Assembly: GCF_028890485.2 (NCBI RefSeq)
Contig: NZ_JARCHV010000001.1
Location: 1,523,698-1,587,697, forward strand
Source of the DNA: Planococcus sp. SK3692
Lineage (GTDB): Bacteria > Bacillota > Bacilli > Bacillales_A > Planococcaceae
Direction: 5' to 3'
Length of the DNA: 64,000 nt
This document shows, piece by piece, positions 1-64,000 of the stretch. The translations under genes and the position numbers were made by a program. Each line of letters begins with the position of its first letter. Within the stretch, counting starts at the first letter, position 1. The notes under the pieces are model-generated. The model did no database searches. It was given only the letters and a program-made list of their open reading frames with translations, and was not told where the DNA came from.

Positions 1-207
1 ATGGGTTTTCAAATAAGTGATGGTTTCAATGCGCGCTTCTTCTGTCAGCGGCGATTTCTTTTCGTGGATCAATTCGCCGTAAAGCAATTCTCCCCAAAAA
101 CGGACCTCGCCTTCAACTGTTGTCCCAGCTTCTGCATCCACCACTTTCAATTGAATATAGAGAGATTGGCCTTGTTCGACATAATCCACAATTTGAACCG
201 TCGTCAT
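1..207 (-). CDS. Hypothetical protein, N-terminal 69 residues (runs off the window)
   Basis: Only the N-terminal 69 residues are in the window; the frame stays open to base 1. It begins [12 protein letters not shown] and is acidic and soluble-looking, with no signal peptide or membrane segment. Its ATG overlaps the fhs stop codon in a TAATG arrangement (bases 205-209), which suggests translational coupling to fhs and co-transcription from the fhs promoter. I do not recognise the family from this fragment. The position right behind fhs hints at, but does not prove, a link to one-carbon metabolism. Confidence 0.7.
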   Translation of the reverse strand, partial: MTTVQIVDYVEQGQSLYIQLKVVDAEAGTTVEGEVRFWGELLYGELIHEKKSPLTEEARIETITYLKTH

Positions 208-1871
208 TAGAACAAACCGAGCGCTTGCCCATCTTCCGCCACATCCATATTGAGCGCAGCAGGCGATTTCGGCAAGCCGGGCATCGTCATGATATCTCCT
301 GTCAGGCAAACGATGAATCCTGCCCCAAGTTTCGGGATCAGTTCGCGGATCGTCACGGTAAAGCCTTCCGGGCGCCCCAGCAGTTTCGGCTGGTCAGACA
401 AGGAATACTGGGTTTTCGCCATACAGATCGGCAACGCGTCCCAGCCGTATTTTTTCAGTTCGGCCAATTGCTTGTGTGCTTTATCCGTCAATTGAACATC
501 CGCGCCGCCGTATACTTTCTGCACGATCGTCCGCAGCTTTTCTTCGACGGCATCTTCTTCTGCATACAGATAAGTGAAATCAGCGCCTTTGTCGAGTTGG
601 CGTTTGACCAGTGCCGCGAGATCAAGTCCGCCAGCACCGCCTTTGCCCCATACTTCCGTCAGCGCAATCGCGACGCCTTCCTTTTCCGCCCAGTCCATCA
701 CTTGCGCGAGTTCCGCATCGCCGTCTCCGGTAAAGCGATTGAGTGCTACGACCGGCTCGATGCCGAACTGGCGGATCGTCTCCACATGCTTCGCCAAATT
801 GACGATGCCGCGGCGCACCGCATCCGCGTCTTCTGCACTGAGCTCTTTCTTATCGACACCTCCGTGCATTTTCAGCGCTCGCACCGTCGCAACGATGACA
901 ACTGCATCCGGATGGAATCCGCCTTTGCGCGATTTGATGTGCATGAATTTCTCAGCGCCAAGGTCCGCCCCGAAGCCGGCTTCTGTGACGACCACATCCG
1001 CCAGGCTTCTTGCCGTATTCGTCGCCATCAAGGAGTTGCAGCCGTGGGCGATGTTCGCAAACGGGCCGCCGTGAATGATTGCTGGCGTTCCTTCGATCGT
1101 CTGCACCAAATTCGGCTTGAATGCTTCTTTCAAGAGTAGCGCGAGCGCACCTTGTGCTTCTAGGTCCCTGACCGTGACGGGCTCGCGGTCATACGTATAG
1201 CCGATGACCATGCGGGCCAAGCGTTCTTTCAAGTCTTCGCGAGACGTGGCGAGGCACAGCACCGCCATGATTTCAGATGCGACCGTGATATCGAAACCAT
1301 CTTCACGCGGCACGCCTTGCGCAGGGCCACCGAGACCAATCGTCACGTGGCGCAGCGCCCGGTCGTTCATATCCAGTGCGCGCTTCCATGTAATGCGACG
1401 CGGATCGATGCGAAGTGCATTTCCCTGGTGCAAATGGTTATCGATCAATGCAGCGAGCGCATTATTTGCTGAAGTGATGGCATGGATATCGCCCGTAAAA
1501 TGAAGGTTGATGTCTTCCATCGGCAACACTTGCGCAAAGCCGCCGCCTGTCGCGCCGCCTTTAACGCCCATGACCGGTCCGAGAGAAGGTTCTCGAAGCG
1601 CCACCATGACCGACTCGCCGCTTCTTTTCAAAGCATCCGCCAAGCCAACGGTCACCGTCGATTTGCCTTCGCCTGCCGGTGTCGGGCTGATCGCTGTTAC
1701 AAGCACAACTTTCCCGTCAGCAGTTGTTTTCGGCAGTTTATCCACATCGATTTTCGCTTTATATTTCCCGTATAATTCCAAAGCGTCTTCCGCAATCCCA
1801 GCTTGCTGTGCAATTTCCTGGATCGGCCGGATCGCCGCTTCTTTTGCAATCGTCAAATCGGTCATCGCCAT
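207..1871 (-). CDS. fhs: Formate--tetrahydrofolate ligase
   Basis: ATP-dependent ligation of formate to tetrahydrofolate, giving 10-formyl-THF for purine and fMet-tRNA synthesis; cytosolic. The full-length ~554-residue protein matches the family size. The N-terminal P-loop [18 protein letters not shown] lies near residue 65, and the conserved stretches [20 protein letters not shown] and [13 protein letters not shown] are present. The start is uncertain: a TTG at 1883 and ATGs at 1871 and 1865 are in frame; I chose 1871. The next gene overlaps its stop codon by one base. Identification is secure from motifs and length. Confidence 0.95.
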
Positions 1872-1967
1872 GCATAGTCCCAACTTTCAATTTTTCTTCC
1901 CATTATAAACGGGATGCCGGAAAACACAAGCCTGCCAATATCCCGAAAATTCCTCAGCCATATAAAA

Positions 1968-1993
1968 AAACGCACCCGCATTTGGGTGCGTTT
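1968..1993 (-). terminator. Rho-independent terminator of the repeat-protein gene
   Basis: Perfect stem AAACGCACCC/GGGTGCGTTT with an A-rich run (U-run on the minus-strand transcript) directly below the stop codon of the gene ending at 1996. Confidence 0.8.
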
Positions 1994-1995
1994 GG

Positions 1996-2937
1996 TCAGA
2001 AGCGCATTTCTTCAATGAACAAAAGTTCCGGGAAATCCGCTTCAATATGATCTTGCAACTCATACTCTTCCAGCAAATCATAAAAGCCTTCATCGTCCAG
2101 TTTCAGAAAACGCGGGGAATCCGGTTCGTCGTACTGATGGAACTCCACAATGTATTTTTTTCGGCTATTGCGGGCAATGCTATAAACTTTGAAGCTTTCA
2201 TATTCTACTGCCTCACCAATTTCTTGGCATGCCAGAATCGTCTCTGGGTCCATCTTTTCGAGATGCATATAGAGGAATGCCTCTGTTCGCGGCTGTTCTG
2301 CAGAAATCGCCGCCATCTTATCGCTATGCCGATTGATGAACCGCTCCGACAACGCCTGATGGAACGTTAATGTTTCCCATTCCACTTGGCCTTTGTGCTT
2401 TTCAATAAATCGTTCCGTTAGTTTTTGCCCGCGCGTCACAGCGAGCCAGTCGACTTTATCGGCGTGGCGGCCAATCAAAGTCATCGGCAATTCCTGCTGG
2501 TTGCTAAGTGTCTGCCAATCGACACGGTCCTGATGCTTTTCGATGAACATCGGTGACAAGCGCTTCGCGGATACGATCTTCCAGTATTCTTGCTCGTCAA
2601 AAGGCTGGCCATGCGTTTGCAAAGTTTTCAACTGCTTTGGGGATAATTGTTCTTCTGCCGGCTGCCATTTTTCAGCGACTGAAAACTCCTCCAGAAAGCG
2701 CTCCGATACTTGCTGATGGCGGAGAATTTCATTCCAGTAAAGAAAGCCGCTGTATTTGCGGATAAACTCTTCTGACAGTGGCTGATGCTTGGAGACCAGC
2801 TGCCAATGAATATTGCGCGCATGATCAGCGATAAACTTTTCCGATAACCGCTCTTCTTCGCTGATTTTCTTCCATGCGATCGAACGTTTGCTGTTTATTC
2901 CTTTTTCTTCCATCAACTGTTCAAGGGTGTCAACCAT
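1996..2937 (-). CDS. Hypothetical protein with about nine 22-24-residue LSExFI...W repeats
   Basis: Predicted 313 residues, cytosolic, no signal peptide. From about residue 30 to 230 it is built of roughly nine imperfect repeats with a consensus like LSExFIxxHxxxVxWxxLxxxQ (for example LTERFIEKHKGQVEWETL), followed by an unrelated acidic C-terminal part of ~85 residues. Similar repeats occur, from memory, in uncharacterised bacterial and giant-virus proteins; no function is known to me. The ATG at 2937 is preferred over an upstream in-frame GTG because GGAAAGAG sits at the right distance. It is a single-gene unit with its own terminator. Confidence 0.8.
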   Translation of the reverse strand: MVDTLEQLMEEKGINSKRSIAWKKISEEERLSEKFIADHARNIHWQLVSKHQPLSEEFIRKYSGFLYWNEILRHQQVSERFLEEFSVAEKWQPAEEQLSPKQLKTLQTHGQPFDEQEYWKIVSAKRLSPMFIEKHQDRVDWQTLSNQQELPMTLIGRHADKVDWLAVTRGQKLTERFIEKHKGQVEWETLTFHQALSERFINRHSDKMAAISAEQPRTEAFLYMHLEKMDPETILACQEIGEAVEYESFKVYSIARNSRKKYIVEFHQYDEPDSPRFLKLDDEGFYDLLEEYELQDHIEADFPELLFIEEMRF

Positions 2938-2996
2938 GAAAACCACTCTTTCCTAAAAAAGTATTATGTACCATACTACCACGCTTGCGCGCATAG

Positions 2997-3036
2997 TGAA
3001 AAAAGCCCGCCCACCGGATTTGACGGTGCGCGGGCT
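2997..3036 (-). terminator. Rho-independent terminator
   Basis: Stem AGCCCGC-CACCG / CGGTG-GCGGGCT with a run of A on the plus strand (U in the transcript), just downstream of the small gene ending at 3053. Confidence 0.8.
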
Positions 3037-3052
3037 GTCTTTAGCATATGGC

Positions 3053-3196
3053 TTATTTTTGCTGGTTCTCTGTATCGTTCAAGCGGTTCTGTTCGTCGAG
3101 GTTTCTGGCACTGTCTTTAAAAGCCTGTTGTTCTTCACGCAACTCTTGTTCGCGGCGCTCTTCTTCCAGTCTTTCTTTGTTCTTATCTCTTGCCAT
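3053..3196 (-). CDS. Small charged hypothetical protein (47 aa)
   Basis: Begins MARDKNKERLEEERREQELREEQQ and is almost wholly charged or polar, probably one long helix or coiled coil. The start is fixed by an excellent ribosome binding site (AAGGAGGG, 8 nt from the ATG). A longer upstream-extended frame lacks any ribosome binding site and was discarded. It is divergent from ogt and has its own terminator. The function is unknown. Confidence 0.75.
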   Translation of the reverse strand: MARDKNKERLEEERREQELREEQQAFKDSARNLDEQNRLNDTENQQK

Positions 3197-3323
3197 GTAG
3201 AATCCCTCCTTATGTCTTATCCCTCGTATTCCCGTTCTCCATAAGCTCAAACAGAAAATCTGCTTGCTGAAAAATGGCCTGGCGGAGCGTATACTGAAAC
3301 TAAAATACGGAAGGATGATCATT

Positions 3324-3827
3324 ATGGCACAGACCATCCGCTGGGCTTACGCCGAGCAATGCGGATTCCGCCTGGTCCTCGCTAAAAGCGACAAGGGCCT
3401 TTGCTACGTCGGTTCGCCGGGTGAAGGCGCTATTGAACTGCAGCAGCATTGCGCAAAGCGATTTCCAAGCGCCGAGTTCGTCCAAGATCCGCAAGCGTTA
3501 ATGGAATATCAATACGCAATCGAAGCTTGGCTCACAGGTTCTCCCGAATCATCTTCACTGCCTCTTGATGTCGCAGGCACTGAATTTCAACGTTCCATTT
3601 GGCAAGCCTTGCAGGAAATTCCCTATGGCCAAACTGTTTCTTATTCCGAGCTGGCTGAACGCATCGGCAAGCCGCAAGCCATTCGCGCAGCCGGTTCTGC
3701 AGTGGGTGCAAACCCTTTGCTCGTCTTCATCCCGTGCCACCGGGTGATCCGGAAAAACGGCGATGTGTCAGGCTTTCGAGGCGGCATGGCACTCAAACAC
3801 CATCTGTTGAAGACGGAACAAACTTAA
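3324..3827 (+). CDS. ogt: Methylated-DNA--protein-cysteine S-methyltransferase
   Basis: Suicide repair of O6-alkylguanine (and O4-alkylthymine) in DNA by transfer of the alkyl group to an active-site cysteine. The 167-residue length is typical. The active-site motif FIPCHRVI places the acceptor at Cys138, and the wing region SGFRGGMALKHHLL follows. The ATG at 3324 is chosen because GGAAGG lies 9 nt upstream; earlier in-frame ATGs are badly spaced. It is a monocistronic gene ending in a bidirectional terminator shared with the convergent TetR gene. Confidence 0.93.
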   Translation: MAQTIRWAYAEQCGFRLVLAKSDKGLCYVGSPGEGAIELQQHCAKRFPSAEFVQDPQALMEYQYAIEAWLTGSPESSSLPLDVAGTEFQRSIWQALQEIPYGQTVSYSELAERIGKPQAIRAAGSAVGANPLLVFIPCHRVIRKNGDVSGFRGGMALKHHLLKTEQT

Positions 3828-3833
3828 TCGTCC

Positions 3834-3869
3834 AAAAGCCGCGACCCCAGCGAACGGGTCACGGCTTTT
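3834..3869. terminator. Bidirectional terminator between ogt and the TetR gene
   Basis: AAAAGCCG-C-GACCC / GGGTC-A-CGGCTTTT hairpin flanked by A and T runs between two convergent stop codons. Confidence 0.85.
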
Positions 3870-4440
3870 AACTTTGCGTGGGCGTAATGCCATTGAGGAT
3901 GAAATCGGTATAAAGTTCAGCCAGCTCTTCAGTGGCCAGTTCGCCGCCCGGCTGAAACCATTGATAACTCCAATTGGTCACGCCGAGCACGGCGAAAGCG
4001 ATCATCTTCGGATTCAACTCTTTACGAAACTCCCCGCTTTCGATTCCTGACAGCAGGACCGATTCGATCTGTTCGCGGAATTCCGCCCGTTTCGCACGGA
4101 TCGTCCTGGCATTTTCTTCTTTTAAATGGCGAAGTTCGCGGAAATAGACATTGGCAATGGGCCCTTGTTTTTCCATGTCGCCGATCAATAAACGGATAAT
4201 CGCTGCCAACTTGTCTTTCGCCGGCGCCGCTTCCTGCAGAATCGATCCTTGCCTCGCGAGCAATTCATCGATGTATTGCTGGTGAATATCCATTAGCAAT
4301 GCATCTTTGCTTTTGTAATGATAGTAGAAAGAGCCTTTTGTCACACCGAGCGCATCTACAATATCCTGTATCGAAGTGGCGCTATAGCCTTTATCGACAA
4401 ATAGCGCAATGCTCTGTTGCATAATTTCTCTTTTCAACAC
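3868..4440 (-). CDS. TetR/AcrR transcriptional regulator, likely of fatty-acid degradation
   Basis: 190-residue TetR protein. The N-terminal helix-turn-helix is TSIQDIVDALGVTKGSFYYHYKSKDALL (about residues 22-50), followed by a helical ligand-binding domain. The start is a GTG at 4440, with GGAAAGG 9 nt upstream. It lies downstream, on the same strand, of an acyl-CoA ligase and a hotdog thioesterase, so acyl-CoA is a plausible ligand, as for B. subtilis FadR. A palindrome resembling the FadR operator sits in front of the ligase gene. Family assignment is firm; ligand and target are inferred. Confidence 0.85.
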   Translation of the reverse strand: MLKREIMQQSIALFVDKGYSATSIQDIVDALGVTKGSFYYHYKSKDALLMDIHQQYIDELLARQGSILQEAAPAKDKLAAIIRLLIGDMEKQGPIANVYFRELRHLKEENARTIRAKRAEFREQIESVLLSGIESGEFRKELNPKMIAFAVLGVTNWSYQWFQPGGELATEELAELYTDFILNGITPTQS

Positions 4441-4523
4441 CTGTCACTGCCTTTCCAGATCCCGCATTCCTTATTTCTTCATTATATCACGGCCGCCCTA
4501 TTGACTTAATGCCTGAAGCGGCT

Positions 4524-4560
4524 AAAAAGGCCGGATCCTCAGCGCGAGGTCCGGCCTTTT
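4524..4560 (-). terminator. Terminator of the acyl-CoA ligase/thioesterase unit
   Basis: Long stem AAAAGGCCGGA-CCTC / GAGG-CCGGCCTTTT immediately after the thioesterase stop codon. The TetR gene beyond it is therefore probably transcribed separately or by read-through. Confidence 0.85.
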
Positions 4561-4564
4561 CCCA

Positions 4565-4966
4565 TCATTCAATTGGTTTTTGGACAATCGCCACTGTACA
4601 GCGCGACACGCAGATGAGCCGCTCTTCTTCGTCCACGATTTTAATATCCCAAATCATCGTCGTGCGCCCTCTATGAAGCGGTGTGCCAATGGCTGTCACG
4701 ACGCCGTCTTTTTTTCCGCGAATATGGTTGGCGTTGATTTCCAGCCCGACCGCAATTTCTTTTTGCTGATCAATTGCATGCCAAGTGCCAAAACTTGCCA
4801 CCGTCTCCGCAAGAACCACCGATGCGCCGCCGTGCAATAAACCGAATGGCTGATGCGTCGCTGCATGTACAGGCATCGTCGCGACAATCCGTTCAGCAGA
4901 CTGTTCTGTCAGCTCGATGCCGAGCACCCCCATGATCGTTTCTTCCACTGGCTTCATTTTCACCAT
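4565..4966 (-). CDS. PaaI/MenI-type hotdog-fold acyl-CoA thioesterase
   Basis: 133-residue hotdog thioesterase, predicted to hydrolyse acyl- or aryl-CoA. The motif HQPFGLLHGGASVVLAETVAS corresponds to the family active-site region (His-Gly-Gly and a downstream Glu). The start at 4966 is set by AGAGGGG; the longer frame has no ribosome binding site. It lies 27 bp behind the acyl-CoA ligase gene and is probably co-transcribed with it. The substrate is unknown: dihydroxynaphthoyl-CoA, phenylacetyl-CoA or fatty acyl-CoA are all possible for this fold. Confidence 0.85.
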   Translation of the reverse strand: MVKMKPVEETIMGVLGIELTEQSAERIVATMPVHAATHQPFGLLHGGASVVLAETVASFGTWHAIDQQKEIAVGLEINANHIRGKKDGVVTAIGTPLHRGRTTMIWDIKIVDEEERLICVSRCTVAIVQKPIE

Positions 4967-4993
4967 ATTTGCCCCTCTTTTCTCATCGCCCAC

Positions 4994-6550
4994 TCAAGAC
5001 GATAGTTCTCGATATTGTTCGCGCAGCAGGAATTTCTGGATTTTCCCGCTGGCATTGCGCGGCAGCTCTTCGACGAAACGATACGAGCGCGGCCGTTTAT
5101 AGCGCGCGAGGTTTTCGTGATTGACGCAGTATTCTTCCAAATCTTGCTCTGTCAGAGACGGATCTTTCGAGACGACAAAAGCCAACACCGATTCGCCCCA
5201 TTTCTCGTCCGGCACGCCAAGCACCGCCACGTCCTGTACTTTGTCATGGCCATGGAGCGCATCTTCCACTTCACGCGGGTAGATATTCTCTCCGCCGCTG
5301 ATGATCATATCATCGACGCGGTCGGCAATGTATAAATACCCTTGTTCATCCATATAGCCCAAGTCACTTGAATGATACCAGCCTTTATAAAGTGCTTTTT
5401 CCGTCGCATCTTCGCGTTGGAAATACCCCGCCATCATGCTCGGGCCGCGTACGATGATTTCGCCGACTTCAAACGGCGCAAGCAAATCTTCCGGTTCCGA
5501 CGGGCCGTCTTCATTCGGCCGGACGACGCGGATTTCGTGATTATAAGCAGGCTGTCCGGCAGAGCCTGCTTTCGTCAATTGGTCTTCTTCCGACAAGAAA
5601 GTGATGGCCGGGCCCATTTCCGTCTGCCCATACGCCTGGATCAAATCGATGCCCAGCACTTCTTTGACGCGTTTTACGAGCACAGGTGCCATCGGGGCGG
5701 CACCGTAAAGACCGCGCGTCAAGCTCTTCACTTTCTGCTGGGCGCCGTCGATTTCGGCGATCATGCTCCACATCGTAGGTACCGCGAACATCACCGTCAC
5801 TTGCTCTTTTTCGATCGTATCCAGCGCCAAAAATGGATCGAATTGATGCATGATGATGCTCGATGCCCCCGCTTGGACACGAGGAATAATATTGCAATGA
5901 AGTTCTGCGCAATGAAACATCGGTGCTGCAACCAAACCGACATCGTTTTTGGTCGTCTTGAGCATTGCAATGCACATCATGCTCTGTTCCGCCATGCTCC
6001 GGTGGCGATGAATGACGCCTTTTGGACGCCCTGTCGTTCCGCTCGTATACATGATGGCGTATGTATCCGATTCATCCAACTCCACACCCGGATCATCGGT
6101 TGAAGCCGCCGCCACTTGTTCATGATAATTCTTTGCAAACGATGGTGTCTTGTCATCGATCGTCCAGAACTGGACCGCCGGGAACTGCGGCGCAATGGTC
6201 TGTACAACGCCTTCCAGCACTGCTTCGAACAGCACCACTTCAGGCTTGGCATCTTCTAGGATGAATGCCAGCTCTTCCGCTTTCAGGCGGAAGTTGATCG
6301 GGTTGAAGATAGCGCCGATTTTGGCGCAGGCAAATAATGCAGTCGCCAGCTCTTGATTATTGAAAAGATACGTGGAAACGCGGTCCCCTTTAGCGACGCC
6401 AGCTGCCGTCAGCGCATTCGCCAAGCGATGTACGTCATCCCGCCACTGCGCATACGTCCAGCGCTTATTTCTCCTTAAATCGACAAACGCTTCACGTTCT
6501 GGGTGCAGGGAAACCGTATGGTCAAATATACTTCCAAGTGTCGCATACAT
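4994..6550 (-). CDS. Fatty-acid/acyl--CoA ligase (AMP-forming)
   Basis: 518-residue ANL-superfamily enzyme, activating carboxylic acids to acyl-CoA through an acyl-AMP. Visible motifs are the P-loop YTSGTTGRPKGV (~170), AYGQTEMG, GWYHSSDLGYMDEQGYLYIADR with the hinge, SGGENIYPREVE, and the C-terminal catalytic lysine in NASGKIQKFLLRE. The ribosome binding site GAGGGAGG precedes ATG 6550. It is the first gene of a unit with the thioesterase; an inverted repeat 21 bp upstream may be the operator for the nearby TetR protein. A medium- or long-chain fatty acid is the likely substrate, but this is not certain. Confidence 0.88.
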   Translation of the reverse strand: MYATLGSIFDHTVSLHPEREAFVDLRRNKRWTYAQWRDDVHRLANALTAAGVAKGDRVSTYLFNNQELATALFACAKIGAIFNPINFRLKAEELAFILEDAKPEVVLFEAVLEGVVQTIAPQFPAVQFWTIDDKTPSFAKNYHEQVAAASTDDPGVELDESDTYAIMYTSGTTGRPKGVIHRHRSMAEQSMMCIAMLKTTKNDVGLVAAPMFHCAELHCNIIPRVQAGASSIIMHQFDPFLALDTIEKEQVTVMFAVPTMWSMIAEIDGAQQKVKSLTRGLYGAAPMAPVLVKRVKEVLGIDLIQAYGQTEMGPAITFLSEEDQLTKAGSAGQPAYNHEIRVVRPNEDGPSEPEDLLAPFEVGEIIVRGPSMMAGYFQREDATEKALYKGWYHSSDLGYMDEQGYLYIADRVDDMIISGGENIYPREVEDALHGHDKVQDVAVLGVPDEKWGESVLAFVVSKDPSLTEQDLEEYCVNHENLARYKRPRSYRFVEELPRNASGKIQKFLLREQYRELSS

Positions 6551-6570
6551 TATTTTTTCCTCCCTCTAAC

Positions 6571-6584
6571 TGAATGGGTATTCA
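6571..6584. promoter_or_regulatory. Candidate FadR/TetR-type operator before the acyl-CoA ligase
   Basis: TGAATGGGTATTCA is an inverted repeat (TGAAT/ATTCA) 21 bp upstream of the ligase ATG. It resembles the B. subtilis FadR half-site TGAATGA recalled from memory. Confidence 0.5.
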
Positions 6585-6742
6585 TCAACAAACTACTTCC
6601 ATAATGTCAGATTAGCAAAAATATTTCAACAACTGTTTTCGGGAATTGCCTGTTATGATCCACATCTAATAGACTAGAAGAAATTTTTACCATTATTATT
6701 TTTATAGGCAAAATAAAACTGTAAATTAAGCCTTTAGATTTT

Positions 6743-6759
6743 TGTAACACAAATGTAAT
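6743..6759 (+). promoter_or_regulatory. WalR (YycF) binding box
   Basis: TGTAAC-ACAAA-TGTAAT is a perfect match to the WalR direct-repeat consensus TGTWAH-N5-TGTWAH. It ends 10 bp upstream of a sigma-A-like -35, the place expected for activation of a cell-wall hydrolase gene. Confidence 0.75.
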
Positions 6760-6769
6760 ATAAAACTTA

Positions 6770-6798
6770 TTGCCTATATTCGTGAAACTGAATACACT
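6770..6798 (+). promoter_or_regulatory. Sigma-A-like promoter of the LysM/NlpC-P60 hydrolase
   Basis: TTGCCT, a 17-bp spacer, then TACACT. The WalR box lies just upstream. A perfect 12-nt palindrome, TTGCGTACGCAA (6808-6819), follows in the leader and could bind a further regulator. These sites account for most of the ~300-bp gene-free stretch 6551-6851. Confidence 0.6.
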
Positions 6799-6851
6799 TA
6801 AAGAAAATTGCGTACGCAAGTTACGTTGCGGATACCAAAAGGGGAATGAGC

Positions 6852-7889
6852 ATGAAGAAGCTGATCGGCATGGCAATCACGGCAGGAGTCCTATCTCTAG
6901 CACTAGGGGCTGCAGATACAGAAGCAAGTTCGTATAAAATCAAACCGGGCGATACATTATGGAAAGTAGCTTCAAGCAACGATGTATCTGTCGCCAACTT
7001 GAAATCATGGAATCGCCTAAGCACGGATGCTATCTATCCAAACCAAGTGCTGCGCTTGACGTCACCATCCGCAGCGAGCACTCCGGCACCATCTGCTCCG
7101 GCCGCACCAGCTGCCGCCAAAACCAGTACTTATACTGTCAAAGCCGGTGATACGCTTTATAAAGTTGCCAACGCACATTCCACATCTGTCGCAAAAATTC
7201 AGCAATTGAACAATTTGAGCACTTCCACTATCCACATCGGCCAGAAGCTGAAAGTCAGCGGTACGGCATCAGCTGTCGTCGCATCGCCTTCACCAACCCC
7301 ATCGGCGCCACCGGCACAAGCCAATACGACTACATACCGTGTCGTCTCGGGCGACACGCTCAGCAAAATTTCCAGAAGCTATAAAGTTTCTGTAGCCCAA
7401 TTGATGAGCTGGAACAATTTGAGCACGAGCAATATCCGCGTTGGCCAAGTGCTGAAACTTCAAGGAGGCACAACTCCTGCCCCTTCACCTGTCCAAGTTT
7501 CTAAACCGGCTGCTTCTTCGAAAGTGGACCAAGTGCTTTCCATCGCACGTACACAGCTCGGGGTGCCTTATGCATGGGGCGGCGCCACTTCAAGCGGCTT
7601 TGATTGCAGCGGCTATTTGTACTATGTCTACAACCGTGCAGGCATCACGATTCCGCGCACGAACACAATCGGCTATTACGCAAGTTCGTATACGGTCAGC
7701 TCTCCGCAACTGGGAGACCTGGTGTTCTTCAAAAACACATACCGCCCGGGAATTTCACATGTCGGCATCTACGTCGGCAACAATAGCTTCATCCATGCCG
7801 GCGGAGACCGCGTCCAAATCACTAGCCTTAACGACAGCTATTGGGGCAAGCATTTCGACAGCTACAAGCGCCTCAACGCCATGAGATAA
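6852..7889 (+). CDS. Secreted peptidoglycan endopeptidase: 3 LysM domains plus NlpC/P60
   Basis: 345 residues. A signal peptide (~1-26, ending near TEASS) is followed by LysM repeats at ~28-70, ~92-134 and ~161-204, separated by Pro/Ala/Ser linkers, and a C-terminal NlpC/P60 domain (~224-345). The catalytic Cys252 lies in GFDCSGY, with His303 in SHVGIYVG and His315. The enzyme should cut D-Glu-diaminopimelate (or Lys) stem-peptide bonds in the wall, like LytE/LytF. The ATG at 6852 is preferred to 6846 for spacing to AAGGGG. A WalR box upstream supports a role in growth-coupled wall turnover. Confidence 0.93.
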   Translation: MKKLIGMAITAGVLSLALGAADTEASSYKIKPGDTLWKVASSNDVSVANLKSWNRLSTDAIYPNQVLRLTSPSAASTPAPSAPAAPAAAKTSTYTVKAGDTLYKVANAHSTSVAKIQQLNNLSTSTIHIGQKLKVSGTASAVVASPSPTPSAPPAQANTTTYRVVSGDTLSKISRSYKVSVAQLMSWNNLSTSNIRVGQVLKLQGGTTPAPSPVQVSKPAASSKVDQVLSIARTQLGVPYAWGGATSSGFDCSGYLYYVYNRAGITIPRTNTIGYYASSYTVSSPQLGDLVFFKNTYRPGISHVGIYVGNNSFIHAGGDRVQITSLNDSYWGKHFDSYKRLNAMR

Positions 7890-7899
7890 TGCAACATAT

Positions 7900-7932
7900 A
7901 AAAAAGCTCCGGAATTTTTCCGGAGCTTTTTT
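7900..7932. terminator. Bidirectional terminator
   Basis: AAAAAAGCTCCGG-aattttt-CCGGAGCTTTTTT between the convergent hydrolase and cgoX genes. Confidence 0.9.
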
Positions 7933-7952
7933 GTGTGTTGATGGCAGTATTT

Positions 7953-9347
7953 TTATTTTTCGCTCATCGCTTGTGTGATTTTCTGCGCCAAGTCTTTGCC
8001 GTTTTGGATGCAGGCACCGATGCCGACCCCGTAATAGGAAGAACCTGCTAGATAGACGCCCGGATAGGCGCCAGAAAGCCGCGCTTCAAGCGATATGACT
8101 GCTGTCTTATGGCCCATATGATAATTTGGCATGAGCTCATTCCACGGCGTGATTTCAATGACAGCGGGCGGTTGTTCGATGCCCAAGCTCTTCTGGATAT
8201 CCGCTTTGGCTTTAGCCGCAATCTGTTCATCAGAGCTGTTTTGCAGTTCAGCGAATACCGGATTTGTGCTTTTATAGAATAAACGCACCAATAGTTTTTG
8301 CTGCGCCGAGGTATGCGGCCATTTGCGGCTCGTCCATGTACAGGCGTTGCATGCCAAATCGCTGCCTTCCGACACGATAAAGCCGGTGCCATCCGCCGGC
8401 AATTGTTCGTCGGGCAAGTCGTATCCCAGATACACGCTGATCAACGACGAATTGATCAATTGGCCAAACTCCTCATCAAGCGTGTCGTCTTTCACCAATG
8501 CTTGGGCTTGCTGGTGCGGAATCGCTAGCACGATGAAATCCACTTCGCTTGAAGTGCCATCCGAATAGCCGATCTTGTAACGCCCGTCGCATTTCTCCAA
8601 CGAACTCGTCCCTACGCCTTTTCGGACGAGCGCCGTTTCCAGCTGTTCTTCGAGGCGGTCAATCAAAGCCGCCATCCCTCCATCGAACGAGATGAATTTT
8701 TTATTCGCAGCACCTTGGAAAGTTTCTTTATGCGCTTCGAAGCCTTTGATGATGCTGCCGTAGTCATTTTTATAATCGATCAAATACGGCAAGGTGGAAG
8801 CTAAGGTAAGTTCACGCAATGAACCCGAATAGACGCCGGATAAGACGGGCGCAATCTGGCGGTCTACCAATTCCTTGCCGAGAAATGCTTCCAGGAATTC
8901 CCCGATCGAGCTGTCTTTCGTAAAGCGGTCGTTCACGGTTTCAAAGTCTTGCATCGCCCGCTCTTTCCCCTGCTGTGAAACGAGCGTCGAGCTAAGCAGC
9001 GCTTCCCGGTCCATCGGGATCCCGAAGACTGTATCTTTTGGGATGGCATGCAATTGATTGTCGGTATACAGATAAGAAATGCCGGTCCCGTTGTAGACCA
9101 TCTGTTCTTCGAGCCCAAGTTCTTCAACAAGCGGCAATACGCTGGCATGTCTCGCGACGATGGAATCTGCCCCAACTTCCATCGTGAAGCCTTCTTTTTT
9201 CACCGTGCGGATCTTTCCGCCCAGCTCTTGCTCTTTTTCAACAAGCTCCAATTCCAACTCGAGCCCGTATTGCTTTTTCATTCGTTCTAAATAATGCATA
9301 GCGGAAAGGCCCGTAATCCCTCCACCGATGACCACAGCTTTCTTCAT
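7953..9347 (-). CDS. cgoX: Coproporphyrinogen III oxidase / protoporphyrinogen oxidase (FAD)
   Basis: 464-residue FAD enzyme formerly called HemY/HemG. In Gram-positives it oxidises coproporphyrinogen III to coproporphyrin III in the coproporphyrin-dependent haem pathway. The N-terminal dinucleotide-binding motif is VVIGGGITGLSAMHYLE, followed by ELVEKEQELGGKIRT. The C-terminal FAD-contact region is YPGVYLAGSSYYGVGIGACI. ATG 9347 follows GAGGAGTG at proper spacing. It stands alone here, away from hemE/hemH, which are its usual partners in Bacillus. Confidence 0.92.
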   Translation of the reverse strand: MKKAVVIGGGITGLSAMHYLERMKKQYGLELELELVEKEQELGGKIRTVKKEGFTMEVGADSIVARHASVLPLVEELGLEEQMVYNGTGISYLYTDNQLHAIPKDTVFGIPMDREALLSSTLVSQQGKERAMQDFETVNDRFTKDSSIGEFLEAFLGKELVDRQIAPVLSGVYSGSLRELTLASTLPYLIDYKNDYGSIIKGFEAHKETFQGAANKKFISFDGGMAALIDRLEEQLETALVRKGVGTSSLEKCDGRYKIGYSDGTSSEVDFIVLAIPHQQAQALVKDDTLDEEFGQLINSSLISVYLGYDLPDEQLPADGTGFIVSEGSDLACNACTWTSRKWPHTSAQQKLLVRLFYKSTNPVFAELQNSSDEQIAAKAKADIQKSLGIEQPPAVIEITPWNELMPNYHMGHKTAVISLEARLSGAYPGVYLAGSSYYGVGIGACIQNGKDLAQKITQAMSEK

Positions 9348-9551
9348 CCGAATCACTCCTCGCTAATATCATTCCCTATTCTTCATGATGGTAATAATTT
9401 GAATTAAGTTAATCAGCCTATTTACTCTATCTATATTTTATCAAGAAGCCACACCATTCCCAGCTATCAATATGTCATTTCCAACACGATTTTCACCATT
9501 CGTGGTAGGATTTAACTGAAAGCATTTAAAGGATAGGAGAGGTTCAATTTG

Positions 9552-10109
9552 ATGAATCCTATTGATCAATTGATCATGGAAAGAAGATCGATCAAAAAGT
9601 TCAAACCAGACGCTATCGATGTCGAAGAGATCATCGACTTGCTGAATATCGCGAAATGGGCACCTAACCATAAAGTCAACGAACCTTGGCGCTTCCAGCT
9701 GTATGCCGGCGCAGGCAAAGAAAAATTCGTCCAAGCATTCCTTGATTCGATGAAAACACCGGACGGCGACATTCCGCAAAAAGCGCTCAATAAAGCCCAG
9801 TATTTCCGCGACATCCCGCTCCACCTGGTCGCCATTATGCCGGTCGACCCGCGCCAGCGACGCTTTGATGAAGATTACGGCGCACTTAGTTCCATGCTGC
9901 AAAACTTCCAATTGGCTGCTTGGCAGCGCGGAATCGGCATGATCTGGCGCTCGAACGACTGGATTTACAACCCTGTCTTCCGTGAAGCGATTGGCGTCGA
10001 ACCAGGCGAGAAAATTGTCGCGACGATGATGATGGGCTACCCTGCCCACGTGCCAGAAAAGCAAGCCCGCACCGATATCCGCGAAAAACTGAAAATCATC
10101 GATCAATAA
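9552..10109 (+). CDS. Nitroreductase family protein (YdjA-like)
   Basis: 185-residue FMN-binding nitroreductase-fold protein. It begins MNPIDQLIMERRSIKKF, the conserved flavin-phosphate-binding Arg-Arg-Ser-x-Lys pattern. Further family signatures are LNIAKWAPNHKVNEPWRF and GIGMIWRSN. It is expected to reduce nitro compounds or quinones with NAD(P)H; the physiological substrate is unknown. The start at 9552 fits GGAGAGG. The gene ends at a terminator, a copy of which is repeated 264 bp downstream. Confidence 0.88.
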   Translation: MNPIDQLIMERRSIKKFKPDAIDVEEIIDLLNIAKWAPNHKVNEPWRFQLYAGAGKEKFVQAFLDSMKTPDGDIPQKALNKAQYFRDIPLHLVAIMPVDPRQRRFDEDYGALSSMLQNFQLAAWQRGIGMIWRSNDWIYNPVFREAIGVEPGEKIVATMMMGYPAHVPEKQARTDIREKLKIIDQ

Positions 10110-10115
10110 CAAAGA

Positions 10116-10146
10116 AAAAGAGCATCAAAGCTGATGCTCTTTTTTA
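10116..10146 (+). terminator. Nitroreductase terminator, copy 1 of a 31-nt direct repeat
   Basis: Hairpin AAAAGAGCATC-aaagct-GATGCTCTTTT. All 31 nt recur identically at 10380-10410. Confidence 0.9.
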
Positions 10147-10235
10147 GTGTCGAAGAAGTCCGTGATCCACTATGAGTCAAAAAGCGTATTACCTTTTCTC
10201 CATTCAAAATTCAATGTTCTATCTGAGTATTTGTA

Positions 10236-10345
10236 GAAGCGTTCGCTCGACTCCTGCGGGAAAAGCGGGTTTGAGAGACCCCACAGGAACGAAGTGACGA
10301 GGAGGCTCGATTCCCGCCCGCGGAAAGCGAGCGATAAGCTTCGGA
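10236..10345 (+). repeat. Structured intergenic repeat, element II type (copy A)
   Basis: GC-rich palindromic element inside the 233-bp gap between two identical terminator copies. Its outer arms are GCTCG/CGAGC, followed by CTGCGGGAA/TTCCCGCCCGCGG, with the core CAGGAACGAAGTGACGAGGAGG. It resembles a repeat I recall as common in intergenic regions of many Bacillales. It is related to the copies at 37.3 kb and 46.7 kb and lies in the same orientation. No ORF of note; the 10147-10235 and 10346-10379 flanks hold no other feature that I can see. Confidence 0.75.
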
Positions 10346-10379
10346 AAATGCGGTTTTCTAAGTTTCTCGACAGTCTGAG

Positions 10380-10410
10380 AAAAGAGCATCAAAGCTGATG
10401 CTCTTTTTTA
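10380..10410 (-). terminator. coaW terminator, copy 2 of the 31-nt direct repeat
   Basis: Identical 31 nt to 10116-10146. Its last three bases are the coaW stop codon (TAA on the minus strand), so this copy serves coaW. Confidence 0.9.
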
Positions 10411-11211
10411 TTTCAATACAGATAACGCACCGACTGCGCCGGAATATTCGCCGTTATCCGGGAATAACGGCGTCGAGCCGCGCAGAATGGTGTAGCTGGT
10501 GACAACTTCTTTTAAAAGCGCGTTGTCACTGAAGGAAGACCCGATATAGACAATCGTCGAACTGCGGCATTGCCTTGCCGCATGGACACTGACAGTGCTG
10601 ACCGTTTCGCCGACAAGGCCGATGACTGTTGCCAGCAGTTCTTCTTTCGACAACTCATGTGAAATGGAGAACAGGTCTTGCCCAAAATTACTGGCAGTCA
10701 ACTCACCTGAAATCGGCGGCTCTTTGCCCTCATAGATATGCTTCACTTTTAAATCGATGCGTTCACGCGATCCGCGTTTGGCGTGTTCAACGATCTCATC
10801 AAAGCTGGTGATGCCCGTCAACAAATGGCTGAGGCCGATCAGCGTTCCGCCCCCGATTCCCGTGCCGCCGAGACGCTCTTGCGTGTTATCCTGCACGCAA
10901 TGGATCGACGTCCCGGTTCCAACATTGGTGACCAAATACGCTTCTTCGCGAAGCCCCATGCGTTCAAGCAAGACCTGGACGCCTAGATGAGTCGCTTCGA
11001 ATTCCACCATTTCCTGGACGGAGTTCTCCAGCAATGACGCCAGCACACCTGATTTGCCGCCAGTCACACATACTTCACTAGCCGAAAGCCCGTTGATCCA
11101 CTCCGCTACCAACCCAATTTCAGCAATCGGATATTTCGCAAAATGAATCGGGCCCCCGTCGGTGTAGGCCACTTTGATCAGCGTCCCGCCCGCATCTATT
11201 CCGACTTTCAT
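10408..11211 (-). CDS. coaW: Type II pantothenate kinase
   Basis: 267-residue eukaryotic-type (type II) kinase catalysing ATP-dependent phosphorylation of pantothenate, the first step of CoA synthesis. It is the staphylococcal/Bacillales CoaW form, unlike the feedback-inhibited CoaA. The N-terminal phosphate-binding motif is GIDAGGTLIKVAY. The glycine-rich NVGTGTSIHCV and GGTGIGGGTLIGL, and the C-terminal FPDNGEYSGAVGAL, are typical. Its stop codon lies within a duplicated terminator sequence. The gene appears monocistronic. Confidence 0.92.
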   Translation of the reverse strand: MKVGIDAGGTLIKVAYTDGGPIHFAKYPIAEIGLVAEWINGLSASEVCVTGGKSGVLASLLENSVQEMVEFEATHLGVQVLLERMGLREEAYLVTNVGTGTSIHCVQDNTQERLGGTGIGGGTLIGLSHLLTGITSFDEIVEHAKRGSRERIDLKVKHIYEGKEPPISGELTASNFGQDLFSISHELSKEELLATVIGLVGETVSTVSVHAARQCRSSTIVYIGSSFSDNALLKEVVTSYTILRGSTPLFPDNGEYSGAVGALSVLK

Positions 11212-11461
11212 CTATCTGCACCTTCTCTTCTGAAAAGCACTGTTATTGCCTTACATAGTTTTTAACATATGGGGAAATTCTAACATATTCGCGCACCGAG
11301 CGGGAGGAGTTTGCCCCGTTCTGCTTTGCACGTTAAAAAGATTTTTAGTTTTAAGGATTGAACAATCGAAAATATGGGAATAGAATCTTCAGCAACCTGT
11401 TTAATAACTCGGGCTGAACTTTCTTTGCTTCTGCAAGGAAAGTTTTGTGGGAGGTGATTAA

Positions 11462-11668
11462 ATGGGGAAAATCCAGGGAATACCGAAATTGCTCGAATAT
11501 CTGGAGCAGCGAAGTTGCCCCATGACAGCAGAGCAGATTGAGCAGCTCCTGTCAGAACGAACAATTCCGCATGCCCGGCCTTATGGCGACATGATCCTGT
11601 TCGACGAAGACCATATTGAATGGTGGATCGAAGAGCAGCGGAAAACGGATAAATTAGTGACGGATTAA
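11462..11668 (+). CDS. Small hypothetical protein, possible helix-turn-helix (68 aa)
   Basis: Strong ribosome binding site (GGGAGGTGATTAA before ATG) and a dedicated terminator support a real gene. The sequence includes MTAEQIEQLLSERTIPHARPYGDMILFDEDHIEWWIEEQR. This resembles the winged-helix layout of excisionase/MerR-like small DNA-binding proteins, where a helix pair is followed by a short hairpin and a final helix. That reading is weak. The 250 bp upstream (11212-11461) is AT-rich promoter-like DNA without another recognisable feature. Confidence 0.7.
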   Translation: MGKIQGIPKLLEYLEQRSCPMTAEQIEQLLSERTIPHARPYGDMILFDEDHIEWWIEEQRKTDKLVTD

Positions 11669-11674
11669 ATGCAA

Positions 11675-11707
11675 GAAAACCCCCAGACGCATAGTCTGGG
11701 GGTTTTT
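11675..11707 (+). terminator. Rho-independent terminator
   Basis: AAAACCCCCAGAC-gcata-GTCTGGGGGTTTTT, shared by the small gene and the convergent protease gene. Confidence 0.9.
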
Positions 11708-11719
11708 GAATGGTTTTAG

Positions 11720-12709
11720 CTACCGGTCCAATCCATTAGCATAGGAATTGCTGAGGATCTTGAACAGCTGCTCGAATTTATTCAAGATGTCGAGCGCGAG
11801 CAGCCCGTTGCCTTCTGCGGTTTTTGGATAACCGAGTGGAATCGTGCGCCGGACAAGTTGCGCATACAATTCCGCCTCCGTCAGCTTCCGGTCGAAGTCA
11901 CGTTCGGAAATGTTGCGGATCAATGCCAAGGCTCCTGAGACATGCGGCGTCGCCATCGAAGTGCCGGACAAACTGGCGTATTTCCCTTCCAAATAAGTCG
12001 AATAGATATTGATGCCGGGTGCCACAAGATCGATTTCGTTATTGGTGTTGCTGAATGGGGCGATGCGCCGGTCGAAATCGACAGCGCCGACTTGAATGAC
12101 TTCACCGTACGCGCCAGGGTAGGCAAATTCATCGGTATCGTGCGCGTCGTCTCCTTCATTGCCAGCCGCACAGATGACCGGGATCCCGGCATCCACCGCC
12201 CGTTTCACGGCTTCGTACAATTCAGGATGATCTTCAGGCCCGCCGAGCGACATCGAAATGACCGTCGTCTTTTGCCCTTCTGGACCGCGCCAATCGACAG
12301 CATAATGAATACCGGCAATAATGCCTTCGTAACTGCCACTGCCTTCCTTATCGAGCACTTTGACCACAAGCAAATCAGCGAGCGGCGCTACACCGACTAC
12401 ACCTTCCTCATCTCTTAACGAAGCGGCGATCGTCCCGGCGACATGGGTACCGTGCCCGTTATAATCCTCGAATCGTTCAGGGTCCCCTCCGTCATCATGC
12501 GTGAAGTTTCGGCCGCCCACAATCCGTGCTGCTAAATCGGGGTGGTCGGTCTGGCAGCCTGTATCCAATACGGCTACCACATTGCCTTTGCCGTGTTCGG
12601 CGCTTTCCCATACTTCAGGAGCTTGGATCATCCGCACGCCTTCCGGAATACGCGGCGGTGCAGCCGTGACTTGTTCAACGCGGTATGGAATCAAATGAAT
12701 ATTTTTCAT
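11720..12709 (-). CDS. isp: Intracellular subtilisin-type serine protease
   Basis: 329-residue S8 peptidase without a signal peptide. The catalytic triad is Asp49 (VLDTGC), His86 (NGHGTHVAG) and Ser251 (GTSMATPH); the oxyanion Asn is in AAGNEGD. The N-terminus carries LIPY (residues 6-9). In B. subtilis-type ISPs this is the short pro-region that lies across the active site and keeps the zymogen inactive until trimmed. The start at 12709 has AAGGAGG upstream. Probable role: turnover of cytosolic proteins in stationary phase. Monocistronic. Confidence 0.92.
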   Translation of the reverse strand: MKNIHLIPYRVEQVTAAPPRIPEGVRMIQAPEVWESAEHGKGNVVAVLDTGCQTDHPDLAARIVGGRNFTHDDGGDPERFEDYNGHGTHVAGTIAASLRDEEGVVGVAPLADLLVVKVLDKEGSGSYEGIIAGIHYAVDWRGPEGQKTTVISMSLGGPEDHPELYEAVKRAVDAGIPVICAAGNEGDDAHDTDEFAYPGAYGEVIQVGAVDFDRRIAPFSNTNNEIDLVAPGINIYSTYLEGKYASLSGTSMATPHVSGALALIRNISERDFDRKLTEAELYAQLVRRTIPLGYPKTAEGNGLLALDILNKFEQLFKILSNSYANGLDR

Positions 12710-12887
12710 CGAAAATTCCTCCTTCAAATCGTTTCCTTCATTCTACCTGACTGCCGCAGCTAAAATCAAACATTTGTTCGTATTTTTAATTGGAAAGTTG
12801 TTCTTATTAGTTTCAAGAAAGAGACAGGAATTTCCTGCTTATTGAAGAACACAAGAAAGATGCCAAATGACGAGGAGGCCAAAAACA

Positions 12888-13958
12888 ATGACTACATGGC
12901 TATTGTACGGAGCGACAGGCTATACGGGAAAATTAATCGCGCAAGAAGCAGTCGAACGCGGCTTGCGGCCGGTGTTGGCTGGGCGCAGCAAAGAAAAAGT
13001 CCAGCCGCTCGCCGAACAGCTCGGCTTGGAATTCCGCATTTTCGAGTTGAATAACCAAACATCCGGGCATTTGGAGGGTATCGATCTTGTCTTGCATTGC
13101 GCAGGGCCTTTCGAGAAGACCAGCAAACCGATGATTCACGCCTGTTTGGAAGCGGGTGCCCATTATCTCGACATCACTGGGGAAATCAGCGTTTTCGAAT
13201 ATACCCACGCTTTACACGAAGAAGCGCAACAAAAAAACATCGTTTTATGTTCTGGGGTAGGATTTGATGTCATTCCGACTGACTGCACGGCATTAAAGCT
13301 GAAACAAGCTTTGCCGGACGCCACCGAGCTCGCACTTGGCTTCGATTCAGATTCCGGCATTTCACCTGGCACGATGAAAACGATGGTCGAAGGGCTCGGT
13401 GGAGGCAATATCGTCCGTAAAGGCGGGCAGCTGACTGCTGTTGCGATCGGCAAGCACCAGCGAATGATCGATTTCGGCCGCGGACGGAAATCCGCCATGG
13501 CAATTCCGTGGGGAGATGTGGCCACCGCTTATTATACGACCGGCATCCCCAATATCACGGCGTGGATCCCGACACCGAAACCGGCTGCCCAAGCGGCACG
13601 ATTTATGAACGTCGCGAGCCCTTTGCTGTCTTCTGAAAAAGTGAAACAGCCTTTGCTGAAATGGGTTGAGCGGCGCGTGACAGGGCCAGATCAGGAAGAA
13701 CGCGCTGGAAGTGCCGCGTATATTTGGGGACAAGCCAAAAACGCGGACGGCGTAGTCAAAACGTGCCGAATCAATACCGCAAATGTCTATGACCTGACAG
13801 TCTACGGTGCACTCGAAGTGACACAGCGCTTGCTGGCGGGCGACTATCCTGGAGGCAGCTGGACACCCGCCGCATTGTTCGGCCCAGAGCTGCTCGAAAG
13901 CCTCCCCGACTCAGGACGTTTTGAAATCGACAGCTTTTATCCGGGAACCGCCAACTAG
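12888..13958 (+). CDS. Saccharopine dehydrogenase-like NAD(P)-binding oxidoreductase
   Basis: 356 residues. The N-terminal Rossmann motif is LLYGATGYTGKLIAQEAVERG, followed by VLAGRSKEKVQPLAEQLG. This matches the saccharopine dehydrogenase/trans-acting enoyl reductase group rather than true lysine enzymes. ACLEAGAHYLDITGEISVFE and GVGFDVIPTDCTALKLK are further family blocks. The substrate is unknown. The start is set by GAGGAGG 9 nt before ATG 12888. Single gene with a downstream bidirectional terminator. Confidence 0.85.
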   Translation: MTTWLLYGATGYTGKLIAQEAVERGLRPVLAGRSKEKVQPLAEQLGLEFRIFELNNQTSGHLEGIDLVLHCAGPFEKTSKPMIHACLEAGAHYLDITGEISVFEYTHALHEEAQQKNIVLCSGVGFDVIPTDCTALKLKQALPDATELALGFDSDSGISPGTMKTMVEGLGGGNIVRKGGQLTAVAIGKHQRMIDFGRGRKSAMAIPWGDVATAYYTTGIPNITAWIPTPKPAAQAARFMNVASPLLSSEKVKQPLLKWVERRVTGPDQEERAGSAAYIWGQAKNADGVVKTCRINTANVYDLTVYGALEVTQRLLAGDYPGGSWTPAALFGPELLESLPDSGRFEIDSFYPGTAN

Positions 13959-13970
13959 ATCTGCGCAAAA

Positions 13971-14001
13971 TTAAAAGACTGACATAGCGTCAGCCTTTTA
14001 A
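13971..14001. terminator. Bidirectional terminator overlapping the fetB stop region
   Basis: TTAAAAG-A-CTGAC-atagc-GTCAG-C-CTTTTAA between convergent genes. Confidence 0.8.
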
Positions 14002-14739
14002 TAGTTGCATGCGTTTATTGAACAAGGTCGGATAAGACAAGTATCCGAGGAATACGCTCGTTACAGCAGCCGTCGTCAATAACAGGAACATAATGAGCAA
14101 CTGGAATTGCACCGCTTGGATCGGGTCCGCCCCCGCGATGATCTGCCCGCTCATCATGCCTGGCAATTGGACGAGACCGACCGTTTTCTGGCTTTCGATG
14201 GTCGGGATCATGCTCGCCTTGATCGAGTTGATCAATTGGCGGTGAATGGCCTGTTTCGGTGTTCCGCCAAGCGCCAAAATCAATTCCGTCTGGTCTTGAT
14301 GATCTTCGACTTCCGCGGTGAAACGGTTCAAGAACAGGATCGACAGCACCATCGAGTTGCCGATGACCATGCCGCTGATCGGAATGATGTATTGTGCCGT
14401 GGCCGGCGTGATGTTAAAGCCGATCAGGATGCCTTGCGTCAACACTTCCACAAAGATTAAGGTGACGGCAATCTTCCAGGTAATCCCTTGGATCGCTGCG
14501 CCTTTTTTCTGTGCATTATGGGTGGCGGCTACGATCATCAGTGCGACCATCAACAAGATATAGATCAAGCTTTCGGAGTCGAAAACAAATTTCAGGACAT
14601 ACCCGACTGCGAGCAACTGGATGATCGATCGGACGGTCGCCACCGTCATATCGCGTCCGAGGCCTAAATTCAATGTTTTCGACAAAACTAGCGGGATGAG
14701 GACAAAAATGAGCGTCAGTGATAAAGCCCAGTAACTCAT
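13990..14739 (-). CDS. fetB: FetB-type iron export ABC permease (UPF0014)
   Basis: 249-residue membrane protein with about seven hydrophobic segments. The signature regions DMTVATVRSIIQLLAVGYVL, GMVIGNSMV and GLVQLPGMMSGQIIAGADP are characteristic of the YbbM/FetB family. With FetA it forms an exporter linked in E. coli to iron efflux and peroxide tolerance. It overlaps fetA by 4 nt (ATGA), so the two are translationally coupled. Regulation is probably by the PerR- and Fur-like boxes ahead of fetA. Confidence 0.88.
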   Translation of the reverse strand: MSYWALSLTLIFVLIPLVLSKTLNLGLGRDMTVATVRSIIQLLAVGYVLKFVFDSESLIYILLMVALMIVAATHNAQKKGAAIQGITWKIAVTLIFVEVLTQGILIGFNITPATAQYIIPISGMVIGNSMVLSILFLNRFTAEVEDHQDQTELILALGGTPKQAIHRQLINSIKASMIPTIESQKTVGLVQLPGMMSGQIIAGADPIQAVQFQLLIMFLLLTTAAVTSVFLGYLSYPTLFNKRMQLLKG

Positions 14740-15467
14740 GACACCACCCCTTTCACAAATTCATTGACGCGACTGTTATGTGGATCTTCAAGCAGCGAAC
14801 TCTCGCCGGTCTCCACTACTTGTCCGTCCATCATGACCCATGTGTAATCACCGATTTCGAGCGCTTGCTGGAGATTGTGGGTGATCCAAATGATTGTCGT
14901 GTTGTATTTTCGGTTGATTTTACTGATCAACTCTTCGACTTCAAGCTTGGAAGCACGGTCGAGCGAAGAAGTGATCTCGTCCATCAATAAAATCTCCGGT
15001 TTGTTGACGAGCGTTCTCGCGATGGAAACTTTCTGGCGCTGCCCGCCTGACAGCTCTTTCACTTTGCGCTCCAACAAATCGCTTTTCAACCCAACATCTT
15101 CAAGCAGCTCAAGAGCCTCTTCTTTTGATAATTGCTGCCCTTGCAATTCCAACGGCAAGTTCAAGTTTTCGTAGACAGTGCCGCTGATCATTGGCGCGCT
15201 CTGCAACGCCATTCCAACCATCCGGCGCAATTCCACCGGATCGTATTCGCCGATCGCTTTATCTTTTATGAAAATTTCTCCGTTCGCCGGCGATATCAGG
15301 CCATTACACAATTTCAGCAGGGTCGATTTCCCTGCGCCAGACGGCCCTACGAGTGTCGTGATGCGGCCTTGCGGAAATGAACCCGTAATATCGTTTAAAA
15401 TTTCTATGTCTCCAATGCGGTAATCCACGTGTTGAAAGTGGATCGCAGGTTTGTACTGGGTGCTCAT
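14736..15467 (-). CDS. fetA: FetA-type ABC transporter ATPase
   Basis: 243-residue ABC ATPase with Walker A GPSGAGKSTLLKLCNG, Q-loop MALQSAP, signature LSGGQRQKVSIARTL, Walker B ILLMDEITSSLD and H-loop IIWITHNL. It pairs with the FetB permease. The start at 15467 is preceded by GGGAGGTG; an upstream extension of 22 codons has no ribosome binding site. The 33 bp ahead of the start lead to a near-perfect PerR box, and Fur-like boxes lie farther up. Confidence 0.88.
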   Translation of the reverse strand: MSTQYKPAIHFQHVDYRIGDIEILNDITGSFPQGRITTLVGPSGAGKSTLLKLCNGLISPANGEIFIKDKAIGEYDPVELRRMVGMALQSAPMISGTVYENLNLPLELQGQQLSKEEALELLEDVGLKSDLLERKVKELSGGQRQKVSIARTLVNKPEILLMDEITSSLDRASKLEVEELISKINRKYNTTIIWITHNLQQALEIGDYTWVMMDGQVVETGESSLLEDPHNSRVNEFVKGVVS

Positions 15468-15499
15468 GCCCACACCTCCCAAATTCTCAAGTTTCTTAT

Positions 15500-15514
15500 T
15501 TATAATTATTCTAA
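15500..15514. promoter_or_regulatory. PerR-type box upstream of fetAB
   Basis: TTATAATTATTCTAA matches the B. subtilis PerR consensus TTATAATNATTATAA at all but one position. It lies just downstream of a predicted -10, a repressing position. Confidence 0.6.
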
Positions 15515-15521
15515 TGTAGAT

Positions 15522-15550
15522 ATCATAGCACAACTTTATGGTTGATCCAA
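15522..15550 (-). promoter_or_regulatory. Predicted sigma-A promoter of fetAB
   Basis: On the minus strand: TTGGAT (15550-15545), a 17-bp spacer, then TATGAT (15527-15522). Confidence 0.55.
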
Positions 15551-15555
15551 GTAAT

Positions 15556-15633
15556 TGAGAATAACTATTTATAATTGAGAATACGTATCAATTAATGCGT
15601 TTTCACGGTGTTTTTAAACGATAATTATTATCA
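15556..15633. promoter_or_regulatory. Cluster of Fur-like boxes upstream of the fetAB promoter
   Basis: CGATAATTATTATCA (15619-15633) matches the Fur 7-1-7 consensus TGATAATNATTATCA at 14 of 15 positions. TGAGAATACGTATCA (15576-15590) and a weaker TGAGAATAACTATTT (15556-15570) lie directly upstream of the predicted -35. The rest of the gap to 15734 shows no further feature. Confidence 0.5.
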
Positions 15634-15734
15634 TTAATTAATTTCAAGGCACAAAATAAAGCCCCTCCGCAAATTCCGATTGGAACTTGTGAAAAGGCAT
15701 GTGTGTTCTGGGCACATAACAAGAATTGTTCCGG

Positions 15735-16106
15735 TTACCCCACTTGATCGCTCTCGCTCAATCCGCTTTCCCCGAAAGCCTCATCCAGTTCATCAAAACG
15801 CCCGATGCGATGGATTTTCTTGTCGTCCATCTCAAAATAATGGAAGATATGGGATTCTCCCGGCTCGCCTTGTTTTTTGGCGAGCTGTTCGAAGATGACC
15901 CGATTGCCTTTGGCGAATTTGTTGAGTGTCTCCAATTGCATGCCCGATCCCTTCACCCATTCGGCCAGCATTTCATGGCCAGCAGCAGATTTTCCAGGAC
16001 TGATCAATTCGACATTATGGTCCGTAACGGAAAGCAATCCGTCGACATTTTGTTCATTGACATAATCGGTAAAGCGTTCCGCGAGCTTAATCGGTTCAAT
16101 CATCAT
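15735..16106 (-). CDS. SnoaL/NTF2-like protein
   Basis: 123-residue small alpha+beta protein (MMIEPIKLAERFTDYVNEQNVDGLLSVT..., with HNVELISPGK). The pattern of an N-terminal helix pair followed by a curved sheet is that of the NTF2-like/SnoaL superfamily, which includes ketosteroid isomerases and many orphan binding proteins. ATG 16106 has AGGGAG upstream and lies inside the end of the preceding small membrane protein gene (11-nt overlap), so the two form an operon. The function is unknown. Confidence 0.75.
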   Translation of the reverse strand: MMIEPIKLAERFTDYVNEQNVDGLLSVTDHNVELISPGKSAAGHEMLAEWVKGSGMQLETLNKFAKGNRVIFEQLAKKQGEPGESHIFHYFEMDDKKIHRIGRFDELDEAFGESGLSESDQVG

Positions 16107-16278
16107 GTGTGCTCCCTTCTTCCGGTAATTTTTCAAATACCACCAAAGCCAACGTAGCGATGGGTCCCAGAAGGAGCGACGCCAAGAACCACATAAGGCC
16201 GCTCCGGTTCTTGCCTTGGGCGATCCCTGCATTGATCAACGCAAGTGTTCCCCATCCGACTGCGTATTCGCTTCCCAT
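16096..16278 (-). CDS. Small membrane protein (60 aa)
   Basis: MGSEYAVGW..., then INAGIAQGKNRSGLMWFLASLLLGPIATLALVVFEKLP. It has a short N-terminal segment, a GKxRS motif and one strong transmembrane helix with Gly-Pro. This is a layout common in orphan Gram-positive small membrane proteins. The second ATG (16278) is preferred because AAGGGGG is too close to the first. It is coupled with the downstream SnoaL-like gene. The function is unknown. Confidence 0.65.
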   Translation of the reverse strand: MGSEYAVGWGTLALINAGIAQGKNRSGLMWFLASLLLGPIATLALVVFEKLPEEGSTHDD

Positions 16279-16310
16279 ATCCATTCCCCCTTTGTTAGCA
16301 TTCTACACGA

Positions 16311-16338
16311 AAAAAAAGAAGCCGGAATTTTCGGCTTC
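16311..16338 (-). terminator. Rho-independent terminator
   Basis: AGAAGCCG-gaatttt-CGGCTTCT with an eight-A run on the plus strand (U-run of the minus transcript), abutting the stop codon of the 99-aa gene. Confidence 0.85.
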
Positions 16339-16638
16339 TCAGTAATTGGCGTTTTTTAGTTTTTTGAAGGTCTTGACGAAACGGTCAGGATCCTTTGGCA
16401 CTTTATAGGTCAAAACCCCGCGATGCGTGTGCAAATATAATAGGTTGGCATCGTCGGAAAAGGTCTTATAGGAAATATCCCAAACATGCATCAAATTGAA
16501 CTCATTTGTCGAAGCGGTCAATTTATCTTCATAGAGGTGAATTTCGTATTCGGTATGGATGATTTTCATCTGGCCGGCTACGATCGAGCGTTCCGTGTCG
16601 ACATAAGTAATGGAAGACAGCAAACTTTTCGGATCCAT
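16339..16638 (-). CDS. Hypothetical protein (99 aa), possible PH-like fold
   Basis: MDPKSLLSSITYVDTERSIVAGQ... is soluble and rich in beta-strand patterning (MKIIHTEYEIHLYEDKLTAS, LLYLHTHRGVLTYKVPKDP). It ends in a helix (DRFVKTFKKLKNAN), the outline of bacterial PH-domain-like small proteins. The ribosome binding site GGGAGG precedes the ATG. Function unknown, and the fold suggestion is weak. Confidence 0.65.
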   Translation of the reverse strand: MDPKSLLSSITYVDTERSIVAGQMKIIHTEYEIHLYEDKLTASTNEFNLMHVWDISYKTFSDDANLLYLHTHRGVLTYKVPKDPDRFVKTFKKLKNANY

Positions 16639-16708
16639 TCGGTTCGCCTCCCGGCTGTTTTCCTAAAGTCTACTGTACCTGCGCGCGACTATGCAACTGA
16701 AACGCAGC

Positions 16709-17617
16709 CTAGATCTCGTCGAAATATTCGTTTATCAAATCGCCGCACACCCCAATGGCTGCGGCACTGCCTTCCCCGGCTGCGATGACAAGCTGCGACG
16801 GGACGATCAACGAAGCATCGCCTGCAGCGTAAACATTCCACACATTTGTCCGCCCGTAATCGTCCGTCAAGATTCCGCCGTGCTCGTTTTGTTTACAGCC
16901 GAGCTCTTTCGCGAAATTGGTCGCATGGCTCCATAAAGGTGTAACGAACCCGGCACTGCGGTCGATCAAGGTGCCATCTTCCAGCCGGACGCTTTGCAAC
17001 TTGCCGTCTTCCCCTTCCAAGCCGGAAATTGTATCTTCGTAAACTTTAATACCTTTGGCGAGCAGCTTTTGCTTTTCCTCTTCTTCCAGACGCCCTTCAC
17101 CGTTCGTGAAGACCGCCAAATCCCGGCTCCAGGTGTAGACTTCCTTCGCTAGCGTAAATACTTTTTTATCGGCAATGACCGCTAGCGGCTGGTCGCGCAT
17201 TTCCCAACCATCGCAAAAAGGGCAGCTGAACAAGCTGGTGCCGTAGAACTTCTCGATATCCGGCACATTCGGCAACTCTTCTTTCAACCCTGCGGCAATA
17301 ATGATTTTGATGCTATGAAAAACTTTGCCACTGGCGGTTGTCAATTGGTAATGGGTTTCAGAAATGCGGTCGATGTTGACGACGCGTTCGTTTTCCGTTT
17401 TGACGCTTCCGTATTTGCGGAGCTCCTCGTGGCCGAGCCGCTTGAATTCTTCTGGGCAAATGCCGTCCCTTGTAATGAACCCATGCGCTTCGCAGGTCAC
17501 CAAATTGCGCCCATGGTTATCATCAAACAACACTGCATTCTTTCTCGAACGGCCAAGAACCAATGCAGCATTCAAACCTGCAGGGCCTCCGCCGATAATG
17601 GCACAATCGTATAGCAT
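16709..17617 (-). CDS. Thioredoxin-reductase-like FAD/NAD(P) oxidoreductase
   Basis: 302-residue flavoprotein of the TrxB fold. The FAD motif is CAIIGGGPAGLNAALVLGRS. A redox-active dithiol CPFC (Cys132, Cys135) lies in SCPFCDGWEMRDQ, and the C-terminal FAD motif is NVYAAGDASLIVPSQLVIAAGEG. The NAD(P) region (LAVIADKKVFTLAKEVYTW) departs from the usual GxGxxA. It differs from housekeeping TrxB and belongs to the group with CPFCDGWE whose partner is unknown. The start at 17617 is favoured by spacing to AAAAGG. Confidence 0.85.
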   Translation of the reverse strand: MLYDCAIIGGGPAGLNAALVLGRSRKNAVLFDDNHGRNLVTCEAHGFITRDGICPEEFKRLGHEELRKYGSVKTENERVVNIDRISETHYQLTTASGKVFHSIKIIIAAGLKEELPNVPDIEKFYGTSLFSCPFCDGWEMRDQPLAVIADKKVFTLAKEVYTWSRDLAVFTNGEGRLEEEEKQKLLAKGIKVYEDTISGLEGEDGKLQSVRLEDGTLIDRSAGFVTPLWSHATNFAKELGCKQNEHGGILTDDYGRTNVWNVYAAGDASLIVPSQLVIAAGEGSAAAIGVCGDLINEYFDEI

Positions 17618-17691
17618 AGCGTTCATCCTTTTCTACTTTCGTTTTCCTCCCCTCTTCCCGGTTCGTATTTGCATTAAACAGAGGAAGTATC

Positions 17692-17737
17692 TAAAAAACC
17701 GATTGACCAGGAGTTCTCCCGGACAATCGGTTTTTAA
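17692..17737 (-). terminator. Terminator of hisC
   Basis: AAAAAACCGATTG...CAATCGGTTTTT with a nested CCaggagttctcCCGG-like loop. Confidence 0.8.
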
Positions 17738-17760
17738 ACGCAGGCTTCGTGCCGCCCGCT

Positions 17761-18864
17761 TTATTTTTGGATCAATTCACGCAATGCCCCGACAAAGAAT
17801 TCGTTTTCTTCCTCGGTGCCGACTGAAACCCTCACGTATTCCGGGAGGCCCCACCCTTTGCCGTACCGGACGATCACGCCTTTTTTCATCAGGTCCTGGT
17901 AAAGCGTCTCGCCTTCTTCGCCCAGTTTGACCAACACGAAATTTGCCATGCTCTTCGTATATGGAAGGCCCAGTTCTTCAAATGCTTCATAAAGAAACTC
18001 ACGTCCGCGGCTATTCGCCTCGCGGGATTGGGTCACATGTTCATGGTCTGTCACTGCCGCCGTCGCAGCGAGCTGTGCCAGCGTATTGACATTGAACGGC
18101 TCTTTCACTTTCAGGATCGACGTAATGATCGAATCCGCCGCAAGGCCGAAACCGACGCGCACCCCAGCAATGCCATAGATTTTCGAGAAAGTTTTCAAAG
18201 TCAGCAACGGATAGCCTTGGCGAATGAATTCGGTGCCGTCCGTATAATCTTCCGCGTCTGCATAGTGGCTATATGCCGCATCAAAGACCACCAATATGTC
18301 TCCTACAGCGTCCAATAATTTTTGGACATCCTGTTTCTTCATATAAGTTCCGGTCGGGTTGTTCGGCGAGCAGATGTAGATGATTTTCGTCTTGTCGGTC
18401 ACTGCCGCAATCATGGCATCGACATCAAATGCGAAACCTTGTGCAAACGGCACTTTCACGACTTTTGCGCCCATGATATGCGCGCCGAAATCGTATTCGC
18501 TGAACGATGGGTCGGGTACAACGATTTCATCGCCCTCCTCCAAGAACGCCTCCGAAATAAGCGTAATCAATTCGTCTGCGCCATTTGTCGGAATGACTTG
18601 ATTTTTCTCGACGCCATGCTCTTTTGCAATTGCTTCCTTTAAATCACTCGCATCCGCATCCGGGTAGCGGTTTAGGCCGAGTACGCCTTGTTCGATGGCC
18701 GCAACAGCCTTCTTCGACGGGCCAAGCGGGTTTTCATTGGATGCCAGCTTAATGACGCGCTCCAAGCCCAGTTCTTGCTGCACTTCCCAAATCGGCTTGC
18801 CTGGTGAGTAAGGCTGGATTTGATCCAAGGTTTTGCGTGCTTTGATATTCTCCAAATTCGCCAT
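17761..18864 (-). CDS. hisC: Histidinol-phosphate aminotransferase
   Basis: 367-residue class-I PLP aminotransferase converting imidazole-acetol phosphate to histidinol phosphate. In Bacillales it also transaminates prephenate and aromatic keto acids. PLP Lys228 lies in LKTFSKIYGIAGVRVG. The phosphate-contact region is ASNENPLGPSKKAVAAI, and SPNNPTGT and FDAAYSHY are present. The start at 18864 follows GGAGG. It is isolated from a his operon; aromatic biosynthesis may be its main job. No leader element is visible upstream (18865-19090). Confidence 0.9.
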   Translation of the reverse strand: MANLENIKARKTLDQIQPYSPGKPIWEVQQELGLERVIKLASNENPLGPSKKAVAAIEQGVLGLNRYPDADASDLKEAIAKEHGVEKNQVIPTNGADELITLISEAFLEEGDEIVVPDPSFSEYDFGAHIMGAKVVKVPFAQGFAFDVDAMIAAVTDKTKIIYICSPNNPTGTYMKKQDVQKLLDAVGDILVVFDAAYSHYADAEDYTDGTEFIRQGYPLLTLKTFSKIYGIAGVRVGFGLAADSIITSILKVKEPFNVNTLAQLAATAAVTDHEHVTQSREANSRGREFLYEAFEELGLPYTKSMANFVLVKLGEEGETLYQDLMKKGVIVRYGKGWGLPEYVRVSVGTEEENEFFVGALRELIQK

Positions 18865-19093
18865 TATGTACGCCTCCGTCATCTATTTTTAATAATACTG
18901 AATGAATATGTACTGCCATCAATAATGATACCATTAAAGCTGGATTTCCTGCATATCCACCTTAGTTAAAGCAAAATAATAGTCTCTATTATTACAGAAA
19001 AACCCGTTTCCTGAAAGGGGCACGGCCTACAATTTGAAACCCTTACCTAAATGTGGTTTACTTTAACGAGACTGACGAAAGAGGAGTTTTCAC

Positions 19094-19855
19094 ATGATTA
19101 AAAAAATGACATTTATTTTTGCCCCATTCGCCCTCGCCTTAGTGCTCGGCGCATGTTCTGATAATGAAGAATCCACCGCAAACGAAGAAACATCAGCTCC
19201 TGAGACTGAACAAGCAGAAGGAACTGAAGAAGCAGCAGGAAGCGAAGAAGCAGCTCCTGCCGAATCGGCGCTCGAATTGCCTGAAGAAGACGCCGTCGTA
19301 GCAGTTGTCAATGGCGAAGAAATCCAAGGCAAAGTATACAATAGCGTCGCCCGCCAATTCGAATCGACATTGACTTCACAAGGACAAGATCCTTCAACTG
19401 AAGAGAACCTTCAATTGATCGAAGATGAAGCGATGTCCGTTGTCATCGGAAACGCTGTACTGTTGCAGGATGCCAAGGAAAAAGGCCACGAAGCGGATGA
19501 TGCCGTCGTAGAAGAGCGCATGGAAGAATTGAAAGCTAACTTTGAGGACGAAGACGCCATGAACGAAGCACTGGCTGAAACCGGCTTTACTATGGAAGAA
19601 ATGGAAGAGCAATTGCGTGAGCAGCTCGTCTACGAAAGTTATATGGAAGAAGAAATCGATTCACCTGAAGTGACGGACGAAGAAGTCCAGACAGCTTATG
19701 ACCAATTCGTTGAAAGCTCAGAAGAAGAAGCACCGGCTTTTGAAGAAATGGAACCGACCATCCGCCAGTCATTGCAAGAACAAAAAGACCAGGAAGCTAC
19801 TTTCGCGCGTGTAGAGGAATTGCGTGAAGCAGCTGAAATCGAAGTGAAACTTTAA
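19094..19855 (+). CDS. SurA/PrsA-N-like lipoprotein
   Basis: 253-residue secreted lipoprotein: signal peptide with lipobox LVLGAC (acylated Cys ~21), a long Glu/Ala/Ser acidic linker to ~65, then a helical SurA_N-like chaperone domain starting VVAVVNGEEIQGKVYNSVARQ. The PPIase (rotamase) domain present in PrsA is missing. It is probably a foldase or chaperone at the membrane-wall interface, but without isomerase activity. GAGGAG lies 7 nt before the ATG; a possible TTGAAA-17-TTTACT promoter is near 19032-19060. Confidence 0.8.
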   Translation: MIKKMTFIFAPFALALVLGACSDNEESTANEETSAPETEQAEGTEEAAGSEEAAPAESALELPEEDAVVAVVNGEEIQGKVYNSVARQFESTLTSQGQDPSTEENLQLIEDEAMSVVIGNAVLLQDAKEKGHEADDAVVEERMEELKANFEDEDAMNEALAETGFTMEEMEEQLREQLVYESYMEEEIDSPEVTDEEVQTAYDQFVESSEEEAPAFEEMEPTIRQSLQEQKDQEATFARVEELREAAEIEVKL

Positions 19856-19860
19856 TTCTC

Positions 19861-19893
19861 AAAAACCCCTACCGCAATCGGTAGGGGTTTTTT
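19861..19893. terminator. Bidirectional terminator
   Basis: AAAAACCCCTACCG-caat-CGGTAGGGGTTTTTTT between convergent genes. Confidence 0.92.
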
Positions 19894-19911
19894 TGGTCTT
19901 ACAGCCATTAT

Positions 19912-20196
19912 CTATTCAGCGAGACGCTCTTTGCAAAAAGCCAAGACTTCCTGTTCTTCCTCTTCGTCTAACGCAAAATCAAGCGGCTTTTCACTGTCAT
20001 TGTCGATAAAATGATAATCCGCGATGCGCGCATTGCCATCTTCAACTGCCAGAATCAGGCGCAGGTCGAGCCCGCCCGGACGGTACAGTTCGTCTTCCTC
20101 GTCCACTTTGATCGCCATTGTGTACTCATAACGTTCACCTGTCAGGATGCCGGTCGGGTCTTGCAATTTTTCAACTTCGTAATTAATGATTTCCAT
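19912..20196 (-). CDS. Hypothetical protein, DUF6509-like (94 aa)
   Basis: Small acidic cytosolic protein starting MEIINYEVEKLQDPTGILTGERYEYTMAI, ending DEEEEQEVLAFCKERLAE. The start of strand-rich VEKLxDPxGIL...GxRYE resembles the uncharacterised DUF6509 family as I remember it. GGAGGTG lies 6 nt before the ATG. Monocistronic. No function can be assigned. Confidence 0.75.
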   Translation of the reverse strand: MEIINYEVEKLQDPTGILTGERYEYTMAIKVDEEDELYRPGGLDLRLILAVEDGNARIADYHFIDNDSEKPLDFALDEEEEQEVLAFCKERLAE

Positions 20197-20327
20197 TATT
20201 GCACCTCCATTGCTCTATTCTAGCTTTCATCTGGCCATTTGAATAGCATCGTGGAAAGGTTTGGCGTTTAAGTGTACACGATACGGGAAAACAGCAAACA
20301 GACATAAAAAATTAGGAGTGGATTTTG

Positions 20328-20972
20328 ATGAACGTATTAGTTTTGGGAGCAAATGGCCAAGTAGGCCGCCACATTGTAGAAGAATTAACCGAAAAAGGCC
20401 ATGACGCGGTAGCGATGATCCGCAAAGAAGAACAGCGCGCAGAAATGGAAAAACGCGGCGCGAAGAAAATCGTCCTTGGCGATTTGGAAAAAGACTTCAG
20501 CCATGCATTCGAAAATGTCGACGCAGTCATTTTCGCAGCAGGCTCAGGCCCGAAAACAGGCCCTGACAAGACTTTGACCATCGATCTATGGGGCTCTGTC
20601 AAAGCAGCGGATTACGCGAAACAAAAAGGCGTTAAACGTTTCGTCCAGCTCGGCTCGGTCGGATCTGACGACCCGGATGCCGGCGGCGAGGAAATGAAGC
20701 CTTACCTGGTAGCCAAGCGCACAGCAGATGACCTTCTTGAACAGAGTGGTCTCGATTATACAATTGTCCGTCCAGGCCCATTATCGGATGATGAGAAAAC
20801 TGGCCATATCGAAGCAGCCACGCACTTTGAGTCTTTCGAAAACCGTGCGATTCCACGCGCAGATGTAGCACGTACACTTGCTGAAGTGGTGGACCGTAAA
20901 AATACCTACGGAAAAGTCTTCGAAATTCTTCAAGGCGAAGCTGAAATCGCCCAGGAACTCGACCGCCTGTAA
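20328..20972 (+). CDS. NAD(P)-binding atypical SDR (YhfK-like)
   Basis: 214-residue atypical short-chain dehydrogenase (SDR5-like). The dinucleotide motif VLVLGANGQVGRHIVEEL is followed by AMIRKEEQRAEMEKRGAKKIVLGDLE and the substrate-side LVAKRTADDLLEQSGLDYTIVRPGPL. It lacks the classical YxxxK. Probably an NAD(P)H-dependent reductase, or a nucleotide-sensing protein of unknown substrate, as for B. subtilis YhfK. The ATG at 20328 fits AGGAGTGG. Confidence 0.85.
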   Translation: MNVLVLGANGQVGRHIVEELTEKGHDAVAMIRKEEQRAEMEKRGAKKIVLGDLEKDFSHAFENVDAVIFAAGSGPKTGPDKTLTIDLWGSVKAADYAKQKGVKRFVQLGSVGSDDPDAGGEEMKPYLVAKRTADDLLEQSGLDYTIVRPGPLSDDEKTGHIEAATHFESFENRAIPRADVARTLAEVVDRKNTYGKVFEILQGEAEIAQELDRL

Positions 20973-21042
20973 GCTTTAGGCGGATGGCGTTCACGGCATT
21001 TCTATGGTAGACTAGCTTTACGATAATAGAGGACGTGATAAC

Positions 21043-21420
21043 ATGATTAATATTCAAGTACCGAAAGCTGACATTACTATCACTCAGCGCAAACAAGAAA
21101 TTCAAGGCGATGAAGCAGTCATCAAACCGCTATACGGGTTTATCGACTTGCATGAAATTCCGCGTGATAAAGGCGGCATCATCCAATTCTTCAACCACAG
21201 CGGCGAGCTTTTGTTTGTCGGCAAAGCCCGCAAACTGCGCCAGCGTGTGAAAAAGCATTTTGAAGATAACGTCTCGCCATTGAAAAACCATCGCGATGAA
21301 GTCCATCGCATTGCAGTTTCCATTGTGGAAGACCCAATGGAACGCGAAATTTATGAGACTTACCTGATCAATACAGGAAAAGCGAAATACAACGTCGATA
21401 AAGTATTTTATCGCGACTAA
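21043..21420 (+). CDS. GIY-YIG-type nuclease-domain protein
   Basis: 125 residues. YGFIDLHEIPRDKGGIIQFFNHSGELLFVGKARKLRQRVKKHF shows the GIY-YIG/UvrC-N layout of two strands, VGKA and a basic helix. The canonical GIY and YIG triplets are degenerate (YGF and LFVG). A downstream Glu in PMEREIYETYLI could be the metal ligand. It is usually annotated as a nucleotide excision repair endonuclease-like protein; catalytic competence is uncertain. It lies ~70 bp after the SDR gene and may share its transcript. Confidence 0.8.
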   Translation: MINIQVPKADITITQRKQEIQGDEAVIKPLYGFIDLHEIPRDKGGIIQFFNHSGELLFVGKARKLRQRVKKHFEDNVSPLKNHRDEVHRIAVSIVEDPMEREIYETYLINTGKAKYNVDKVFYRD

Positions 21421-21424
21421 GACA

Positions 21425-21456
21425 AACGGGCGCTCCCGACAGAGCGCCCGTTTTTT
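21425..21456 (+). terminator. Rho-independent terminator
   Basis: AACGGGCGCTC-ccgaca-GAGCGCCCGTTTTTT. Confidence 0.92.
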
Positions 21457-21588
21457 CTATATGGGATTGTAAACAAGCTTCTTTAGACAGTTGCATTCAA
21501 TCAAATTCAAATAAACCTTTTTCCAGGTTTTATGAGACTCTGAAAAAGGAATAGTACTGTAAAATCACGCTCTTTGGAGGAACTCAAT

Positions 21589-22443
21589 ATGTCCACACAC
21601 GCCAAGCCAGTCCCAGCGGCCGATTGCCGCAGCGAATACGACACACTGCGCCATGTGCTCCTATGCCCACCGCGCTTCATGGAAATTCGAGACGTCATTA
21701 ACGATGTACAAAAACGCTATAAAGAAGAAAACATTGACGTAACGGAAGCTTTACGCCAGCATTCTGCCTTTGTTGAGGCATTGGCTGCGGAGGGCATCGA
21801 CACGGCTTTTTTAGAAGCCTCTGAAGAATATCCGGAGCAAGTGTTCACACGTGACATCGGCTTCACGATCGGCGACACAGTGTTCATCAGCGAGATGGCT
21901 GCAAATGTCCGCCAAGGGGAAGAACAAGTCCTGCAAAACTGGCTCGCTGAAAAAGGCGTCCGCTTCAAGCATTTGCCGGGACACCGCATCGAAGGCGGCG
22001 ATGTCATGGTCGATCAGGATACGGTGTTCGTCGGTATCAGCAGCCGCACTTCCGAAGAAGCGATTGAAGAATTACAGCGGCATATGCCGAATTTCCGCGT
22101 CGTCCCTCTCCGACTCAATGAAAAATACTTGCATCTCGATTGCGTTTTCAATATTTTATCACCGACCGAAGCGCTGATTTTTCCGGAAGCGCTGGAACAA
22201 GCATCAATTGACATGTTGAGTGAGCGTTATACGCTGATCCCTGTTGAATCGGATGAACAATTCAAACTCGGTACGAATGTGCTGTCGATCGGCGGCCGCC
22301 GCATCTTCAGCCAGCCGCAAAACACCAAGGTCAATAAACAGCTGCGCGAACACGGCTTCCGCGTGATTGAAACCGACTTCTCGGAAATCATCAAATCCGG
22401 TGGCGCTTTCCGCTGCTGCACGATGCCTGTCGCCAGAGGATAG
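21589..22443 (+). CDS. Amidinotransferase / dimethylarginine dimethylaminohydrolase family protein (YkgA-like)
   Basis: 284-residue guanidino-group-modifying enzyme of the pentein fold. Visible features are FTRDIGFTIGD (substrate carboxylate and acid cluster), the HRIEGGDVMV block, catalytic His in KYLHLDCVFNIL, and the nucleophile in the C-terminal GGAFRCCTMP (Cys276 or 277). The reaction may be hydrolysis of methylarginine or a related guanidine; the substrate is not determined. The ATG at 21589 is set by TTTGGAGG. Monocistronic. Confidence 0.87.
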   Translation: MSTHAKPVPAADCRSEYDTLRHVLLCPPRFMEIRDVINDVQKRYKEENIDVTEALRQHSAFVEALAAEGIDTAFLEASEEYPEQVFTRDIGFTIGDTVFISEMAANVRQGEEQVLQNWLAEKGVRFKHLPGHRIEGGDVMVDQDTVFVGISSRTSEEAIEELQRHMPNFRVVPLRLNEKYLHLDCVFNILSPTEALIFPEALEQASIDMLSERYTLIPVESDEQFKLGTNVLSIGGRRIFSQPQNTKVNKQLREHGFRVIETDFSEIIKSGGAFRCCTMPVARG

Positions 22444-22446
22444 AAC

Positions 22447-22482
22447 AAAAAAAGCTGCCCGCACCAGCGGGCAGCTTTTTTT
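22447..22482. terminator. Bidirectional terminator (YkgA-like / trpG)
   Basis: AAAAAAGCTGCCCGC-acca-GCGGGCAGCTTTTTTT between convergent genes. It ends the trpEG transcript. Confidence 0.92.
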
Positions 22483-22494
22483 ATGTCTTCCTCT

Positions 22495-23103
22495 TTATTC
22501 ACGATCGGCTTGCTGCGTATGCAAGCGGCTTTCGCGCGCAAGTTCCACAAATCTTGCCATCATGTCGGTTCCTTCCGGCGTCCCGATCGATTCCGGATGA
22601 AACTGCAGCCCGTAGACAGGGTACTCTTTAAGCTTGATGGCCATGACAGTGCCATCATCCAGCGCTTCTGCCTGCACGTCAAAACAGTCAGGCATGGAGG
22701 CTTTTTCGATCGCTAGCGAATGATAGCGCATGACTGGGACGCGCTCTTGCATTCCCGTGAACAAATCCGTTCCGCTATGGGACAGTTCGGAAACTTTCCC
22801 GTGCCGGATGACCGGTGCTTCGGTCACGCGCCCTCCAAATGCTTCTCCCAGCAATTGCTGGCCAAGGCAGATGCCAAGGATCGGCACATCGCGGTGGAGC
22901 GCACGGATCAACTCAATCGATTCAGGGACATCTCTCGGATGGCCCGGGCCTGGGGACAAGATAATCGCCTGCGCTTGTTTGTCGCGGATTTCATCCAGGC
23001 TTAATTGACCGTAACGCACAACTTCCACCTCTTCGCCGAGAGCTGCGACCGCTTGATAAATATTATATGTGAATGAATCGTAATGATCGATTAGGAGAAT
23101 CAT
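22495..23103 (-). CDS. trpG: Anthranilate synthase component II (glutamine amidotransferase)
   Basis: 202-residue class-I glutamine amidotransferase delivering ammonia to TrpE. The nucleophile lies in ILGICLGQQLLGEAFGG, and the GPGHPRDV and GLQFHPES triad regions are present. It overlaps trpE by 4 nt (ATGA). In many Bacillales one protein serves both TrpE and PabB, so a dual PabA role is possible. The Trp T-box ahead of trpE argues for tryptophan control. No trpDCFBA follows; a terminator comes first. Confidence 0.9.
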   Translation of the reverse strand: MILLIDHYDSFTYNIYQAVAALGEEVEVVRYGQLSLDEIRDKQAQAIILSPGPGHPRDVPESIELIRALHRDVPILGICLGQQLLGEAFGGRVTEAPVIRHGKVSELSHSGTDLFTGMQERVPVMRYHSLAIEKASMPDCFDVQAEALDDGTVMAIKLKEYPVYGLQFHPESIGTPEGTDMMARFVELARESRLHTQQADRE

Positions 23104-24452
23104 CCGAACACCTCCGTCAACGAACGCGCTTTATGGAGCGTTTCCTCGTATTCGGCTTGCGGTTCGGAATCGAAGACGATACCTGCTCCCGCTTGGACGT
23201 GGACAGCGCCATCTTTAACCACGAATGTCCGGATGGCGAGCGCCACATCGAGATTGCCATTAAAGCCAAGATAGCCGACAGCACCGCCGTAGACACCGCG
23301 CCGCTCTTCCTCAAATTGCTGGATGAGCTGCAGCGCACGCACTTTAGGGGCGCCGGATACCGTGCCAGCCGGCAGGCAGGACACAAGTGCATCTAGCGGA
23401 TGCATCGCGCCTTCTAATTCACCGGTCACTTCCGATACGATATGCATGACGTGCTGATATTTTTCGATGACCATGTATTTCGGAATCGCGACCGTGCCGA
23501 CTTTTGCGACGCGGCCGACGTCATTGCGGCTGAGGTCAACGAGCATTTGATGTTCCGCGCGCTCTTTTTCGTCCGCCAGCAATTCGTTCTCAAGCGCTGT
23601 ATCTTCCGCTTCCGTCTTGCCGCGTTTTCTTGTACCGGCAATTGGATTGGTGACCATCTCGCCTCCACGGATCGTCAATAAGCTTTCGGGTGACGCGCCG
23701 ACGACGGCATAGTCGCCAAAATCGATGTAAAACTGATAAGGCGACGGATTTTGCTTACGGAGTTTTCGATATAAAGTGAAAGCATCGCCTCGGTAGTCCG
23801 CAGACAAACGCTGCGACAACACCAACTGGAACACTTCCCCTTTGCGGATTTCCTGTTTGGCCAGTTCGACTTGTTCGCGGAACCGTTCAGCGGTCGTGGC
23901 TGAATGGAAATTTAATGTTTGCGGCTGGTCGCCCGGCTCTTTCTCCGCCGGCCGCTCAAGCTGCTCTGCGATTTCAGCTGCACGCCCTTCAAACGAGATC
24001 ACCGTCACATCATGGCGGACATGATCGAACACGACGATTGTTTCGTATAGCTGTAAATGGATGTCCGGCATGTTCAGGCTGTCTTTCCGGGCGCTTTTGA
24101 CCGGCTCGTACGCCGCGATGGCATCATAACCGATATACCCGATCGCCCCGCCGGTAAATGGCAAGCCTTCAATATCGTGATCGTCTTTTGGCATCAATTC
24201 CTTGATCCGTTCGAGCGGGCGCCCTTGTTCTATTGAACGTTTGCCGCTCCGGTAATCAATCACTTCCAATTGATCTTTCAACCCGATAAACGCTTTGGAC
24301 GGATCTGCCGCAATAAACGAATAGCGGCCGCTTGCGCTCGTTTTCAACGAGCTCTCCAACAAGCATTTGTATGGCCCTTGCAAACGTTGGAACACCATAA
24401 TCGGCGTCAAGCTATCTCCTTCTACTTTCTTGATCTGTACATCTCTTCTCAT
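23100..24452 (-). CDS. trpE: Anthranilate synthase component I
   Basis: 450-residue chorismate-utilising enzyme: chorismate plus ammonia to anthranilate. The C-terminal catalytic blocks are PYQFYIDFGDYAVVGASPE, NPIAGTRKRGKTEAEDTALENELLADEKERAEHQMLVDLSRNDVGRV, CLPAGTVSGAPKVRA and RGVYGGAVGYLGFNGNLD. The N-terminal LLESS (inhibitor Trp site) is present. ATG 24452 is used; an upstream ORF extension runs through the T-box leader and is spurious. Control by a Trp-specific T-box is strongly supported. Confidence 0.93.
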   Translation of the reverse strand: MRRDVQIKKVEGDSLTPIMVFQRLQGPYKCLLESSLKTSASGRYSFIAADPSKAFIGLKDQLEVIDYRSGKRSIEQGRPLERIKELMPKDDHDIEGLPFTGGAIGYIGYDAIAAYEPVKSARKDSLNMPDIHLQLYETIVVFDHVRHDVTVISFEGRAAEIAEQLERPAEKEPGDQPQTLNFHSATTAERFREQVELAKQEIRKGEVFQLVLSQRLSADYRGDAFTLYRKLRKQNPSPYQFYIDFGDYAVVGASPESLLTIRGGEMVTNPIAGTRKRGKTEAEDTALENELLADEKERAEHQMLVDLSRNDVGRVAKVGTVAIPKYMVIEKYQHVMHIVSEVTGELEGAMHPLDALVSCLPAGTVSGAPKVRALQLIQQFEEERRGVYGGAVGYLGFNGNLDVALAIRTFVVKDGAVHVQAGAGIVFDSEPQAEYEETLHKARSLTEVFG

Positions 24453-24493
24453 CTCGGCTCCACTCCTCTTTCTTCCGGACACCGCCGGGTCAA

Positions 24494-24728
24494 TACAAAA
24501 AGCCCCCTGCACGAAATAGATCATTTCGTACAGAGGACGGATCGACCGCGGTGCCACCTCATCTTGAAGCTCTCAGCTTCCACTTGAACCCCAATAACGC
24601 GGGGCAGACGGGCCTTCTTTCAGATGGCCACTCATAAGTCCATTCACGCATATGCCACACCGGTTCCCAGCTATCCCCGGCTCTCTGTCAGAAGCTATCC
24701 ATGCGCTACTTTTCTTAGTCAACGTTTT
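24494..24728 (-). ncRNA. Tryptophan-specific T-box leader of trpEG
   Basis: On the minus strand, Stem I contains AGAGAG (AG bulge) and the GGTG apical motif. The specifier context is GAA-TGG-A (TGG at 24642-24640, tryptophan). The T-box AGGTGGCACCGCGG (24559-24546) is followed by a terminator hairpin TCTGTACGAAATG/ATTTCGTGCAGG with a U-run (24538-24494). Uncharged tRNA-Trp should pair with TGG and the T-box and switch to the antiterminator. This leader accounts for most of the 24453-24921 gap. The remainder is the AT-rich promoter region of the sugar-binding-protein gene. Confidence 0.92.
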
Positions 24729-24921
24729 TGAATGTGGCGCTTTGTTTCCGCAGCCCTATAAGGTTGCCGCGCAATTAAAAGCTTGTGACCATCTTATGGA
24801 ATTCAGCGCCGTCTGTCAACTGAAAGCAAACACTTAATTTAGATAATTCTGTATTTATATGGGGATTTGGGTTATAAATATAGTAGAAGAATGTTTCTAA
24901 AATCGAAGGGGGTATCAGAAA

Positions 24922-26181
24922 ATGAAAAACAGACTTTGGCTGGCAACAGGAACAGTGGGACTCGGGCTTATACTCGGCGCTTGTGCAGGCGAAAGCGGAG
25001 GCGATGAATCGTCTTCTGAGAGCGGCGACGCGACACAAATCAGCTTTATGCACTGGCGCGGAGAAGACAAAGCCGTGCTCGATGAAATCATTGCCGATTT
25101 CGAAGAAGCAAACCCTGATATTCGCGTAGAGCAGAACATCTATCCGTCTGACCAATACCAGGCGACGGCACAGCGCATGCTGCAGGAAGGGTCGACCGGA
25201 GACGTATTCACGTCTTTTCCTGGCGCTCAATTTGAATCGATCGAAAGCGCCGGCTTTTTTGAAGACTTGAGCGGAGAAGAATTCGTCTCGAATTTTGACG
25301 AAAGCCTGATCGCTGTCGGCCAGAAAGACGGTACGCAATATGCCCTGCCGTATCAATTGGTATTCAATATGCCGGTCTATAACAAAGGCATGTTTGATGA
25401 ACTTGGACTAGAAGTGCCGAAAAGCTGGACGGAATTCCAGGAGATGGCCGATACTTTGCTGGAAAACGATATCACGCCAATCGCTTTCCCAGGCGCTGAC
25501 ATCGGCCCGAACCAATTCATGAACAGCATGATGATGAATAATGCACCGGATGAAGATATTTTCGAAAAACTTCAGAACGGCGACGAATCCTTGACGAATG
25601 AATGGTGGGTCAAGACGCTCGAAGACTTTAAACTCCTTGCCGATAAAGGCTATATCCAGGACGATGCACTTGGCACCAACCAGGATTCCGCCATGGCGTT
25701 GGTGGCAAATGAGGAAGCGGCCATGCTTGCGACCGGTTCTTACCATATGAATTCCCTGCTCGACTTGAACCCGGATCTTGAGCTTGATTTGCTTGCGCCG
25801 ATTACAGTGGAAGAAAGCGAAGCCACTTATGAAGGCATCAACACGGCGACATTCATGCTGGCTGTCAACAGCAATTCCGACAAGAAAGACCAGGCAAAAG
25901 CGTTCATCGACTATTTGAGCCAGCCGGAAGTGGCTTCTAAATACGCCAATGAAACGGGACAGCATTTAACTGTCAACGATGTCGAATACGAGTCTGAAGC
26001 ATTGCAGAACACCTCGTATTGGATTGACGAGCGCAACACGCGCTTCCAGCCGCGCTTTTTGATCACCAACGCCCAAATTGAAGATGCGGTCCTCAGTTCA
26101 ATTGAAAACGTGCTTGGGGGCGAAGATCCAATGGCGGCGGCTGAAGCAGCCCAGCAAATCGTAGAAGAAAACAGGGAATAA
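24922..26181 (+). CDS. Sugar ABC transporter substrate-binding lipoprotein
   Basis: 419-residue family-1 solute-binding protein. The signal peptide has lipobox LILGAC (Cys21) and an acidic Gly/Ser linker. Then FMHWRGEDKAVLDEIIADFEEANPDIRVEQNIYPSD, LPYQLVFNMPVYNKGMFDELGLEVPKSW and FIDYLSQPEVASKYANE are typical of MsmE/AraN-type oligosaccharide binders. It is the first gene of a three-gene importer operon. The sugar cannot be told from sequence; no glycosidase or regulator is adjacent. Confidence 0.9.
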   Translation: MKNRLWLATGTVGLGLILGACAGESGGDESSSESGDATQISFMHWRGEDKAVLDEIIADFEEANPDIRVEQNIYPSDQYQATAQRMLQEGSTGDVFTSFPGAQFESIESAGFFEDLSGEEFVSNFDESLIAVGQKDGTQYALPYQLVFNMPVYNKGMFDELGLEVPKSWTEFQEMADTLLENDITPIAFPGADIGPNQFMNSMMMNNAPDEDIFEKLQNGDESLTNEWWVKTLEDFKLLADKGYIQDDALGTNQDSAMALVANEEAAMLATGSYHMNSLLDLNPDLELDLLAPITVEESEATYEGINTATFMLAVNSNSDKKDQAKAFIDYLSQPEVASKYANETGQHLTVNDVEYESEALQNTSYWIDERNTRFQPRFLITNAQIEDAVLSSIENVLGGEDPMAAAEAAQQIVEENRE

Positions 26182-26188
26182 CAAGCCC

Positions 26189-27064
26189 ATGAGAATCTCC
26201 AAATCCATCTACCTGTTCTTTCTTCCGGGGCTTGTCCTTTACAGCTTGTTCTTTTTATATCCAACCATCAGTGCCCTGTTTTATTCCTTTACCGACTGGG
26301 ACGGATTGAGTGAAGCTTTCCAGTTTGTTGGTATCGACAATTACACCCGGGCATTTACGGGCGATTCAATTTTCCAGAAAACGATCGGCAATAACCTGAA
26401 GTTCATGCTGACGGTTGTCGTGTTCCAAACCATAGTGGCGCTTGCTTTCGCGCTGATCGTCATCAAAAATACGAAAACGAATGTGTTCCTGCGGGCGCTT
26501 TACTTTTTCCCGACCATTCTTTCCTCGGTATCGGTCGCTTTCATCTGGGCGTTCATCTACGATCCATCAATGGGCATCCTGAATCAAATGCTCGAGCTCA
26601 TCGGCCTTGATTTCCTGGCGCAGAACTGGCTCGGCAATGCCAACATTGCCATCTACTCGCTGGCCATCACGCAAGTTTGGTTCCATGCCGGCCAGATGTT
26701 GATCATCTTTGTCGCAGGGCTCCAAGCCATTCCAGAAGAGTTGTACGAAGTGGCAAAAATCGAAGGCGCCAGCAAGTGGCAGACATTCAAAAGCGTCACT
26801 TGGCCGCTTCTTGCACCTTCTGCCACCATCGTCGTTGCCTATACGACCATCCAGTCGTTTAAAGCATTCGATTTGGTGTTTGCCATGACCGGCGGCGGGC
26901 CGAACAACTCCACCGAAATCATTGCCACTTATATTTACGAGGTGGCTTTCAGGAGTTACCAGTTCGGCTATGCCTCATCAATTTCCGTCATTTTCATGGT
27001 CATCATCGCGCTGATCACGTATTTGCAGTTTAAAGCATTGCGCTCAGATCGAGTATCTTATTAG
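26189..27064 (+). CDS. Sugar ABC transporter permease (MalF/UgpA type)
   Basis: 291 residues, six transmembrane segments. The N-terminus is LFFLPGLVLYSLFFLYPTISALFYSF. The EAA loop is EELYEVAKIEGASKWQTFKSVTWPLLAPS, where the ATPase docks. It starts 7 bp after the binding-protein gene. Confidence 0.92.
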   Translation: MRISKSIYLFFLPGLVLYSLFFLYPTISALFYSFTDWDGLSEAFQFVGIDNYTRAFTGDSIFQKTIGNNLKFMLTVVVFQTIVALAFALIVIKNTKTNVFLRALYFFPTILSSVSVAFIWAFIYDPSMGILNQMLELIGLDFLAQNWLGNANIAIYSLAITQVWFHAGQMLIIFVAGLQAIPEELYEVAKIEGASKWQTFKSVTWPLLAPSATIVVAYTTIQSFKAFDLVFAMTGGGPNNSTEIIATYIYEVAFRSYQFGYASSISVIFMVIIALITYLQFKALRSDRVSY

Positions 27065-27080
27065 AAAGGAGGCGGCAACT

Positions 27081-27890
27081 TTGCTATTCAGGAAATTTTC
27101 GCTGCTTGTCTATGCACTGCTGATCCTGATCCCCATAGTGGTGGTCCTGTTGACGTCCGTTAAGACCCTTCAGGAAACCTTCAGCGATCCGCTCGGTTTG
27201 CCTGATGGCGGCTTTAAATTCGATAATTACATTGCGATATTCCAAGAACAGACGATGGCTGGCTATTTTTTGAATAGTACGATCGTGACTTTGTTCTCGG
27301 TATCATTGACGCTGGTGTTTGCTGCTATGGTCGCTTTCGGTATCTCCCGGATGAATAATTGGATCGGCAATATGCTGTTCGGCCTATTCACGCTCGGCAT
27401 GATGGTACCAGCCCAAGTCATTATGGTACCGCTTTACTCGCTCATGCTGGACCTCGGGTTGACCAATAGCCTGGTCGGTTTGATACTCGTCAATATTTCG
27501 ACTACTTTGCCGATCGCTGTATTCATCCTGACCGGCTTTATGAAAACTTTGCCGAAGGAATTGTTCGAAGCTTCCACGATCGATGGGGCCGGCAATTGGA
27601 TGATGTTCACGAAAGTGGCGATTCCTTTATCCTTGCCTTCCCTATCGGCAACAGCGATTTTCCTGTTTGTCATGCACTGGAACGACCTTTTGTATCCGCT
27701 CCTGTTCATCACAGACAATGCCTACAAAACCTTGCCGCTCGCACTCCTTGAGTTCCAAGGGCAGTATTCCACCAATTATCCGATGCTGTTTACAGGCGTC
27801 ATCATTGCCTCAGCGCCGATGGTCATCGCCTATGTCTTCCTGCAGCGCTACTTCGTCGCAGGCATCACAGCCGGTGCCGTCAAAGGATAA
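27081..27890 (+). CDS. Sugar ABC transporter permease (MalG/UgpE type)
   Basis: 269 residues with six transmembrane segments. The EAA loop is PKELFEASTIDGAGNWMMFTKVAIPLSLPS. Translation starts at TTG 27081, with a strong AAGGAGGCGG 7 nt upstream; there is no alternative ATG near the ribosome binding site. It is the last gene of the operon and is followed by a terminator. No ATPase gene is present, so a shared MsmX-like ATPase elsewhere is inferred. Confidence 0.92.
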   Translation: MLFRKFSLLVYALLILIPIVVVLLTSVKTLQETFSDPLGLPDGGFKFDNYIAIFQEQTMAGYFLNSTIVTLFSVSLTLVFAAMVAFGISRMNNWIGNMLFGLFTLGMMVPAQVIMVPLYSLMLDLGLTNSLVGLILVNISTTLPIAVFILTGFMKTLPKELFEASTIDGAGNWMMFTKVAIPLSLPSLSATAIFLFVMHWNDLLYPLLFITDNAYKTLPLALLEFQGQYSTNYPMLFTGVIIASAPMVIAYVFLQRYFVAGITAGAVKG

Positions 27891-27892
27891 CA

Positions 27893-27925
27893 AAAAGCCT
27901 CCGGAATTTTTCCGGAGGCTTTTCT
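27893..27925. terminator. Bidirectional terminator
   Basis: AAAAAGCCTCCGG-aattttt-CCGGAGGCTTTT between the importer operon and the convergent SleB-like gene. Confidence 0.9.
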
Positions 27926-27927
27926 TA

Positions 27928-28551
27928 TTATCTGGCAAAGACATGTTTGCCGATTTTCTTGATCGTCGAGCGAGTGAAGATCCACTGGTCAGTAGCCGTG
28001 ACCGGGTTGTAATAGTATGTCGCGCCGGAAGATGGATCCCAGCCTTTCGCTGCTTCCCGTACAGCGCGGTAAGCGGAAGCGTTTGGCGTCAACCAATACT
28101 GCCCATCATTCACTGCTGTAAAAGCGTTGCGCTGGAAAATGACGCCATATGTACTGCTCGGAAACGCGCGGGATTGCACACGGTTCATAATGACTGCCGC
28201 GACCGCGACTTTTCCTTCGAAGATTTCACCGCGGGCTTCCCCGTGGACGGTGCGTGCCATCATATCGACTTGCTTCATCTTCTCGCGTGTCATCGGGCCG
28301 GTAAAGCCGGTCGCTTTGACGCCGAAATCACGTTGGAACTGGACCACAGCATCTTTCGTGATCGATCCGTAATAACCAGTCGGTGCGAGGTCGAAATAGC
28401 CAAGTTTTTGAAGCTTCGCTTGAAGCGCTGTAACTTCGCTTCCGGAAACACCTTCGTGTAAATCAGGCGCATGGGCGGAAACTGCTGAATGTGAAAATGT
28501 TAGAAAGAAAATCGTTGCTAAACTGAATAAGAGCACTTTAATTGTTTTCAT
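27928..28551 (-). CDS. SleB-like cell wall hydrolase (PG-binding plus Hydrolase_2)
   Basis: 207 residues: a signal peptide (1-~27, VSAHA), a PG_binding_1 domain (LHEGVSGSEVTALQAKLQKLGYFDLAPTGYYG), then a Hydrolase_2 domain. The catalytic Glu lies in MARTVHGEARGE, followed by VAAVIMNRVQS. This is the layout of the cortex-lytic transglycosylase SleB/CwlJ family. The 207-aa form is short for SleB (~300). Start 28551 is set by AAAGGAGAGG. A TTGTTT-17-TATACT promoter can be read upstream near 28609-28637. Confidence 0.9.
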   Translation of the reverse strand: MKTIKVLLFSLATIFFLTFSHSAVSAHAPDLHEGVSGSEVTALQAKLQKLGYFDLAPTGYYGSITKDAVVQFQRDFGVKATGFTGPMTREKMKQVDMMARTVHGEARGEIFEGKVAVAAVIMNRVQSRAFPSSTYGVIFQRNAFTAVNDGQYWLTPNASAYRAVREAAKGWDPSSGATYYYNPVTATDQWIFTRSTIKKIGKHVFAR

Positions 28552-28740
28552 GCTTCCTCTCCTTTTCCTTTTTGACAAGAATCGACAATTGATTCCTTTT
28601 TAAAGTATATCTTTGGCAAATATCAAAAACAACATGACGGAGTTACTTTGTTTTCGAATTTTTCTATCAACTCGCTAGGCCTTTTTATGTCTGGCGGATT
28701 CTTTAGACCTACAAATTTAAGTTACCGCCATCATTGAAAA

Positions 28741-28772
28741 GAAAAAAGGCGAGCCATATGCCCGCCTTCGTC
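28741..28772 (-). terminator. Rho-independent terminator
   Basis: AAAAAAGGCG-agccatatgcc-CGCCTT, downstream of the DHFR-like gene. The rest of 28552-28786 is AT-rich promoter DNA. Confidence 0.65.
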
Positions 28773-28786
28773 CAAATTCCATCCAT

Positions 28787-29320
28787 TTAATTTCTTTGTC
28801 TCTTGTAATGCAATTGCGCAATTTGTCCGTCTTGCTCCACGCCTTCCAATGTAAAAGCAAGCTGGCGCTGCGCTTTTTGGAATAGTGGAATGCCCGTCCC
28901 AAGCGTCACGGGCGCAATGGAAATGATAAATTCATCGACCAGGTCTTCTTGCAACAAACTTTCCAGCAACAAGCTGCCGCCTACTGGCCAGATAGTGCCC
29001 CCGGGCTGCTCCTTCAACTTTTTCACAACGCTTGCCGGATCTTCCGACGTAAAGGTAATTTTGCCTTCATTCTCTTTGGGATGGCTTGTGAATACATAGG
29101 AACGCTGATCGACGTAAGGGAATTCTCCACTTTCATGCGAAACCACCCATTCGTAAGTGCGCCTGCCGAGCAGAATGGTATCGACCGTATCAATAAATCG
29201 CCCGTACCCTGCGTCTCCGTCCATTTCCACATCTAATAGCCAATCCAAAGTCTCGTCCGCATCAGCGATATAGCCGTCCAAGCTTTGCGCGATATAACAA
29301 ATGACTTTCCGTTCAGCCAT
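28787..29320 (-). CDS. Dihydrofolate reductase-like protein (RibD C-terminal fold)
   Basis: 177 residues of the RibD_C/DHFR-like group (YyaP/YwjB). It begins KVICYIAQSLDGYIADADETLDWL, with ILLGRRTYEWV (NADPH phosphate loop) and GGTIWPVGGSLLLESLLQEDLVDEFIISIAPVTLGTGIPLF. Probable NADPH-dependent reductase with an unknown substrate; it is not a housekeeping FolA. AAGGAGG lies 8 nt before the ATG. Confidence 0.88.
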   Translation of the reverse strand: MAERKVICYIAQSLDGYIADADETLDWLLDVEMDGDAGYGRFIDTVDTILLGRRTYEWVVSHESGEFPYVDQRSYVFTSHPKENEGKITFTSEDPASVVKKLKEQPGGTIWPVGGSLLLESLLQEDLVDEFIISIAPVTLGTGIPLFQKAQRQLAFTLEGVEQDGQIAQLHYKRQRN

Positions 29321-29374
29321 TGAAAATGCCTCCTTCAGCGATGTTGGGTGTTGCTATCTTCATCATACGCCCAC

Positions 29375-29650
29375 TCAGGATTCCAGTTCTTCCAATTGTT
29401 TCTTCGTTTGTGGAAATGCATTTGCCTGCCATTCCGACCGATACGCCGAATCCAATTGCGTCAGCCCTTGTTCTGCTTCGTCATAAGGAGCGTTAACGCT
29501 TTCCTCATGGTCAATTTCGTAGCTATTGTGCATGTCGCTGTCTTCATATACCCAAACATTGCGCTTTTTCCCATTATAAGCTTTTAATAAGATCAATCCT
29601 GCACCGAGCGCTGCGCCTGATGCGATGAATTTTTTCATATCGATGCCCAT
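29375..29650 (-). CDS. Hypothetical membrane-anchored protein (91 aa)
   Basis: MGIDMKKFIASGAALGAGLILLKAYNGKKRNVW: one N-terminal hydrophobic helix, then a basic patch and an acidic Tyr-rich soluble tail (~55 residues, ending KKQLEELES). TTGGAGGG is well placed before ATG 29650. No family recognised. It is 54 bp behind nothing else on its strand and may be its own unit. Confidence 0.65.
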   Translation of the reverse strand: MGIDMKKFIASGAALGAGLILLKAYNGKKRNVWVYEDSDMHNSYEIDHEESVNAPYDEAEQGLTQLDSAYRSEWQANAFPQTKKQLEELES

Positions 29651-29777
29651 AACGATCCCTCCAACTTGTTCTTTTTATCTTGTCTTCCCCTTTTTCAAAC
29701 ACCTTAACCTCTGCCGCTCTTAGACGTAGCGCCGAGAGTTTGGTAAAGTGGAACAAAATGATCCTGGAGGCGATTTG

Positions 29778-30278
29778 ATGAAGAAAATAGTCATCGTATC
29801 TGATACACATATCCCGAACCGGGCGAAAAAACTCCCTCAGCCGCTTGTTGACGCCTGTGATGGGGCCGATTTCATCATCCATGCCGGCGACTGGCAGATA
29901 CTCGATGTCTACCATGAATTATCGGCTTACGCTGAGACGGACGGCGTGGCAGGTAACGTCGACCCTTGGGACATCGTCGACCGTTTCGGGCGAAAAAAAG
30001 TGCTCACATTCGGAGATCTGAAAATCGGCGTCGTCCACGGCGACGGCATACGCAAAACGACCGAGCAGCGAGCTTTAGAGAGTTTTGAAGGGGAAAACGT
30101 CGACATCATCGTTTTTGGCCATTCCCATCAACCGCTCATGCGTGAAACAGATGGCGTAACATTATTTAATCCCGGTTCGCCGACCGATAAACGCCGCGAA
30201 CCGCAATACTCATTCGGGCTACTTGAAATCGGTGATACATGGGAGCTCAAACACATCTTTTTCGATAAAGAAGATTAA
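29778..30278 (+). CDS. YfcE/MJ0936-type metallophosphoesterase
   Basis: 166-residue calcineurin-like phosphodiesterase. Metal-binding blocks in order are IVSDTHIPN (Asp, His), IHAGDW (Asp), GNVDPWD (Asn) and VHGDG followed by VFGHSHQP (His residues). Small YfcE-like enzymes hydrolyse phosphodiesters with Mn2+; the natural substrate is unknown. ATG 29778 is set by CTGGAGGCG. A strong terminator follows. Confidence 0.9.
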   Translation: MKKIVIVSDTHIPNRAKKLPQPLVDACDGADFIIHAGDWQILDVYHELSAYAETDGVAGNVDPWDIVDRFGRKKVLTFGDLKIGVVHGDGIRKTTEQRALESFEGENVDIIVFGHSHQPLMRETDGVTLFNPGSPTDKRREPQYSFGLLEIGDTWELKHIFFDKED

Positions 30279-30280
30279 CA

Positions 30281-30316
30281 AAAGGCCATTTCCTGTTTTA
30301 AAGGAAATGGCCTTTT
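30281..30316. terminator. Bidirectional terminator
   Basis: AAAAGGCCATTTCC-tgtttta-aGGAAATGGCCTTTT between convergent genes. Confidence 0.9.
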
Positions 30317-30358
30317 CGAACGAATACGAAATAAGCTGTTTCGACAAATCCATACGTT

Positions 30359-31215
30359 TCAATTTCTTTCGAAGCTGAAGCCGAGCCGCTTGAGCGCTGT
30401 CTCGAGATTCGTTTCAATCATCGTCCCTTTTAAGGCTTCTGCAAAATGTGGAACTTTCAACGCCATATAAGGCTGGATGCCTGTCACGACCGGCTGGACG
30501 CCAATCAACCCTAAGACTTTTACGAGCTTCAATAAGTATTCGCCGACTTGTGAGTTGATCTGCGACACGCCGGATACATCGATCACCAGCACTTCGATGC
30601 CTTTTTCTGCACAACCGTGCATGGCATGGCATGGTCGATGATCGCTTGCGCTCTCAATGCCTTGACTTCGCCGATGATCGGCAAAATCGCCACCCTGCCA
30701 ACAATCGGAACCATTGGCGCAGCCAGCGATTCAATTTCCCCATATGCCCGTTCAAGCTCTAAGACATAGGTCAATAAAGTGGCGAGTGTTTCAAAGATGA
30801 ACGGCAAGTCCGCCGGCAGCTCGCATGGGCCATCGTCCAAACCGCAGACAGTGCCATAGCTTGAACCGTCTTCATAAAAAATCGGCACACCGATAAAACA
30901 CCCTGTTTCGAATCCATCCGTAACTCCCAGGGAACGCGTCAACTCATGTTCTCCGATGCGTTCGATGATCAAGGCCTGAGCGCCATGCTCGATGCTTAAA
31001 GCCGACAACATGCATGGCAGCGGGGCTGCTTCTCCTTCTTCAATCAAATGATGTTTTGTGTTATGTACCTTAACGATCTTCTGGGCCCCGTTCTCTTGCT
31101 TCGCGATATAGAAGCTGTTCATGCCTGCTTGCTTGCTGAGAATTTGGAGAATATATGAAGCCGCTTCATCAAAATCGCTGAAACCCCTTATTTTTTCCAG
31201 ATTCCCCTCCACCAT
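30359..31215 (-). pseudogene. GAF-STAS (RsbR-like) regulator gene split by a CCATG repeat
   Basis: The first frame (31215-30583) encodes a GAF-type sensor (~1-160) and the opening of a STAS domain: APMVPIVGRVAILPIIGEVKALRAQAIIDHAM. Translation then leaves frame and stops at KKASKCW. The rest of the STAS domain continues in another frame from ~30622 (HGCAEKGIEVLVIDVSGVSQINSQ...FSFERN). The break lies at three tandem CCATG units (30634-30620). With two units the reading frame would run through as DHAM-HGCAEKG. Such proteins feed stressosome/sigma-B control. It could be an inactivated gene, a phase-variable gene or a sequencing error. Confidence 0.8.
30620..30634 (-). repeat. Pentanucleotide repeat (CCATG)3 at the frameshift
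   Basis: Three perfect CCATG units on the minus strand (CATGG on the plus strand). Removing one 5-bp unit restores a single GAF-STAS frame. Confidence 0.9.
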
Positions 31216-31400
31216 TCTCTATCTCCCCTTTCGTGTTTATGCTCTATCCAAAAAATATGTCAGTTCTTTTCTCTACCTTCATTATAACGCTCTTTATTAT
31301 CTGAAATATTTAAATTATGTAACAAAATCAACTTTCTTGGCATGTTCATCATTTCCAAATATCGGGTATACCTTACCACAAGCGAAAAGGAGGTATATCC

Positions 31401-32594
31401 ATGAACAAGGAATGGGACATTGAATTATTGGAACAAACCGATAGCATGATTTCTTTCACCTGGACCCCGACAGAAGACATTTCACGGATTAAAAAAGACG
31501 GAGAAATCGTCTATACAGGCACTCAAGCATCATTTCGCGATGAAGGCCTGAGCGCCGGCGAATTATTCTGTTACACCATAGAACGTCAAACTGCGCAAGG
31601 CAGCTGGGTGCCTGCCTTGAAACTATTGACCGGCACTGAAAAATGCGATCCTGACTGCATTAATCAATTGGAACAGATTGTCTTGTCGACCATCATTTCT
31701 CACAATCGAGTATCACTCGCTTGGGGCGCCATCGACGGCATCGACGAATACAAAATCTACCGCGACGGCGAGCAAGTTGCGAAGACCGGGAAGACCCAAT
31801 TCACTGACCGGAATGTGCCCGAAGACCGTGAAGTGATTTATTGGGTGCGCGCAAGACGCCCTGTTGAACGGACCGAAAGCCCTTTGCGCAAAATCAAATC
31901 GCTTGCCGCTAATATATTCGGGGCATTGAACTTGGGTTCGTCGCAAGAACAGGCGGCGGTCGAAAAATTCTGGCTGTCGAAGAAGATCGCCCCGCTCAAT
32001 CAATTGCTCAAGGAAGGCCAAGGTAAGCCGCCGGAGTTAAAATGGCATCTGCGCTACCTGACCTTCTTGCCTGATGATGTCTTGAAAAATCCCAACCTGA
32101 CATCGCCGAACCCCTATTTCCAGGGGGATAATCGTACATTCGATCCCGACTCGAAGCATTACCGCTCACTGACCAATTCCATTGTCAACCTGGCGCAACA
32201 GCAGGGCACATTCGATTTTGACAAAGATATCGGCACCAGCATCGCCTATAATTGGCGGCGGAAATTCCGTAAAGCGGATGTGGCTTCGAGTGAAGGCGTC
32301 AGTGCCAAAATAACGGAAGAGACACCCTTGAAAACTGAAATCTTAATCACCCACAGCGTCGGAAATCCGCTGACGACATCACCGAACATCGATTACGAAC
32401 TTTCTGCGACATTTTACCGGAACGGTGTGTATGATTTTATCGGCGTCCACGATCAGTCGCCAAATCATGAAATTTACTTAAAGCTCGGCGACGATGGGAC
32501 ATGGCAGCCGCTTCACCAGACCGAAAGCGAAGGGCTCGCTTGGATGGCCGACCCGATTGCAGCCCATTATTGGCGCTTTTCGAATTTCCTGTAA
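31401..32594 (+). CDS. Uncharacterised protein with Fn3-like N-terminus and DUF3238-like C-terminus
   Basis: 397 residues, no signal peptide. Residues ~1-70 and ~90-155 look like two fibronectin-III-type modules (SFTWTPTED...IKKDGEIVYTG; SLAWGAIDGIDEYKIYRDGEQVAKTGKTQFTD). A helical linker follows, then a C-terminal ~190-residue part with FQGDNRTFDPDSKHYRSLTNS and SATFYRNGVYDFIGVHDQSPNHEIYLK. That part resembles DUF3238 proteins of Bacillus from memory. AAAAGGAGG precedes the ATG. The function is unknown; cytosolic by lack of a signal. Confidence 0.75.
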   Translation: MNKEWDIELLEQTDSMISFTWTPTEDISRIKKDGEIVYTGTQASFRDEGLSAGELFCYTIERQTAQGSWVPALKLLTGTEKCDPDCINQLEQIVLSTIISHNRVSLAWGAIDGIDEYKIYRDGEQVAKTGKTQFTDRNVPEDREVIYWVRARRPVERTESPLRKIKSLAANIFGALNLGSSQEQAAVEKFWLSKKIAPLNQLLKEGQGKPPELKWHLRYLTFLPDDVLKNPNLTSPNPYFQGDNRTFDPDSKHYRSLTNSIVNLAQQQGTFDFDKDIGTSIAYNWRRKFRKADVASSEGVSAKITEETPLKTEILITHSVGNPLTTSPNIDYELSATFYRNGVYDFIGVHDQSPNHEIYLKLGDDGTWQPLHQTESEGLAWMADPIAAHYWRFSNFL

Positions 32595-32611
32595 TAAACG
32601 ATTTCGAAACT

Positions 32612-32653
32612 AAAAAAGGGCGGTTCCAGACAACCTGGAACCGCCCTTTTGGG
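32612..32653. terminator. Bidirectional terminator
   Basis: AAAAAAGGGCGGTTCCAG-acaac-CTGGAACCGCCCTTTT. Confidence 0.92.
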
Positions 32654-32656
32654 TGT

Positions 32657-33058
32657 TTAAAATTGATCCAAAAATCGCTTGCGGATATGCGGAGGCGGCA
32701 GCATGCAGCTGTCGAGCTTACCGAATACTTTATAGCGGTTTTTGGCGATGACGTCATATGCCCCATCGCGCAGTACGCGCGGAAATGGCTGAAGATGATA
32801 CGCCAATTTCCAAAGTCCCGTCAAATGGTGTGAAATCATGAGCGCGCCTTCAGACTTCACGTACGCTTCACCGCCTTCAATCAACACCAGGCTATCAACG
32901 TCGTCCGGGACATTGTGCTTTTTGGAAAGCTCCTGCCCGATCTCGCTTTGCAGGGAAGCGAATTGAAAATAACCTGCCGGGTCATGATTGATGATGAACT
33001 GCACGCTGGAATCGCAGAAATTGCAATCTCCATCGAATAACACAATTGCATGCTCCAT
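32657..33058 (-). CDS. DCC-family thiol-disulfide oxidoreductase-like protein (DUF393)
   Basis: 133 residues with MEHAIVLFDGDCNFCDSSVQFIINHDPAGYFQFASLQSE. The CxxC dithiol (Cys12, Cys15) and the initial DGDC give the family its name. The thioredoxin-like fold is predicted and the partner unknown (YuxK-like). ATG 33058 follows AAAGGAGG; a 56-codon upstream extension is spurious. Confidence 0.87.
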   Translation of the reverse strand: MEHAIVLFDGDCNFCDSSVQFIINHDPAGYFQFASLQSEIGQELSKKHNVPDDVDSLVLIEGGEAYVKSEGALMISHHLTGLWKLAYHLQPFPRVLRDGAYDVIAKNRYKVFGKLDSCMLPPPHIRKRFLDQF

Positions 33059-33098
33059 AGATGATCCTCCTTTAATTAATGCCTGCCTTTCATTTTCC

Positions 33099-33464
33099 CT
33101 ATTCCCATTTCTTGAAACCATCTGTCTTCGTTCCTTGATGGAAGAACAGCTTCCAACCGTCTTGACGTTTTTTCCAGACCGAACTGCGATGGCTCCATAT
33201 CCCGCTCGTCCGGTTTTCCAATACATACAGCGTCAGGACCGACTCAGGGCCGAGCACTTTTGCTTCAAAGTGGGAAATCCGATAGTCATCTTCTTGCAAG
33301 TCATAATCCCCGTTAAAATCGGAACGTTGGCACGCCCCACCGGACATGCCGAATTCGAAAAACTCATCATCCAGTATGTCTGCCATGTTCCGATTCGATT
33401 CCCTGGCCAAAGGCGCCAAATGGCTGTTCTCCAATACCAGGAATTGTTTACGCAAGCTGTCCAT
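33099..33464 (-). CDS. DUF4440/NTF2-like protein
   Basis: 121-residue SnoaL/NTF2-fold protein: MDSLRKQFLVLENSHLAPLARESNRNMADILDDEFFEFGMSGG... then VLTLYVLENRTSGIWSHRSSVWKKRQDGWKLFFHQGTKT. The C-terminal WKLFFHQGT is a recurrent DUF4440 motif. AGGGGG lies 8 nt before the ATG. It lies 40 bp ahead of the DCC gene on the same strand and is probably co-transcribed. The function is unknown. Confidence 0.82.
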   Translation of the reverse strand: MDSLRKQFLVLENSHLAPLARESNRNMADILDDEFFEFGMSGGACQRSDFNGDYDLQEDDYRISHFEAKVLGPESVLTLYVLENRTSGIWSHRSSVWKKRQDGWKLFFHQGTKTDGFKKWE

Positions 33465-33489
33465 TCAGTTGCCCCCTATCTTTATGTAT

Positions 33490-33516
33490 TAAAAAAAGCC
33501 CCGGCGAACGCCGGGA
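33490..33516 (-). terminator. Rho-independent terminator
   Basis: A-run then GCCCCGGCG-aa-CGCCGGG, downstream of the YteA-like gene. Confidence 0.7.
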
Positions 33517-33521
33517 CCAGC

Positions 33522-34073
33522 TTATTTAAATTGTTCGTCTTCTTCCGCTTCGTCGTCTTTATAGAAATCTTCCTGGTCTTCACCCGGCTGGTCTTGAGGC
33601 CCGTCCGAAGAACCAAAATTCTCTACGTCTTCAAAGCTGTTTTCGTAATCGCGGATTCGGCTATCGTCCGATTTTGCCGGACGGTCAGTCGAGGATCCGA
33701 TGACATCTTCTTCAGAAGGCCGGCTTTCAAGGTCCAAGCTGTGATCGGCATGATCGATGCAAGTCAGCGCGGTCGGCATGGCTTCCAGCCGTTCATACGG
33801 AATATCTTTACCGCACACGGCGCATTTGCCGTAAGTTCCATCTTCAATAGCTTTGAGAGCCGCGAGAACGTCTTCATGCTCTTCTTCCTTGAATTGCTCC
33901 ATCGCCATTCCGCGTTCCTGATCATACAAATCAGTAGCGTTATCGCCTGGGTGATTATCGTAATTGGATAATTCGCTAGTTTCGAATTCCTCTGTATGCT
34001 CCATCCGTTCCTCGAGCGATTTCAATTGCGCTTCGAGTTCTTGCTTCAAGTTCTTCTGCTGTTCGTCCGTCAT
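33522..34073 (-). CDS. TraR/DksA-type zinc-finger protein (YteA-like)
   Basis: 183 residues: an N-terminal coiled coil (EELxxQLKSLEERMEHTEEF), ELSNYDNHPGDNATDLYDQERGMA, and a DksA-type zinc ribbon KCAVCGKDIPYERLEAMPTALTC. The fourth ligand is not a clear Cys (TCIDH has His nearby). The highly acidic tail (~60 residues) ends DDEAEEDEQFK. YteA/YocK-like proteins are putative RNA-polymerase secondary-channel or stress proteins. AGGAGG lies upstream. Monocistronic. Confidence 0.87.
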   Translation of the reverse strand: MTDEQQKNLKQELEAQLKSLEERMEHTEEFETSELSNYDNHPGDNATDLYDQERGMAMEQFKEEEHEDVLAALKAIEDGTYGKCAVCGKDIPYERLEAMPTALTCIDHADHSLDLESRPSEEDVIGSSTDRPAKSDDSRIRDYENSFEDVENFGSSDGPQDQPGEDQEDFYKDDEAEEDEQFK

Positions 34074-34150
34074 TATGACTCCTCCTCTAAATACTCGCTT
34101 GTGCTATATATATTGCCTTTCTCGGAGAAATCAAACCTCAGGGGCACAGC

Positions 34151-35080
34151 TTAGAAATCATCGAAGCGGTCCATCAAGCTCATCAAATACTCATCCAGGC
34201 GGTAGCGGACCAATTCATCAGACAAACCGGTCAGGCCGAATGTCTTCCATCCCGGATAGACTGCCGGGCTGCCGTCCAAAGTGTCGATTAGCGAAAGCAG
34301 GTCCCAATACGGATCGTAAGCGAATGATTCGCCGGCATGGCGTTCATAAGCATCCAAAAATTCATTGGCGACGCGCGTGCCATAAAGCTGCGCTAAATTG
34401 ACGCGGCAATGCCCAACATCGACGCCTGCTGGCCCGCGGCACGTATTGACCCAATCGACGACGCTGCTCACGCGCCCTTCTTCCCATAGAATATTTCCCG
34501 GGTGATAATCGCGATGAATCAAGCAATACTCAACCGGCGGCCCGCCTGCCGCTACAATATAGAATGCGCGCATCCAATCGCCTTCTACGCGCGACCATTT
34601 CGGCCGCTCGAGGCGTCTAGCATCGTTATAGGCAAAATATTCATAAGGAAAGCCTTTTGCTTTGTGGCGGTGTATTTCCGCGAGTGTTCCAGCAAGCCCA
34701 TCAAGCCAAGCCGCATCGTACGCAGGAGGCAAGATGACCGCTCCCGGAACTTTCGTCATCAGTACAGCCGGCATGCCGCACGCTTCACCGCTTTCGTCAA
34801 ACGCCAAAATGCGCGGAGCGGAAATGCCCGATTTTTCTGCAAGCTCCAGGCTCATCGCTTCATGCTTCGCCAAGTCCGGTTCCTGGTCGAGCCACTCCCC
34901 TTTGTGGTGAAGCCGCAACACGACGCTCTGCTGTTCTCCATCTTTGCTTGCGCGAATTTCATAAAGCAGTGAAGAAGTCCCACCTTCTAACGGAACAGCT
35001 TCTTCCAATGCAGCTCCTGGCCATTTTAACTCGACCCATTCGAGTGCTTGGCGGGATAAGCCGCCGAATCCATTTGTCAT
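34151..35080 (-). CDS. Aminoglycoside phosphotransferase-family kinase
   Basis: 309-residue APH/choline-kinase-fold protein. The catalytic loop is CLIHRDYHPGNILW (Asp general base, Asn metal ligand), followed by the metal Asp in SSVVDWVNTCRGPAGVDVGHCR. The N-terminal GGTSSLLYEIRA is the nucleotide loop. The substrate is unknown; chromosomal members often act on small metabolites rather than antibiotics. AAAGGAGCGG precedes ATG 35080. Monocistronic. Confidence 0.87.
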   Translation of the reverse strand: MTNGFGGLSRQALEWVELKWPGAALEEAVPLEGGTSSLLYEIRASKDGEQQSVVLRLHHKGEWLDQEPDLAKHEAMSLELAEKSGISAPRILAFDESGEACGMPAVLMTKVPGAVILPPAYDAAWLDGLAGTLAEIHRHKAKGFPYEYFAYNDARRLERPKWSRVEGDWMRAFYIVAAGGPPVEYCLIHRDYHPGNILWEEGRVSSVVDWVNTCRGPAGVDVGHCRVNLAQLYGTRVANEFLDAYERHAGESFAYDPYWDLLSLIDTLDGSPAVYPGWKTFGLTGLSDELVRYRLDEYLMSLMDRFDDF

Positions 35081-35231
35081 CCTTGCCGCTCCTTTCAGCC
35101 TATCTTTTGTTTTAAGTGTACCATGAAAAAACGCCTACTCCAGCTTTTTGATATGCGCCACCCGGAAATTCCGAAAGCGTTTACCACAGCGCTAGAAGGG
35201 TATGGTTTTCTACAATGACCTTTCAACTTAA

Positions 35232-35246
35232 CAGGCGAATCGCCTG
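35232..35246. promoter_or_regulatory. Perfect palindrome upstream of the CYP152 gene (candidate operator)
   Basis: CAGGCGA-A-TCGCCTG, 31 bp before the P450 ATG and about 15-20 bp downstream of a possible TACAAT -10. Confidence 0.45.
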
Positions 35247-35276
35247 CATTGAACATACTGAAGGAGCTGACGTTAC

Positions 35277-36605
35277 ATGAAAGTGAAGCACCCGATCCCG
35301 AAAGCAAAAGAATTGGACAATACCCTATCCCTTCTGGGAGAAGGATTTGATTTCCTGCCCGGCCGCCGCAAAGAGCTGGGTTCGGATATTTTTGAAACCC
35401 GCTTGCTTGGCAAAAAGGTAGTGTGCATGGCCGGCGAAGAAGCGGCTGAACTGTTTTACAATAATGATTATTTCAAACGCAGCGGTGCAGCGCCGCTTCC
35501 GCTTGAGCAGACGCTATTCGGGCGCGGTGCAGTCCATGGCCGAGACGGCGAAGACCACCACCAGCAAAAGCGCATGTTCCTGTCTATGATGACCCCTGAA
35601 CGTTTAGAAGATGCCAAACGCATGATGATCGAAGAACTCGATGCCAAGGCCGAACAATGGGAGCAGATGGACGAAGTAATCCTATTGGATGAAATCGAAG
35701 AAATTTTCACGCGCTCCATGATCCACTGGGCTGGTTTGCCGATGAAAGAAAGCGAAGTCAAGCAGCGCACATGGGAGCTCGTGACGATGGTCGATTCATT
35801 CGGCCTTACTGAAGGACGTTACCTTGAAGGCATGAAAGCGCGCAATGCGCACGAAGACTGGCTGAAGAAAATCATCAAGCAAATCCGGAAAGGGGAATAC
35901 AATCCGCCGGCCTACACGGCAGCGTATATTGTCGCCCACCACCGGACACCGAACGGCAAGCTACTCGACCTCGAAACGGCAGCTGTCGATTTGAATAACG
36001 CCTACCGCCCAATGATCGCCACAGCTTACTTCATCGTCTTCGGCGTCATGGCGATGCACGAAAACCCGGTCACGCGCGGCAAGCTGCAGGCAGACGAAAA
36101 CAACTACAGCCACAACTTCGCCCAGGAAGTGCGCCGTTATTATCCGTTCGCACCCGTCATGGCAGCGATTTCTAAAAAAGATTTCAACTGGAACGGCGTT
36201 CACTTCAAAAAAGACATGCGCGTCATTCTGGATCTTTATGGCACGAACCATCACCCCGATTCCTGGGACAACGCCGACGAATTCATCCCAGAACGTTTCA
36301 GCACATGGAACGGCAGCCCGTTTTCTTTCATTCCGCAAGGAGGCGGCGACCATCATACCGGACACCGCTGTGCAGGTGAATGGATGACGGTCATGTATAT
36401 GCAATCAATCTTCAAGTATTTTGCGGAGAACCTGAAATACAGCGTGCCTGAACAAGACTTGTCCTACGACATGTCCCGCATGCCAACTATGCCAAAAAGC
36501 CGCTTGATCTTAAAAGATGTCCAAAAACTGAAAAATCGCCCCGACAATGTGTTCTATCACGAACAGAAGAATACGACTGTGCAATCAGGTTGTCCGTTCC
36601 ATTAA
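35277..36605 (+). CDS. CYP152-family fatty-acid P450 (peroxygenase/decarboxylase), OleT-like
   Basis: 442-residue cytosolic P450. The haem-thiolate is Cys365 in GHRCAGEW after FIPQGGGDHH. The CYP152 Arg-Pro pair that binds the fatty-acid carboxylate is Arg244-Pro245 (NNAYRPMIA). H2O2 drives hydroxylation or decarboxylation of fatty acids in this family without a reductase. The residue aligned to Gln85 of P450-BS-beta is His87 (GAVHGRDG), as in the terminal-alkene-forming OleT. The C-terminus extends past the usual end and finishes SGCPFH. A palindrome upstream may be its operator. Confidence 0.92.
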   Translation: MKVKHPIPKAKELDNTLSLLGEGFDFLPGRRKELGSDIFETRLLGKKVVCMAGEEAAELFYNNDYFKRSGAAPLPLEQTLFGRGAVHGRDGEDHHQQKRMFLSMMTPERLEDAKRMMIEELDAKAEQWEQMDEVILLDEIEEIFTRSMIHWAGLPMKESEVKQRTWELVTMVDSFGLTEGRYLEGMKARNAHEDWLKKIIKQIRKGEYNPPAYTAAYIVAHHRTPNGKLLDLETAAVDLNNAYRPMIATAYFIVFGVMAMHENPVTRGKLQADENNYSHNFAQEVRRYYPFAPVMAAISKKDFNWNGVHFKKDMRVILDLYGTNHHPDSWDNADEFIPERFSTWNGSPFSFIPQGGGDHHTGHRCAGEWMTVMYMQSIFKYFAENLKYSVPEQDLSYDMSRMPTMPKSRLILKDVQKLKNRPDNVFYHEQKNTTVQSGCPFH

Positions 36606-36608
36606 TAG

Positions 36609-36642
36609 TTAAAAGCTAGAGATTCTGTCTCTAGCTTTTTTT
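36609..36642 (+). terminator. Terminator of the P450 gene
   Basis: TTAAAAGCTAGAGA-ttctg-TCTCTAGCTTTTTTT. Confidence 0.9.
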
Positions 36643-36655
36643 ATTTGCTGGAAAA

Positions 36656-36902
36656 GAAGATAGCGAAGGTTTGCTTGTCTCATTGTTCCATAATTCTATT
36701 TGAACTTCAGTTTAGTAGTCGCCGCCCGACTTTGGGTTGGCCTCTTGCCATAAGCCAGGAAGTACGCCTGTCTTACGGCATCGGCTCACCCTGGGCGCCT
36801 GGCGGCTGGGAGATTTCAATTTGTGGAGCATGATTAGATAGATCTGCTTCTATAATCAGTTGCCGGCTAGTGGGGAAATCGCTTCCCGGATCGAGCGTAT
36901 GC
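36656..36902 (+). repeat. Structured non-coding repeat, element I, copy 1
   Basis: About 245 nt, beginning GAAGATAGCG. The central region folds as GCCGCC ... GGCGGC enclosing GGGT-x-GGCC/GGCT-x-ACCC and an inner hairpin GCCATAAG-c-CAGG-aagtacg-CCTG-t-CTTACGGC (36747-36779). It ends in GGGGAA-atcgc-TTCCC. Copy 2 follows in tandem and a third copy lies at 46.3 kb. No ribosome binding site or protein-like conservation. Confidence 0.85.
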
Positions 36903-37135
36903 GAAGATAGCGAGGGGTTGCTTGTCTCATTGTTCCATAATTCTATTTGAACTTCAGTTTAGTAGTCGCCGCCCGGCTTTGGGTTGGCCTCTTGCCATAA
37001 GCCAGGAAGTACGCCTGTTTTACGGCATCGGCTCACCCTGGGCGCTTGGCGGCTGGGAGATTTTATTGATCGGGTGCGTTTAGATAGACCCGCTTCTTTA
37101 TCGAGTTGCCGGCTAGCGGGGGAATCGCTTCCCGG
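36903..37135 (+). repeat. Structured non-coding repeat, element I, copy 2 (tandem)
   Basis: Direct tandem copy of 36656-36902, nearly identical over the first ~170 nt. The ~50-nt segment before the terminal GTTGCCGGCTAG block is diverged. The stretch 37136-37297 behind it has no recognisable feature. Confidence 0.85.
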
Positions 37136-37297
37136 AATGCGGCGTCTTATAATGAACTGCTCAAATCGAACAACTTATTGGTCAACATTGTGACTGACAC
37201 TATTAAAAAGACACCTTTATTCGACCTGGCATCAATTTCAAGTCCTGAAGCATTTCAACAATCTAGCTCAAGTAAGCTGAAGAAACTATCGTCCCTC

Positions 37298-37453
37298 TAA
37301 AACTAGAGACGAAGTGGAAGGGGGGCTGACTCCTGAGGGACCGCGCGGGCTGGCGAGACAAATGTACGGCGCTCTTTGCCGTACATTGGCTCAACACCCG
37401 CCCCTCGGAAAGCAGCCCCCCTGAAACGCAGTCGAAAAGCGGAAGCTTTTCCA
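37298..37453 (+). repeat. Structured intergenic repeat, element II, copy B
   Basis: Outer arms AGGGGGGCT/AGCAGCCCCCCT. An inner perfect 10-bp stem AATGTACGGC/GCCGTACATT (37361-37387) has a 7-nt loop. It starts TAAAACTAGAGACG and ends CAGTCGAAAAGCGGAAGCTTTTCC, both shared with copy C at 46.7 kb. Related to copy A at 10.2 kb. Confidence 0.8.
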
Positions 37454-37582
37454 CTTACTCTTTATCATGCATCTAAACGTATGACCCGCAAATTACAGAT
37501 TCTAAGCCATAACAAACCAACAATTGACAGAACACGCCCCATCTTATACGATAAGGCAGGAAATTAAATAACCCGGCAACGG

Positions 37583-37621
37583 GAGAGGTTCATAGCATTC
37601 CACCCTCTATAAAAAACTATG
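37583..37621 (+). ncRNA. preQ1-I riboswitch aptamer
   Basis: GAGAGGTTC...ACCCTCTATAAAAAACTA matches the class-I preQ1 aptamer: stem AGAGG/CCTCT, the C-containing binding loop, and the A-rich tail forming the pseudoknot. It sits upstream of queF and a queuosine-precursor transporter, the textbook targets. Confidence 0.93.
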
Positions 37622-37633
37622 GATTTTGAAATC

Positions 37634-37662
37634 AAGCCGAATCCACATGCGATTCGGCTTTT
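37634..37662 (+). terminator. preQ1 riboswitch expression-platform terminator
   Basis: AAGCCGAATC-cacatgc-GATTCGGCTTTTCT directly after the aptamer. preQ1 binding should favour termination. Confidence 0.75.
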
Positions 37663-37722
37663 CTGTTGTCCGATTTTTTATAGCTCTCCCCCCAGCCGGC
37701 CTATTATAAGGAGGCCACACAC

Positions 37723-38217
37723 ATGGCAGGAAGAAACGAAGAAACACTCGAGCATTTGTCTTTGCTCGGCAACCAGAACACGCGCTACAAATTCGAGTAC
37801 GACCCAGGCATTCTAGAAGCGATCGACAATCTCCACACTCGCGATTACTTCGTCAAATTCAATTGCCCAGAATTCACTTCGCTGTGCCCGCAAACCGGCC
37901 AGCCGGATTTCGCGACGATCTACTTAAGCTTTATCCCAGACAAAAAACTCGTCGAAAGTAAAGCCTTGAAGCTCTATTTGTTCAGCTTCCGCAACCACGG
38001 CGATTTCCATGAAGATGTCGTCAACATCATCATGAACGACTTGATCGAGCTGCTTGACCCGCGCTATATCGAAGTATGGGGCAAATTCACTCCGCGCGGC
38101 GGCTTGTCGATCGACCCGTATACAAACTACGGCAAGCCCGGCACGAAATACGAAGAAATGGCGACGTACCGGATGATGAACCACGACATGAATCCGGAAA
38201 CGATCACCAACCGCTAA
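37723..38217 (+). CDS. queF: NADPH-dependent 7-cyano-7-deazaguanine (preQ0) reductase
   Basis: 164-residue type-I QueF reducing the nitrile of preQ0 to the amine preQ1 in queuosine synthesis. Nucleophile Cys55 and Asp62 lie in [25 protein letters not shown]; the QueF motif with the substrate Glu is [16 protein letters not shown]. Length is typical for unimodular QueF. Regulated by the upstream preQ1 riboswitch and followed at 12 bp by the transporter gene. queCDE are not here. Confidence 0.95.
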
Positions 38218-38229
38218 GGAGAATCGCCC

Positions 38230-38859
38230 ATGCTACTTTATTTGAACGGCGCTTTTGTCGGCCTTCTGATCTTATCCAACATCCTGGCCGTAAAATTATT
38301 TTCCATCAGTGAGTGGGCTGTACTGCCGGCTGCAGTCATCGTCTACGTCTTTACGTTCCCGATCACCGACACGATCGCGGAAGTGTACGGTAAAGAAGCC
38401 GCACGCCAAACGGTCATGGCCGGGTTCTTCACCCAGCTGGCTGCGCTGGTGTTTATCTTTTCTGCCATCCACTTGCCGTCCGCACCGTTTTTTGCGGATC
38501 AGGCAGCGTTCGAGTCGATTTTCTCAGCTGGCTTCCGAGTGACGCTCGCAAGTTTGGTGTCTTATTTCATCAGCCAAAACTTGGACGTCACGATTTTCCA
38601 TAAATTAAAAGCACGCAACGGCGAATCCAAATTATGGCTGCGCAACAATGCTTCGACGATGGTCAGCCAATTAGTGGATACAACGATTTTCATCACAATC
38701 GCTTTTTACGGAACCATGCCGCTGTCGGCGTTGGCTGCCATGATTTTGACGCAATATGTATTTAAGTGGGTCGTCGCAGCAGCGGACACTCCGCTTGTCT
38801 ACTTGCTCGTTAAGCTCGCGCGCCGCTCCAAGACAGCCACTCAAAAAAGCTTTGCTTGA
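38230..38859 (+). CDS. Queuosine-precursor transporter (YhhQ/DUF165 family)
   Basis: 209-residue membrane protein with six hydrophobic segments. Family signatures are FPITDTIAEVYGKEAARQTVMAGF and WLRNNASTMVSQLVDTTIFITIAFYG. YhhQ-type (VUT family) proteins import preQ0/preQ1. The gene is 12 bp behind queF in the same riboswitch-controlled operon, consistent with salvage of preQ0. Confidence 0.9.
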   Translation: MLLYLNGAFVGLLILSNILAVKLFSISEWAVLPAAVIVYVFTFPITDTIAEVYGKEAARQTVMAGFFTQLAALVFIFSAIHLPSAPFFADQAAFESIFSAGFRVTLASLVSYFISQNLDVTIFHKLKARNGESKLWLRNNASTMVSQLVDTTIFITIAFYGTMPLSALAAMILTQYVFKWVVAAADTPLVYLLVKLARRSKTATQKSFA

Positions 38860-38877
38860 TTGTGGATTTACGCACAA

Positions 38878-38912
38878 CAAAGCCGCCGGCAAACATTGCC
38901 GGCGGCTTTTGG
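38878..38912. terminator. Bidirectional terminator
   Basis: AAAGCCGCCGGCAA-acat-TGCCGGCGGCTTTT between convergent genes. Confidence 0.9.
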
Positions 38913-38915
38913 CGT

Positions 38916-39764
38916 TTAAGTTATTTGTTTGGCTGGCTGAACTGTAGGAACAATAATTGCAGTCGAGATCTGTTTCTGCATCCAGACAAGCTCTGCGGTA
39001 ATCGGCAAATGATCCGATGCAGCCGTTTCGATTTTTTCTGCATCCCGCACGTCAAAACCGGGGTCGGCAAAAATGTAATCGATGCGTGTCATCGGCTTGA
39101 ACGATTCGCCAGTTTCTTGATTTTCATAAGGAGACGGATACGTATAGGCGTCGCCGCGCTTCGTTTTCAAGAAGACATCCGTCATGGTGTGGTGGAGATG
39201 GGACAAGTGGCGATGTGTCGGCGGTGCATTGAAATCGCCCGCGATGATTTTCGGAAAATGGCTTTTCCCAGCAATCTCCAATATTTCCGCAACGCTCATT
39301 TCAAGCTCTTCATCTTTCAACGCTAAATGGGCATTCAATACTTTGAGATATGTGCCCCCGACTTCAATGACTGTCTCGAGAACGCCTCGTTGCTCATTGT
39401 TGTAGATGTCGGTAACGACTTGCGTCAAAAAATGGTTTTCTGCGTATTTAATCGGATAAAGGCTTAATGTCGCATTGCCATACTGGCGGTTCGGGCGTTC
39501 TGGATCATCCGGCGCCTGGTTCAGATTGGCGCCATATGCGGCGTACATCCCGAGCCGTTCGGAAAGCCATTCGACCTGGTCCATATAAAAGCTACGGGCC
39601 GAAAAATGACGGTCGACTTCCTGAAGCGCCACAATGGTGGCTCCTGACGCTTCGATCACTTGTGCGGTTCTTTCTAAATCCACTTCGCCATCCATTCCCA
39701 TTCCATGGGCAATATTGAATGACATCACTTTCACTGTTGGTGTCCTGCTGGCATCGCCGTGCAT
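38916..39764 (-). CDS. Endonuclease/exonuclease/phosphatase-family protein, paralog 1
   Basis: 282-residue EEP-fold metal hydrolase. VKVMSFNIAHGMG starts the fold; VALQEVDRHF (metal Glu), IIAGDFNAPP (Asp-Asn) and RIDYIFADPGF...SDHLPITAELV (Asp-His) complete it. No signal peptide. The substrate (DNA, phospholipid head group or sugar phosphate) is not evident. It is the second gene of a tandem paralog pair; the upstream paralog ends 96 bp away. AAAAGGAG precedes the ATG. Confidence 0.88.
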   Translation of the reverse strand: MHGDASRTPTVKVMSFNIAHGMGMDGEVDLERTAQVIEASGATIVALQEVDRHFSARSFYMDQVEWLSERLGMYAAYGANLNQAPDDPERPNRQYGNATLSLYPIKYAENHFLTQVVTDIYNNEQRGVLETVIEVGGTYLKVLNAHLALKDEELEMSVAEILEIAGKSHFPKIIAGDFNAPPTHRHLSHLHHTMTDVFLKTKRGDAYTYPSPYENQETGESFKPMTRIDYIFADPGFDVRDAEKIETAASDHLPITAELVWMQKQISTAIIVPTVQPAKQIT

Positions 39765-39860
39765 GAGACCATCTCCTTTTCTAGTTGAAACGAATCAGTG
39801 GCAGCTGCAATTGTCCCCTTCAGTATATCAAGGATGACGCTTTTGTAAGTTAAAAACAGG

Positions 39861-40607
39861 TTAAAAATTGTTAGAGTTTTGTAAATTTCTGATTTTTGCC
39901 ACAATTGGGATATGATCCGATGCATCACTTTCGATAGTCCATGCTTCCATCGCTTGAAAATGGGCATCATGGAAAATATAATCGATCTTTTGGCCATGGT
40001 CGCCTTGTTTTTTATACGTATCAGGATAAGGTCCGGAACCGAACACGTTGTAAAAGTGCTTGGAGAATCGTCGGATGTGCTCAGTAGAAGGCGCGGCATT
40101 GAAATCCCCGACCAGCACTTGAGGCAGCGGATTATCCGTTGTGATGGCGATAATTTCCGTCAAATTACGGTCCACTTCCTCGTCAATGAGCGATAGATGT
40201 GTGTTATAGAAAGAAAACCGCTGCCCTGCCACTTCGATGACCGCTTCGAGCATTCCGCGCGGCTCGAATTTTTTCGGATGGATTTCTACTGTACTCAAGT
40301 CATGATTTTGGGAGGAAATAATCGGGTAGCGGCTCAAGATGGCGTTGCCGTATTCACGCTTCGGCCGCGCACCGCCTGCTCCCCTGTCAATCAGATTCGG
40401 CCCATACGCCACATGCATATCGAGCCGGTTGGATAGCCATTTGGCCTGGTCCCAAAAACGGCTGCGGGAAGAAAAGTTCCGGTCCACTTCCTGCAATCCA
40501 GCGACATCCACTTTTCCTTGTTCAATTGCCCTAGCCGTTAGTTCAAGGTCGAGCTTTCCGTCGATTCGTTTGCCTGATGCAATATTAAAGCTCATCACTG
40601 TCAGCAT
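39861..40607 (-). CDS. Endonuclease/exonuclease/phosphatase-family protein, paralog 2
   Basis: 248-residue EEP protein closely parallel to its neighbour: LTVMSFNIASGKRIDGKLDLELTARAIEQ, VAGLQEVDRNFSSRSRFWDQAKWLSNRLDMHVAYG, VLVGDFNAAPS, KIDYIFHDAHF and SDHIPIVAKI. Catalytic Asp/Asn/His positions are intact. The start at 40607 is set by AAAGGGAGG. The pair points to a local gene duplication and probably related but distinct substrates. Confidence 0.88.
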   Translation of the reverse strand: MLTVMSFNIASGKRIDGKLDLELTARAIEQGKVDVAGLQEVDRNFSSRSRFWDQAKWLSNRLDMHVAYGPNLIDRGAGGARPKREYGNAILSRYPIISSQNHDLSTVEIHPKKFEPRGMLEAVIEVAGQRFSFYNTHLSLIDEEVDRNLTEIIAITTDNPLPQVLVGDFNAAPSTEHIRRFSKHFYNVFGSGPYPDTYKKQGDHGQKIDYIFHDAHFQAMEAWTIESDASDHIPIVAKIRNLQNSNNF

Positions 40608-40703
40608 CTTCCACACCTCCCTTTTCTTTTATGATTGGGTTACTTCCATTCCCTAGACTTGCTAGATAAAACCAAAAAAGCCCGCAACTAAGCGGACCAC
40701 TGT

Positions 40704-41465
40704 TCATCCATTCAATTTATCGGTATAGGCAATGATCGCATCCCGCAAATATTGCGCTGCCCCTTCGCCGGCTTTTTCATAATAGGCCGCGAATCGTTCA
40801 TCCGCCACGTACATCTCTGCCAGTCCTGCGTGCGCTTTCGGCTCGTAGCTGCCCCATGTAAACCCAAGCCACTGCCGGTGCAAGTCAGCGATTTCCTGCC
40901 CTGAGCTCCCTTCCGGTTCGCCTTCTTGCAGCGCACGCTCCAGCTTGTCCAGGATCTCTTGCTCAAGGCGCTTGAACGCTTCGTATTGTTGTTGGTCCAT
41001 GCCGAGCATTTTGGCGTTTGAGCGGTCGACTTCCGCATCGCCATATTTCTCGCGGATTTCTTTCCCGTAAGCCGCTTCATTGTCCTCAACCAGCTGCTTC
41101 TTGAATCCTTCGAACTTTTCATGTTCTGCCATTTGGCTCTCTCCTTTTTTTGCAGAGATCGTTTTCTCCACATTTGTGATCAAAAGGTCCAGGCGGCTGC
41201 GTTCCCGCATTAACTGTTCGCGCTGCCCAATCAATGCTTCGGTTTCATCAAAACCCGGATCGTCCAAAAGTTTCGCGATGTCGTACAGCCCAAAACCGAG
41301 CTCCCGGTAAAACAAGATGAGCTGAAGACGGTCAACTTCTGAGCTTCCGTACACCCGGTAGCCGGATTCATTTTTCTGCGGCGTCAATAAGCCGATCGAA
41401 TCGTAATAGCGCAAAGTCCGCGCGCTCACGCCGGCAAGCAAAGCCAGCTTCTGTACCGTATACAT
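40704..41465 (-). CDS. MerR-family activator with TipAS ligand-binding domain (Mta-like)
   Basis: 253 residues. The MerR winged helix is MYTVQKLALLAGVSARTLRYYDSIGLLTPQK...YRVYGSSEVDRLQLILFYRELGFGLYDIAKLL, then a dimerisation helix. A C-terminal TipAS domain from ~135 (YGKEIREKYG...WLGFTWGSYEPKAHAGLAEMYVADERFAAYY) binds drugs in TipA/Mta. The start follows AGGAGGTGG. Its own promoter carries a 19-bp spacer and palindrome. It lies 62 bp behind a BmrA-type exporter, the likely target or partner. Confidence 0.9.
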   Translation of the reverse strand: MYTVQKLALLAGVSARTLRYYDSIGLLTPQKNESGYRVYGSSEVDRLQLILFYRELGFGLYDIAKLLDDPGFDETEALIGQREQLMRERSRLDLLITNVEKTISAKKGESQMAEHEKFEGFKKQLVEDNEAAYGKEIREKYGDAEVDRSNAKMLGMDQQQYEAFKRLEQEILDKLERALQEGEPEGSSGQEIADLHRQWLGFTWGSYEPKAHAGLAEMYVADERFAAYYEKAGEGAAQYLRDAIIAYTDKLNG

Positions 41466-41494
41466 GCCGCCACCTCCTGATGACTCCACTTTAA

Positions 41495-41527
41495 ACCTTG
41501 ACGTTGCGTCAAGGTCAAGAGAAAACA
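41495..41527 (-). promoter_or_regulatory. MerR-type promoter/operator with 19-bp spacer
   Basis: On the minus strand, TTGACC is followed by 19 bp and then TAAAGT. The perfect palindrome CCTTGACG-caa-CGTCAAGG occupies 41516-41498 within the spacer. An overlong spacer with an operator inside is the hallmark of MerR control, here of the regulator gene itself. Confidence 0.75.
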
Positions 41528-43267
41528 TTACGTCAATTGCTGTTCGGCAAACTCGCGGTATAACGGATGCTTCCCGGTCAACTCCCGGTGGTTCCCAATG
41601 CCTGTAACCCGACCGCCTTCGATAAAGATAATTTTATCGGCATCGACGATTGTCGACAAACGATGGGCGATGACCAATGTCGTACGCCCTTCCATTAAGC
41701 GGCCAAGCGCCTGCCCGACGATGCCTTCCGATTGGCTGTCTAGGCTCGCTGTTGCCTCATCCATCATCAATAACTTCGGATCGCGCAAAAATGCGCGGGC
41801 GATGGCAATGCGCTGTCTCTGCCCGCCGGATAATTTAACACCGCGTTCCCCGACTTGCGTATCCAATCCATCGGGAAACGAAGCGATGAATTCTTCTGCA
41901 TATGCCATACGGGACACGCGCCACAACTCTTCATCCTTATAATTTTCCGCATCCGGCAAGCCGTAAGTCAGATTCGCACGGATCGTCCCGCCCATCATGG
42001 CGCTTTCCTGTGATACATAGCCGATCTGGTCGCGCCAAGAAGCGATCGCTACATCGGTTATCGGTAACTCTCCGATCATGATAGTGCCGGCAGTCGGTTC
42101 GTAAAAGCGCTCGATCAAACCGAAAATGGTTGTTTTGCCTCCCCCGCTCGGACCGGCAAACGCAATCTTCTGGCCAGGGTGCGCTTCAAACGAAACGCCT
42201 TGCAGCACCGGCTCGCCATTTTCGTAAGCAAAACTGACGTCTTCAAGGCGCAGCGTCTTGCCGCTAATGTCCATCTCCACGCCCGGCTTTTGCTCTTCAA
42301 GAGGCAATTCCAGAATATCGATGATGCGCTCTGTCGCGCCTTTCGCTTTTTGCAGTTCCGTAAAGAAGCGCGCAAATGTAGCGAGCGGCACAATGATTTG
42401 GAACAAATACAGGAGAAAAGCGACCAACGATCCGGTCGACATCGACCCTTCCGATACACGGATGCCGCCGTAGCCGATGATCATCACGATGACCACCATG
42501 ACCACCAAATACATAAGCGGCCCGATCAAGGCGTAGACTTTTGCCTCTCTCATGCCAAGATCGTATAATTTCTGGATTCCCAAAAGCCCGCGTTGTTCTT
42601 CCACTCGCTCCGCTGTCGATGATTTCATTAAACGGATTTCACCAAGCGTCTGCTGCACGTCGCCTGTGAACACTGCCGTTTCGTCCTGCAGGCTGCGGGA
42701 AATCTTCGCCATTTTGCGCCCTAAAGGAATCATGATGGCAATCGTCAGCGGCACTGCGAGCATCATGATCAAAGTCATTTTCCAATCGAGCACAAGGAGA
42801 ATCGCAACGGCCCCGATGATCGTAATGATGCCGGTCACGAAACTCGGGAAATGGTCGGTGATCAGATTCCGGACGATGCCGGTATCGTTGACAACGCGGC
42901 TCACCGTCTGGCCGCTTGCTTGCTGGTCAAAATAGCCGACACGTAAACGCAGCAGATGCAGCCACATGCGCTCGCGCAGCCCAGCCACGATGCGCTGGCC
43001 GACCATGCTCAATAAATAAATCGATACGCCATTGATGACAGCCTGCACGATAAAGGCAGCCGCAAGCGCGGCAATCAATCCTGCGCTTAAGGCTTCTACT
43101 GAAAATCCGTCCACTAATTCTCTCGTCAACAACGGGACGAGCAAGCCGACGATAGTTGTGATTAAACTGGTCCCCAGCCCGAAAACGAGCGCCCATTTTG
43201 GGATTTTAATCGATGTTAAAAGCGTGAAAAATGGCTTGATGCCTTGTTTTTTCTGAATTGATTCCAT
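41528..43267 (-). CDS. BmrA-type multidrug ABC exporter (half-transporter)
   Basis: 579 residues: an N-terminal six-helix transmembrane domain (~15-310), then a nucleotide-binding domain with Walker A GPSGGGKTT, Q-loop YVSQES, signature VKLSGGQRQRIAIARA, Walker B LLMMDEATASLD and H-loop VIAHRLS. It should act as a homodimer exporting amphipathic drugs or lipids. It lies 32 bp behind the MFS exporter gene, with the MerR gene downstream, so the block looks like a drug-response cluster. AGGAGATGG precedes the ATG. Confidence 0.92.
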   Translation of the reverse strand: MESIQKKQGIKPFFTLLTSIKIPKWALVFGLGTSLITTIVGLLVPLLTRELVDGFSVEALSAGLIAALAAAFIVQAVINGVSIYLLSMVGQRIVAGLRERMWLHLLRLRVGYFDQQASGQTVSRVVNDTGIVRNLITDHFPSFVTGIITIIGAVAILLVLDWKMTLIMMLAVPLTIAIMIPLGRKMAKISRSLQDETAVFTGDVQQTLGEIRLMKSSTAERVEEQRGLLGIQKLYDLGMREAKVYALIGPLMYLVVMVVIVMIIGYGGIRVSEGSMSTGSLVAFLLYLFQIIVPLATFARFFTELQKAKGATERIIDILELPLEEQKPGVEMDISGKTLRLEDVSFAYENGEPVLQGVSFEAHPGQKIAFAGPSGGGKTTIFGLIERFYEPTAGTIMIGELPITDVAIASWRDQIGYVSQESAMMGGTIRANLTYGLPDAENYKDEELWRVSRMAYAEEFIASFPDGLDTQVGERGVKLSGGQRQRIAIARAFLRDPKLLMMDEATASLDSQSEGIVGQALGRLMEGRTTLVIAHRLSTIVDADKIIFIEGGRVTGIGNHRELTGKHPLYREFAEQQLT

Positions 43268-43299
43268 TACTCCATCTCCTATCTATCCGTTCAAGCCAT

Positions 43300-44514
43300 T
43301 TACGCAGCCGCAATTTTCCGGTCTTTCGGCAAAGCGAGGCCAACCAGCCCAAGAATCGGCAGCACAGAAATGATGACCATCGTTTCATAAACGCCGATCG
43401 AATCCATCAACACCCCGATCGCGACGGCTCCAATGGCCCCCATGCCGAACGCCAAGCCGACCGTCAACCCAGACATCGTGCCGATTCTGCTCGGTACGAG
43501 TTCCTGCGCGTAGACGACCATGACGGAAAAGCTCAACATGAGGAAAAAGCCCAATACGGCAAGAATGACAGCGACAATCGGCAAAGCCACATAAGGCAAC
43601 GCCAGCGCTAAGGGAATCGGTACGATCAACGACAGCACGATAACACGCTTGCGGCCGATGCGGTCGGCGAGCGGGCCGCCGAAAAAGGTGCCGAATGCCC
43701 CGATTCCGAGGAATAGGAAGATAAACATTTGCCCTTGCTGGATCGTAACGCCATAGTTATCCATTAAATGGAATATATAAAAACTTGTGATCGTCGTTAT
43801 GTAAAAAGTGCGCGCGAAAATAATCAATAACAGCAAAGTTAAAGCAGTGCCCACTTGCTTTTTAGTCAAAGGCGGCAAGGAAGACAGCACCGCTTTTTTT
43901 ACTTTCTCCAATTTATCGCGCTCTAATTGCGCCTTATACCAGGCGGAAATTTTGGATAATACGAAAATGCCGAGTGCTGCGACAAAAAGAAACAAGGCCG
44001 CACCCCGTTGCCCAAGCGGCACGAGGATAAAGGCGCTGATCAAAGGCGCCAGCGCTTGGCCGGAGTTGCCGCCGACCTGGTAAATCGATTGCGACAAGCC
44101 GCGTCTCGAACCCGCAGCCATATACGATACGCGCGAGCCTTCCGGGTGGAACACCGCAGAACCGAAGCCCAGGAAAATGACCGACAACAAGATGAGCCAA
44201 TACTCCGGCGCAAACGCCAAACCGGCGATCCCGATAAACGAGAATACCATACCGAGCGGCAATGCATAAGGCATTGGCTTTTTATCGCTCGCAAATCCGA
44301 TGACTGGCTGCAACACAGACGCTACCATATTGAGCGCAAAAGCGATCAGCCCGAGCTGTGTGAAGGACAAGCCCAGGTCCTTCTCCAAAATCGGGAACAT
44401 CGCTGGAATCACTGCCTGCAAGGAATCATTCAGTAAATGGACACCGCCGATCGCGAACATCACCGGATACACCGGATTTCCCGCGAGCGAAGATGAGGAA
44501 ATTGCTTTTGCCAT
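43300..44514 (-). CDS. MFS efflux transporter (fosmidomycin-resistance Fsr type)
   Basis: 404 residues, twelve transmembrane segments. FAIGGVHLLNDSLQAVIPAMFPILEKDLGLSFTQLGLIAF is the Fsr-type N-terminus. The family motif GSAVFHPEGSRVSYMAAGSRRGLSQSIYQVGGNSGQALAPL is clear. It probably exports fosmidomycin-like or other small drugs. The following bmrA-like gene starts 32 bp after its stop, so the two exporters may be co-transcribed. Confidence 0.9.
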   Translation of the reverse strand: MAKAISSSSLAGNPVYPVMFAIGGVHLLNDSLQAVIPAMFPILEKDLGLSFTQLGLIAFALNMVASVLQPVIGFASDKKPMPYALPLGMVFSFIGIAGLAFAPEYWLILLSVIFLGFGSAVFHPEGSRVSYMAAGSRRGLSQSIYQVGGNSGQALAPLISAFILVPLGQRGAALFLFVAALGIFVLSKISAWYKAQLERDKLEKVKKAVLSSLPPLTKKQVGTALTLLLLIIFARTFYITTITSFYIFHLMDNYGVTIQQGQMFIFLFLGIGAFGTFFGGPLADRIGRKRVIVLSLIVPIPLALALPYVALPIVAVILAVLGFFLMLSFSVMVVYAQELVPSRIGTMSGLTVGLAFGMGAIGAVAIGVLMDSIGVYETMVIISVLPILGLVGLALPKDRKIAAA

Positions 44515-44589
44515 TGTGCCGCCTCCAAATTATATATTCACATTCTTTTTTCCATTATAAACCAATTTGTTCCACAAACAAAACAGACA

Positions 44590-44640
44590 AAAAGCGTAGA
44601 TGCACATTCGCCATTGAATGCCCATCTGCGCTCTTTGTTT
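44590..44640 (-). terminator. Imperfect terminator of the methyltransferase gene
   Basis: AAAGCG-t-AGATG-cac-ATTC ... GAAT-gc-CCATCT-gc-GCTCTTTG, with A/T flanks. Confidence 0.6.
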
Positions 44641-44657
44641 TTGCTTATGAGCCCGCC

Positions 44658-45848
44658 TTACAGCAAACGGAGGAAGAGCACTTTCAAATAATCGCCTTCC
44701 GGAAATCTTCTATCGACGTGGAAATCCGCCGGCAGGCTATACGTCTCCACCACTTTGTATTTCTGGTCTCTGTCTTTAAATGCTTTATCGATCATTTGAG
44801 TGAACTTCTTCATATTGAATGAAGCGCTATTGGTCGAAGCGACAATCAAGCCACCCGCTGCCGTGATGTCGATCGTTTCTTTCATCAAGTTGGTGTAATC
44901 TTTCGCTGCGCTGAAGACATGCTTTTTCGAGCGCGCAAAGCTTGGCGGATCGAGGACAACTACATCAAAGCTCAAGTTCTTGCGCTTGGCGTATTTGAAA
45001 TAATTGAAGACGTCCATCACCAGAATGTCCTGCTCATCAAAATCAATGCCGTTGATGCTGAACTGCTCAATGGTTTTTGCTGAGCTGCGCTTTGCGAGAT
45101 CTACACTCGTTGTCTTGTCGGCACCACCAAGCGCGGCTGCGACGGAAAAGGCTCCTGTATACGAAAATGTATTGAGCACAGTTTTGCCTTCCGCATATTT
45201 CGTGCGGATTGCCTGGCGCACATCGCGCTGGTCGAGGAAAATGCCGGTCATCGCGCCGTCGTTCAAATACACTGCAAAGTTTATGCCGTTTTCTTTAACG
45301 ATCAACGGAAATTCCCCGCGCTCGCCTGATACGAAATCATCGTCTTCGATATACTGGCCTTTCGTATCGAAACGTTTCTTCTCATAAATTCCGATGCACT
45401 CCACGACATTCTCCAAAGCGGCCACGACGTCTTCACGGAACGAATAGACGCCTTCGCTATACCAGGACAGCAAGTAAAATCCTGCGTAATAATCGATCGT
45501 CAATCCGCCGAACCCATCCCCTTCTCCGTTAAAGACGCGGAAAGCGGTCGTCTCCGGGTCGTTGAAGAATTTCTCGCGGCGGCTGAATGCCAATTCCAGC
45601 TTGCGTTCGATAAAGGCTTGACCGACTGCCTCGTCCTGGTTTCTCGTCAAGACCCAGCCGGCGCCTTTGTTCTGCTCGCCGTAATAGCCCGTGCCCAAAT
45701 ATTCCCCGTCTTTATCAACAAGGCGAAGCAATGTGCCTTCCGCCGCGTCGACTTCACTCATCAACCCGTCTTTTGTAACGAGTGGAGACCCTTTTGCCAA
45801 TTCATTTCTCAAAACATCTTTCACTGTTACCGTCATTTCGTTTCTCAT
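44658..45848 (-). CDS. Class I SAM-dependent rRNA methyltransferase (RlmI/YwbD-like)
   Basis: 396 residues: an N-terminal PUA-like RNA-binding part (LVDKDGEYLGTGYYGEQNKGAGWVLTR), a central EEHEH-type domain, and a SAM Rossmann fold. The fold shows VLNTFSYTGAFSVAAALGGADKTTSVDLAKRS, VMDVFNYFKYAKRKNLSFDVVVLDPPSFARSK and GGLIVASTNSASF. It probably makes m5C or m7G in 23S rRNA; the exact base is unknown. The start could also be 45836 (MTVTVKDVL). Confidence 0.88.
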   Translation of the reverse strand: MRNEMTVTVKDVLRNELAKGSPLVTKDGLMSEVDAAEGTLLRLVDKDGEYLGTGYYGEQNKGAGWVLTRNQDEAVGQAFIERKLELAFSRREKFFNDPETTAFRVFNGEGDGFGGLTIDYYAGFYLLSWYSEGVYSFREDVVAALENVVECIGIYEKKRFDTKGQYIEDDDFVSGERGEFPLIVKENGINFAVYLNDGAMTGIFLDQRDVRQAIRTKYAEGKTVLNTFSYTGAFSVAAALGGADKTTSVDLAKRSSAKTIEQFSINGIDFDEQDILVMDVFNYFKYAKRKNLSFDVVVLDPPSFARSKKHVFSAAKDYTNLMKETIDITAAGGLIVASTNSASFNMKKFTQMIDKAFKDRDQKYKVVETYSLPADFHVDRRFPEGDYLKVLFLRLL

Positions 45849-45969
45849 AATTCCTCATCCTATCTATGCCGTTGCGTTTTGCATTATAATCAGTGTAAAG
45901 GAAATCCGTCGCCCTGCCCACTTTCAAACGCCTTTTTCAGTGAATTGGATATGGAAAGGAGGAGCCGTC

Positions 45970-46173
45970 GTGAAAAAGAAATTCTACGTCTACAACATAC
46001 TGCTGACAAACGGAGACGTGCTAGAAGGCATCCGCATTGAAGGCGCGCTTGAAGACCATTTCATCGGCATTGCCGTCAGCCTGTTTCCGGTCGAAGATGC
46101 AGCGGGCAAGACGCTTGTCTTGAACCTCTTCCACATCGTGCGTGCTGAGCTTGTGCGCATTGAAGAAGCTTAG
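45970..46173 (+). CDS. Small hypothetical protein (67 aa)
   Basis: Starts at GTG 45970 with a strong AAAGGAGGAG 6 nt upstream: VKKKFYVYNILLTNGDVLEGIRIEGALEDHF..., ending VLNLFHIVRAELVRIEEA. All-beta, SH3/Hfq-like patterning is possible. An N-terminal extension in the same frame crosses the divergent methyltransferase gene and is spurious. Element I repeat DNA begins 2 nt after its stop codon, with no separate terminator visible. Confidence 0.7.
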   Translation: MKKKFYVYNILLTNGDVLEGIRIEGALEDHFIGIAVSLFPVEDAAGKTLVLNLFHIVRAELVRIEEA

Positions 46174-46174
46174 T

Positions 46175-46262
46175 GAAGATAGCGAGGGTCAACTTGTGGA
46201 AATGTGTTTGCTGTTCTATCGGAACTTCAAGTTAGTAGGGGAATCGCTTCCCGGGACATGAT
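46175..46262 (+). repeat. Partial element I repeat (internally deleted copy)
   Basis: Has the element I head (GAAGATAGCGAGGG ... GTTAGTAG) joined directly to its tail (GGGGAATCGCTTCCCGGGA). The ~150-nt central hairpin domain is missing. Confidence 0.7.
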
Positions 46263-46265
46263 TGG

Positions 46266-46503
46266 AAAAGATAGCGGGAGTTTAGATGTTGAATTGTTCT
46301 TGCTTCTGTTTGAGTTTCGCCTGAGTAGTCGCCGCCGGACTTTGGGTTGGCCTTTAGCCGTAAGCCAAGAAGGACACTTGTCTTACGGCATCGGCTCACC
46401 CCTTTACGCTCGGCGGCTGAGTGATTTCATTGAGTGAAGAATGTTTAGTCAGTCCGGCTTCTGCAATCAGTTGCCGGCTAGTGGGGAAATCGCTTCCCGT
46501 GAT
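46266..46503 (+). repeat. Structured non-coding repeat, element I, copy 3
   Basis: Diverged copy of the 36.7-kb repeat with the central fold kept. The inner hairpin is GCCGTAAG-c-CAAG-aaggaca-CTTG-t-CTTACGGC (46356-46388). The pair G-C of copies 1 and 2 (CAGG/CCTG) is A-T here (CAAG/CTTG), a compensatory change. It is followed by 46504-46654, which shows no feature. Confidence 0.85.
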
Positions 46504-46654
46504 GTAGTGTCTGGCACATTGGTGCTTTAGTCGAAAATGTTGGTGGCAGGATCAGAACTAACTAGCTTCTCTACAGCAAAGATGACTCGAGCTACAAAAC
46601 AGGAAGCATCTCCACTTTTTCTATCGAGTGAACAAAAAAAATTTCCTCCCCTTC

Positions 46655-46802
46655 TAAAATTAGAGACGGAGTGGAAGAGGGCGACTCCGGGAGGAATAGC
46701 GAGACAATTGAGACCCTGCAGGAGCGTAGCGACGAAGCGGCTCAATGCGAGCCCTCCGGAAAGCGTCCCTCTGCAACGCAGTCGAAGAGCGGAAGCTTTT
46801 CC
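46655..46802 (+). repeat. Structured intergenic repeat, element II, copy C
   Basis: Outer arms AGAGGG/CCCTCT and TCCGGGAGG/CCCTCCGGA; inner TTGAG/CTCAA around the core CTGCAGGAGCGTAGCGACGA. Head and tail are shared with copy B at 37.3 kb. Confidence 0.8.
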
Positions 46803-46857
46803 AATCACTTCTTTTCATTCCAAGTCTTCTAATTCCCACTCTCAACGTTTGTCTCAA

Positions 46858-46898
46858 CAGAAAAAAAGCGCTCCGCAGAAATGCGGAACGCTTTAAAT
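46858..46898 (-). terminator. Rho-independent terminator
   Basis: AAAAAAAGCG-c-TCCGCA-gaaa-TGCGGA-a-CGCTTT, just downstream of the SpoIIAA-like pair. Confidence 0.85.
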
Positions 46899-46905
46899 CC
46901 ATTAT

Positions 46906-47262
46906 TCATTCTTGCATCCATTCCCAGGCATCGTTCATTTCGTCGAGGTTGAAATGGCGTGTTTCCAGGCCGTCCGCGAAGCCTTGCCAGCCGCTCGTTG
47001 CCGCCGTCCAGTCCTTTTCACTGATAACCGCGAATTTGCGCGCTTGGCTCCAGCTGTGCCGGTCGATTACGGCACTGTCTGCCGCATCAAACAAAGTTGA
47101 ATCTTCCACTTTGTAAATGATGGCATACATATTGAAATGTCCTTTTTCGCTCACTTTGTCGCGGATGACATGATCCAGTTTTTCGATATCGGCTTTGCTG
47201 GCACGCCCTTCCACTTCAATCGCAATCGTTTCGATGTCTTTGCTCGGTACAATTGACAACAT
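46906..47262 (-). CDS. SpoIIAA-like (STAS/SEC14) protein, paralog 1
   Basis: 118 residues: MLSIVPSKDIETIAIEVEGRASKADIEKLDHVI ... FNMYAIIYKVEDSTL ... WSQARKFAVISEKDW ... MNDAWEWMQE. This is the SpoIIAA-like superfamily (lipocalin-like anti-anti-sigma fold), whose members are mostly uncharacterised. It lies 6 bp behind a paralog of the same size, so the pair is a duplicated operon. GGAGAGGTG precedes the ATG. The function is unknown; binding of a lipid or other hydrophobic ligand has been suggested for the fold. Confidence 0.85.
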   Translation of the reverse strand: MLSIVPSKDIETIAIEVEGRASKADIEKLDHVIRDKVSEKGHFNMYAIIYKVEDSTLFDAADSAVIDRHSWSQARKFAVISEKDWTAATSGWQGFADGLETRHFNLDEMNDAWEWMQE

Positions 47263-47268
47263 ATCTCG

Positions 47269-47628
47269 TCACCTCTCCTTTATCCAATCCCAGGCTGCTT
47301 CCATCTGGTCCATTGGGAAATGTTTGGCTTGCACGCCAGGCAGTTTGTCGAGTGCGCCCGATACTTTGTCGAGCCAGTCTTTTTCACTGACGACCGCGAG
47401 TTTATTGTATTGGCTCCAGCGTTTGGCATCGATGGCCAACTCTTCGAACATGGCGCCCGCTGTAGGCGTGTCGATATCGCCGATTACTGCGTACACATTG
47501 AATTTCTGATCGTTGCGGAATTTTTCGAACACCACATTGTCAAATTTCTTCAAATCGTCTTTGGTTACTTTGCCTTCGACTTCGATGGCAAAGGTTTGTT
47601 CGTCTTTACTGGTAAAGAATGATAGCAT
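47269..47628 (-). CDS. SpoIIAA-like (STAS/SEC14) protein, paralog 2
   Basis: 119 residues parallel to its neighbour: MLSFFTSKDEQTFAIEVEGKVTKDDLKKFDNVVFEKFRNDQKFNVYAVIGDIDTPT ... WSQYNKLAVVSEKDWLDKV ... MDQMEAAWDWIKER. The shared EVEGK/R, KLAVVSEKDW and C-terminal AWxWI blocks show common descent. AAGGAGGAG lies upstream. First gene of a two-gene unit. Confidence 0.85.
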   Translation of the reverse strand: MLSFFTSKDEQTFAIEVEGKVTKDDLKKFDNVVFEKFRNDQKFNVYAVIGDIDTPTAGAMFEELAIDAKRWSQYNKLAVVSEKDWLDKVSGALDKLPGVQAKHFPMDQMEAAWDWIKER

Positions 47629-47791
47629 GGCGGCTCCTCCTTAAAGTTTCCTGATAATGCTGTTATTCCCTTTACAGAGGGCATCAAACTGCTATTCGAA
47701 AATCACCGTTTTAGATATATCGCATTCTGCATTTTATTGCTTTCCAGATTAGTGTATAATGGAGTCAGATAATTTCGAAAGGAGATTTACT

Positions 47792-48454
47792 ATGCCGATT
47801 CCTGTAGACCATACAAGGCCGGTACGCGTTTCCGCTAAAGAAAGTGCCCACTTGCAATTGCAACAATGGATCATCGATGGTACATTGCAGCCTGGTGAGA
47901 AACTGGTCGACACTGAACTCGCCGAAGCGCTCAATTTGAGCCGGACGCCGATTCGTGAGGCTCTGCAGCTTCTTGAAGTACAAGGATTCATTGAAATGTT
48001 TCCCGGTAAAGCGACACGCGTTACGGATATCCATATCGAAGACATCAAACACCTCCTGCCCCCCCTTGCTGTACTGCAAGCACTTGCCGGTGAGCTGGCC
48101 ATCCCCAATTTAACGCCTGAAATTTTTGGGCTATTGGAAGAGACCAACCGGAAATTTGCGCGTGCCATCCGCAACAGCGATTCCTTCTCTGCTTTGAAAA
48201 TCGATGAAGAATTCCATCAGATCATCGTCGATGCAGCCGGAAATCCATATATAGATTCCATGCTCGGCCAGCTTCAATCACACGTCCGCAGACAATTTTT
48301 CCATCATTCCTTAGTGTTAACGATGCGCTCCCATGACGAGCACATCGAAATCATCGACACATTGAAAGCCGGAGATGCCGAAAAGATTTCACATTTGATG
48401 AAATCCAATTGGGTCCGCACCATCGAAGACTTGACTGCTTCGAAAGGTATTTAA
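47792..48454 (+). CDS. GntR-family (FCD-type) transcriptional regulator
   Basis: 220 residues: a winged helix (LQQWIIDGTLQPGEKLVDTELAEALNLSRTPIREALQLLEVQGFIEMFPGKATRVTDI), then an all-helical FCD ligand domain with metal/ligand His residues (EEFHQIIVDAAGNPYI, RSHDEHIEIIDTLKAGD). The start follows AAAGGAG. A TATAAT -10 lies at 47755-47760. An ATATATCGCAT motif in its promoter recurs upstream of the convergent brnQ, which may be its target. The effector is unknown. Confidence 0.88.
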   Translation: MPIPVDHTRPVRVSAKESAHLQLQQWIIDGTLQPGEKLVDTELAEALNLSRTPIREALQLLEVQGFIEMFPGKATRVTDIHIEDIKHLLPPLAVLQALAGELAIPNLTPEIFGLLEETNRKFARAIRNSDSFSALKIDEEFHQIIVDAAGNPYIDSMLGQLQSHVRRQFFHHSLVLTMRSHDEHIEIIDTLKAGDAEKISHLMKSNWVRTIEDLTASKGI

Positions 48455-48500
48455 AAAAGCTGTTCCCAACGTGTCAGACACGTTGGGAACAGCTTTTTTT
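48453..48500. terminator. Strong bidirectional terminator
   Basis: AAAAAAGCTGTTCCCAACGTG...CACGTTGGGAACAGCTTTTTTT between convergent gntR-like and brnQ genes. Confidence 0.95.
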
Positions 48501-49869
48501 AGCGATTTGTAAATGCTGGAGATTCCGCTTCACCGCGGTTTTTCAAACGGGTGGCCACACCTGAAATGATGATTGCAGCCAAAGCCGGCACTAGCCAACC
48601 GAGACCGTCTCCGTAGAGCGGCAGGACTTCAGCATAAAAGTCGATGACGCCTTGGAGCCAAGCCGGATTTTCGATGCCAAGCGATCCTGTCAAGGTCTTC
48701 AATCCGTCGACGATCGCGATGAAAAACGTCACACCGATAGCCGATACGTAGACAATTCGGCTATGGTTGAAAAGCGGCGACATAAATGCCAACATGATCA
48801 AGACGATCGCGAGTGGATACAAGAACATCAACACTGGAATGGAATACGTGATGATGTTTGAAAGGCCGGCATTGGTGACGACCAATGAAAATATCGTGAA
48901 GATGAAGACATATGTGCGGTAGCTGATGCCAGGCGTCAGTTTATGGAAAAATTCTGAAGTCGCGACCGTCAAGCCAACCGCTGTCGTGAGGCACGCCAAA
49001 ATGATGATCACGGCCAACAGCATGGCACCGAACGTTCCGAAATAATGTTCAGAAGCCCCGCTCAAAACCGGCCCTCCAGTTTCTAAAAGACCAAGCTGAG
49101 AAGTGCTAGTCGCACCAAGGAAAGCGATTCCCGTATAAACGACAGCCAATAACCCAGCTGCCACAGCGCCGCTGAGAAGTGTCGCCTTCAGCAAGCCTTT
49201 AGATGAAGTGACACCCATTTTCTGGACAGCTGAAATGACGATGATGCCGAAGACGAGCGAAGCGAGCGCATCCATCGTGTTGTACCCTTCTGTAAAGCCG
49301 GTCAAAAAGGCGCCGCTTGCATAGCCGTCTTGTGCAGGACCGGCCTCGCCCATCGGAGAAACGAACGCTGCCACCAGCAAAACGCCAAGGACGATCAAGA
49401 TGGCTGGAGCCAGGAATTTGCCGATGCTATCGACCATTTGTGTCGGATTCAACGACAACAATAAAGACACTACATAAAAGATAAGCGAGAAGACGATTAA
49501 GCCGATTGTAATCGATCCGTCTCCGATAAATGGCACGATGCCCACTTCATAAGAAACGGCTGCTGTCCGCGGCAAAGCGAAAAACGGCCCGATCGTCAAA
49601 TAAAGTGCGGCGGTGAACAATAACCCGTACACCGGATGCACACGGCTTGAGAGATCTTGCAAGTCCCGGCTTTTTGAGAAGCCGATCGCCAAGATGCCAA
49701 GCAGCGGCAAGCCGACCCCTGTCGTCAAGAAACCAGCCATTGCCACCCAAACATTTTCACCTGCATACTGGCCGAGCTGCGCGGGGAAGATCAAATTCCC
49801 TGCCCCGAAAAATAATGCGAAAAGCATTGTCCCAATGATAAGATAAGCCTTCATCGATAATTTGCTGTC
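48499..49869 (-). CDS. brnQ: Branched-chain amino acid:cation symporter
   Basis: 456 residues, twelve transmembrane segments. LIIGTMLFALFFGAGNLIFPAQLGQYAGENVWVAMAGFLTTGVGLPLLGILAIG is the BrnQ N-terminal signature. It imports Leu/Ile/Val with Na+ or H+. The start at 49869 is preferred over 49905 because only it has a ribosome binding site (AAGGGAG). A CodY-like box lies ~135 bp upstream. Confidence 0.93.
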   Translation of the reverse strand, partial: DSKLSMKAYLIIGTMLFALFFGAGNLIFPAQLGQYAGENVWVAMAGFLTTGVGLPLLGILAIGFSKSRDLQDLSSRVHPVYGLLFTAALYLTIGPFFALPRTAAVSYEVGIVPFIGDGSITIGLIVFSLIFYVVSLLLSLNPTQMVDSIGKFLAPAILIVLGVLLVAAFVSPMGEAGPAQDGYASGAFLTGFTEGYNTMDALASLVFGIIVISAVQKMGVTSSKGLLKATLLSGAVAAGLLAVVYTGIAFLGATSTSQLGLLETGGPVLSGASEHYFGTFGAMLLAVIIILACLTTAVGLTVATSEFFHKLTPGISYRTYVFIFTIFSLVVTNAGLSNIITYSIPVLMFLYPLAIVLIMLAFMSPLFNHSRIVYVSAIGVTFFIAIVDGLKTLTGSLGIENPAWLQGVIDFYAEVLPLYGDGLGWLVPALAAIIISGVATRLKNRGEAESPAFTNR

Positions 49870-50206
49870 CATGCTTACTAGCTCCCTTACTTTTTGAATA
49901 TTCATTCTTTTTTATCCCAAAATACTATCAACGAATAATTGTATGCGATATATTGCATAAGGTAATACTACAACATCCGCTATAAAATGCAAGTATTAAA
50001 TTCTTGTTTTCGGAAAATTTCATTATTCGCTTGAAATGCTGTTGTATAGAGCTTTCGCGCTATAACATTTTCTTCCTTTCCTTACAGTTATTCCGCTTCA
50101 ATTCACGAAACTATGGGCTCGCATTTCCAGTCCATTGCTGTAAAATATCTACATATATGAAGACGTCCATCGTTTTCCAAAACTATCCGGAAGGCGGAGG
50201 TGCCCA
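49870..50206. promoter_or_regulatory. Divergent control region brnQ / cidA-lrgA-like pair (337 bp, no gene)
   Basis: AT-rich and without an ORF. It holds a CodY-like box TGTTTTCGGAAAATT (50005-50019; 12 of 15 to AATTTTCWGAAAATT). It also holds an inverted repeat TATGC-g-ATATAT-t-GCATA (49942-49959) containing ATATATCGCAT on the brnQ strand, the motif shared with the gntR-like promoter. Promoters for both genes must lie here but are not distinct. Confidence 0.5.
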
Positions 50207-50581
50207 ATGAAAATCGTGCGCATTGTTTTGCAATTGCTGGTCTTGTACGGATTTTTGCTGATCGGCGAAGCCATTCAAGCTTTGCTCCAATTGCCGATGC
50301 CCGGAAGCATCATCGGCTTTTTGCTGTTGTTCAGCGCGTTATTGCTGAAAATCTACCCACTCGAATGGATAGACGCCGGCGCTACTTTTTTATTAAGCTT
50401 TCTTTCCTTATACTTCATTCCGGCAACGGTCGGCGTCGTTGACTACGGTCCCTTGTTTTCCGGAAAAGGCGTATTGCTGCTGCCGATCGTGGTCATCAGC
50501 ACACTCATCACAATGGGGGCGGCCGGATTCGCCAGCCAGCACATCGCAAATCGAAGCGCTGCCCAAAAGGAGGAATCGTGA
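50207..50581 (+). CDS. CidA/LrgA-family holin-like protein
   Basis: 124 residues with four hydrophobic helices: LVLYGFLLIGEAIQALLQLPMPGSIIGFLLLFSALLLKIYPLEWIDAGATFLLSFLSLYFIPATVGVVDYG. LPMPGSIIG and FFIPA/YFIPATVG are CidA/LrgA signatures. These proteins influence murein hydrolase export, cell death or pyruvate transport. It overlaps the LrgB gene by one base (TGATG). Whether it is the Cid or the Lrg pair cannot be decided without a regulator nearby. Confidence 0.88.
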   Translation: MKIVRIVLQLLVLYGFLLIGEAIQALLQLPMPGSIIGFLLLFSALLLKIYPLEWIDAGATFLLSFLSLYFIPATVGVVDYGPLFSGKGVLLLPIVVISTLITMGAAGFASQHIANRSAAQKEES

Positions 50582-51273
50582 TGATGGCATTCACTCCCGC
50601 AGCCCTCATATTTTCCGTCTTGACCGTGACGGCTTATGTCATTGCGAATTTTATTTACCTGCGGTTTCGCAAAACGCCGTTGAACCCGGTCATCACAGCG
50701 ACAGTGGCCCTCGTCGCCATTCTCGTGCTGTTCGACATCCCGTACGCAACTTATATGGAAGGCGGCGACTGGGTGGCAGCTTTTCTCGGTCCAGCTGTCG
50801 TCGCACTTGCCGTCCCGCTCTATAAGCATCGCGAGTTGCTCCAGAAAAACCTAGTACCGATCGCTGCCGGGATTTTTGCCGGCGTCATCGCAGGGCTCGT
50901 CAGCGGCACCTTGTTCACACGCTGGCTCGGTTTTACGGAAGAACTGATTTTAACGGTCTTGCCAAAATCATTGACGACGCCTGTCGCCATGCAAGTCGCG
51001 TCGACGATCGGCGGCATTCCGTCGCTGGCTGCCGTATTCGTCATGGTCGCCGGCTTCACAGGCATCCTGCTCGGGCCATATTTGCTGCACTTATTGAATA
51101 TCGATTCCCCAATCGGGCGCGGCATCGGCCTTGGCGCTTCTGCCCATGGTCTTGGCACAGCGAAAGCCTTCGAATATGGCCCAGAAGACGCGTCGATGAG
51201 TTCTGTGGCAATGACTTTGTCCGCAGTTCTCGGCGCATTGCTCAGCCCTCTCGCTGCCTGGCTGTTGCTTTAA
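50581..51273 (+). CDS. LrgB/CidB-family membrane protein
   Basis: 230 residues, multi-pass: PLNPVITATVALVAILVLFDIPYATYMEGGDWVAAFLGPAVVALAVPLYKHR, then KSLTTPVAMQVASTIGGIPSLAAVFVMVAGFTGILLGP and GIGLGASAHGLGTAKAFEYGPEDASMSSVAM, all conserved in LrgB/CidB. Translation is coupled to the upstream gene; AAGGAGG sits 7 nt before ATG 50581. Confidence 0.9.
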   Translation: MMAFTPAALIFSVLTVTAYVIANFIYLRFRKTPLNPVITATVALVAILVLFDIPYATYMEGGDWVAAFLGPAVVALAVPLYKHRELLQKNLVPIAAGIFAGVIAGLVSGTLFTRWLGFTEELILTVLPKSLTTPVAMQVASTIGGIPSLAAVFVMVAGFTGILLGPYLLHLLNIDSPIGRGIGLGASAHGLGTAKAFEYGPEDASMSSVAMTLSAVLGALLSPLAAWLLL

Positions 51274-51335
51274 CCTGCCCCAGATACAACAAGGAATCGT
51301 ATTTTTCTTATCATCATTGCAATTCAATAGCTCAA

Positions 51336-51370
51336 AAAAATCCCCGGTGCACCGTTGCACCGGGGATTAT
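51336..51370. terminator. Bidirectional terminator
   Basis: AAAAATCCCCGGTGCA-ccgt-TGCACCGGGGAT between convergent genes. Confidence 0.85.
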
Positions 51371-51748
51371 CTATTTGATCGTCACTTGCCAGGATACGCC
51401 GAAGCGGTCATTGCACCAGCCAAATTTCCGGCTGAAGCCGTAATCGCCAGGCTCCATCAACACTTTCCCATCTTCGCTTAAAGCATTATAGGCTTTATCG
51501 AATTGTTCTTCATCGTCCACTTGGACAAATAGCGACACAGCTGGCGTAAAAGTGAACTCATGCGGAATCGGGCTATCGATGCACATATATTTGGTGCCTG
51601 CCAATGTAAAGCTCGCCTGCTCTACTTTGCCATCCTCCCGATGCGTCACTGAATCGATATGGGAATTTTCAAAGATGGAAGTATACAGTTTCATCGCCTC
51701 TTCTGCCTGCCCTTGAAACAATAGAAATGTCATAATCGTTTGAGTCAT
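51371..51748 (-). CDS. VOC/PhnB-like protein
   Basis: 125 residues: MTFLLFQGQAEEAMKLYTSIFENSHIDSV, FTLAGTKYMCIDSPIPHEFTFTPAVSLFVQVDDEEQFDKAYNALSEDGKVLMEPGDYGFSRKFGWCNDRFGVSWQV. This is the PhnB / 3-demethylubiquinone methyltransferase-like glyoxalase fold. Many members carry degenerate metal sites, and the function here is unknown. AAGGAGG lies 8 nt before the ATG. Confidence 0.88.
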   Translation of the reverse strand: MTQTIMTFLLFQGQAEEAMKLYTSIFENSHIDSVTHREDGKVEQASFTLAGTKYMCIDSPIPHEFTFTPAVSLFVQVDDEEQFDKAYNALSEDGKVLMEPGDYGFSRKFGWCNDRFGVSWQVTIK

Positions 51749-51761
51749 ATGATCAACCTCC

Positions 51762-53363
51762 TTAAGTTTTCAAGTCACGCCGGCGGAAACCATATGCACC
51801 AGCCACGGCCAAGATAACAGCGATTGCAATCATCACCGCGAGCATGCCGTAATTGACTTCATCCAATGGAATGCTTGGTGTATGCCCATAAGGCGTCAGC
51901 TTTTCCACCCAGTCCGGAAGCTGCAGCAGCTCACCTAAATAGACAACGAAAAACGACAGACCCAAGTAAAGCCAGATAACGCTCGCAAAACTTGGCAAAA
52001 AGCCGATGAACACGAGTGCCAAGCCGATCATGATCAGCACAGCCGGCAAATACACGAACGAAGCGCCGATATATGTGCCAAGCGGCAGATCTTCATCAAG
52101 TACGGCATTGCCTGCTAGGCCCAGCCCACTCCCGGTCAAGAACAGCATCGCAATCGCCGTCAACGCGGCAAGCAGCCAATAGCTAAACGCCACGCGCCAG
52201 CGGGAAACCGAGCGGCCGATGACATGTTCCATGCGCCCGTTCTTTTCTTCCGTCTTCACTTTTAACATCACCATAATCGCCGGTATCGACGCAAGAATCG
52301 CCATGACCGAAGACAACACCGGAATGAACAACTCGATCAAACTAAAGCCTTCCTGCTCGACAATCAATTGCTGGAACAAATCGATGCCTTCAAAAAAGCG
52401 TTCGATTTCACCGAGCACTGATCCATATGAGATGCCTAGGATGAACAAGGCGACTGCCCAGGCGATCAAGCCCGTGCGCTGAAGCCGCCACGCCAAGCCG
52501 AACGGCCCGCGAAGCGTCGCAGGGGCTTCTGTGCGGCCAGCACGTGTTGGCAAAAAGCCGGAGTCGTGATCGCGGATGCTGTTCAGATACAACGCCAAGA
52601 TAGACAGCGTCACCGCCAAACCAACCGACAGCATCACTGGCCACCAGAGATTTTCGACAAATGGCTTAGCGCGTAAGATCCAGCCGAGCGGCGAAGTGAG
52701 CGACAAGGCTTCACTCATGACGTCGCCAATCGCACGGATCATATAAAACACCAGCAAAGCGGCGATCGACAAACCGGTCGTCGCACGGGCATTTTGCGTC
52801 AGCTGTGCAAACACAGCTGTTAATGCAGCAAAGAACAAGCCGGTCGCACCGAGCGCGGCCCCGAACAACAGCGAGCCGTGAAGGTCGACGCTTTTAACTT
52901 GCAGCGCTGCCATCGAAATGCCGGTCACTACCGCAAGCACTGTGTTGACTGCTGCAAGCACGAGCAACACTGCCGTTATGCTGGATAACCTGCCGACCGG
53001 CAGCGCACGGACAAGTTCAAGCCGCCCTTCCTCTTCATCGCCGCGCGTATGGCGGCTGACAAGCAGGATGTTCATCAAAGCGACAATCGCCGCAGTCATG
53101 ACCAGCATTTCGTGTGCCGTCATAGCGCCGGTCGTATAATCAGCGCCGCCGTAATTGGGTCCGACCATCGCGACCATCGCCGGATTTTCCATTGTTTCCG
53201 CAATGGCCTGGCGCTCGATATCATCTCCATATAAATTGTCGAAGACGAGGACGATGCCTGCCGATACGAAAACGAACGACAAGATCCAGATCGGCAACCG
53301 GATGCGGTCGCGCCGCAAGATGAAACGCATCAAACTCCATGTATGGTCAAAAAGCTGGCTCAT
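51762..53363 (-). CDS. ABC-2-type exporter permease (tetronasin-resistance-like)
   Basis: 533 residues with two homologous halves of about six transmembrane segments each. It starts MSQLFDHTWSLMRFILRRDRIRLPIWILSFVFVSAGIVL. Full-length duplicated ABC-2 permeases of this size work with a single DrrA-type ATPase in polyether or antibiotic export. Its ATG overlaps the ATPase stop (ATGA). Third gene of the TetR-ATPase-permease operon. The substrate is unknown. Confidence 0.87.
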   Translation of the reverse strand: MSQLFDHTWSLMRFILRRDRIRLPIWILSFVFVSAGIVLVFDNLYGDDIERQAIAETMENPAMVAMVGPNYGGADYTTGAMTAHEMLVMTAAIVALMNILLVSRHTRGDEEEGRLELVRALPVGRLSSITAVLLVLAAVNTVLAVVTGISMAALQVKSVDLHGSLLFGAALGATGLFFAALTAVFAQLTQNARATTGLSIAALLVFYMIRAIGDVMSEALSLTSPLGWILRAKPFVENLWWPVMLSVGLAVTLSILALYLNSIRDHDSGFLPTRAGRTEAPATLRGPFGLAWRLQRTGLIAWAVALFILGISYGSVLGEIERFFEGIDLFQQLIVEQEGFSLIELFIPVLSSVMAILASIPAIMVMLKVKTEEKNGRMEHVIGRSVSRWRVAFSYWLLAALTAIAMLFLTGSGLGLAGNAVLDEDLPLGTYIGASFVYLPAVLIMIGLALVFIGFLPSFASVIWLYLGLSFFVVYLGELLQLPDWVEKLTPYGHTPSIPLDEVNYGMLAVMIAIAVILAVAGAYGFRRRDLKT

Positions 53364-54268
53364 CACACGCCACCTCCTGCTCCTGTCTCCGTTTCCTCGT
53401 AATGGCGGATGAACAAATCTTCCAGCGTTGGCGGCCGGCTTTCCATCCGCTTGATACCAAATGCACTTAAATGACGGACGACCGCATCAAGTTCATCGGC
53501 GTCCACTTGGAACGACCAGCCGCCGTCGAACGCCTGCACACGGTGGACGCCCCGAAGCTCCGCCAAATCCGGGATCGGCTGATCGGTTTCAATGAACATC
53601 AAGGACCCGGTCAAATGGCGCATTTCCTTGAGTGTGCCGGTTTCGATGATGCGTCCTTTGCGGATGATCGCTACCCTGTCGCATAGCTTTTCCACTTCCG
53701 ACAGAATATGGCTCGACAATAAGATGCTCTTGCCTTGCGCTTTCGCTTCTTGGACATACTCCGAAAATACGCGCTCCATGAGCGGGTCGAGGCCTGAAGT
53801 CGGCTCATCGAAAATATAAAGATCTGCGTCTGCGGAAAAAGCAGCGATGAGCGCCACTTTCTGCCGGTTCCCTTTTGAATAGGTTCGGCATTTCTTGCCC
53901 GGATCGAGCCCGAAACGGCTGATCAATTCATCGCGCCGGCCCTTGTCATAGCCGCCGCGCAATCTGCCGAACAAATCGATCACTTCGCCGCCGGTCAAGT
54001 TCGGCCATAAATTAACGTCGCCCGGCACATATGCCACACGTTTATGGATATCGACCGCATCTTTCCAAACGTCTTTGCCGAAAATTTCTGCGCTGCCCTC
54101 GGATGCTTTCAAAACGCCAAGCAAGACACGCAAGGTCGTTGACTTCCCTGCCCCGTTCGGCCCAATAAACCCAAACACTTCGCCTTCCTTCACTTCGATA
54201 TCGACCCCATCCAGCGCTTTGAAATCCCCAAAGGTTTTACTGAGCCCTTGCGTTTTGACGACTGTCAT
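53363..54268 (-). CDS. ABC exporter ATPase (DrrA/CcmA type)
   Basis: 301 residues. Walker A is GPNGAGKSTTLRVLLGVLKASEG, signature YSKGNRQKVALIAAFSADADLYIFDEPTSGLDPLME, and H-loop LLSSHILSEVEKLCDRVAII. The C-terminal ~80 residues form an accessory domain ending in PPTLEDLFIRHYEE. The ATG at 54268 overlaps the TetR stop (TGATG). A 50-codon upstream frame is spurious. Exports a toxic compound with the ABC-2 permease. Confidence 0.9.
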   Translation of the reverse strand: MTVVKTQGLSKTFGDFKALDGVDIEVKEGEVFGFIGPNGAGKSTTLRVLLGVLKASEGSAEIFGKDVWKDAVDIHKRVAYVPGDVNLWPNLTGGEVIDLFGRLRGGYDKGRRDELISRFGLDPGKKCRTYSKGNRQKVALIAAFSADADLYIFDEPTSGLDPLMERVFSEYVQEAKAQGKSILLSSHILSEVEKLCDRVAIIRKGRIIETGTLKEMRHLTGSLMFIETDQPIPDLAELRGVHRVQAFDGGWSFQVDADELDAVVRHLSAFGIKRMESRPPTLEDLFIRHYEETETGAGGGV

Positions 54269-54927
54269 CACGATTCCTCCTCCGTTTCGTAAAAGCTCTT
54301 TTTCAAAATGGCCAAATAACCATAGAATTCTTCCCAATACGGTGCGAAATCGATCTCGGCAAGTTTTTGCCCCGTCAACCGCGCGAGCAGCTCCTGCTGG
54401 TAGCCGTCGATCGACCAACGGATTAAATGGAACACTTTCTCGGGATCTGCACCTTTGCGGAAGCGGCTTCGATCGATTCCTTCATACATGAGCTTATAGC
54501 CCGCTTGTTTCATGTTCTCTATATTCGCTGTGAGCTCTTTTGGCAAATGCGGCTCTCCTTCTTGCAAAAAAGCAGCCGAGAACTTGAACACTTCTTCATT
54601 TTCCGCTTGGGCTTCCATTTTCAGGCGGGCTAGCTGCGTGAGCCGTTCGATCAAATCCGGTTCCCCAGCATCCACTTTATCCAAATACTGGCTTTGGATG
54701 AATTCAAGACTATACTTCACCAAATACTCGTAGAGCTCCTGCTTGCTGGTGAAATAATAAAACAACATTCCTTTGCCGATCCCTGCCGCTTTGACGATGC
54801 GGTTGGTTGACGCCTTCTCGTAGCCATGCGCCGCAAATTCCTCGAGTGCTGCCTGGCGAATCTTGTGCTGCTTGCTTTCTTCCAAACTTTCAAATCGTGC
54901 AATGATGTTGTCCACCTCCTCTTTCAC
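54268..54927 (-). CDS. TetR/AcrR repressor of the ABC exporter operon
   Basis: About 219 residues. The HTH is EEFAAHGYEKASTNRIVKAAGIGKGMLFYYFTSKQELYEYLV; the C-terminal domain is helical. The start is unclear: no ATG exists near the N-terminus. I chose GTG 54927, whose Shine-Dalgarno (AGGGTGG) lies inside the proximal operator; TTG 54933 and GTG 54915 are alternatives. It is the first gene of an autoregulated three-gene operon with one-base overlaps, so the drug ligand probably induces all three. Confidence 0.85.
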   Translation of the reverse strand: MKEEVDNIIARFESLEESKQHKIRQAALEEFAAHGYEKASTNRIVKAAGIGKGMLFYYFTSKQELYEYLVKYSLEFIQSQYLDKVDAGEPDLIERLTQLARLKMEAQAENEEVFKFSAAFLQEGEPHLPKELTANIENMKQAGYKLMYEGIDRSRFRKGADPEKVFHLIRWSIDGYQQELLARLTGQKLAEIDFAPYWEEFYGYLAILKKSFYETEEES

Positions 54928-54936
54928 ACACAACTA

Positions 54937-54982
54937 GACCACCCTGGTCGACTTAAACATACAACATTCGACCACCCTGGTC
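54937..54982. promoter_or_regulatory. Twin TetR operators flanking the exporter-operon promoter
   Basis: GACCACCCTGGTC occurs twice, at 54937-54949 and 54970-54982, 33 bp apart (about three helical turns). On the minus strand TTGACC (within the distal copy), a 17-bp spacer and TATGTT form a promoter. The proximal copy falls at the transcription start. Confidence 0.75.
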
Positions 54983-55095
54983 AACTTTAAAAAATCAGAC
55001 AATTTAAACTTCATTTTCAAGAGCATTCCAGCTTTCCTGAAAGCGCTTGTCGTGCTATGTTTTACATAAGTATGACAAGACAGGAGGAGCTTCTT

Positions 55096-55941
55096 TTGAA
55101 TAAAATCATGACACCTAAGTTTTCTGTCGCCGCACTCACTGCAGCCGCAGCACTTGCCTTGTCCGCATGCGGCAGCGACAGCGAAGAAACCGCTGACACT
55201 ACAAGCGCTTGGGACGAAATTCAGGAACAAGGCACATTGACCGTTGCGACATCCGGTACGCTTTACCCGACTTCGTATCGCGAGGAAGGCACCGATGAAT
55301 TAACCGGCTTTGAAGTCGAAGTGGTTCGCGAAATGGCTGAACGCCTCGAACTCGAAGTCGAATTCTCTGAGATGGGCTTTGACGAAATGATGACGTCTGT
55401 CCAGACCGGTCAAGTCGATATCGCAGCGAACGATATCGAGATCAACGAAGACCGCAAGGAAAAATTCGTGTTCTCCACGCCGTTCAAATATTCATACGGT
55501 ACCGCCATCGTCCGCGAAGGCGATCTTTCCGGCATCGAAACGCTCGAAGATCTCGAAGGCAAAAAAGCAGCCGGCGCTTCGACATCCGTCTATATGGAAA
55601 CAGCCCGTTCTTACGGTGCTGAAGAAGTGACGTATGACAACGCGACGAATGAAACCTATTTGCGCGATGTGGCAATCGGCCGCACCGATGTCATCCTCAA
55701 TGATTATTATTTGCAGACCCTCGCCATCGAAGCGTTCCCGGAACTCGACATCGTCATCCACCCGACGATCAAATACCGCCCATCTGAAGGCGGCATGGTT
55801 ATGAACAAAGGCAACGATGAACTGGTCGAAAACGTCAACAAAGCCATTGATGAAATGCTTGAAGACGGCACGATTGCTGAACTTTCCGCTGAGTTTTTTG
55901 ACGGAGCCGATGTGACAGAGCCGATCGATATTGAAGAATAA
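55096..55941 (+). CDS. Amino-acid-type ABC substrate-binding lipoprotein (orphan)
   Basis: 281 residues. Starts at TTG 55096 behind AGGAGGAG, with a signal peptide and lipobox ALSACG. The SBP_bac_3 fold follows: LTVATSGTLYPTSYREEGTDELTGFEVEVVREMAERLELEVEFSEMGFDEMMTSVQTGQVDIAANDIEINEDRKEKFVFS, then SGIETLEDLEGKKAAG. It is expected to bind a polar amino acid (cystine or glutamine type). No permease or ATPase genes flank it. A TGAAAGCGCTTGTC cre-like site lies at ~55037-55050. Confidence 0.88.
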   Translation: MNKIMTPKFSVAALTAAAALALSACGSDSEETADTTSAWDEIQEQGTLTVATSGTLYPTSYREEGTDELTGFEVEVVREMAERLELEVEFSEMGFDEMMTSVQTGQVDIAANDIEINEDRKEKFVFSTPFKYSYGTAIVREGDLSGIETLEDLEGKKAAGASTSVYMETARSYGAEEVTYDNATNETYLRDVAIGRTDVILNDYYLQTLAIEAFPELDIVIHPTIKYRPSEGGMVMNKGNDELVENVNKAIDEMLEDGTIAELSAEFFDGADVTEPIDIEE

Positions 55942-55948
55942 GCACCAC

Positions 55949-55984
55949 TGCCCCGATGCCATCTCCACGGCCATCGGGGCTTTT
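55949..55984 (+). terminator. Rho-independent terminator
   Basis: TGCCCCGATG-ccatctccacgg-CCATCGGGGCTTTTGC. Confidence 0.85.
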
Positions 55985-56018
55985 GCTATCATCTTAATAG
56001 CATTTCTCAAACAGCATT

Positions 56019-56034
56019 TGGAAAGCGCTTTCTT
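56019..56034. promoter_or_regulatory. Candidate cre (CcpA) site upstream of the pxp operon
   Basis: TGGAAAGCGCTTTCTT: core GAAAGCGCTTTC is a perfect palindrome, 12 of 14 to the optimal TGAAAGCGCTTTCA. A second palindrome, TTCACTAGTGAA, lies at 56146-56157. Neither is proven; together they are the only structures I see in 55985-56210. Confidence 0.4.
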
Positions 56035-56210
56035 ATTATTCCCACAATCATCCTGTTCGTTGGGCCTATCTATTGAGTTCTTTCTTTTACTTCAGCGATT
56101 ATTTACTATATTAAGATGATAAACTCCAACTATTCTCTACTTTCATTCACTAGTGAAAAGCATTATACTATTAAAGTATTTAGAATAATCTGCAGATGAG
56201 GTGAACTTTT

Positions 56211-56909
56211 TTGGATTTTACATTTTCCCCGCTCAGTGAACAGGCGCTGGTCATCGAAACCGGCACCATCATCAATAAAGAGTCGGAACAAGCCGTGCGT
56301 AAACTGTCTTCACTTCTGGAAAAGCAAACACCGGATTGGCTAGTTGAATTCATCCCGGCATTCACGACAGTGACTGTTTTTTACGACCCATGCCAGATTA
56401 GGCAAGCAGAAGTTGAACAGGAATTGCGGCTCCTAGCGGCCCATTTAGATGAGGTCGAAGCACCCACACCACGTCAAATCGAAATCCCGGTTTGCTATGG
56501 CGGTGATTTCGGCCCTGATCTCAGCTTTGTCGCGGAGCATAACGGCCTCACCGAAGAAGAAGTCATCAAAATCCACACGTCCGGCGTCTATAGCGTACAC
56601 ATGATCGGCTTCGCCCCGGGATTTCCGTTCATCGGCGGCATGTCCGAAAAAATTGCCGCACCGCGCAGAAAGTCGCCGCGTTTGCGCATCCCGGAACGCA
56701 CCGTCGGAATCGCTGGCATGCAAACCGGCGTCTATCCGATTGAAACACCGGGCGGCTGGCAATTGATCGGCCGGACGCCGCTGCGCCTATTCGTTCCGGA
56801 ACAGGACATTCCGAGCTTGCTGCGTGCAGGCGATGAAATCCGCTTCACGCAAATCGATGAAGCCGAATACCGTGAACAGGAGGCGAAGTTAGATGCTGAG
56901 CATTCGTAA
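56211..56909 (+). CDS. pxpB: 5-oxoprolinase subunit B (KipI-like)
   Basis: 232-residue PxpB: VFYDPCQIRQAEVEQELRLLA, IPVCYGGDFGPDLSFVAEHNGLTEEEVIKIHTSGVYSVHMIGFAPGFPFIGGMSEKIAAPRRKSPRLRIPERTVGIAGMQTGVYPIETPGGWQLIGRTP are diagnostic. With PxpC and PxpA it hydrolyses 5-oxoproline to glutamate using ATP. Starts at TTG 56211 behind GAGGTG. It was named KipI in B. subtilis for inhibition of the sporulation kinase KinA. Confidence 0.93.
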   Translation: MDFTFSPLSEQALVIETGTIINKESEQAVRKLSSLLEKQTPDWLVEFIPAFTTVTVFYDPCQIRQAEVEQELRLLAAHLDEVEAPTPRQIEIPVCYGGDFGPDLSFVAEHNGLTEEEVIKIHTSGVYSVHMIGFAPGFPFIGGMSEKIAAPRRKSPRLRIPERTVGIAGMQTGVYPIETPGGWQLIGRTPLRLFVPEQDIPSLLRAGDEIRFTQIDEAEYREQEAKLDAEHS

Positions 56910-57873
56910 AAGCGGGCTCCAGACAGCGGTCCAGGACCTCGGCCGAACAGGTTTCCAGCGCTACGGTGTCATCGCAAGCGGTGTCATGGACCCGTTTGCC
57001 CACCGCATCGCCAATTTGCTCGCGGGCAACGCGGAAACGTCCCCGACCTTGGAGATCGCTTTATCCGGCCCGGTCATCGAGTTCGAAGCCGACCATTACA
57101 TCGCCATTTGCGGAGGTGATTTGTCCCCTTCGCTTAACGGCGAACCACTGGCCATGTGGCGCGGCCATTTCGTCCCAAAAGGCAGCGTCTTGTCGTTCGG
57201 CGAACCGAAACGCGGCGCCCGCAGTTATTTGGCGGTAGCCGGCAGTTTTGACGTTCCGGCCGTCATGGACAGCCACTCGACCTATTTACGGGCAGGCATC
57301 GGCGGCTTCCAGGGACGCGCGCTGAAAAATGGCGACAGTTTAAAGACCTTACCCATTTCGCCTCAGCGCCTGGATGCCTTGAAAAACCAAAATTCCCAGA
57401 CGCCTGATTGGCTCATCCCCCCTGCCCGCTACCATGAGCAGCCGATTGTCCGGATGATGCCAGGCCGGCAGTACGCACTCTTTAATGAAGCGAGCCGCTT
57501 GCGCATATTCGAGGAAACCTTCACCGTTTCTGCCAATTCGGACCGAATGGGCTATCGCCTGGAAGGCCCTGAACTGGCGCTCGAAAAGCAGGAGGAATTG
57601 ATTTCGGAAGCAGTCGCGTTCGGCTCTGTGCAAGTGCCGGCAGACGGCAACCCGATCGTCTTGCTCGCCGACCGCCAAACGACCGGCGGCTATCCGAAAA
57701 TCGGCCAAGTCGCATCAGTCGACTTGCCGCTGATCAGCCAATTAAAACCCGGCGAATCGCTGAAGTTCCGCTACATATCCGCGGACGATGCACAACAACT
57801 TTATATCGAACAAGAACAGCAGATCCGCCAATTGAAGATCGCCATCCAAATGAAACGGGAGGAATGGACATGA
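56893..57873 (+). CDS. pxpC: 5-oxoprolinase subunit C (KipA-like, biotin-dependent carboxylase-like fold)
   Basis: 326 residues: [46 protein letters not shown] is the PxpC signature. FYNGEAS-type [30 protein letters not shown] and [36 protein letters not shown] are also present. It overlaps pxpB by 17 nt and pxpA by 4 nt. Confidence 0.93.
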
Positions 57874-58640
57874 ACCATCAAGTAGATTTGAACTGTGACA
57901 TGGGCGAAAGCTTCGGTACGTATACACTTGGAAACGACCAAGTAATTCTTGATTACGTCACGTCCGCCAATATTGCCTGCGGCTTTCACGCAGGCGACCC
58001 AGCGACGATGCGCGAAACCGTTAAGCTCGCGCTCGACAAAAACGTCGGCATCGGTGCGCACCCCGGCTTGCAGGACCTTGCCGGCTTCGGCCGCCGCCAT
58101 ATGGCCGTAACACCGCGTGAAGTATACGATCTTGTCATCTACCAAATCGGAGCGCTCTACGGCTTCGTCAAAGCAGAAGGCGGGAAATTGCAGCACGTCA
58201 AAGCTCACGGCGCTATGTACAATATGGCGGCAGGCGATGCTAAGTTATCCGAAGCAATCGCGGAAGCCGTCTATAAAATTGATCCGGAATTGGTTTTGTT
58301 CGGCTTGTCCGGCAGTGAAATCGTCAAAGCCGGAAACCGCATCGGCCTGCGCACTGCCAATGAAGTGTTTTCCGACCGCACGTATCAACCGGACGGCACA
58401 CTCACTCCGCGCAGCCAGCCTAATGCGCTCATCACTGACCCGGATGCTGCAATCGAGCAAGTTATCCGCATGGTCAAAGAAAACAAAGTCATCAATACAG
58501 AAGGCACCGAGACTGCCCTGAAGGCCGAAACAATCTGCATCCATGGCGATGGCAAAACCGCCAAAGAATTCGCGCTGCATATTTCCAGTTCCTTGAAAGA
58601 GGCGGGAATCGATATCCAACACATCCAGAAAATCGTTTAA
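57870..58640 (+). CDS. pxpA: 5-oxoprolinase subunit A (LamB/YcsF family)
   Basis: 256 residues: [72 protein letters not shown] carries the conserved Asn-Cys-Asp, Ala-Cys-Gly-His and His residues of the family. The ATG at 57870 (third residue of the longer frame) has GGGAGG at the right spacing and overlaps the pxpC stop. Confidence 0.94.
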
Positions 58641-58662
58641 CACCGCCTAAGGAGGGACTTCC

Positions 58663-59868
58663 ATGAACAATGTCAAAAAGATGAAAAATACCAATCGCAG
58701 CGTGCTGCTCGGTGCTGCCTTCCTGATGGCAACTTCTGCTATCGGGCCAGGGTTCTTGACCCAAACGACCGTTTTCACTGAAACTCTGTTAGCTTCATTC
58801 GGTTTTGTCATTCTTATTTCCATCATCATCGATATCGGTGCTCAAACGAATATCTGGCGCATCATCGCCATTTCAGGCAAGCGCGCTCAAGATATCGCAA
58901 ATGACGTGTTGCCAGGGCTTGGCTACTTCCTTGCGTTTCTCGTCGTGATTGGCGGCCTCGCCTTCAATATCGGGAACATCGCCGGTGCCGGACTTGGTAC
59001 AAATGTGCTGTTCGGCATTTCTCCAGAACTCGGCGCCGGACTCAGTGGTCTGCTTGCTGTCGGGATCTTTATGGTCAAAGAAGCAGGACGTGCCATGGAC
59101 CGCTTCGCCCAAATTCTCGGCTTCGTCATGATCGCATTGACCGTTTATGTGATGATCACGGCACAGCCGCCTGTCGGTGAAGCCGTTGCGAAAACTTTTG
59201 CGCCTGACACGATTGATATTTTTGCCATCGTTACGCTCGTCGGCGGAACGGTCGGCGGCTATATCACATTCGCCGGCGGCCACCGCTTGATCGATGCCGG
59301 CATGACGGGCCAAAGGCATTTGCCGCAAGTAACACGCAGCTCTATCTATGCGATCGGTGTCGCTTCGATCATGCGCGTCATCTTGTTTCTCGCCGTGCTC
59401 GGTGTCGTCTCGCAAGGACTGGCACTCGACCCGGACAACCCGCCAGCGTCAGTGTTCCAGCTCGCAGCCGGCAACATCGGCTATAAGATCTTCGGCGTCG
59501 TTATGTGGGCTGCCGCTGTCACTTCGGTCGTCGGCGCTGCTTACACATCCGTTTCGTTTATCCGTTCGTTCAGCCCGATACTCGAGAAATACCATCGCTA
59601 CCTGACCATCAGCTTTATCGTCATCTCGACCATCGTCTTCATTTCCATTGGGCGCCCGGTCCTGATTCTCGTGCTTGTCGGTTCACTCAATGGCTTGATT
59701 TTGCCAATCGCACTCGGCGTCATGCTCATTGCTGCACACAAAAAGAAAATTGTCGGCGACTACAAACACCCGCTGTGGATGACGATCTTCGGGGTCGTCA
59801 TTGTGATCGCCATGTCCTGGATGGGCGGTTACACATTATTGAACGGCATTCCACAATTATTTAAATAA
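58663..59868 (+). CDS. NRAMP-like transporter (YcsG family)
   Basis: 401 residues, about eleven transmembrane segments, distantly related to NRAMP metal transporters: MATSAIGPGFLTQTTVFTETLLASFGFVILISIIIDIGAQTNIWRI. The DPGN metal motif is replaced by SAIGPGF, so a metal substrate is doubtful. In B. subtilis ycsG lies in the same 5-oxoproline cluster, and uptake of 5-oxoproline or a related acid is a reasonable guess. AAGGAGG lies 7 nt before the ATG. Confidence 0.85.
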   Translation: MNNVKKMKNTNRSVLLGAAFLMATSAIGPGFLTQTTVFTETLLASFGFVILISIIIDIGAQTNIWRIIAISGKRAQDIANDVLPGLGYFLAFLVVIGGLAFNIGNIAGAGLGTNVLFGISPELGAGLSGLLAVGIFMVKEAGRAMDRFAQILGFVMIALTVYVMITAQPPVGEAVAKTFAPDTIDIFAIVTLVGGTVGGYITFAGGHRLIDAGMTGQRHLPQVTRSSIYAIGVASIMRVILFLAVLGVVSQGLALDPDNPPASVFQLAAGNIGYKIFGVVMWAAAVTSVVGAAYTSVSFIRSFSPILEKYHRYLTISFIVISTIVFISIGRPVLILVLVGSLNGLILPIALGVMLIAAHKKKIVGDYKHPLWMTIFGVVIVIAMSWMGGYTLLNGIPQLFK

Positions 59869-59882
59869 GGAGTGGTTGAAAC

Positions 59883-60665
59883 ATGCAATTCACATCTCCG
59901 GAAGAGCTGCGCAGCGCCATCCGAAAAGGCGAATTCCGAGCACCGACTTCCGGCTTCGCCCCAGGATTCATCCAAACGAACCTGGCCATTTTGCCGAAAG
60001 ATATGGCATTTGAATTTCTGCTGTTCTGCCAGCGCAACCCGAAATCCTGCCCGGTCATCGATGTCACAGAACCCGGTTCGTTCGTTCCGGCGCTGTCCGC
60101 GCCAAACGCCGATTTACGCACCGACATCCCGAAATACCGCGTTTACCGGGAGGGCGTCTTGGCGGAAGAAACGACGGATATCCGCCCATTATGGACAGAT
60201 GATATGGTCGCGTTCCTACTTGGCTGCAGCTTTACATTCGAAGAAGCGCTGACACAAAACGGCATCCCGATGCGCCATCAGGAACAAGCTTGCAATGTGC
60301 CGATGTACAAGACATCGATTCCCGCTATTCCTGCTGGCCGCTTTCAAGGCCCGACCGTTGTCAGCATGCGCCCGATCAAGGAGCAAGACATCGTCCGCGC
60401 GGTCCAAGTGACGAGCCGCTTCCCGAATGTTCACGGTGCGCCAATCCATATTGGCAATCCCGAATCGATCGGCATCCAAGACATCGCGAAGCCTGATTTC
60501 GGCGACGCGGTGGAAATCAAGCCCGGTGAAGTGCCGGTCTTCTGGGCTTGCGGTGTGACGCCCCAAGCTGTCGCCATGGAAAGCAAGCCGTCTTTGATGA
60601 TCACCCATGCACCTGGCCATATGTTCATCACTGACTTGAAATCTGAAGACTTCAGCGTGTTCTGA
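59883..60665 (+). CDS. D-glutamate cyclase-like / putative hydro-lyase (YcsI, DUF1445)
   Basis: 260 residues: SGFAPGFIQTNLAILPKDMAFEFLLFCQRNPKSCPVIDVTEPG, DIPKYRVYREG, DDMVAFLLGCSFTFEEAL, and the C-terminal FWACGVTPQAVAMESKPSLMITHAPGHMFITDL with conserved Cys-Gly-Val-Thr-Pro. Mammalian homologues (DGLUCY) convert D-glutamate to 5-oxo-D-proline, which fits an operon with 5-oxoprolinase. It starts 14 bp after the transporter. Confidence 0.88.
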   Translation: MQFTSPEELRSAIRKGEFRAPTSGFAPGFIQTNLAILPKDMAFEFLLFCQRNPKSCPVIDVTEPGSFVPALSAPNADLRTDIPKYRVYREGVLAEETTDIRPLWTDDMVAFLLGCSFTFEEALTQNGIPMRHQEQACNVPMYKTSIPAIPAGRFQGPTVVSMRPIKEQDIVRAVQVTSRFPNVHGAPIHIGNPESIGIQDIAKPDFGDAVEIKPGEVPVFWACGVTPQAVAMESKPSLMITHAPGHMFITDLKSEDFSVF

Positions 60666-60671
60666 CAAACT

Positions 60672-60717
60672 CAAAAAGCGCTTGTATGGAAAATTCCCCA
60701 TACAAGCGCTTTTTACT
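60672..60717. terminator. Bidirectional terminator
   Basis: AAAAAGCGCTTGTATGG-aaaattc-CCCATACAAGCGCTTTTT. Confidence 0.93.
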
Positions 60718-60724
60718 TTTCAGC

Positions 60725-61354
60725 TTAACTATCCATTAATTGCCGGCGGATGCGAATCGCCACTTGCTTCCAATAATCCGGTTGATGAGGCACAAAATCC
60801 GCCAAGCCGAGCTTTTGTTGGAATGGCTGCCTGCCCTGTTGTGTTTCAATAAACCCACGGGCATCGATGGTCTCCGTTTGCTTCATGCACAATTCAAAAA
60901 ATGCCTGAAAATCGACAGCCGCCATGCCCGCCACTTCTTCCGGCTGCAGGCGGTAGTCTGCCAGGCCGATTTGTGCGCCCTCATGTAGATAAATATAAGC
61001 CCGCTCGCGATCGGTGAATCCAGGCAATGAAATCTCGTCTTTTACCACATCAAGCGGCGTCAATTGCTCGAACGCCAGCGTGAGGCCAAGCTCTTCTTCG
61101 ATTTCACGCACGCCGTCTTTCATCGTTTCATGCGCTGCGATATGACCCGCTGCCGTGATATCAAAAAGCCCGGGAAAATCCGCTTTATCCTGGCTCCTCA
61201 GCTGGAGATGGATCACGGTGCGGCCCAATTCTCTTGAGACGACCCAGCAATGAAAAGTCTCATGCCATAAACCTTGCCGATGGACTTCATAACGGGTCGC
61301 GACGCCTGTCAGCGCGCCATCTTCTGTCACGCAAGCGATTTTCTCAATAGCCAT
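60725..61354 (-). CDS. Nudix hydrolase
   Basis: 209 residues with the Nudix box GHIAAHETMKDGVREIEEELGL (G-x5-E-x7-REIEEELG). The domain resembles the YfcD/IPP-isomerase-like group (GLWHETFHCWVVSRELGRTVIHLQLRS). Substrate unknown. ATG 61354 lies inside the end of the upstream GNAT gene (11-nt overlap) with TTTGGAG in front, so the genes are coupled. Last gene of a three-gene unit. Confidence 0.9.
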   Translation of the reverse strand: MAIEKIACVTEDGALTGVATRYEVHRQGLWHETFHCWVVSRELGRTVIHLQLRSQDKADFPGLFDITAAGHIAAHETMKDGVREIEEELGLTLAFEQLTPLDVVKDEISLPGFTDRERAYIYLHEGAQIGLADYRLQPEEVAGMAAVDFQAFFELCMKQTETIDARGFIETQQGRQPFQQKLGLADFVPHQPDYWKQVAIRIRRQLMDS

Positions 61355-61814
61355 CGCGCAATCTCCAAAACACCAATTCTTTCGACTGCGCAGTACGTTC
61401 AAACCCCAGTTTTTCGAGCACACGGATCGATGGCATATTGTCTTCGTAGCATTCCGCCGTCACTTCCCGCACTTCCGGAAATGAAAAAGCCCAATCAATC
61501 AAGCCTTGGACGCCTTCCGTGGCATAGCCTTTGCCTTGATAAAACTCTTTTACGCCATAGCCGATTTCCACTTTTCCGGCTTTATCCGGGCGTCCTTTAA
61601 ACCCCATATCGCCAACCGGCGCGCCGGCTTTATCGAAAGCGATCCATGCGCCCCAGCCGTAAAGCCGCTGGTCGTGTTTCAAATCATCCAAATGCAGGCT
61701 GATATGCGCGCCCATTTCGTAGCTGCCGTATAAATTGCGGTACAGCTCTTCAGTGATCGGGACCAGCTTCAGCCGCTCCGTCTGGATTTCTTTCGGTAAT
61801 GAATTGGTGTTCAT
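61344..61814 (-). CDS. GNAT-family N-acetyltransferase (RimJ/RimL type)
   Basis: 156 residues of the Acetyltransf_3 type: IQTERLKLVPITEELYRNLY, WGAWIAFDKAGAPVGDMGFKGRPDKAGKVEIGYGVKEFYQGKGYATEGVQGLIDWAF (acetyl-CoA pyrophosphate loop QGKGYA), AECYEDNMPSIRVLEKLGFERT. Acceptor unknown. Middle gene between the NAT-like and Nudix genes; AAGGAGG lies upstream. Confidence 0.9.
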   Translation of the reverse strand: MNTNSLPKEIQTERLKLVPITEELYRNLYGSYEMGAHISLHLDDLKHDQRLYGWGAWIAFDKAGAPVGDMGFKGRPDKAGKVEIGYGVKEFYQGKGYATEGVQGLIDWAFSFPEVREVTAECYEDNMPSIRVLEKLGFERTAQSKELVFWRLRDGY

Positions 61815-61836
61815 GTGTTTTGCCTCCTTGCCTTGC

Positions 61837-62595
61837 TCAGTCCATGCTTTTGTAAAATGCGAGTGCTTCTTCTATTATATCGCGGTCATACCCTGACCGC
61901 TCATGAATGCGCTCTACCCATGCGTCAAGGGAAGGTGCAGGCTCTTCCTGGAACAAGCCCTTGTTCGTGCTGAGCTCACTTTGCCAATCGTTGAATTCCC
62001 AATGGGCGGTGTCGCCTTCGAAAGGGACACGGACTTCGATGAGCGGCGTTTTGCCGAGCTGATGCTGCGAATATTCCGCTGCCTGCCAAAATGCTTCTTC
62101 GCCGACTGGCTCCAGTACGTACTTTTGGACCGATAATTTGCCGCCGGGCCGTTGATAAATGACCGTCATGCCATCAGGTTCAGCCGATAACTGTACGTCC
62201 GCTCCCGGAAAAAATCCTGCTTGCGGAGCGTCCGAGAACGCTGGATCTTGCGAGTCGACTAAAATCGGCTGTATCCATTGGTCCCCTAAATCGCATAGAA
62301 AACGCCGGCCTTTTTCATCGAGCGCCAATACCGCTGCATGCGCTTCCTCTGTGCTAAGTTCGGAACCAATCGCATAAGCCTCGATCCCTGCCTCGCGAAA
62401 TTCCGCAATCAGCCAAAGTGCCAAGTCGAAACAATTTCCTCCAAGCCCATGCGCCTCGCGATGCTCACGCATCTGCTCGACGCTGCGCTGCTTTTTCAAT
62501 CCGGCCCGCTCATAATTCCAAGCCTTCACCAAATTATCCATCGGCAGCCCATCAAAGCGCCGCCATACATTCAGAAGATGTTCACCTACCTGCAT
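61837..62595 (-). CDS. Arylamine N-acetyltransferase-like protein
   Basis: 252 residues. A Cys-His-Asp triad in the order of NAT/transglutaminase enzymes is visible: Cys55 in GLGGNCFDLALWL, His86 in TEEAHAAVLALDE, Asp102 in FLCDLGDQW. NATs use acetyl-CoA to acetylate arylamines or hydrazines. Overall similarity to classical NAT is partial, so the acyl donor and substrate are open. The start at 62595 fits GGAGAGGGG. The 22-bp gap to the GNAT gene suggests an operon. Confidence 0.7.
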   Translation of the reverse strand: MQVGEHLLNVWRRFDGLPMDNLVKAWNYERAGLKKQRSVEQMREHREAHGLGGNCFDLALWLIAEFREAGIEAYAIGSELSTEEAHAAVLALDEKGRRFLCDLGDQWIQPILVDSQDPAFSDAPQAGFFPGADVQLSAEPDGMTVIYQRPGGKLSVQKYVLEPVGEEAFWQAAEYSQHQLGKTPLIEVRVPFEGDTAHWEFNDWQSELSTNKGLFQEEPAPSLDAWVERIHERSGYDRDIIEEALAFYKSMD

Positions 62596-62659
62596 TTCCC
62601 AATCCCCTCTCCTCATCCATCTTCCATTACTTTCGATTCGAGACATCTATATTCCTGCA

Positions 62660-62687
62660 TAAAAAAAAGAAGGCCGGGGCCTTCTTT
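62660..62687 (-). terminator. Rho-independent terminator
   Basis: AAAAAAAAGAAGGCC-gg-GGCCTTCTTTT, immediately after the PilZ gene. Confidence 0.9.
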
Positions 62688-63038
62688 TCAATCATTCAAC
62701 ACGCTTTTTCTTTTGCGGATCTGGTATGTATTCAATTGCTGGAATAGTTTTGATACAGAACGCTGGCCGGCATTGAATTGCACTGCATATTCAAAATTAT
62801 GCTCTTTAGCTACTTTTCGGATGATTTTCCCTTCCAGTTGGAAAGGTTCACCCAACAATTCGAAGCTACATGCTACCTGTTCATACAATGCGAAATCAAG
62901 ATAGGCTTCGAACACAAGCCCTCCGGCACTCAGGCTGGAAATATCTACAAGAACTTCTTCTTTCTCAGATAACTCTACCTTGCCGCTGATCGCGCGGACA
63001 AAAGACACGCGAAAAAACTCCCTACGGTTGTCGCTCAC
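62688..63038 (-). CDS. PilZ-domain protein (putative c-di-GMP receptor)
   Basis: 116 residues starting at GTG 63038 (AAAGGGAG upstream): MSDNRREFFRVSFVRAISGKVEL. The RxxxR motif is REFFR, and the second motif region is DISSLSAGGLVFEA, where the canonical D/NxSxxG is read as SLSAGG with an altered first residue. Single-domain PilZ proteins sense c-di-GMP and often tune motility. It sits at the end of a likely flagellar operon. Confidence 0.8.
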   Translation of the reverse strand: MSDNRREFFRVSFVRAISGKVELSEKEEVLVDISSLSAGGLVFEAYLDFALYEQVACSFELLGEPFQLEGKIIRKVAKEHNFEYAVQFNAGQRSVSKLFQQLNTYQIRKRKSVLND

Positions 63039-63065
63039 ATCGTTTCTCCCTTTCCCCCAAGCTTG

Positions 63066-63500
63066 TTACATATACAAATTGAGCAGCAAGCCTTTTATTT
63101 CCCCTACCGTTTCGAGTATGCCAATATATTCCACTTCATTATCCAGTAATTGATCTTGAAGCGCAATCACTTTTTCATCAATGATTTTCACGATTTGATG
63201 AGGCGGCGCCCCTTCTCCGAAATCAGACGCAGCCTGGTCGCTTAGCTGGAGTCCATGGCGGAGCGATTCATTGAGGAATTGCTTGATGGATTGTTTATAC
63301 GCAACCAAGTTTTCCAAAGTCCTGTGTTCGGCCAGGCGTTTTCCGCGCTGTTCTACAGTCGCGAATAAAGGCGTGAGCGCATCCCGCCTCAGCTCAGTCC
63401 GTGACCGTTTCATGGCCTCTGCAAATGCGCCGCCTGGCGGTTTGGCAATTGCTGTATTGGGTTGTTCCGAAGGCCTAGGCCTTGCTGCATCAATGCGCAT
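63066..63500 (-). CDS. YaaR-like protein (DUF327)
   Basis: 144 residues, predicted helical: MRIDAARPRPSEQPNTAIAK..., FAEAMKRSRTELRRDALTPLFATVEQRGKRLAEHRTLENLVAYKQSIKQFLNESL is typical of YaaR/DUF327. The C-terminal helix is KIIDEKVIALQDQLLDNEVEYIGILETVGEIKGLLLNLYM. Function unknown. The ATG at 63500 is better spaced to AGGTGG than that at 63506. It lies between SwrB-like and PilZ genes. Confidence 0.82.
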   Translation of the reverse strand: MRIDAARPRPSEQPNTAIAKPPGGAFAEAMKRSRTELRRDALTPLFATVEQRGKRLAEHRTLENLVAYKQSIKQFLNESLRHGLQLSDQAASDFGEGAPPHQIVKIIDEKVIALQDQLLDNEVEYIGILETVGEIKGLLLNLYM

Positions 63501-63513
63501 CTCCATGTCCCAC

Positions 63514-63927
63514 CTATCGAATCTGTCTTTTCTTCTCTAATTGGACGGCGACTTCCGCTTCGCCGATTGGCAACTCCAATAGCTTTGCAATATGGGCAGC
63601 CGAGAAACCTTGTTTCGTGAGCTGCCGCACTTTTTCGCGCCGGCTTGTTTCCACTGGAGGCTGATCGGCGGAGAAATCTGCGCTTTTCGGCTCTTTTACT
63701 TTATGCTCCGCTTTTTCCCATTGCGCCACTTTCGCTTCCGTCTGCTCCAGCCGATCCATCAATTTATCGTATAAGGCATCATTTTCCTGTTCGACGGCTG
63801 TGATGAATTCCGCCATGGCCGCTTCGAGCCGTTCGGATTCCTGTTCGACCATCAGCTTTCTCGACATCATCAGTTTGACATTCAGCAATAACAATAAAGT
63901 GCTGACCACTATCAACAGTGCTACCAT
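63514..63927 (-). CDS. SwrB/DUF6115-like membrane-anchored protein
   Basis: 137 residues: an N-terminal membrane helix (VALLIVVSTLLLLLNVKLMM), then a coiled coil (QESERLEAAMAEFITAVEQENDALYDKLMDRLEQTEAKVAQWEK). A C-terminal helix-turn-helix-like piece (VRQLTKQGFSAAHIAKLLELPIGEAEVAVQL) follows. This layout and the place right after a sigma-D-like C-terminus match SwrB, which activates flagellar basal-body assembly in B. subtilis. The match rests on layout, not on a strong motif. Confidence 0.7.
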   Translation of the reverse strand: MVALLIVVSTLLLLLNVKLMMSRKLMVEQESERLEAAMAEFITAVEQENDALYDKLMDRLEQTEAKVAQWEKAEHKVKEPKSADFSADQPPVETSRREKVRQLTKQGFSAAHIAKLLELPIGEAEVAVQLEKKRQIR

Positions 63928-63948
63928 CTGCTCCCTGCTTTCCCTCGA

Positions 63949-64000
63949 TTAATAATGTTCATGGACCGATAGCATCGCTGCGTGCAGACGGAGCATCGCT
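63949..64000 (-). CDS. C-terminal end of a protein, probably sigma-D (FliA-type), cut by the window edge
   Basis: Only the last 16 residues, AMLRLHAAMLSVHEHY, are visible before TAA at 63949-63951. The pattern resembles the end of sigma region 4 (SQIHSKAxxxLKxxL in SigD). Together with the SwrB-like gene immediately downstream this suggests sigD, but the fragment is too short to prove it. Confidence 0.45.
   Translation of the reverse strand, partial: AMLRLHAAMLSVHEHY

Follow-up and report, generated by a model that had tools for sequence, protein, structure and literature searches.

The window, that is, the whole 64,000-nt stretch of Planococcus sp. SK3692 DNA analysed here, carries three copies of a structured repeat, element I, with a unit of about 245 nt and a core of three helices (P1-P3) of about 86 nt. 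A shortened copy and a second repeat, element II, lie close by. The features are as follows.

36611..36639, + strand: terminator-like hairpin of the upstream gene, immediately preceding the element I array
36656..36902, no strand: element I copy 1, a subfamily Ia unit of 247 nt (repeat comparison and model match)
36721..36806, - strand (favoured by the P3 mispair statistics): P1-P2-P3 core of copy 1 (fold and covariation), with P1 at 36721-36726/36801-36806, P2 at 36734-36742/36783-36791 and P3 at 36747-36779
36872..36887, no strand: 3′ hairpin P5 of copy 1, with a GCGA loop when read on the - strand
36903..37135, no strand: element I copy 2 (repeat comparison and model match)
36968..37053, - strand: P1-P2-P3 core of copy 2 (fold and model match)
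37280..37470, no strand: element II, a GC-rich repeat whose inverted arms (37319-37339/37402-37422) measure 21 nt each; it lies about 145 nt past the element I array
46174..46257 (about), no strand: shortened copy of element I, its 5′ module fused to the 3′ hairpin, without the P1-P3 core
46266..46503, no strand: element I copy 3 (model match)
46331..46417, - strand: P1-P2-P3 core of copy 3 (fold and model match)
46635..46818, no strand: element II copy past copy 3 (two BLASTN pieces)

Copies 1 and 2 share direct repeats of 161 nt at 97% identity (36656-36816 and 36903-37063) and, further along, at 86% identity (36834-36890 and 37080-37136). A covariance model from 54 copies, the three window copies themselves among them, finds three full-length copies in the window, at 36713-36889, 36960-37135 and 46323-46500, each with E < 1e-43; the shortened copy is matched weakly (46136-46254, E 0.0065). 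With up to two mismatches allowed, the inner-hairpin motif occurs at three window sites, exactly the three copies, against 0.01 expected from shuffled sequence. The tandem pair and the third copy with a common nested fold, which the initial annotation had described from the letters, are thereby confirmed, and the helices it quoted, with their 7-nt loop, are present in the window and recur in other copies. The copies do not stand as a local tandem pair but belong to an interspersed, genome-wide family.

BLASTN gave 44 matches in the own genome, and the covariance model R1, made from 54 full copies, gave 77 at E ≤ 0.01. One partial reverse-strand match overlapping a + strand copy was dropped, and the remaining 76 occupy 46 places: 25 single copies, 15 pairs, 3 triples and 3 quadruples. 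Spacings within the arrays (n = 30) cluster at 244–248 nt (13), 214–220 nt (7) and 264–266 nt (4). Other genomes hold 43 (G035), 71 (G004), 89 (G019), 100 (G208) and 105 (G224) matches. Within the genus, R1 matches all 46 genomes searched; the best match has E < 1e-40 in 14 of them (subfamily Ia, the window's type) and is weaker, from 2e-16 to 2e-5, in the other 32. The broader model R2 has matches in 91 of the family's 261 genomes, spread over 5 of 19 genera, the order-level search set being also of 261 genomes. Eight genomes outside the genus, searched together, have 3 to 105 matches each. Three sequence subfamilies can be told apart, namely Ia, Ib (in other Planococcus genomes) and Ic (also in the own genome), and P2 and P3 are common to all of them.

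The G019 genome has a stretch of 817 kb (G019:C1:1316228-2133086) free of any match, a gap whose chance is 0.00035 for 44 random loci. A replication-strand bias and an avoidance of the terminus were both considered and dropped, as both hinge on the position of the origin; the first 3 kb of the G019 contig are without the ORF, presumably DnaN-like, that is found in the corresponding stretch of G035, G009 and G022.

According to a naive ORF caller, the neighbouring genes are codirectional at 29 of the 46 own clusters (14 and 15 by orientation), convergent at 14 and divergent at 3, and 3 clusters overlap an ORF call. Most of these places are common to a related species, so that the copies look resident. 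For 34 of 40 own regions a syntenic element locus exists in G004, whose copy at the window locus is the closest, with flanks mostly at 85–95% identity (lowest 77). One locus, L144, was followed through seven relatives: five have two or three copies, one has an internally deleted copy, similar to the window's short form though with another junction, and one, G004, is rearranged, the flanks of L144 being about 12.5 kb apart there and the element gone. A precise empty site was found in none of the seven relatives at this one locus. Terminal inverted repeats shared among copies (arms of at least 10 nt) were sought in five regions and not found, a single 10-nt pair at 90% flanking the L136 element only. 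The suggestion that element I is a MITE-like miniature mobile element thus finds no direct support.

Taken singly, the copies do not fold exceptionally well (copy 1 has z -1.43 on the + strand and -2.38 on the - strand), and the case for the fold therefore rests on comparison. Two alignments were used, A1 with 54 full-length distinct copies and A2 with 55 of 117 sequences, all retrieved with a motif in which some of the hairpin letters are fixed; for A2 the Ia copies were thinned, and two broken copies, among others, were omitted. Over the three subfamilies, P2 and P3 in the 55 selected copies show 135 double-changed cells against 44 ± 5 when shuffled, and a covariation score of 0.321 against 0.141 when shuffled and at most 0.116 in slid controls; these shuffle-based statistics are not tree-aware, and the copies are related, so the counts are not independent events. 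In subfamily Ia alone, 15 of the 35 pairs of the fuller structure changed on both sides (5.3 when shuffled). Two controls were unhelpful. Pairs changed on both sides numbered 10 of 20 against 7.8 when shuffled, with 3 of 500 shuffles reaching 10, and further pair types numbered 15, under the 21 found on shuffling, since the pairs are Watson-Crick almost throughout and wobbles are rare.

Among 234 distinct copies, a set drawn from the fetched loci only, several pairs take three Watson-Crick forms. Pair 25-76 is TA in 133, CG in 88 and GC in 7, and pair 29-72 is CG in 150, GC in 69 and AT in 9. The compensatory change from CAGG/CCTG to CAAG/CTTG that was noticed between the tandem copies and copy 3 is in the sequence, and the pair concerned is G-C in 31, A-U in 21 and G-U in 2 of 54 copies. 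A C.T mismatch and a 7-nt apical loop, AAGAACA on the + strand, are also conserved in the core. The earlier view that the fold rather than a reading frame is conserved is supported, and no ORF of at least 80 aa overlaps 36656-37135.

The comparison with G004 allows changes to be counted between copies at the same place. From G004, 67 of 71 matches were entered, after exclusion of one 30-bit match and of three that lay on a short contig. Position paired 66 of the 76 own copies; removal of L142, which has only paralogous element hits, and of repeated partners left 45 pairs, and two with incomplete cores were set aside to give 43. Divergence in these is 9.8% in the stems, 14.4% in the unpaired core and 18% in the rest of the element, and the divergence outside the stems (14–18%) exceeds that of most flanks. 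Of the 36 double changes in the 43 pairs, 33 replace one Watson-Crick pair by another; independent change of the two sides would give an expected 10.65 doubles. Gene conversion among the copies could create linked double changes and inflate this count. The seven pairs that are single-copy in both genomes give 6 of 6 against 2.43.

An A.C mispair on one strand is a G.U wobble on the other, and mispairs may therefore indicate which strand is folded. Read on the + strand, the P3 mispairs of the 234 copies are A.C in 128 cases and G.T in 28, which points to the complementary strand. P1 in subfamily Ia has 8 A.C and 3 G.T, and the structure conservation index is higher on the - strand in both alignments (1.63 versus 1.52 in A2, 1.45 versus 1.28 in A1). 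In the 43 ortholog pairs the strand preference is only 40 to 20. P2 has no preference (17 A.C versus 15 G.T) once pair 27-74 is left out, which was done because that pair is T.T in 58 copies and hence looks like part of an internal loop; it is G.T on the + strand in 167 of 234 copies, and with it included P2 favours the + strand (182 to 20). P4 leans the same way (20 to 9), as does the 3′ hairpin, with 69 G.T to 1 A.C in the register of the initial annotation and 35 to 15 in a shifted register, in which 53 of 54 copies have a GNRA loop when read on the - strand. On the + strand the apical loop is rich in purines. The internal loop between P2 and P3 is mostly purine on the - strand, the third letter of one of its sides being a pyrimidine in 104 of 234 copies. 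On balance we consider it fairly likely that the - strand is the relevant one for the P1-P3 core. Since G.T wobbles hold in single-stranded DNA as well, they do not prove an RNA.

Rfam release 15 has no family at gathering score on the window element, on eight Ib loci or on five lactobacillus loci, in keeping with the first impression that this is no known RNA family. At permissive thresholds the matches are weak and off-core and none covers a core; two of them, at chance level, overlap nothing but the terminator region that precedes copy 1. Elsewhere in the window, Rfam gathering matches identify a PreQ1 riboswitch (37579-37626), which precedes a 164-aa ORF (37723-38217) that we take to resemble QueF, and a T-box leader (24530-24731, - strand).

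No description of the element I family was found in the open-licence literature searched, and the family, which is real, is apparently undescribed. Its nearest analogues are other intergenic repeats. According to PMC2817692, REP/BIME elements with their RAYT are likewise intergenic, palindromic, arrayed and present in many copies; they usually number more than 100 per genome, to be set beside the 77 matches of element I in the own genome and the 43 to 105 in the other genomes counted above. Element I is similarly extragenic, with copies 1 and 2 free of ORFs of the above length, but it is a unit with nested helices rather than a short palindrome, such as the REP of E. coli at 14–40 nt (PMC12306157), and its arrays in the own genome run head to tail; alternating orientation is found in G224. 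The bcr1–bcr18 repeats of the Bacillus cereus group are, according to PMC3446304, interspersed and intergenic, some with conserved secondary structure, and 40–51% of copies are transcribed. Element I is likened to them by description and not by sequence, and bcr1–bcr3 are called MITE-like there. Stem-loop families such as Bhal-1 and Bhal-2 of Bacillus halodurans (74 and 76 bp) are the same type of object, repeated, foldable and intergenic, but differ in size and fold; no Planococcaceae genome is named among these families in the accessible part of PMC2267715.

We read element I as a family of large intergenic repeats, structured, interspersed and resident, with BIME/bcr-like behaviour, in which the selected object is a single-stranded fold, probably RNA, and we give this reading a probability of roughly 0.6. 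That the selected fold is single-stranded is probable, and RNA is more likely than DNA. Such an RNA would fold when the strand opposite to that read in the initial annotation is transcribed, and the mostly purine P2-P3 internal loop together with the 7-nt apical loop would be a likely contact surface for a host protein. Unequal recombination or slippage would produce the head-to-tail arrays and may also help to keep the copies alike. A family of this size must have spread at some time, and the founding spread probably made use of a mobile-element enzyme. A family that sits at 46 places, keeps its shape by compensatory change and is found in a third or so of the family's genomes searched must do something or be copied by something, and its fold, likely strand and copies are now defined enough for direct tests between function and copying.

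The first suggestion made for the locus, a new non-coding RNA, holds as to the conserved fold. A stand-alone RNA gene on the + strand with its own regulation would account for the strong covariation, for the G.U tolerance of the 3′ hairpin, P4 and pair 27-74 on that strand and for the purine-rich apical loop, but in the inner hairpin the balance of G.U and A.C speaks for the opposite strand (the helices are not unanimous), and 76 dispersed copies with arrays would be unusual for such a gene. A sigma-70-like promoter at a consistent place was sought in two window loci and not found, so a stand-alone gene is unproven, and we regard one on the + strand as improbable. We think just as little of the idea that the element is a DNA site, in duplex or cruciform form, for a protein of the nucleoid or of DNA topology, and that selection acts on the inverted repeats for their symmetry as DNA. 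The core does match its own reverse complement weakly (E 0.0018–0.017), and the surplus of convergent over divergent settings given above would suit such a site; a symmetric site, however, should tolerate A.C and G.T alike, which P3 does not, and the conserved C.T mismatch and 7-nt loop would be left unexplained.

A more serious competitor, though still clearly the less likely reading, is a single-stranded DNA element whose hairpins are recognised on one strand by an HUH/Y1-type transposase, as in REP/BIME and IS200/IS605, which would make the family one of non-autonomous mobile elements. Strand-asymmetric wobble tolerance would follow from this as well. A Y1 transposase is present in 29 of the 46 genus genomes, the own included, with just one match in 22 of these, and at L257 (G224:C1:2384200-2387200) a 410-nt unit repeated five times carries nine element-like matches in alternating orientation that look like BIMEs. 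However, the own Y1 gene, which is RAYT-like (L270, G000:C5:791500-798000), is ringed by a different repeat: five copies of a short sequence like TTGTGTGATGCACAGGGAC, at 2588, 2653, 2726, 3541 and 3606 of L270, stand around the Y1 domain and are unrelated to element I. No element I match lies within L270 or within about 1.5 kb on each side of 10 other Y1 loci, so a cognate RAYT flanked by element I was not found among the 11; and G004, G024 and G035, all rich in element I, have no Y1 match. Clusters of mixed orientation number 0 of 46 in the own genome, 0 of 44 in G019, 0 of 38 in G004 and 2 of 41 in G035, and the sharing of most regions with G004 and the missing empty site at L144 also tell against mobility. 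Mobilisation as a REP by the RAYT was rejected on account of the different repeat around the Y1 gene. A phage origin was set aside as well; the hairpin pattern occurs in 1 stretch of the viral collection.

The hairpin pattern also matches lactobacilli, at 17 loci (16 in Levilactobacillus, 1 in Companilactobacillus) among the 80 listed of at least 113 stretches; as these were found by a pattern containing the hairpin, their hairpin match is by construction. The signature on the + strand consists of TAAG, the C.T mismatch, CNNG and a 7-nt AARANCA loop, and it recurs in Levilactobacillus repeats with the same strand-specific wobble pattern (9 A.C versus 1 G.T in 18 hairpins from the 17 loci). The hairpin sits there in a larger structured repeat, one copy of which has z -4.2 and -4.6 for its two strands, and the Rfam search of five such loci gave no match over the repeat. 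At L296, L322, L349 and other Levilactobacillus loci this inner hairpin motif was seen within large repeats of several hairpins. The best 18 R2 matches in lactobacilli cover the P3 hairpin only and so do not show homology of the whole element. It is a speculative possibility that element I represents, in repeated form, a structured-RNA superfamily of Bacilli that has yet to be described, with a dedicated binding protein and copied by a novel RNA- or ssDNA-based route; if the Levilactobacillus hairpin is a true homologue, the family extends across Bacilli.

Element II accompanies element I well beyond the window. With one copy as BLASTN query, a search that misses diverged copies, it was found on the same side of element I, 103–167 nt off and in the same orientation, in 26 of the 46 clusters, and in the opposite orientation in none. 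Elements I and II may form one composite. At several Ib loci, similar sequence can be seen by eye just past element I.
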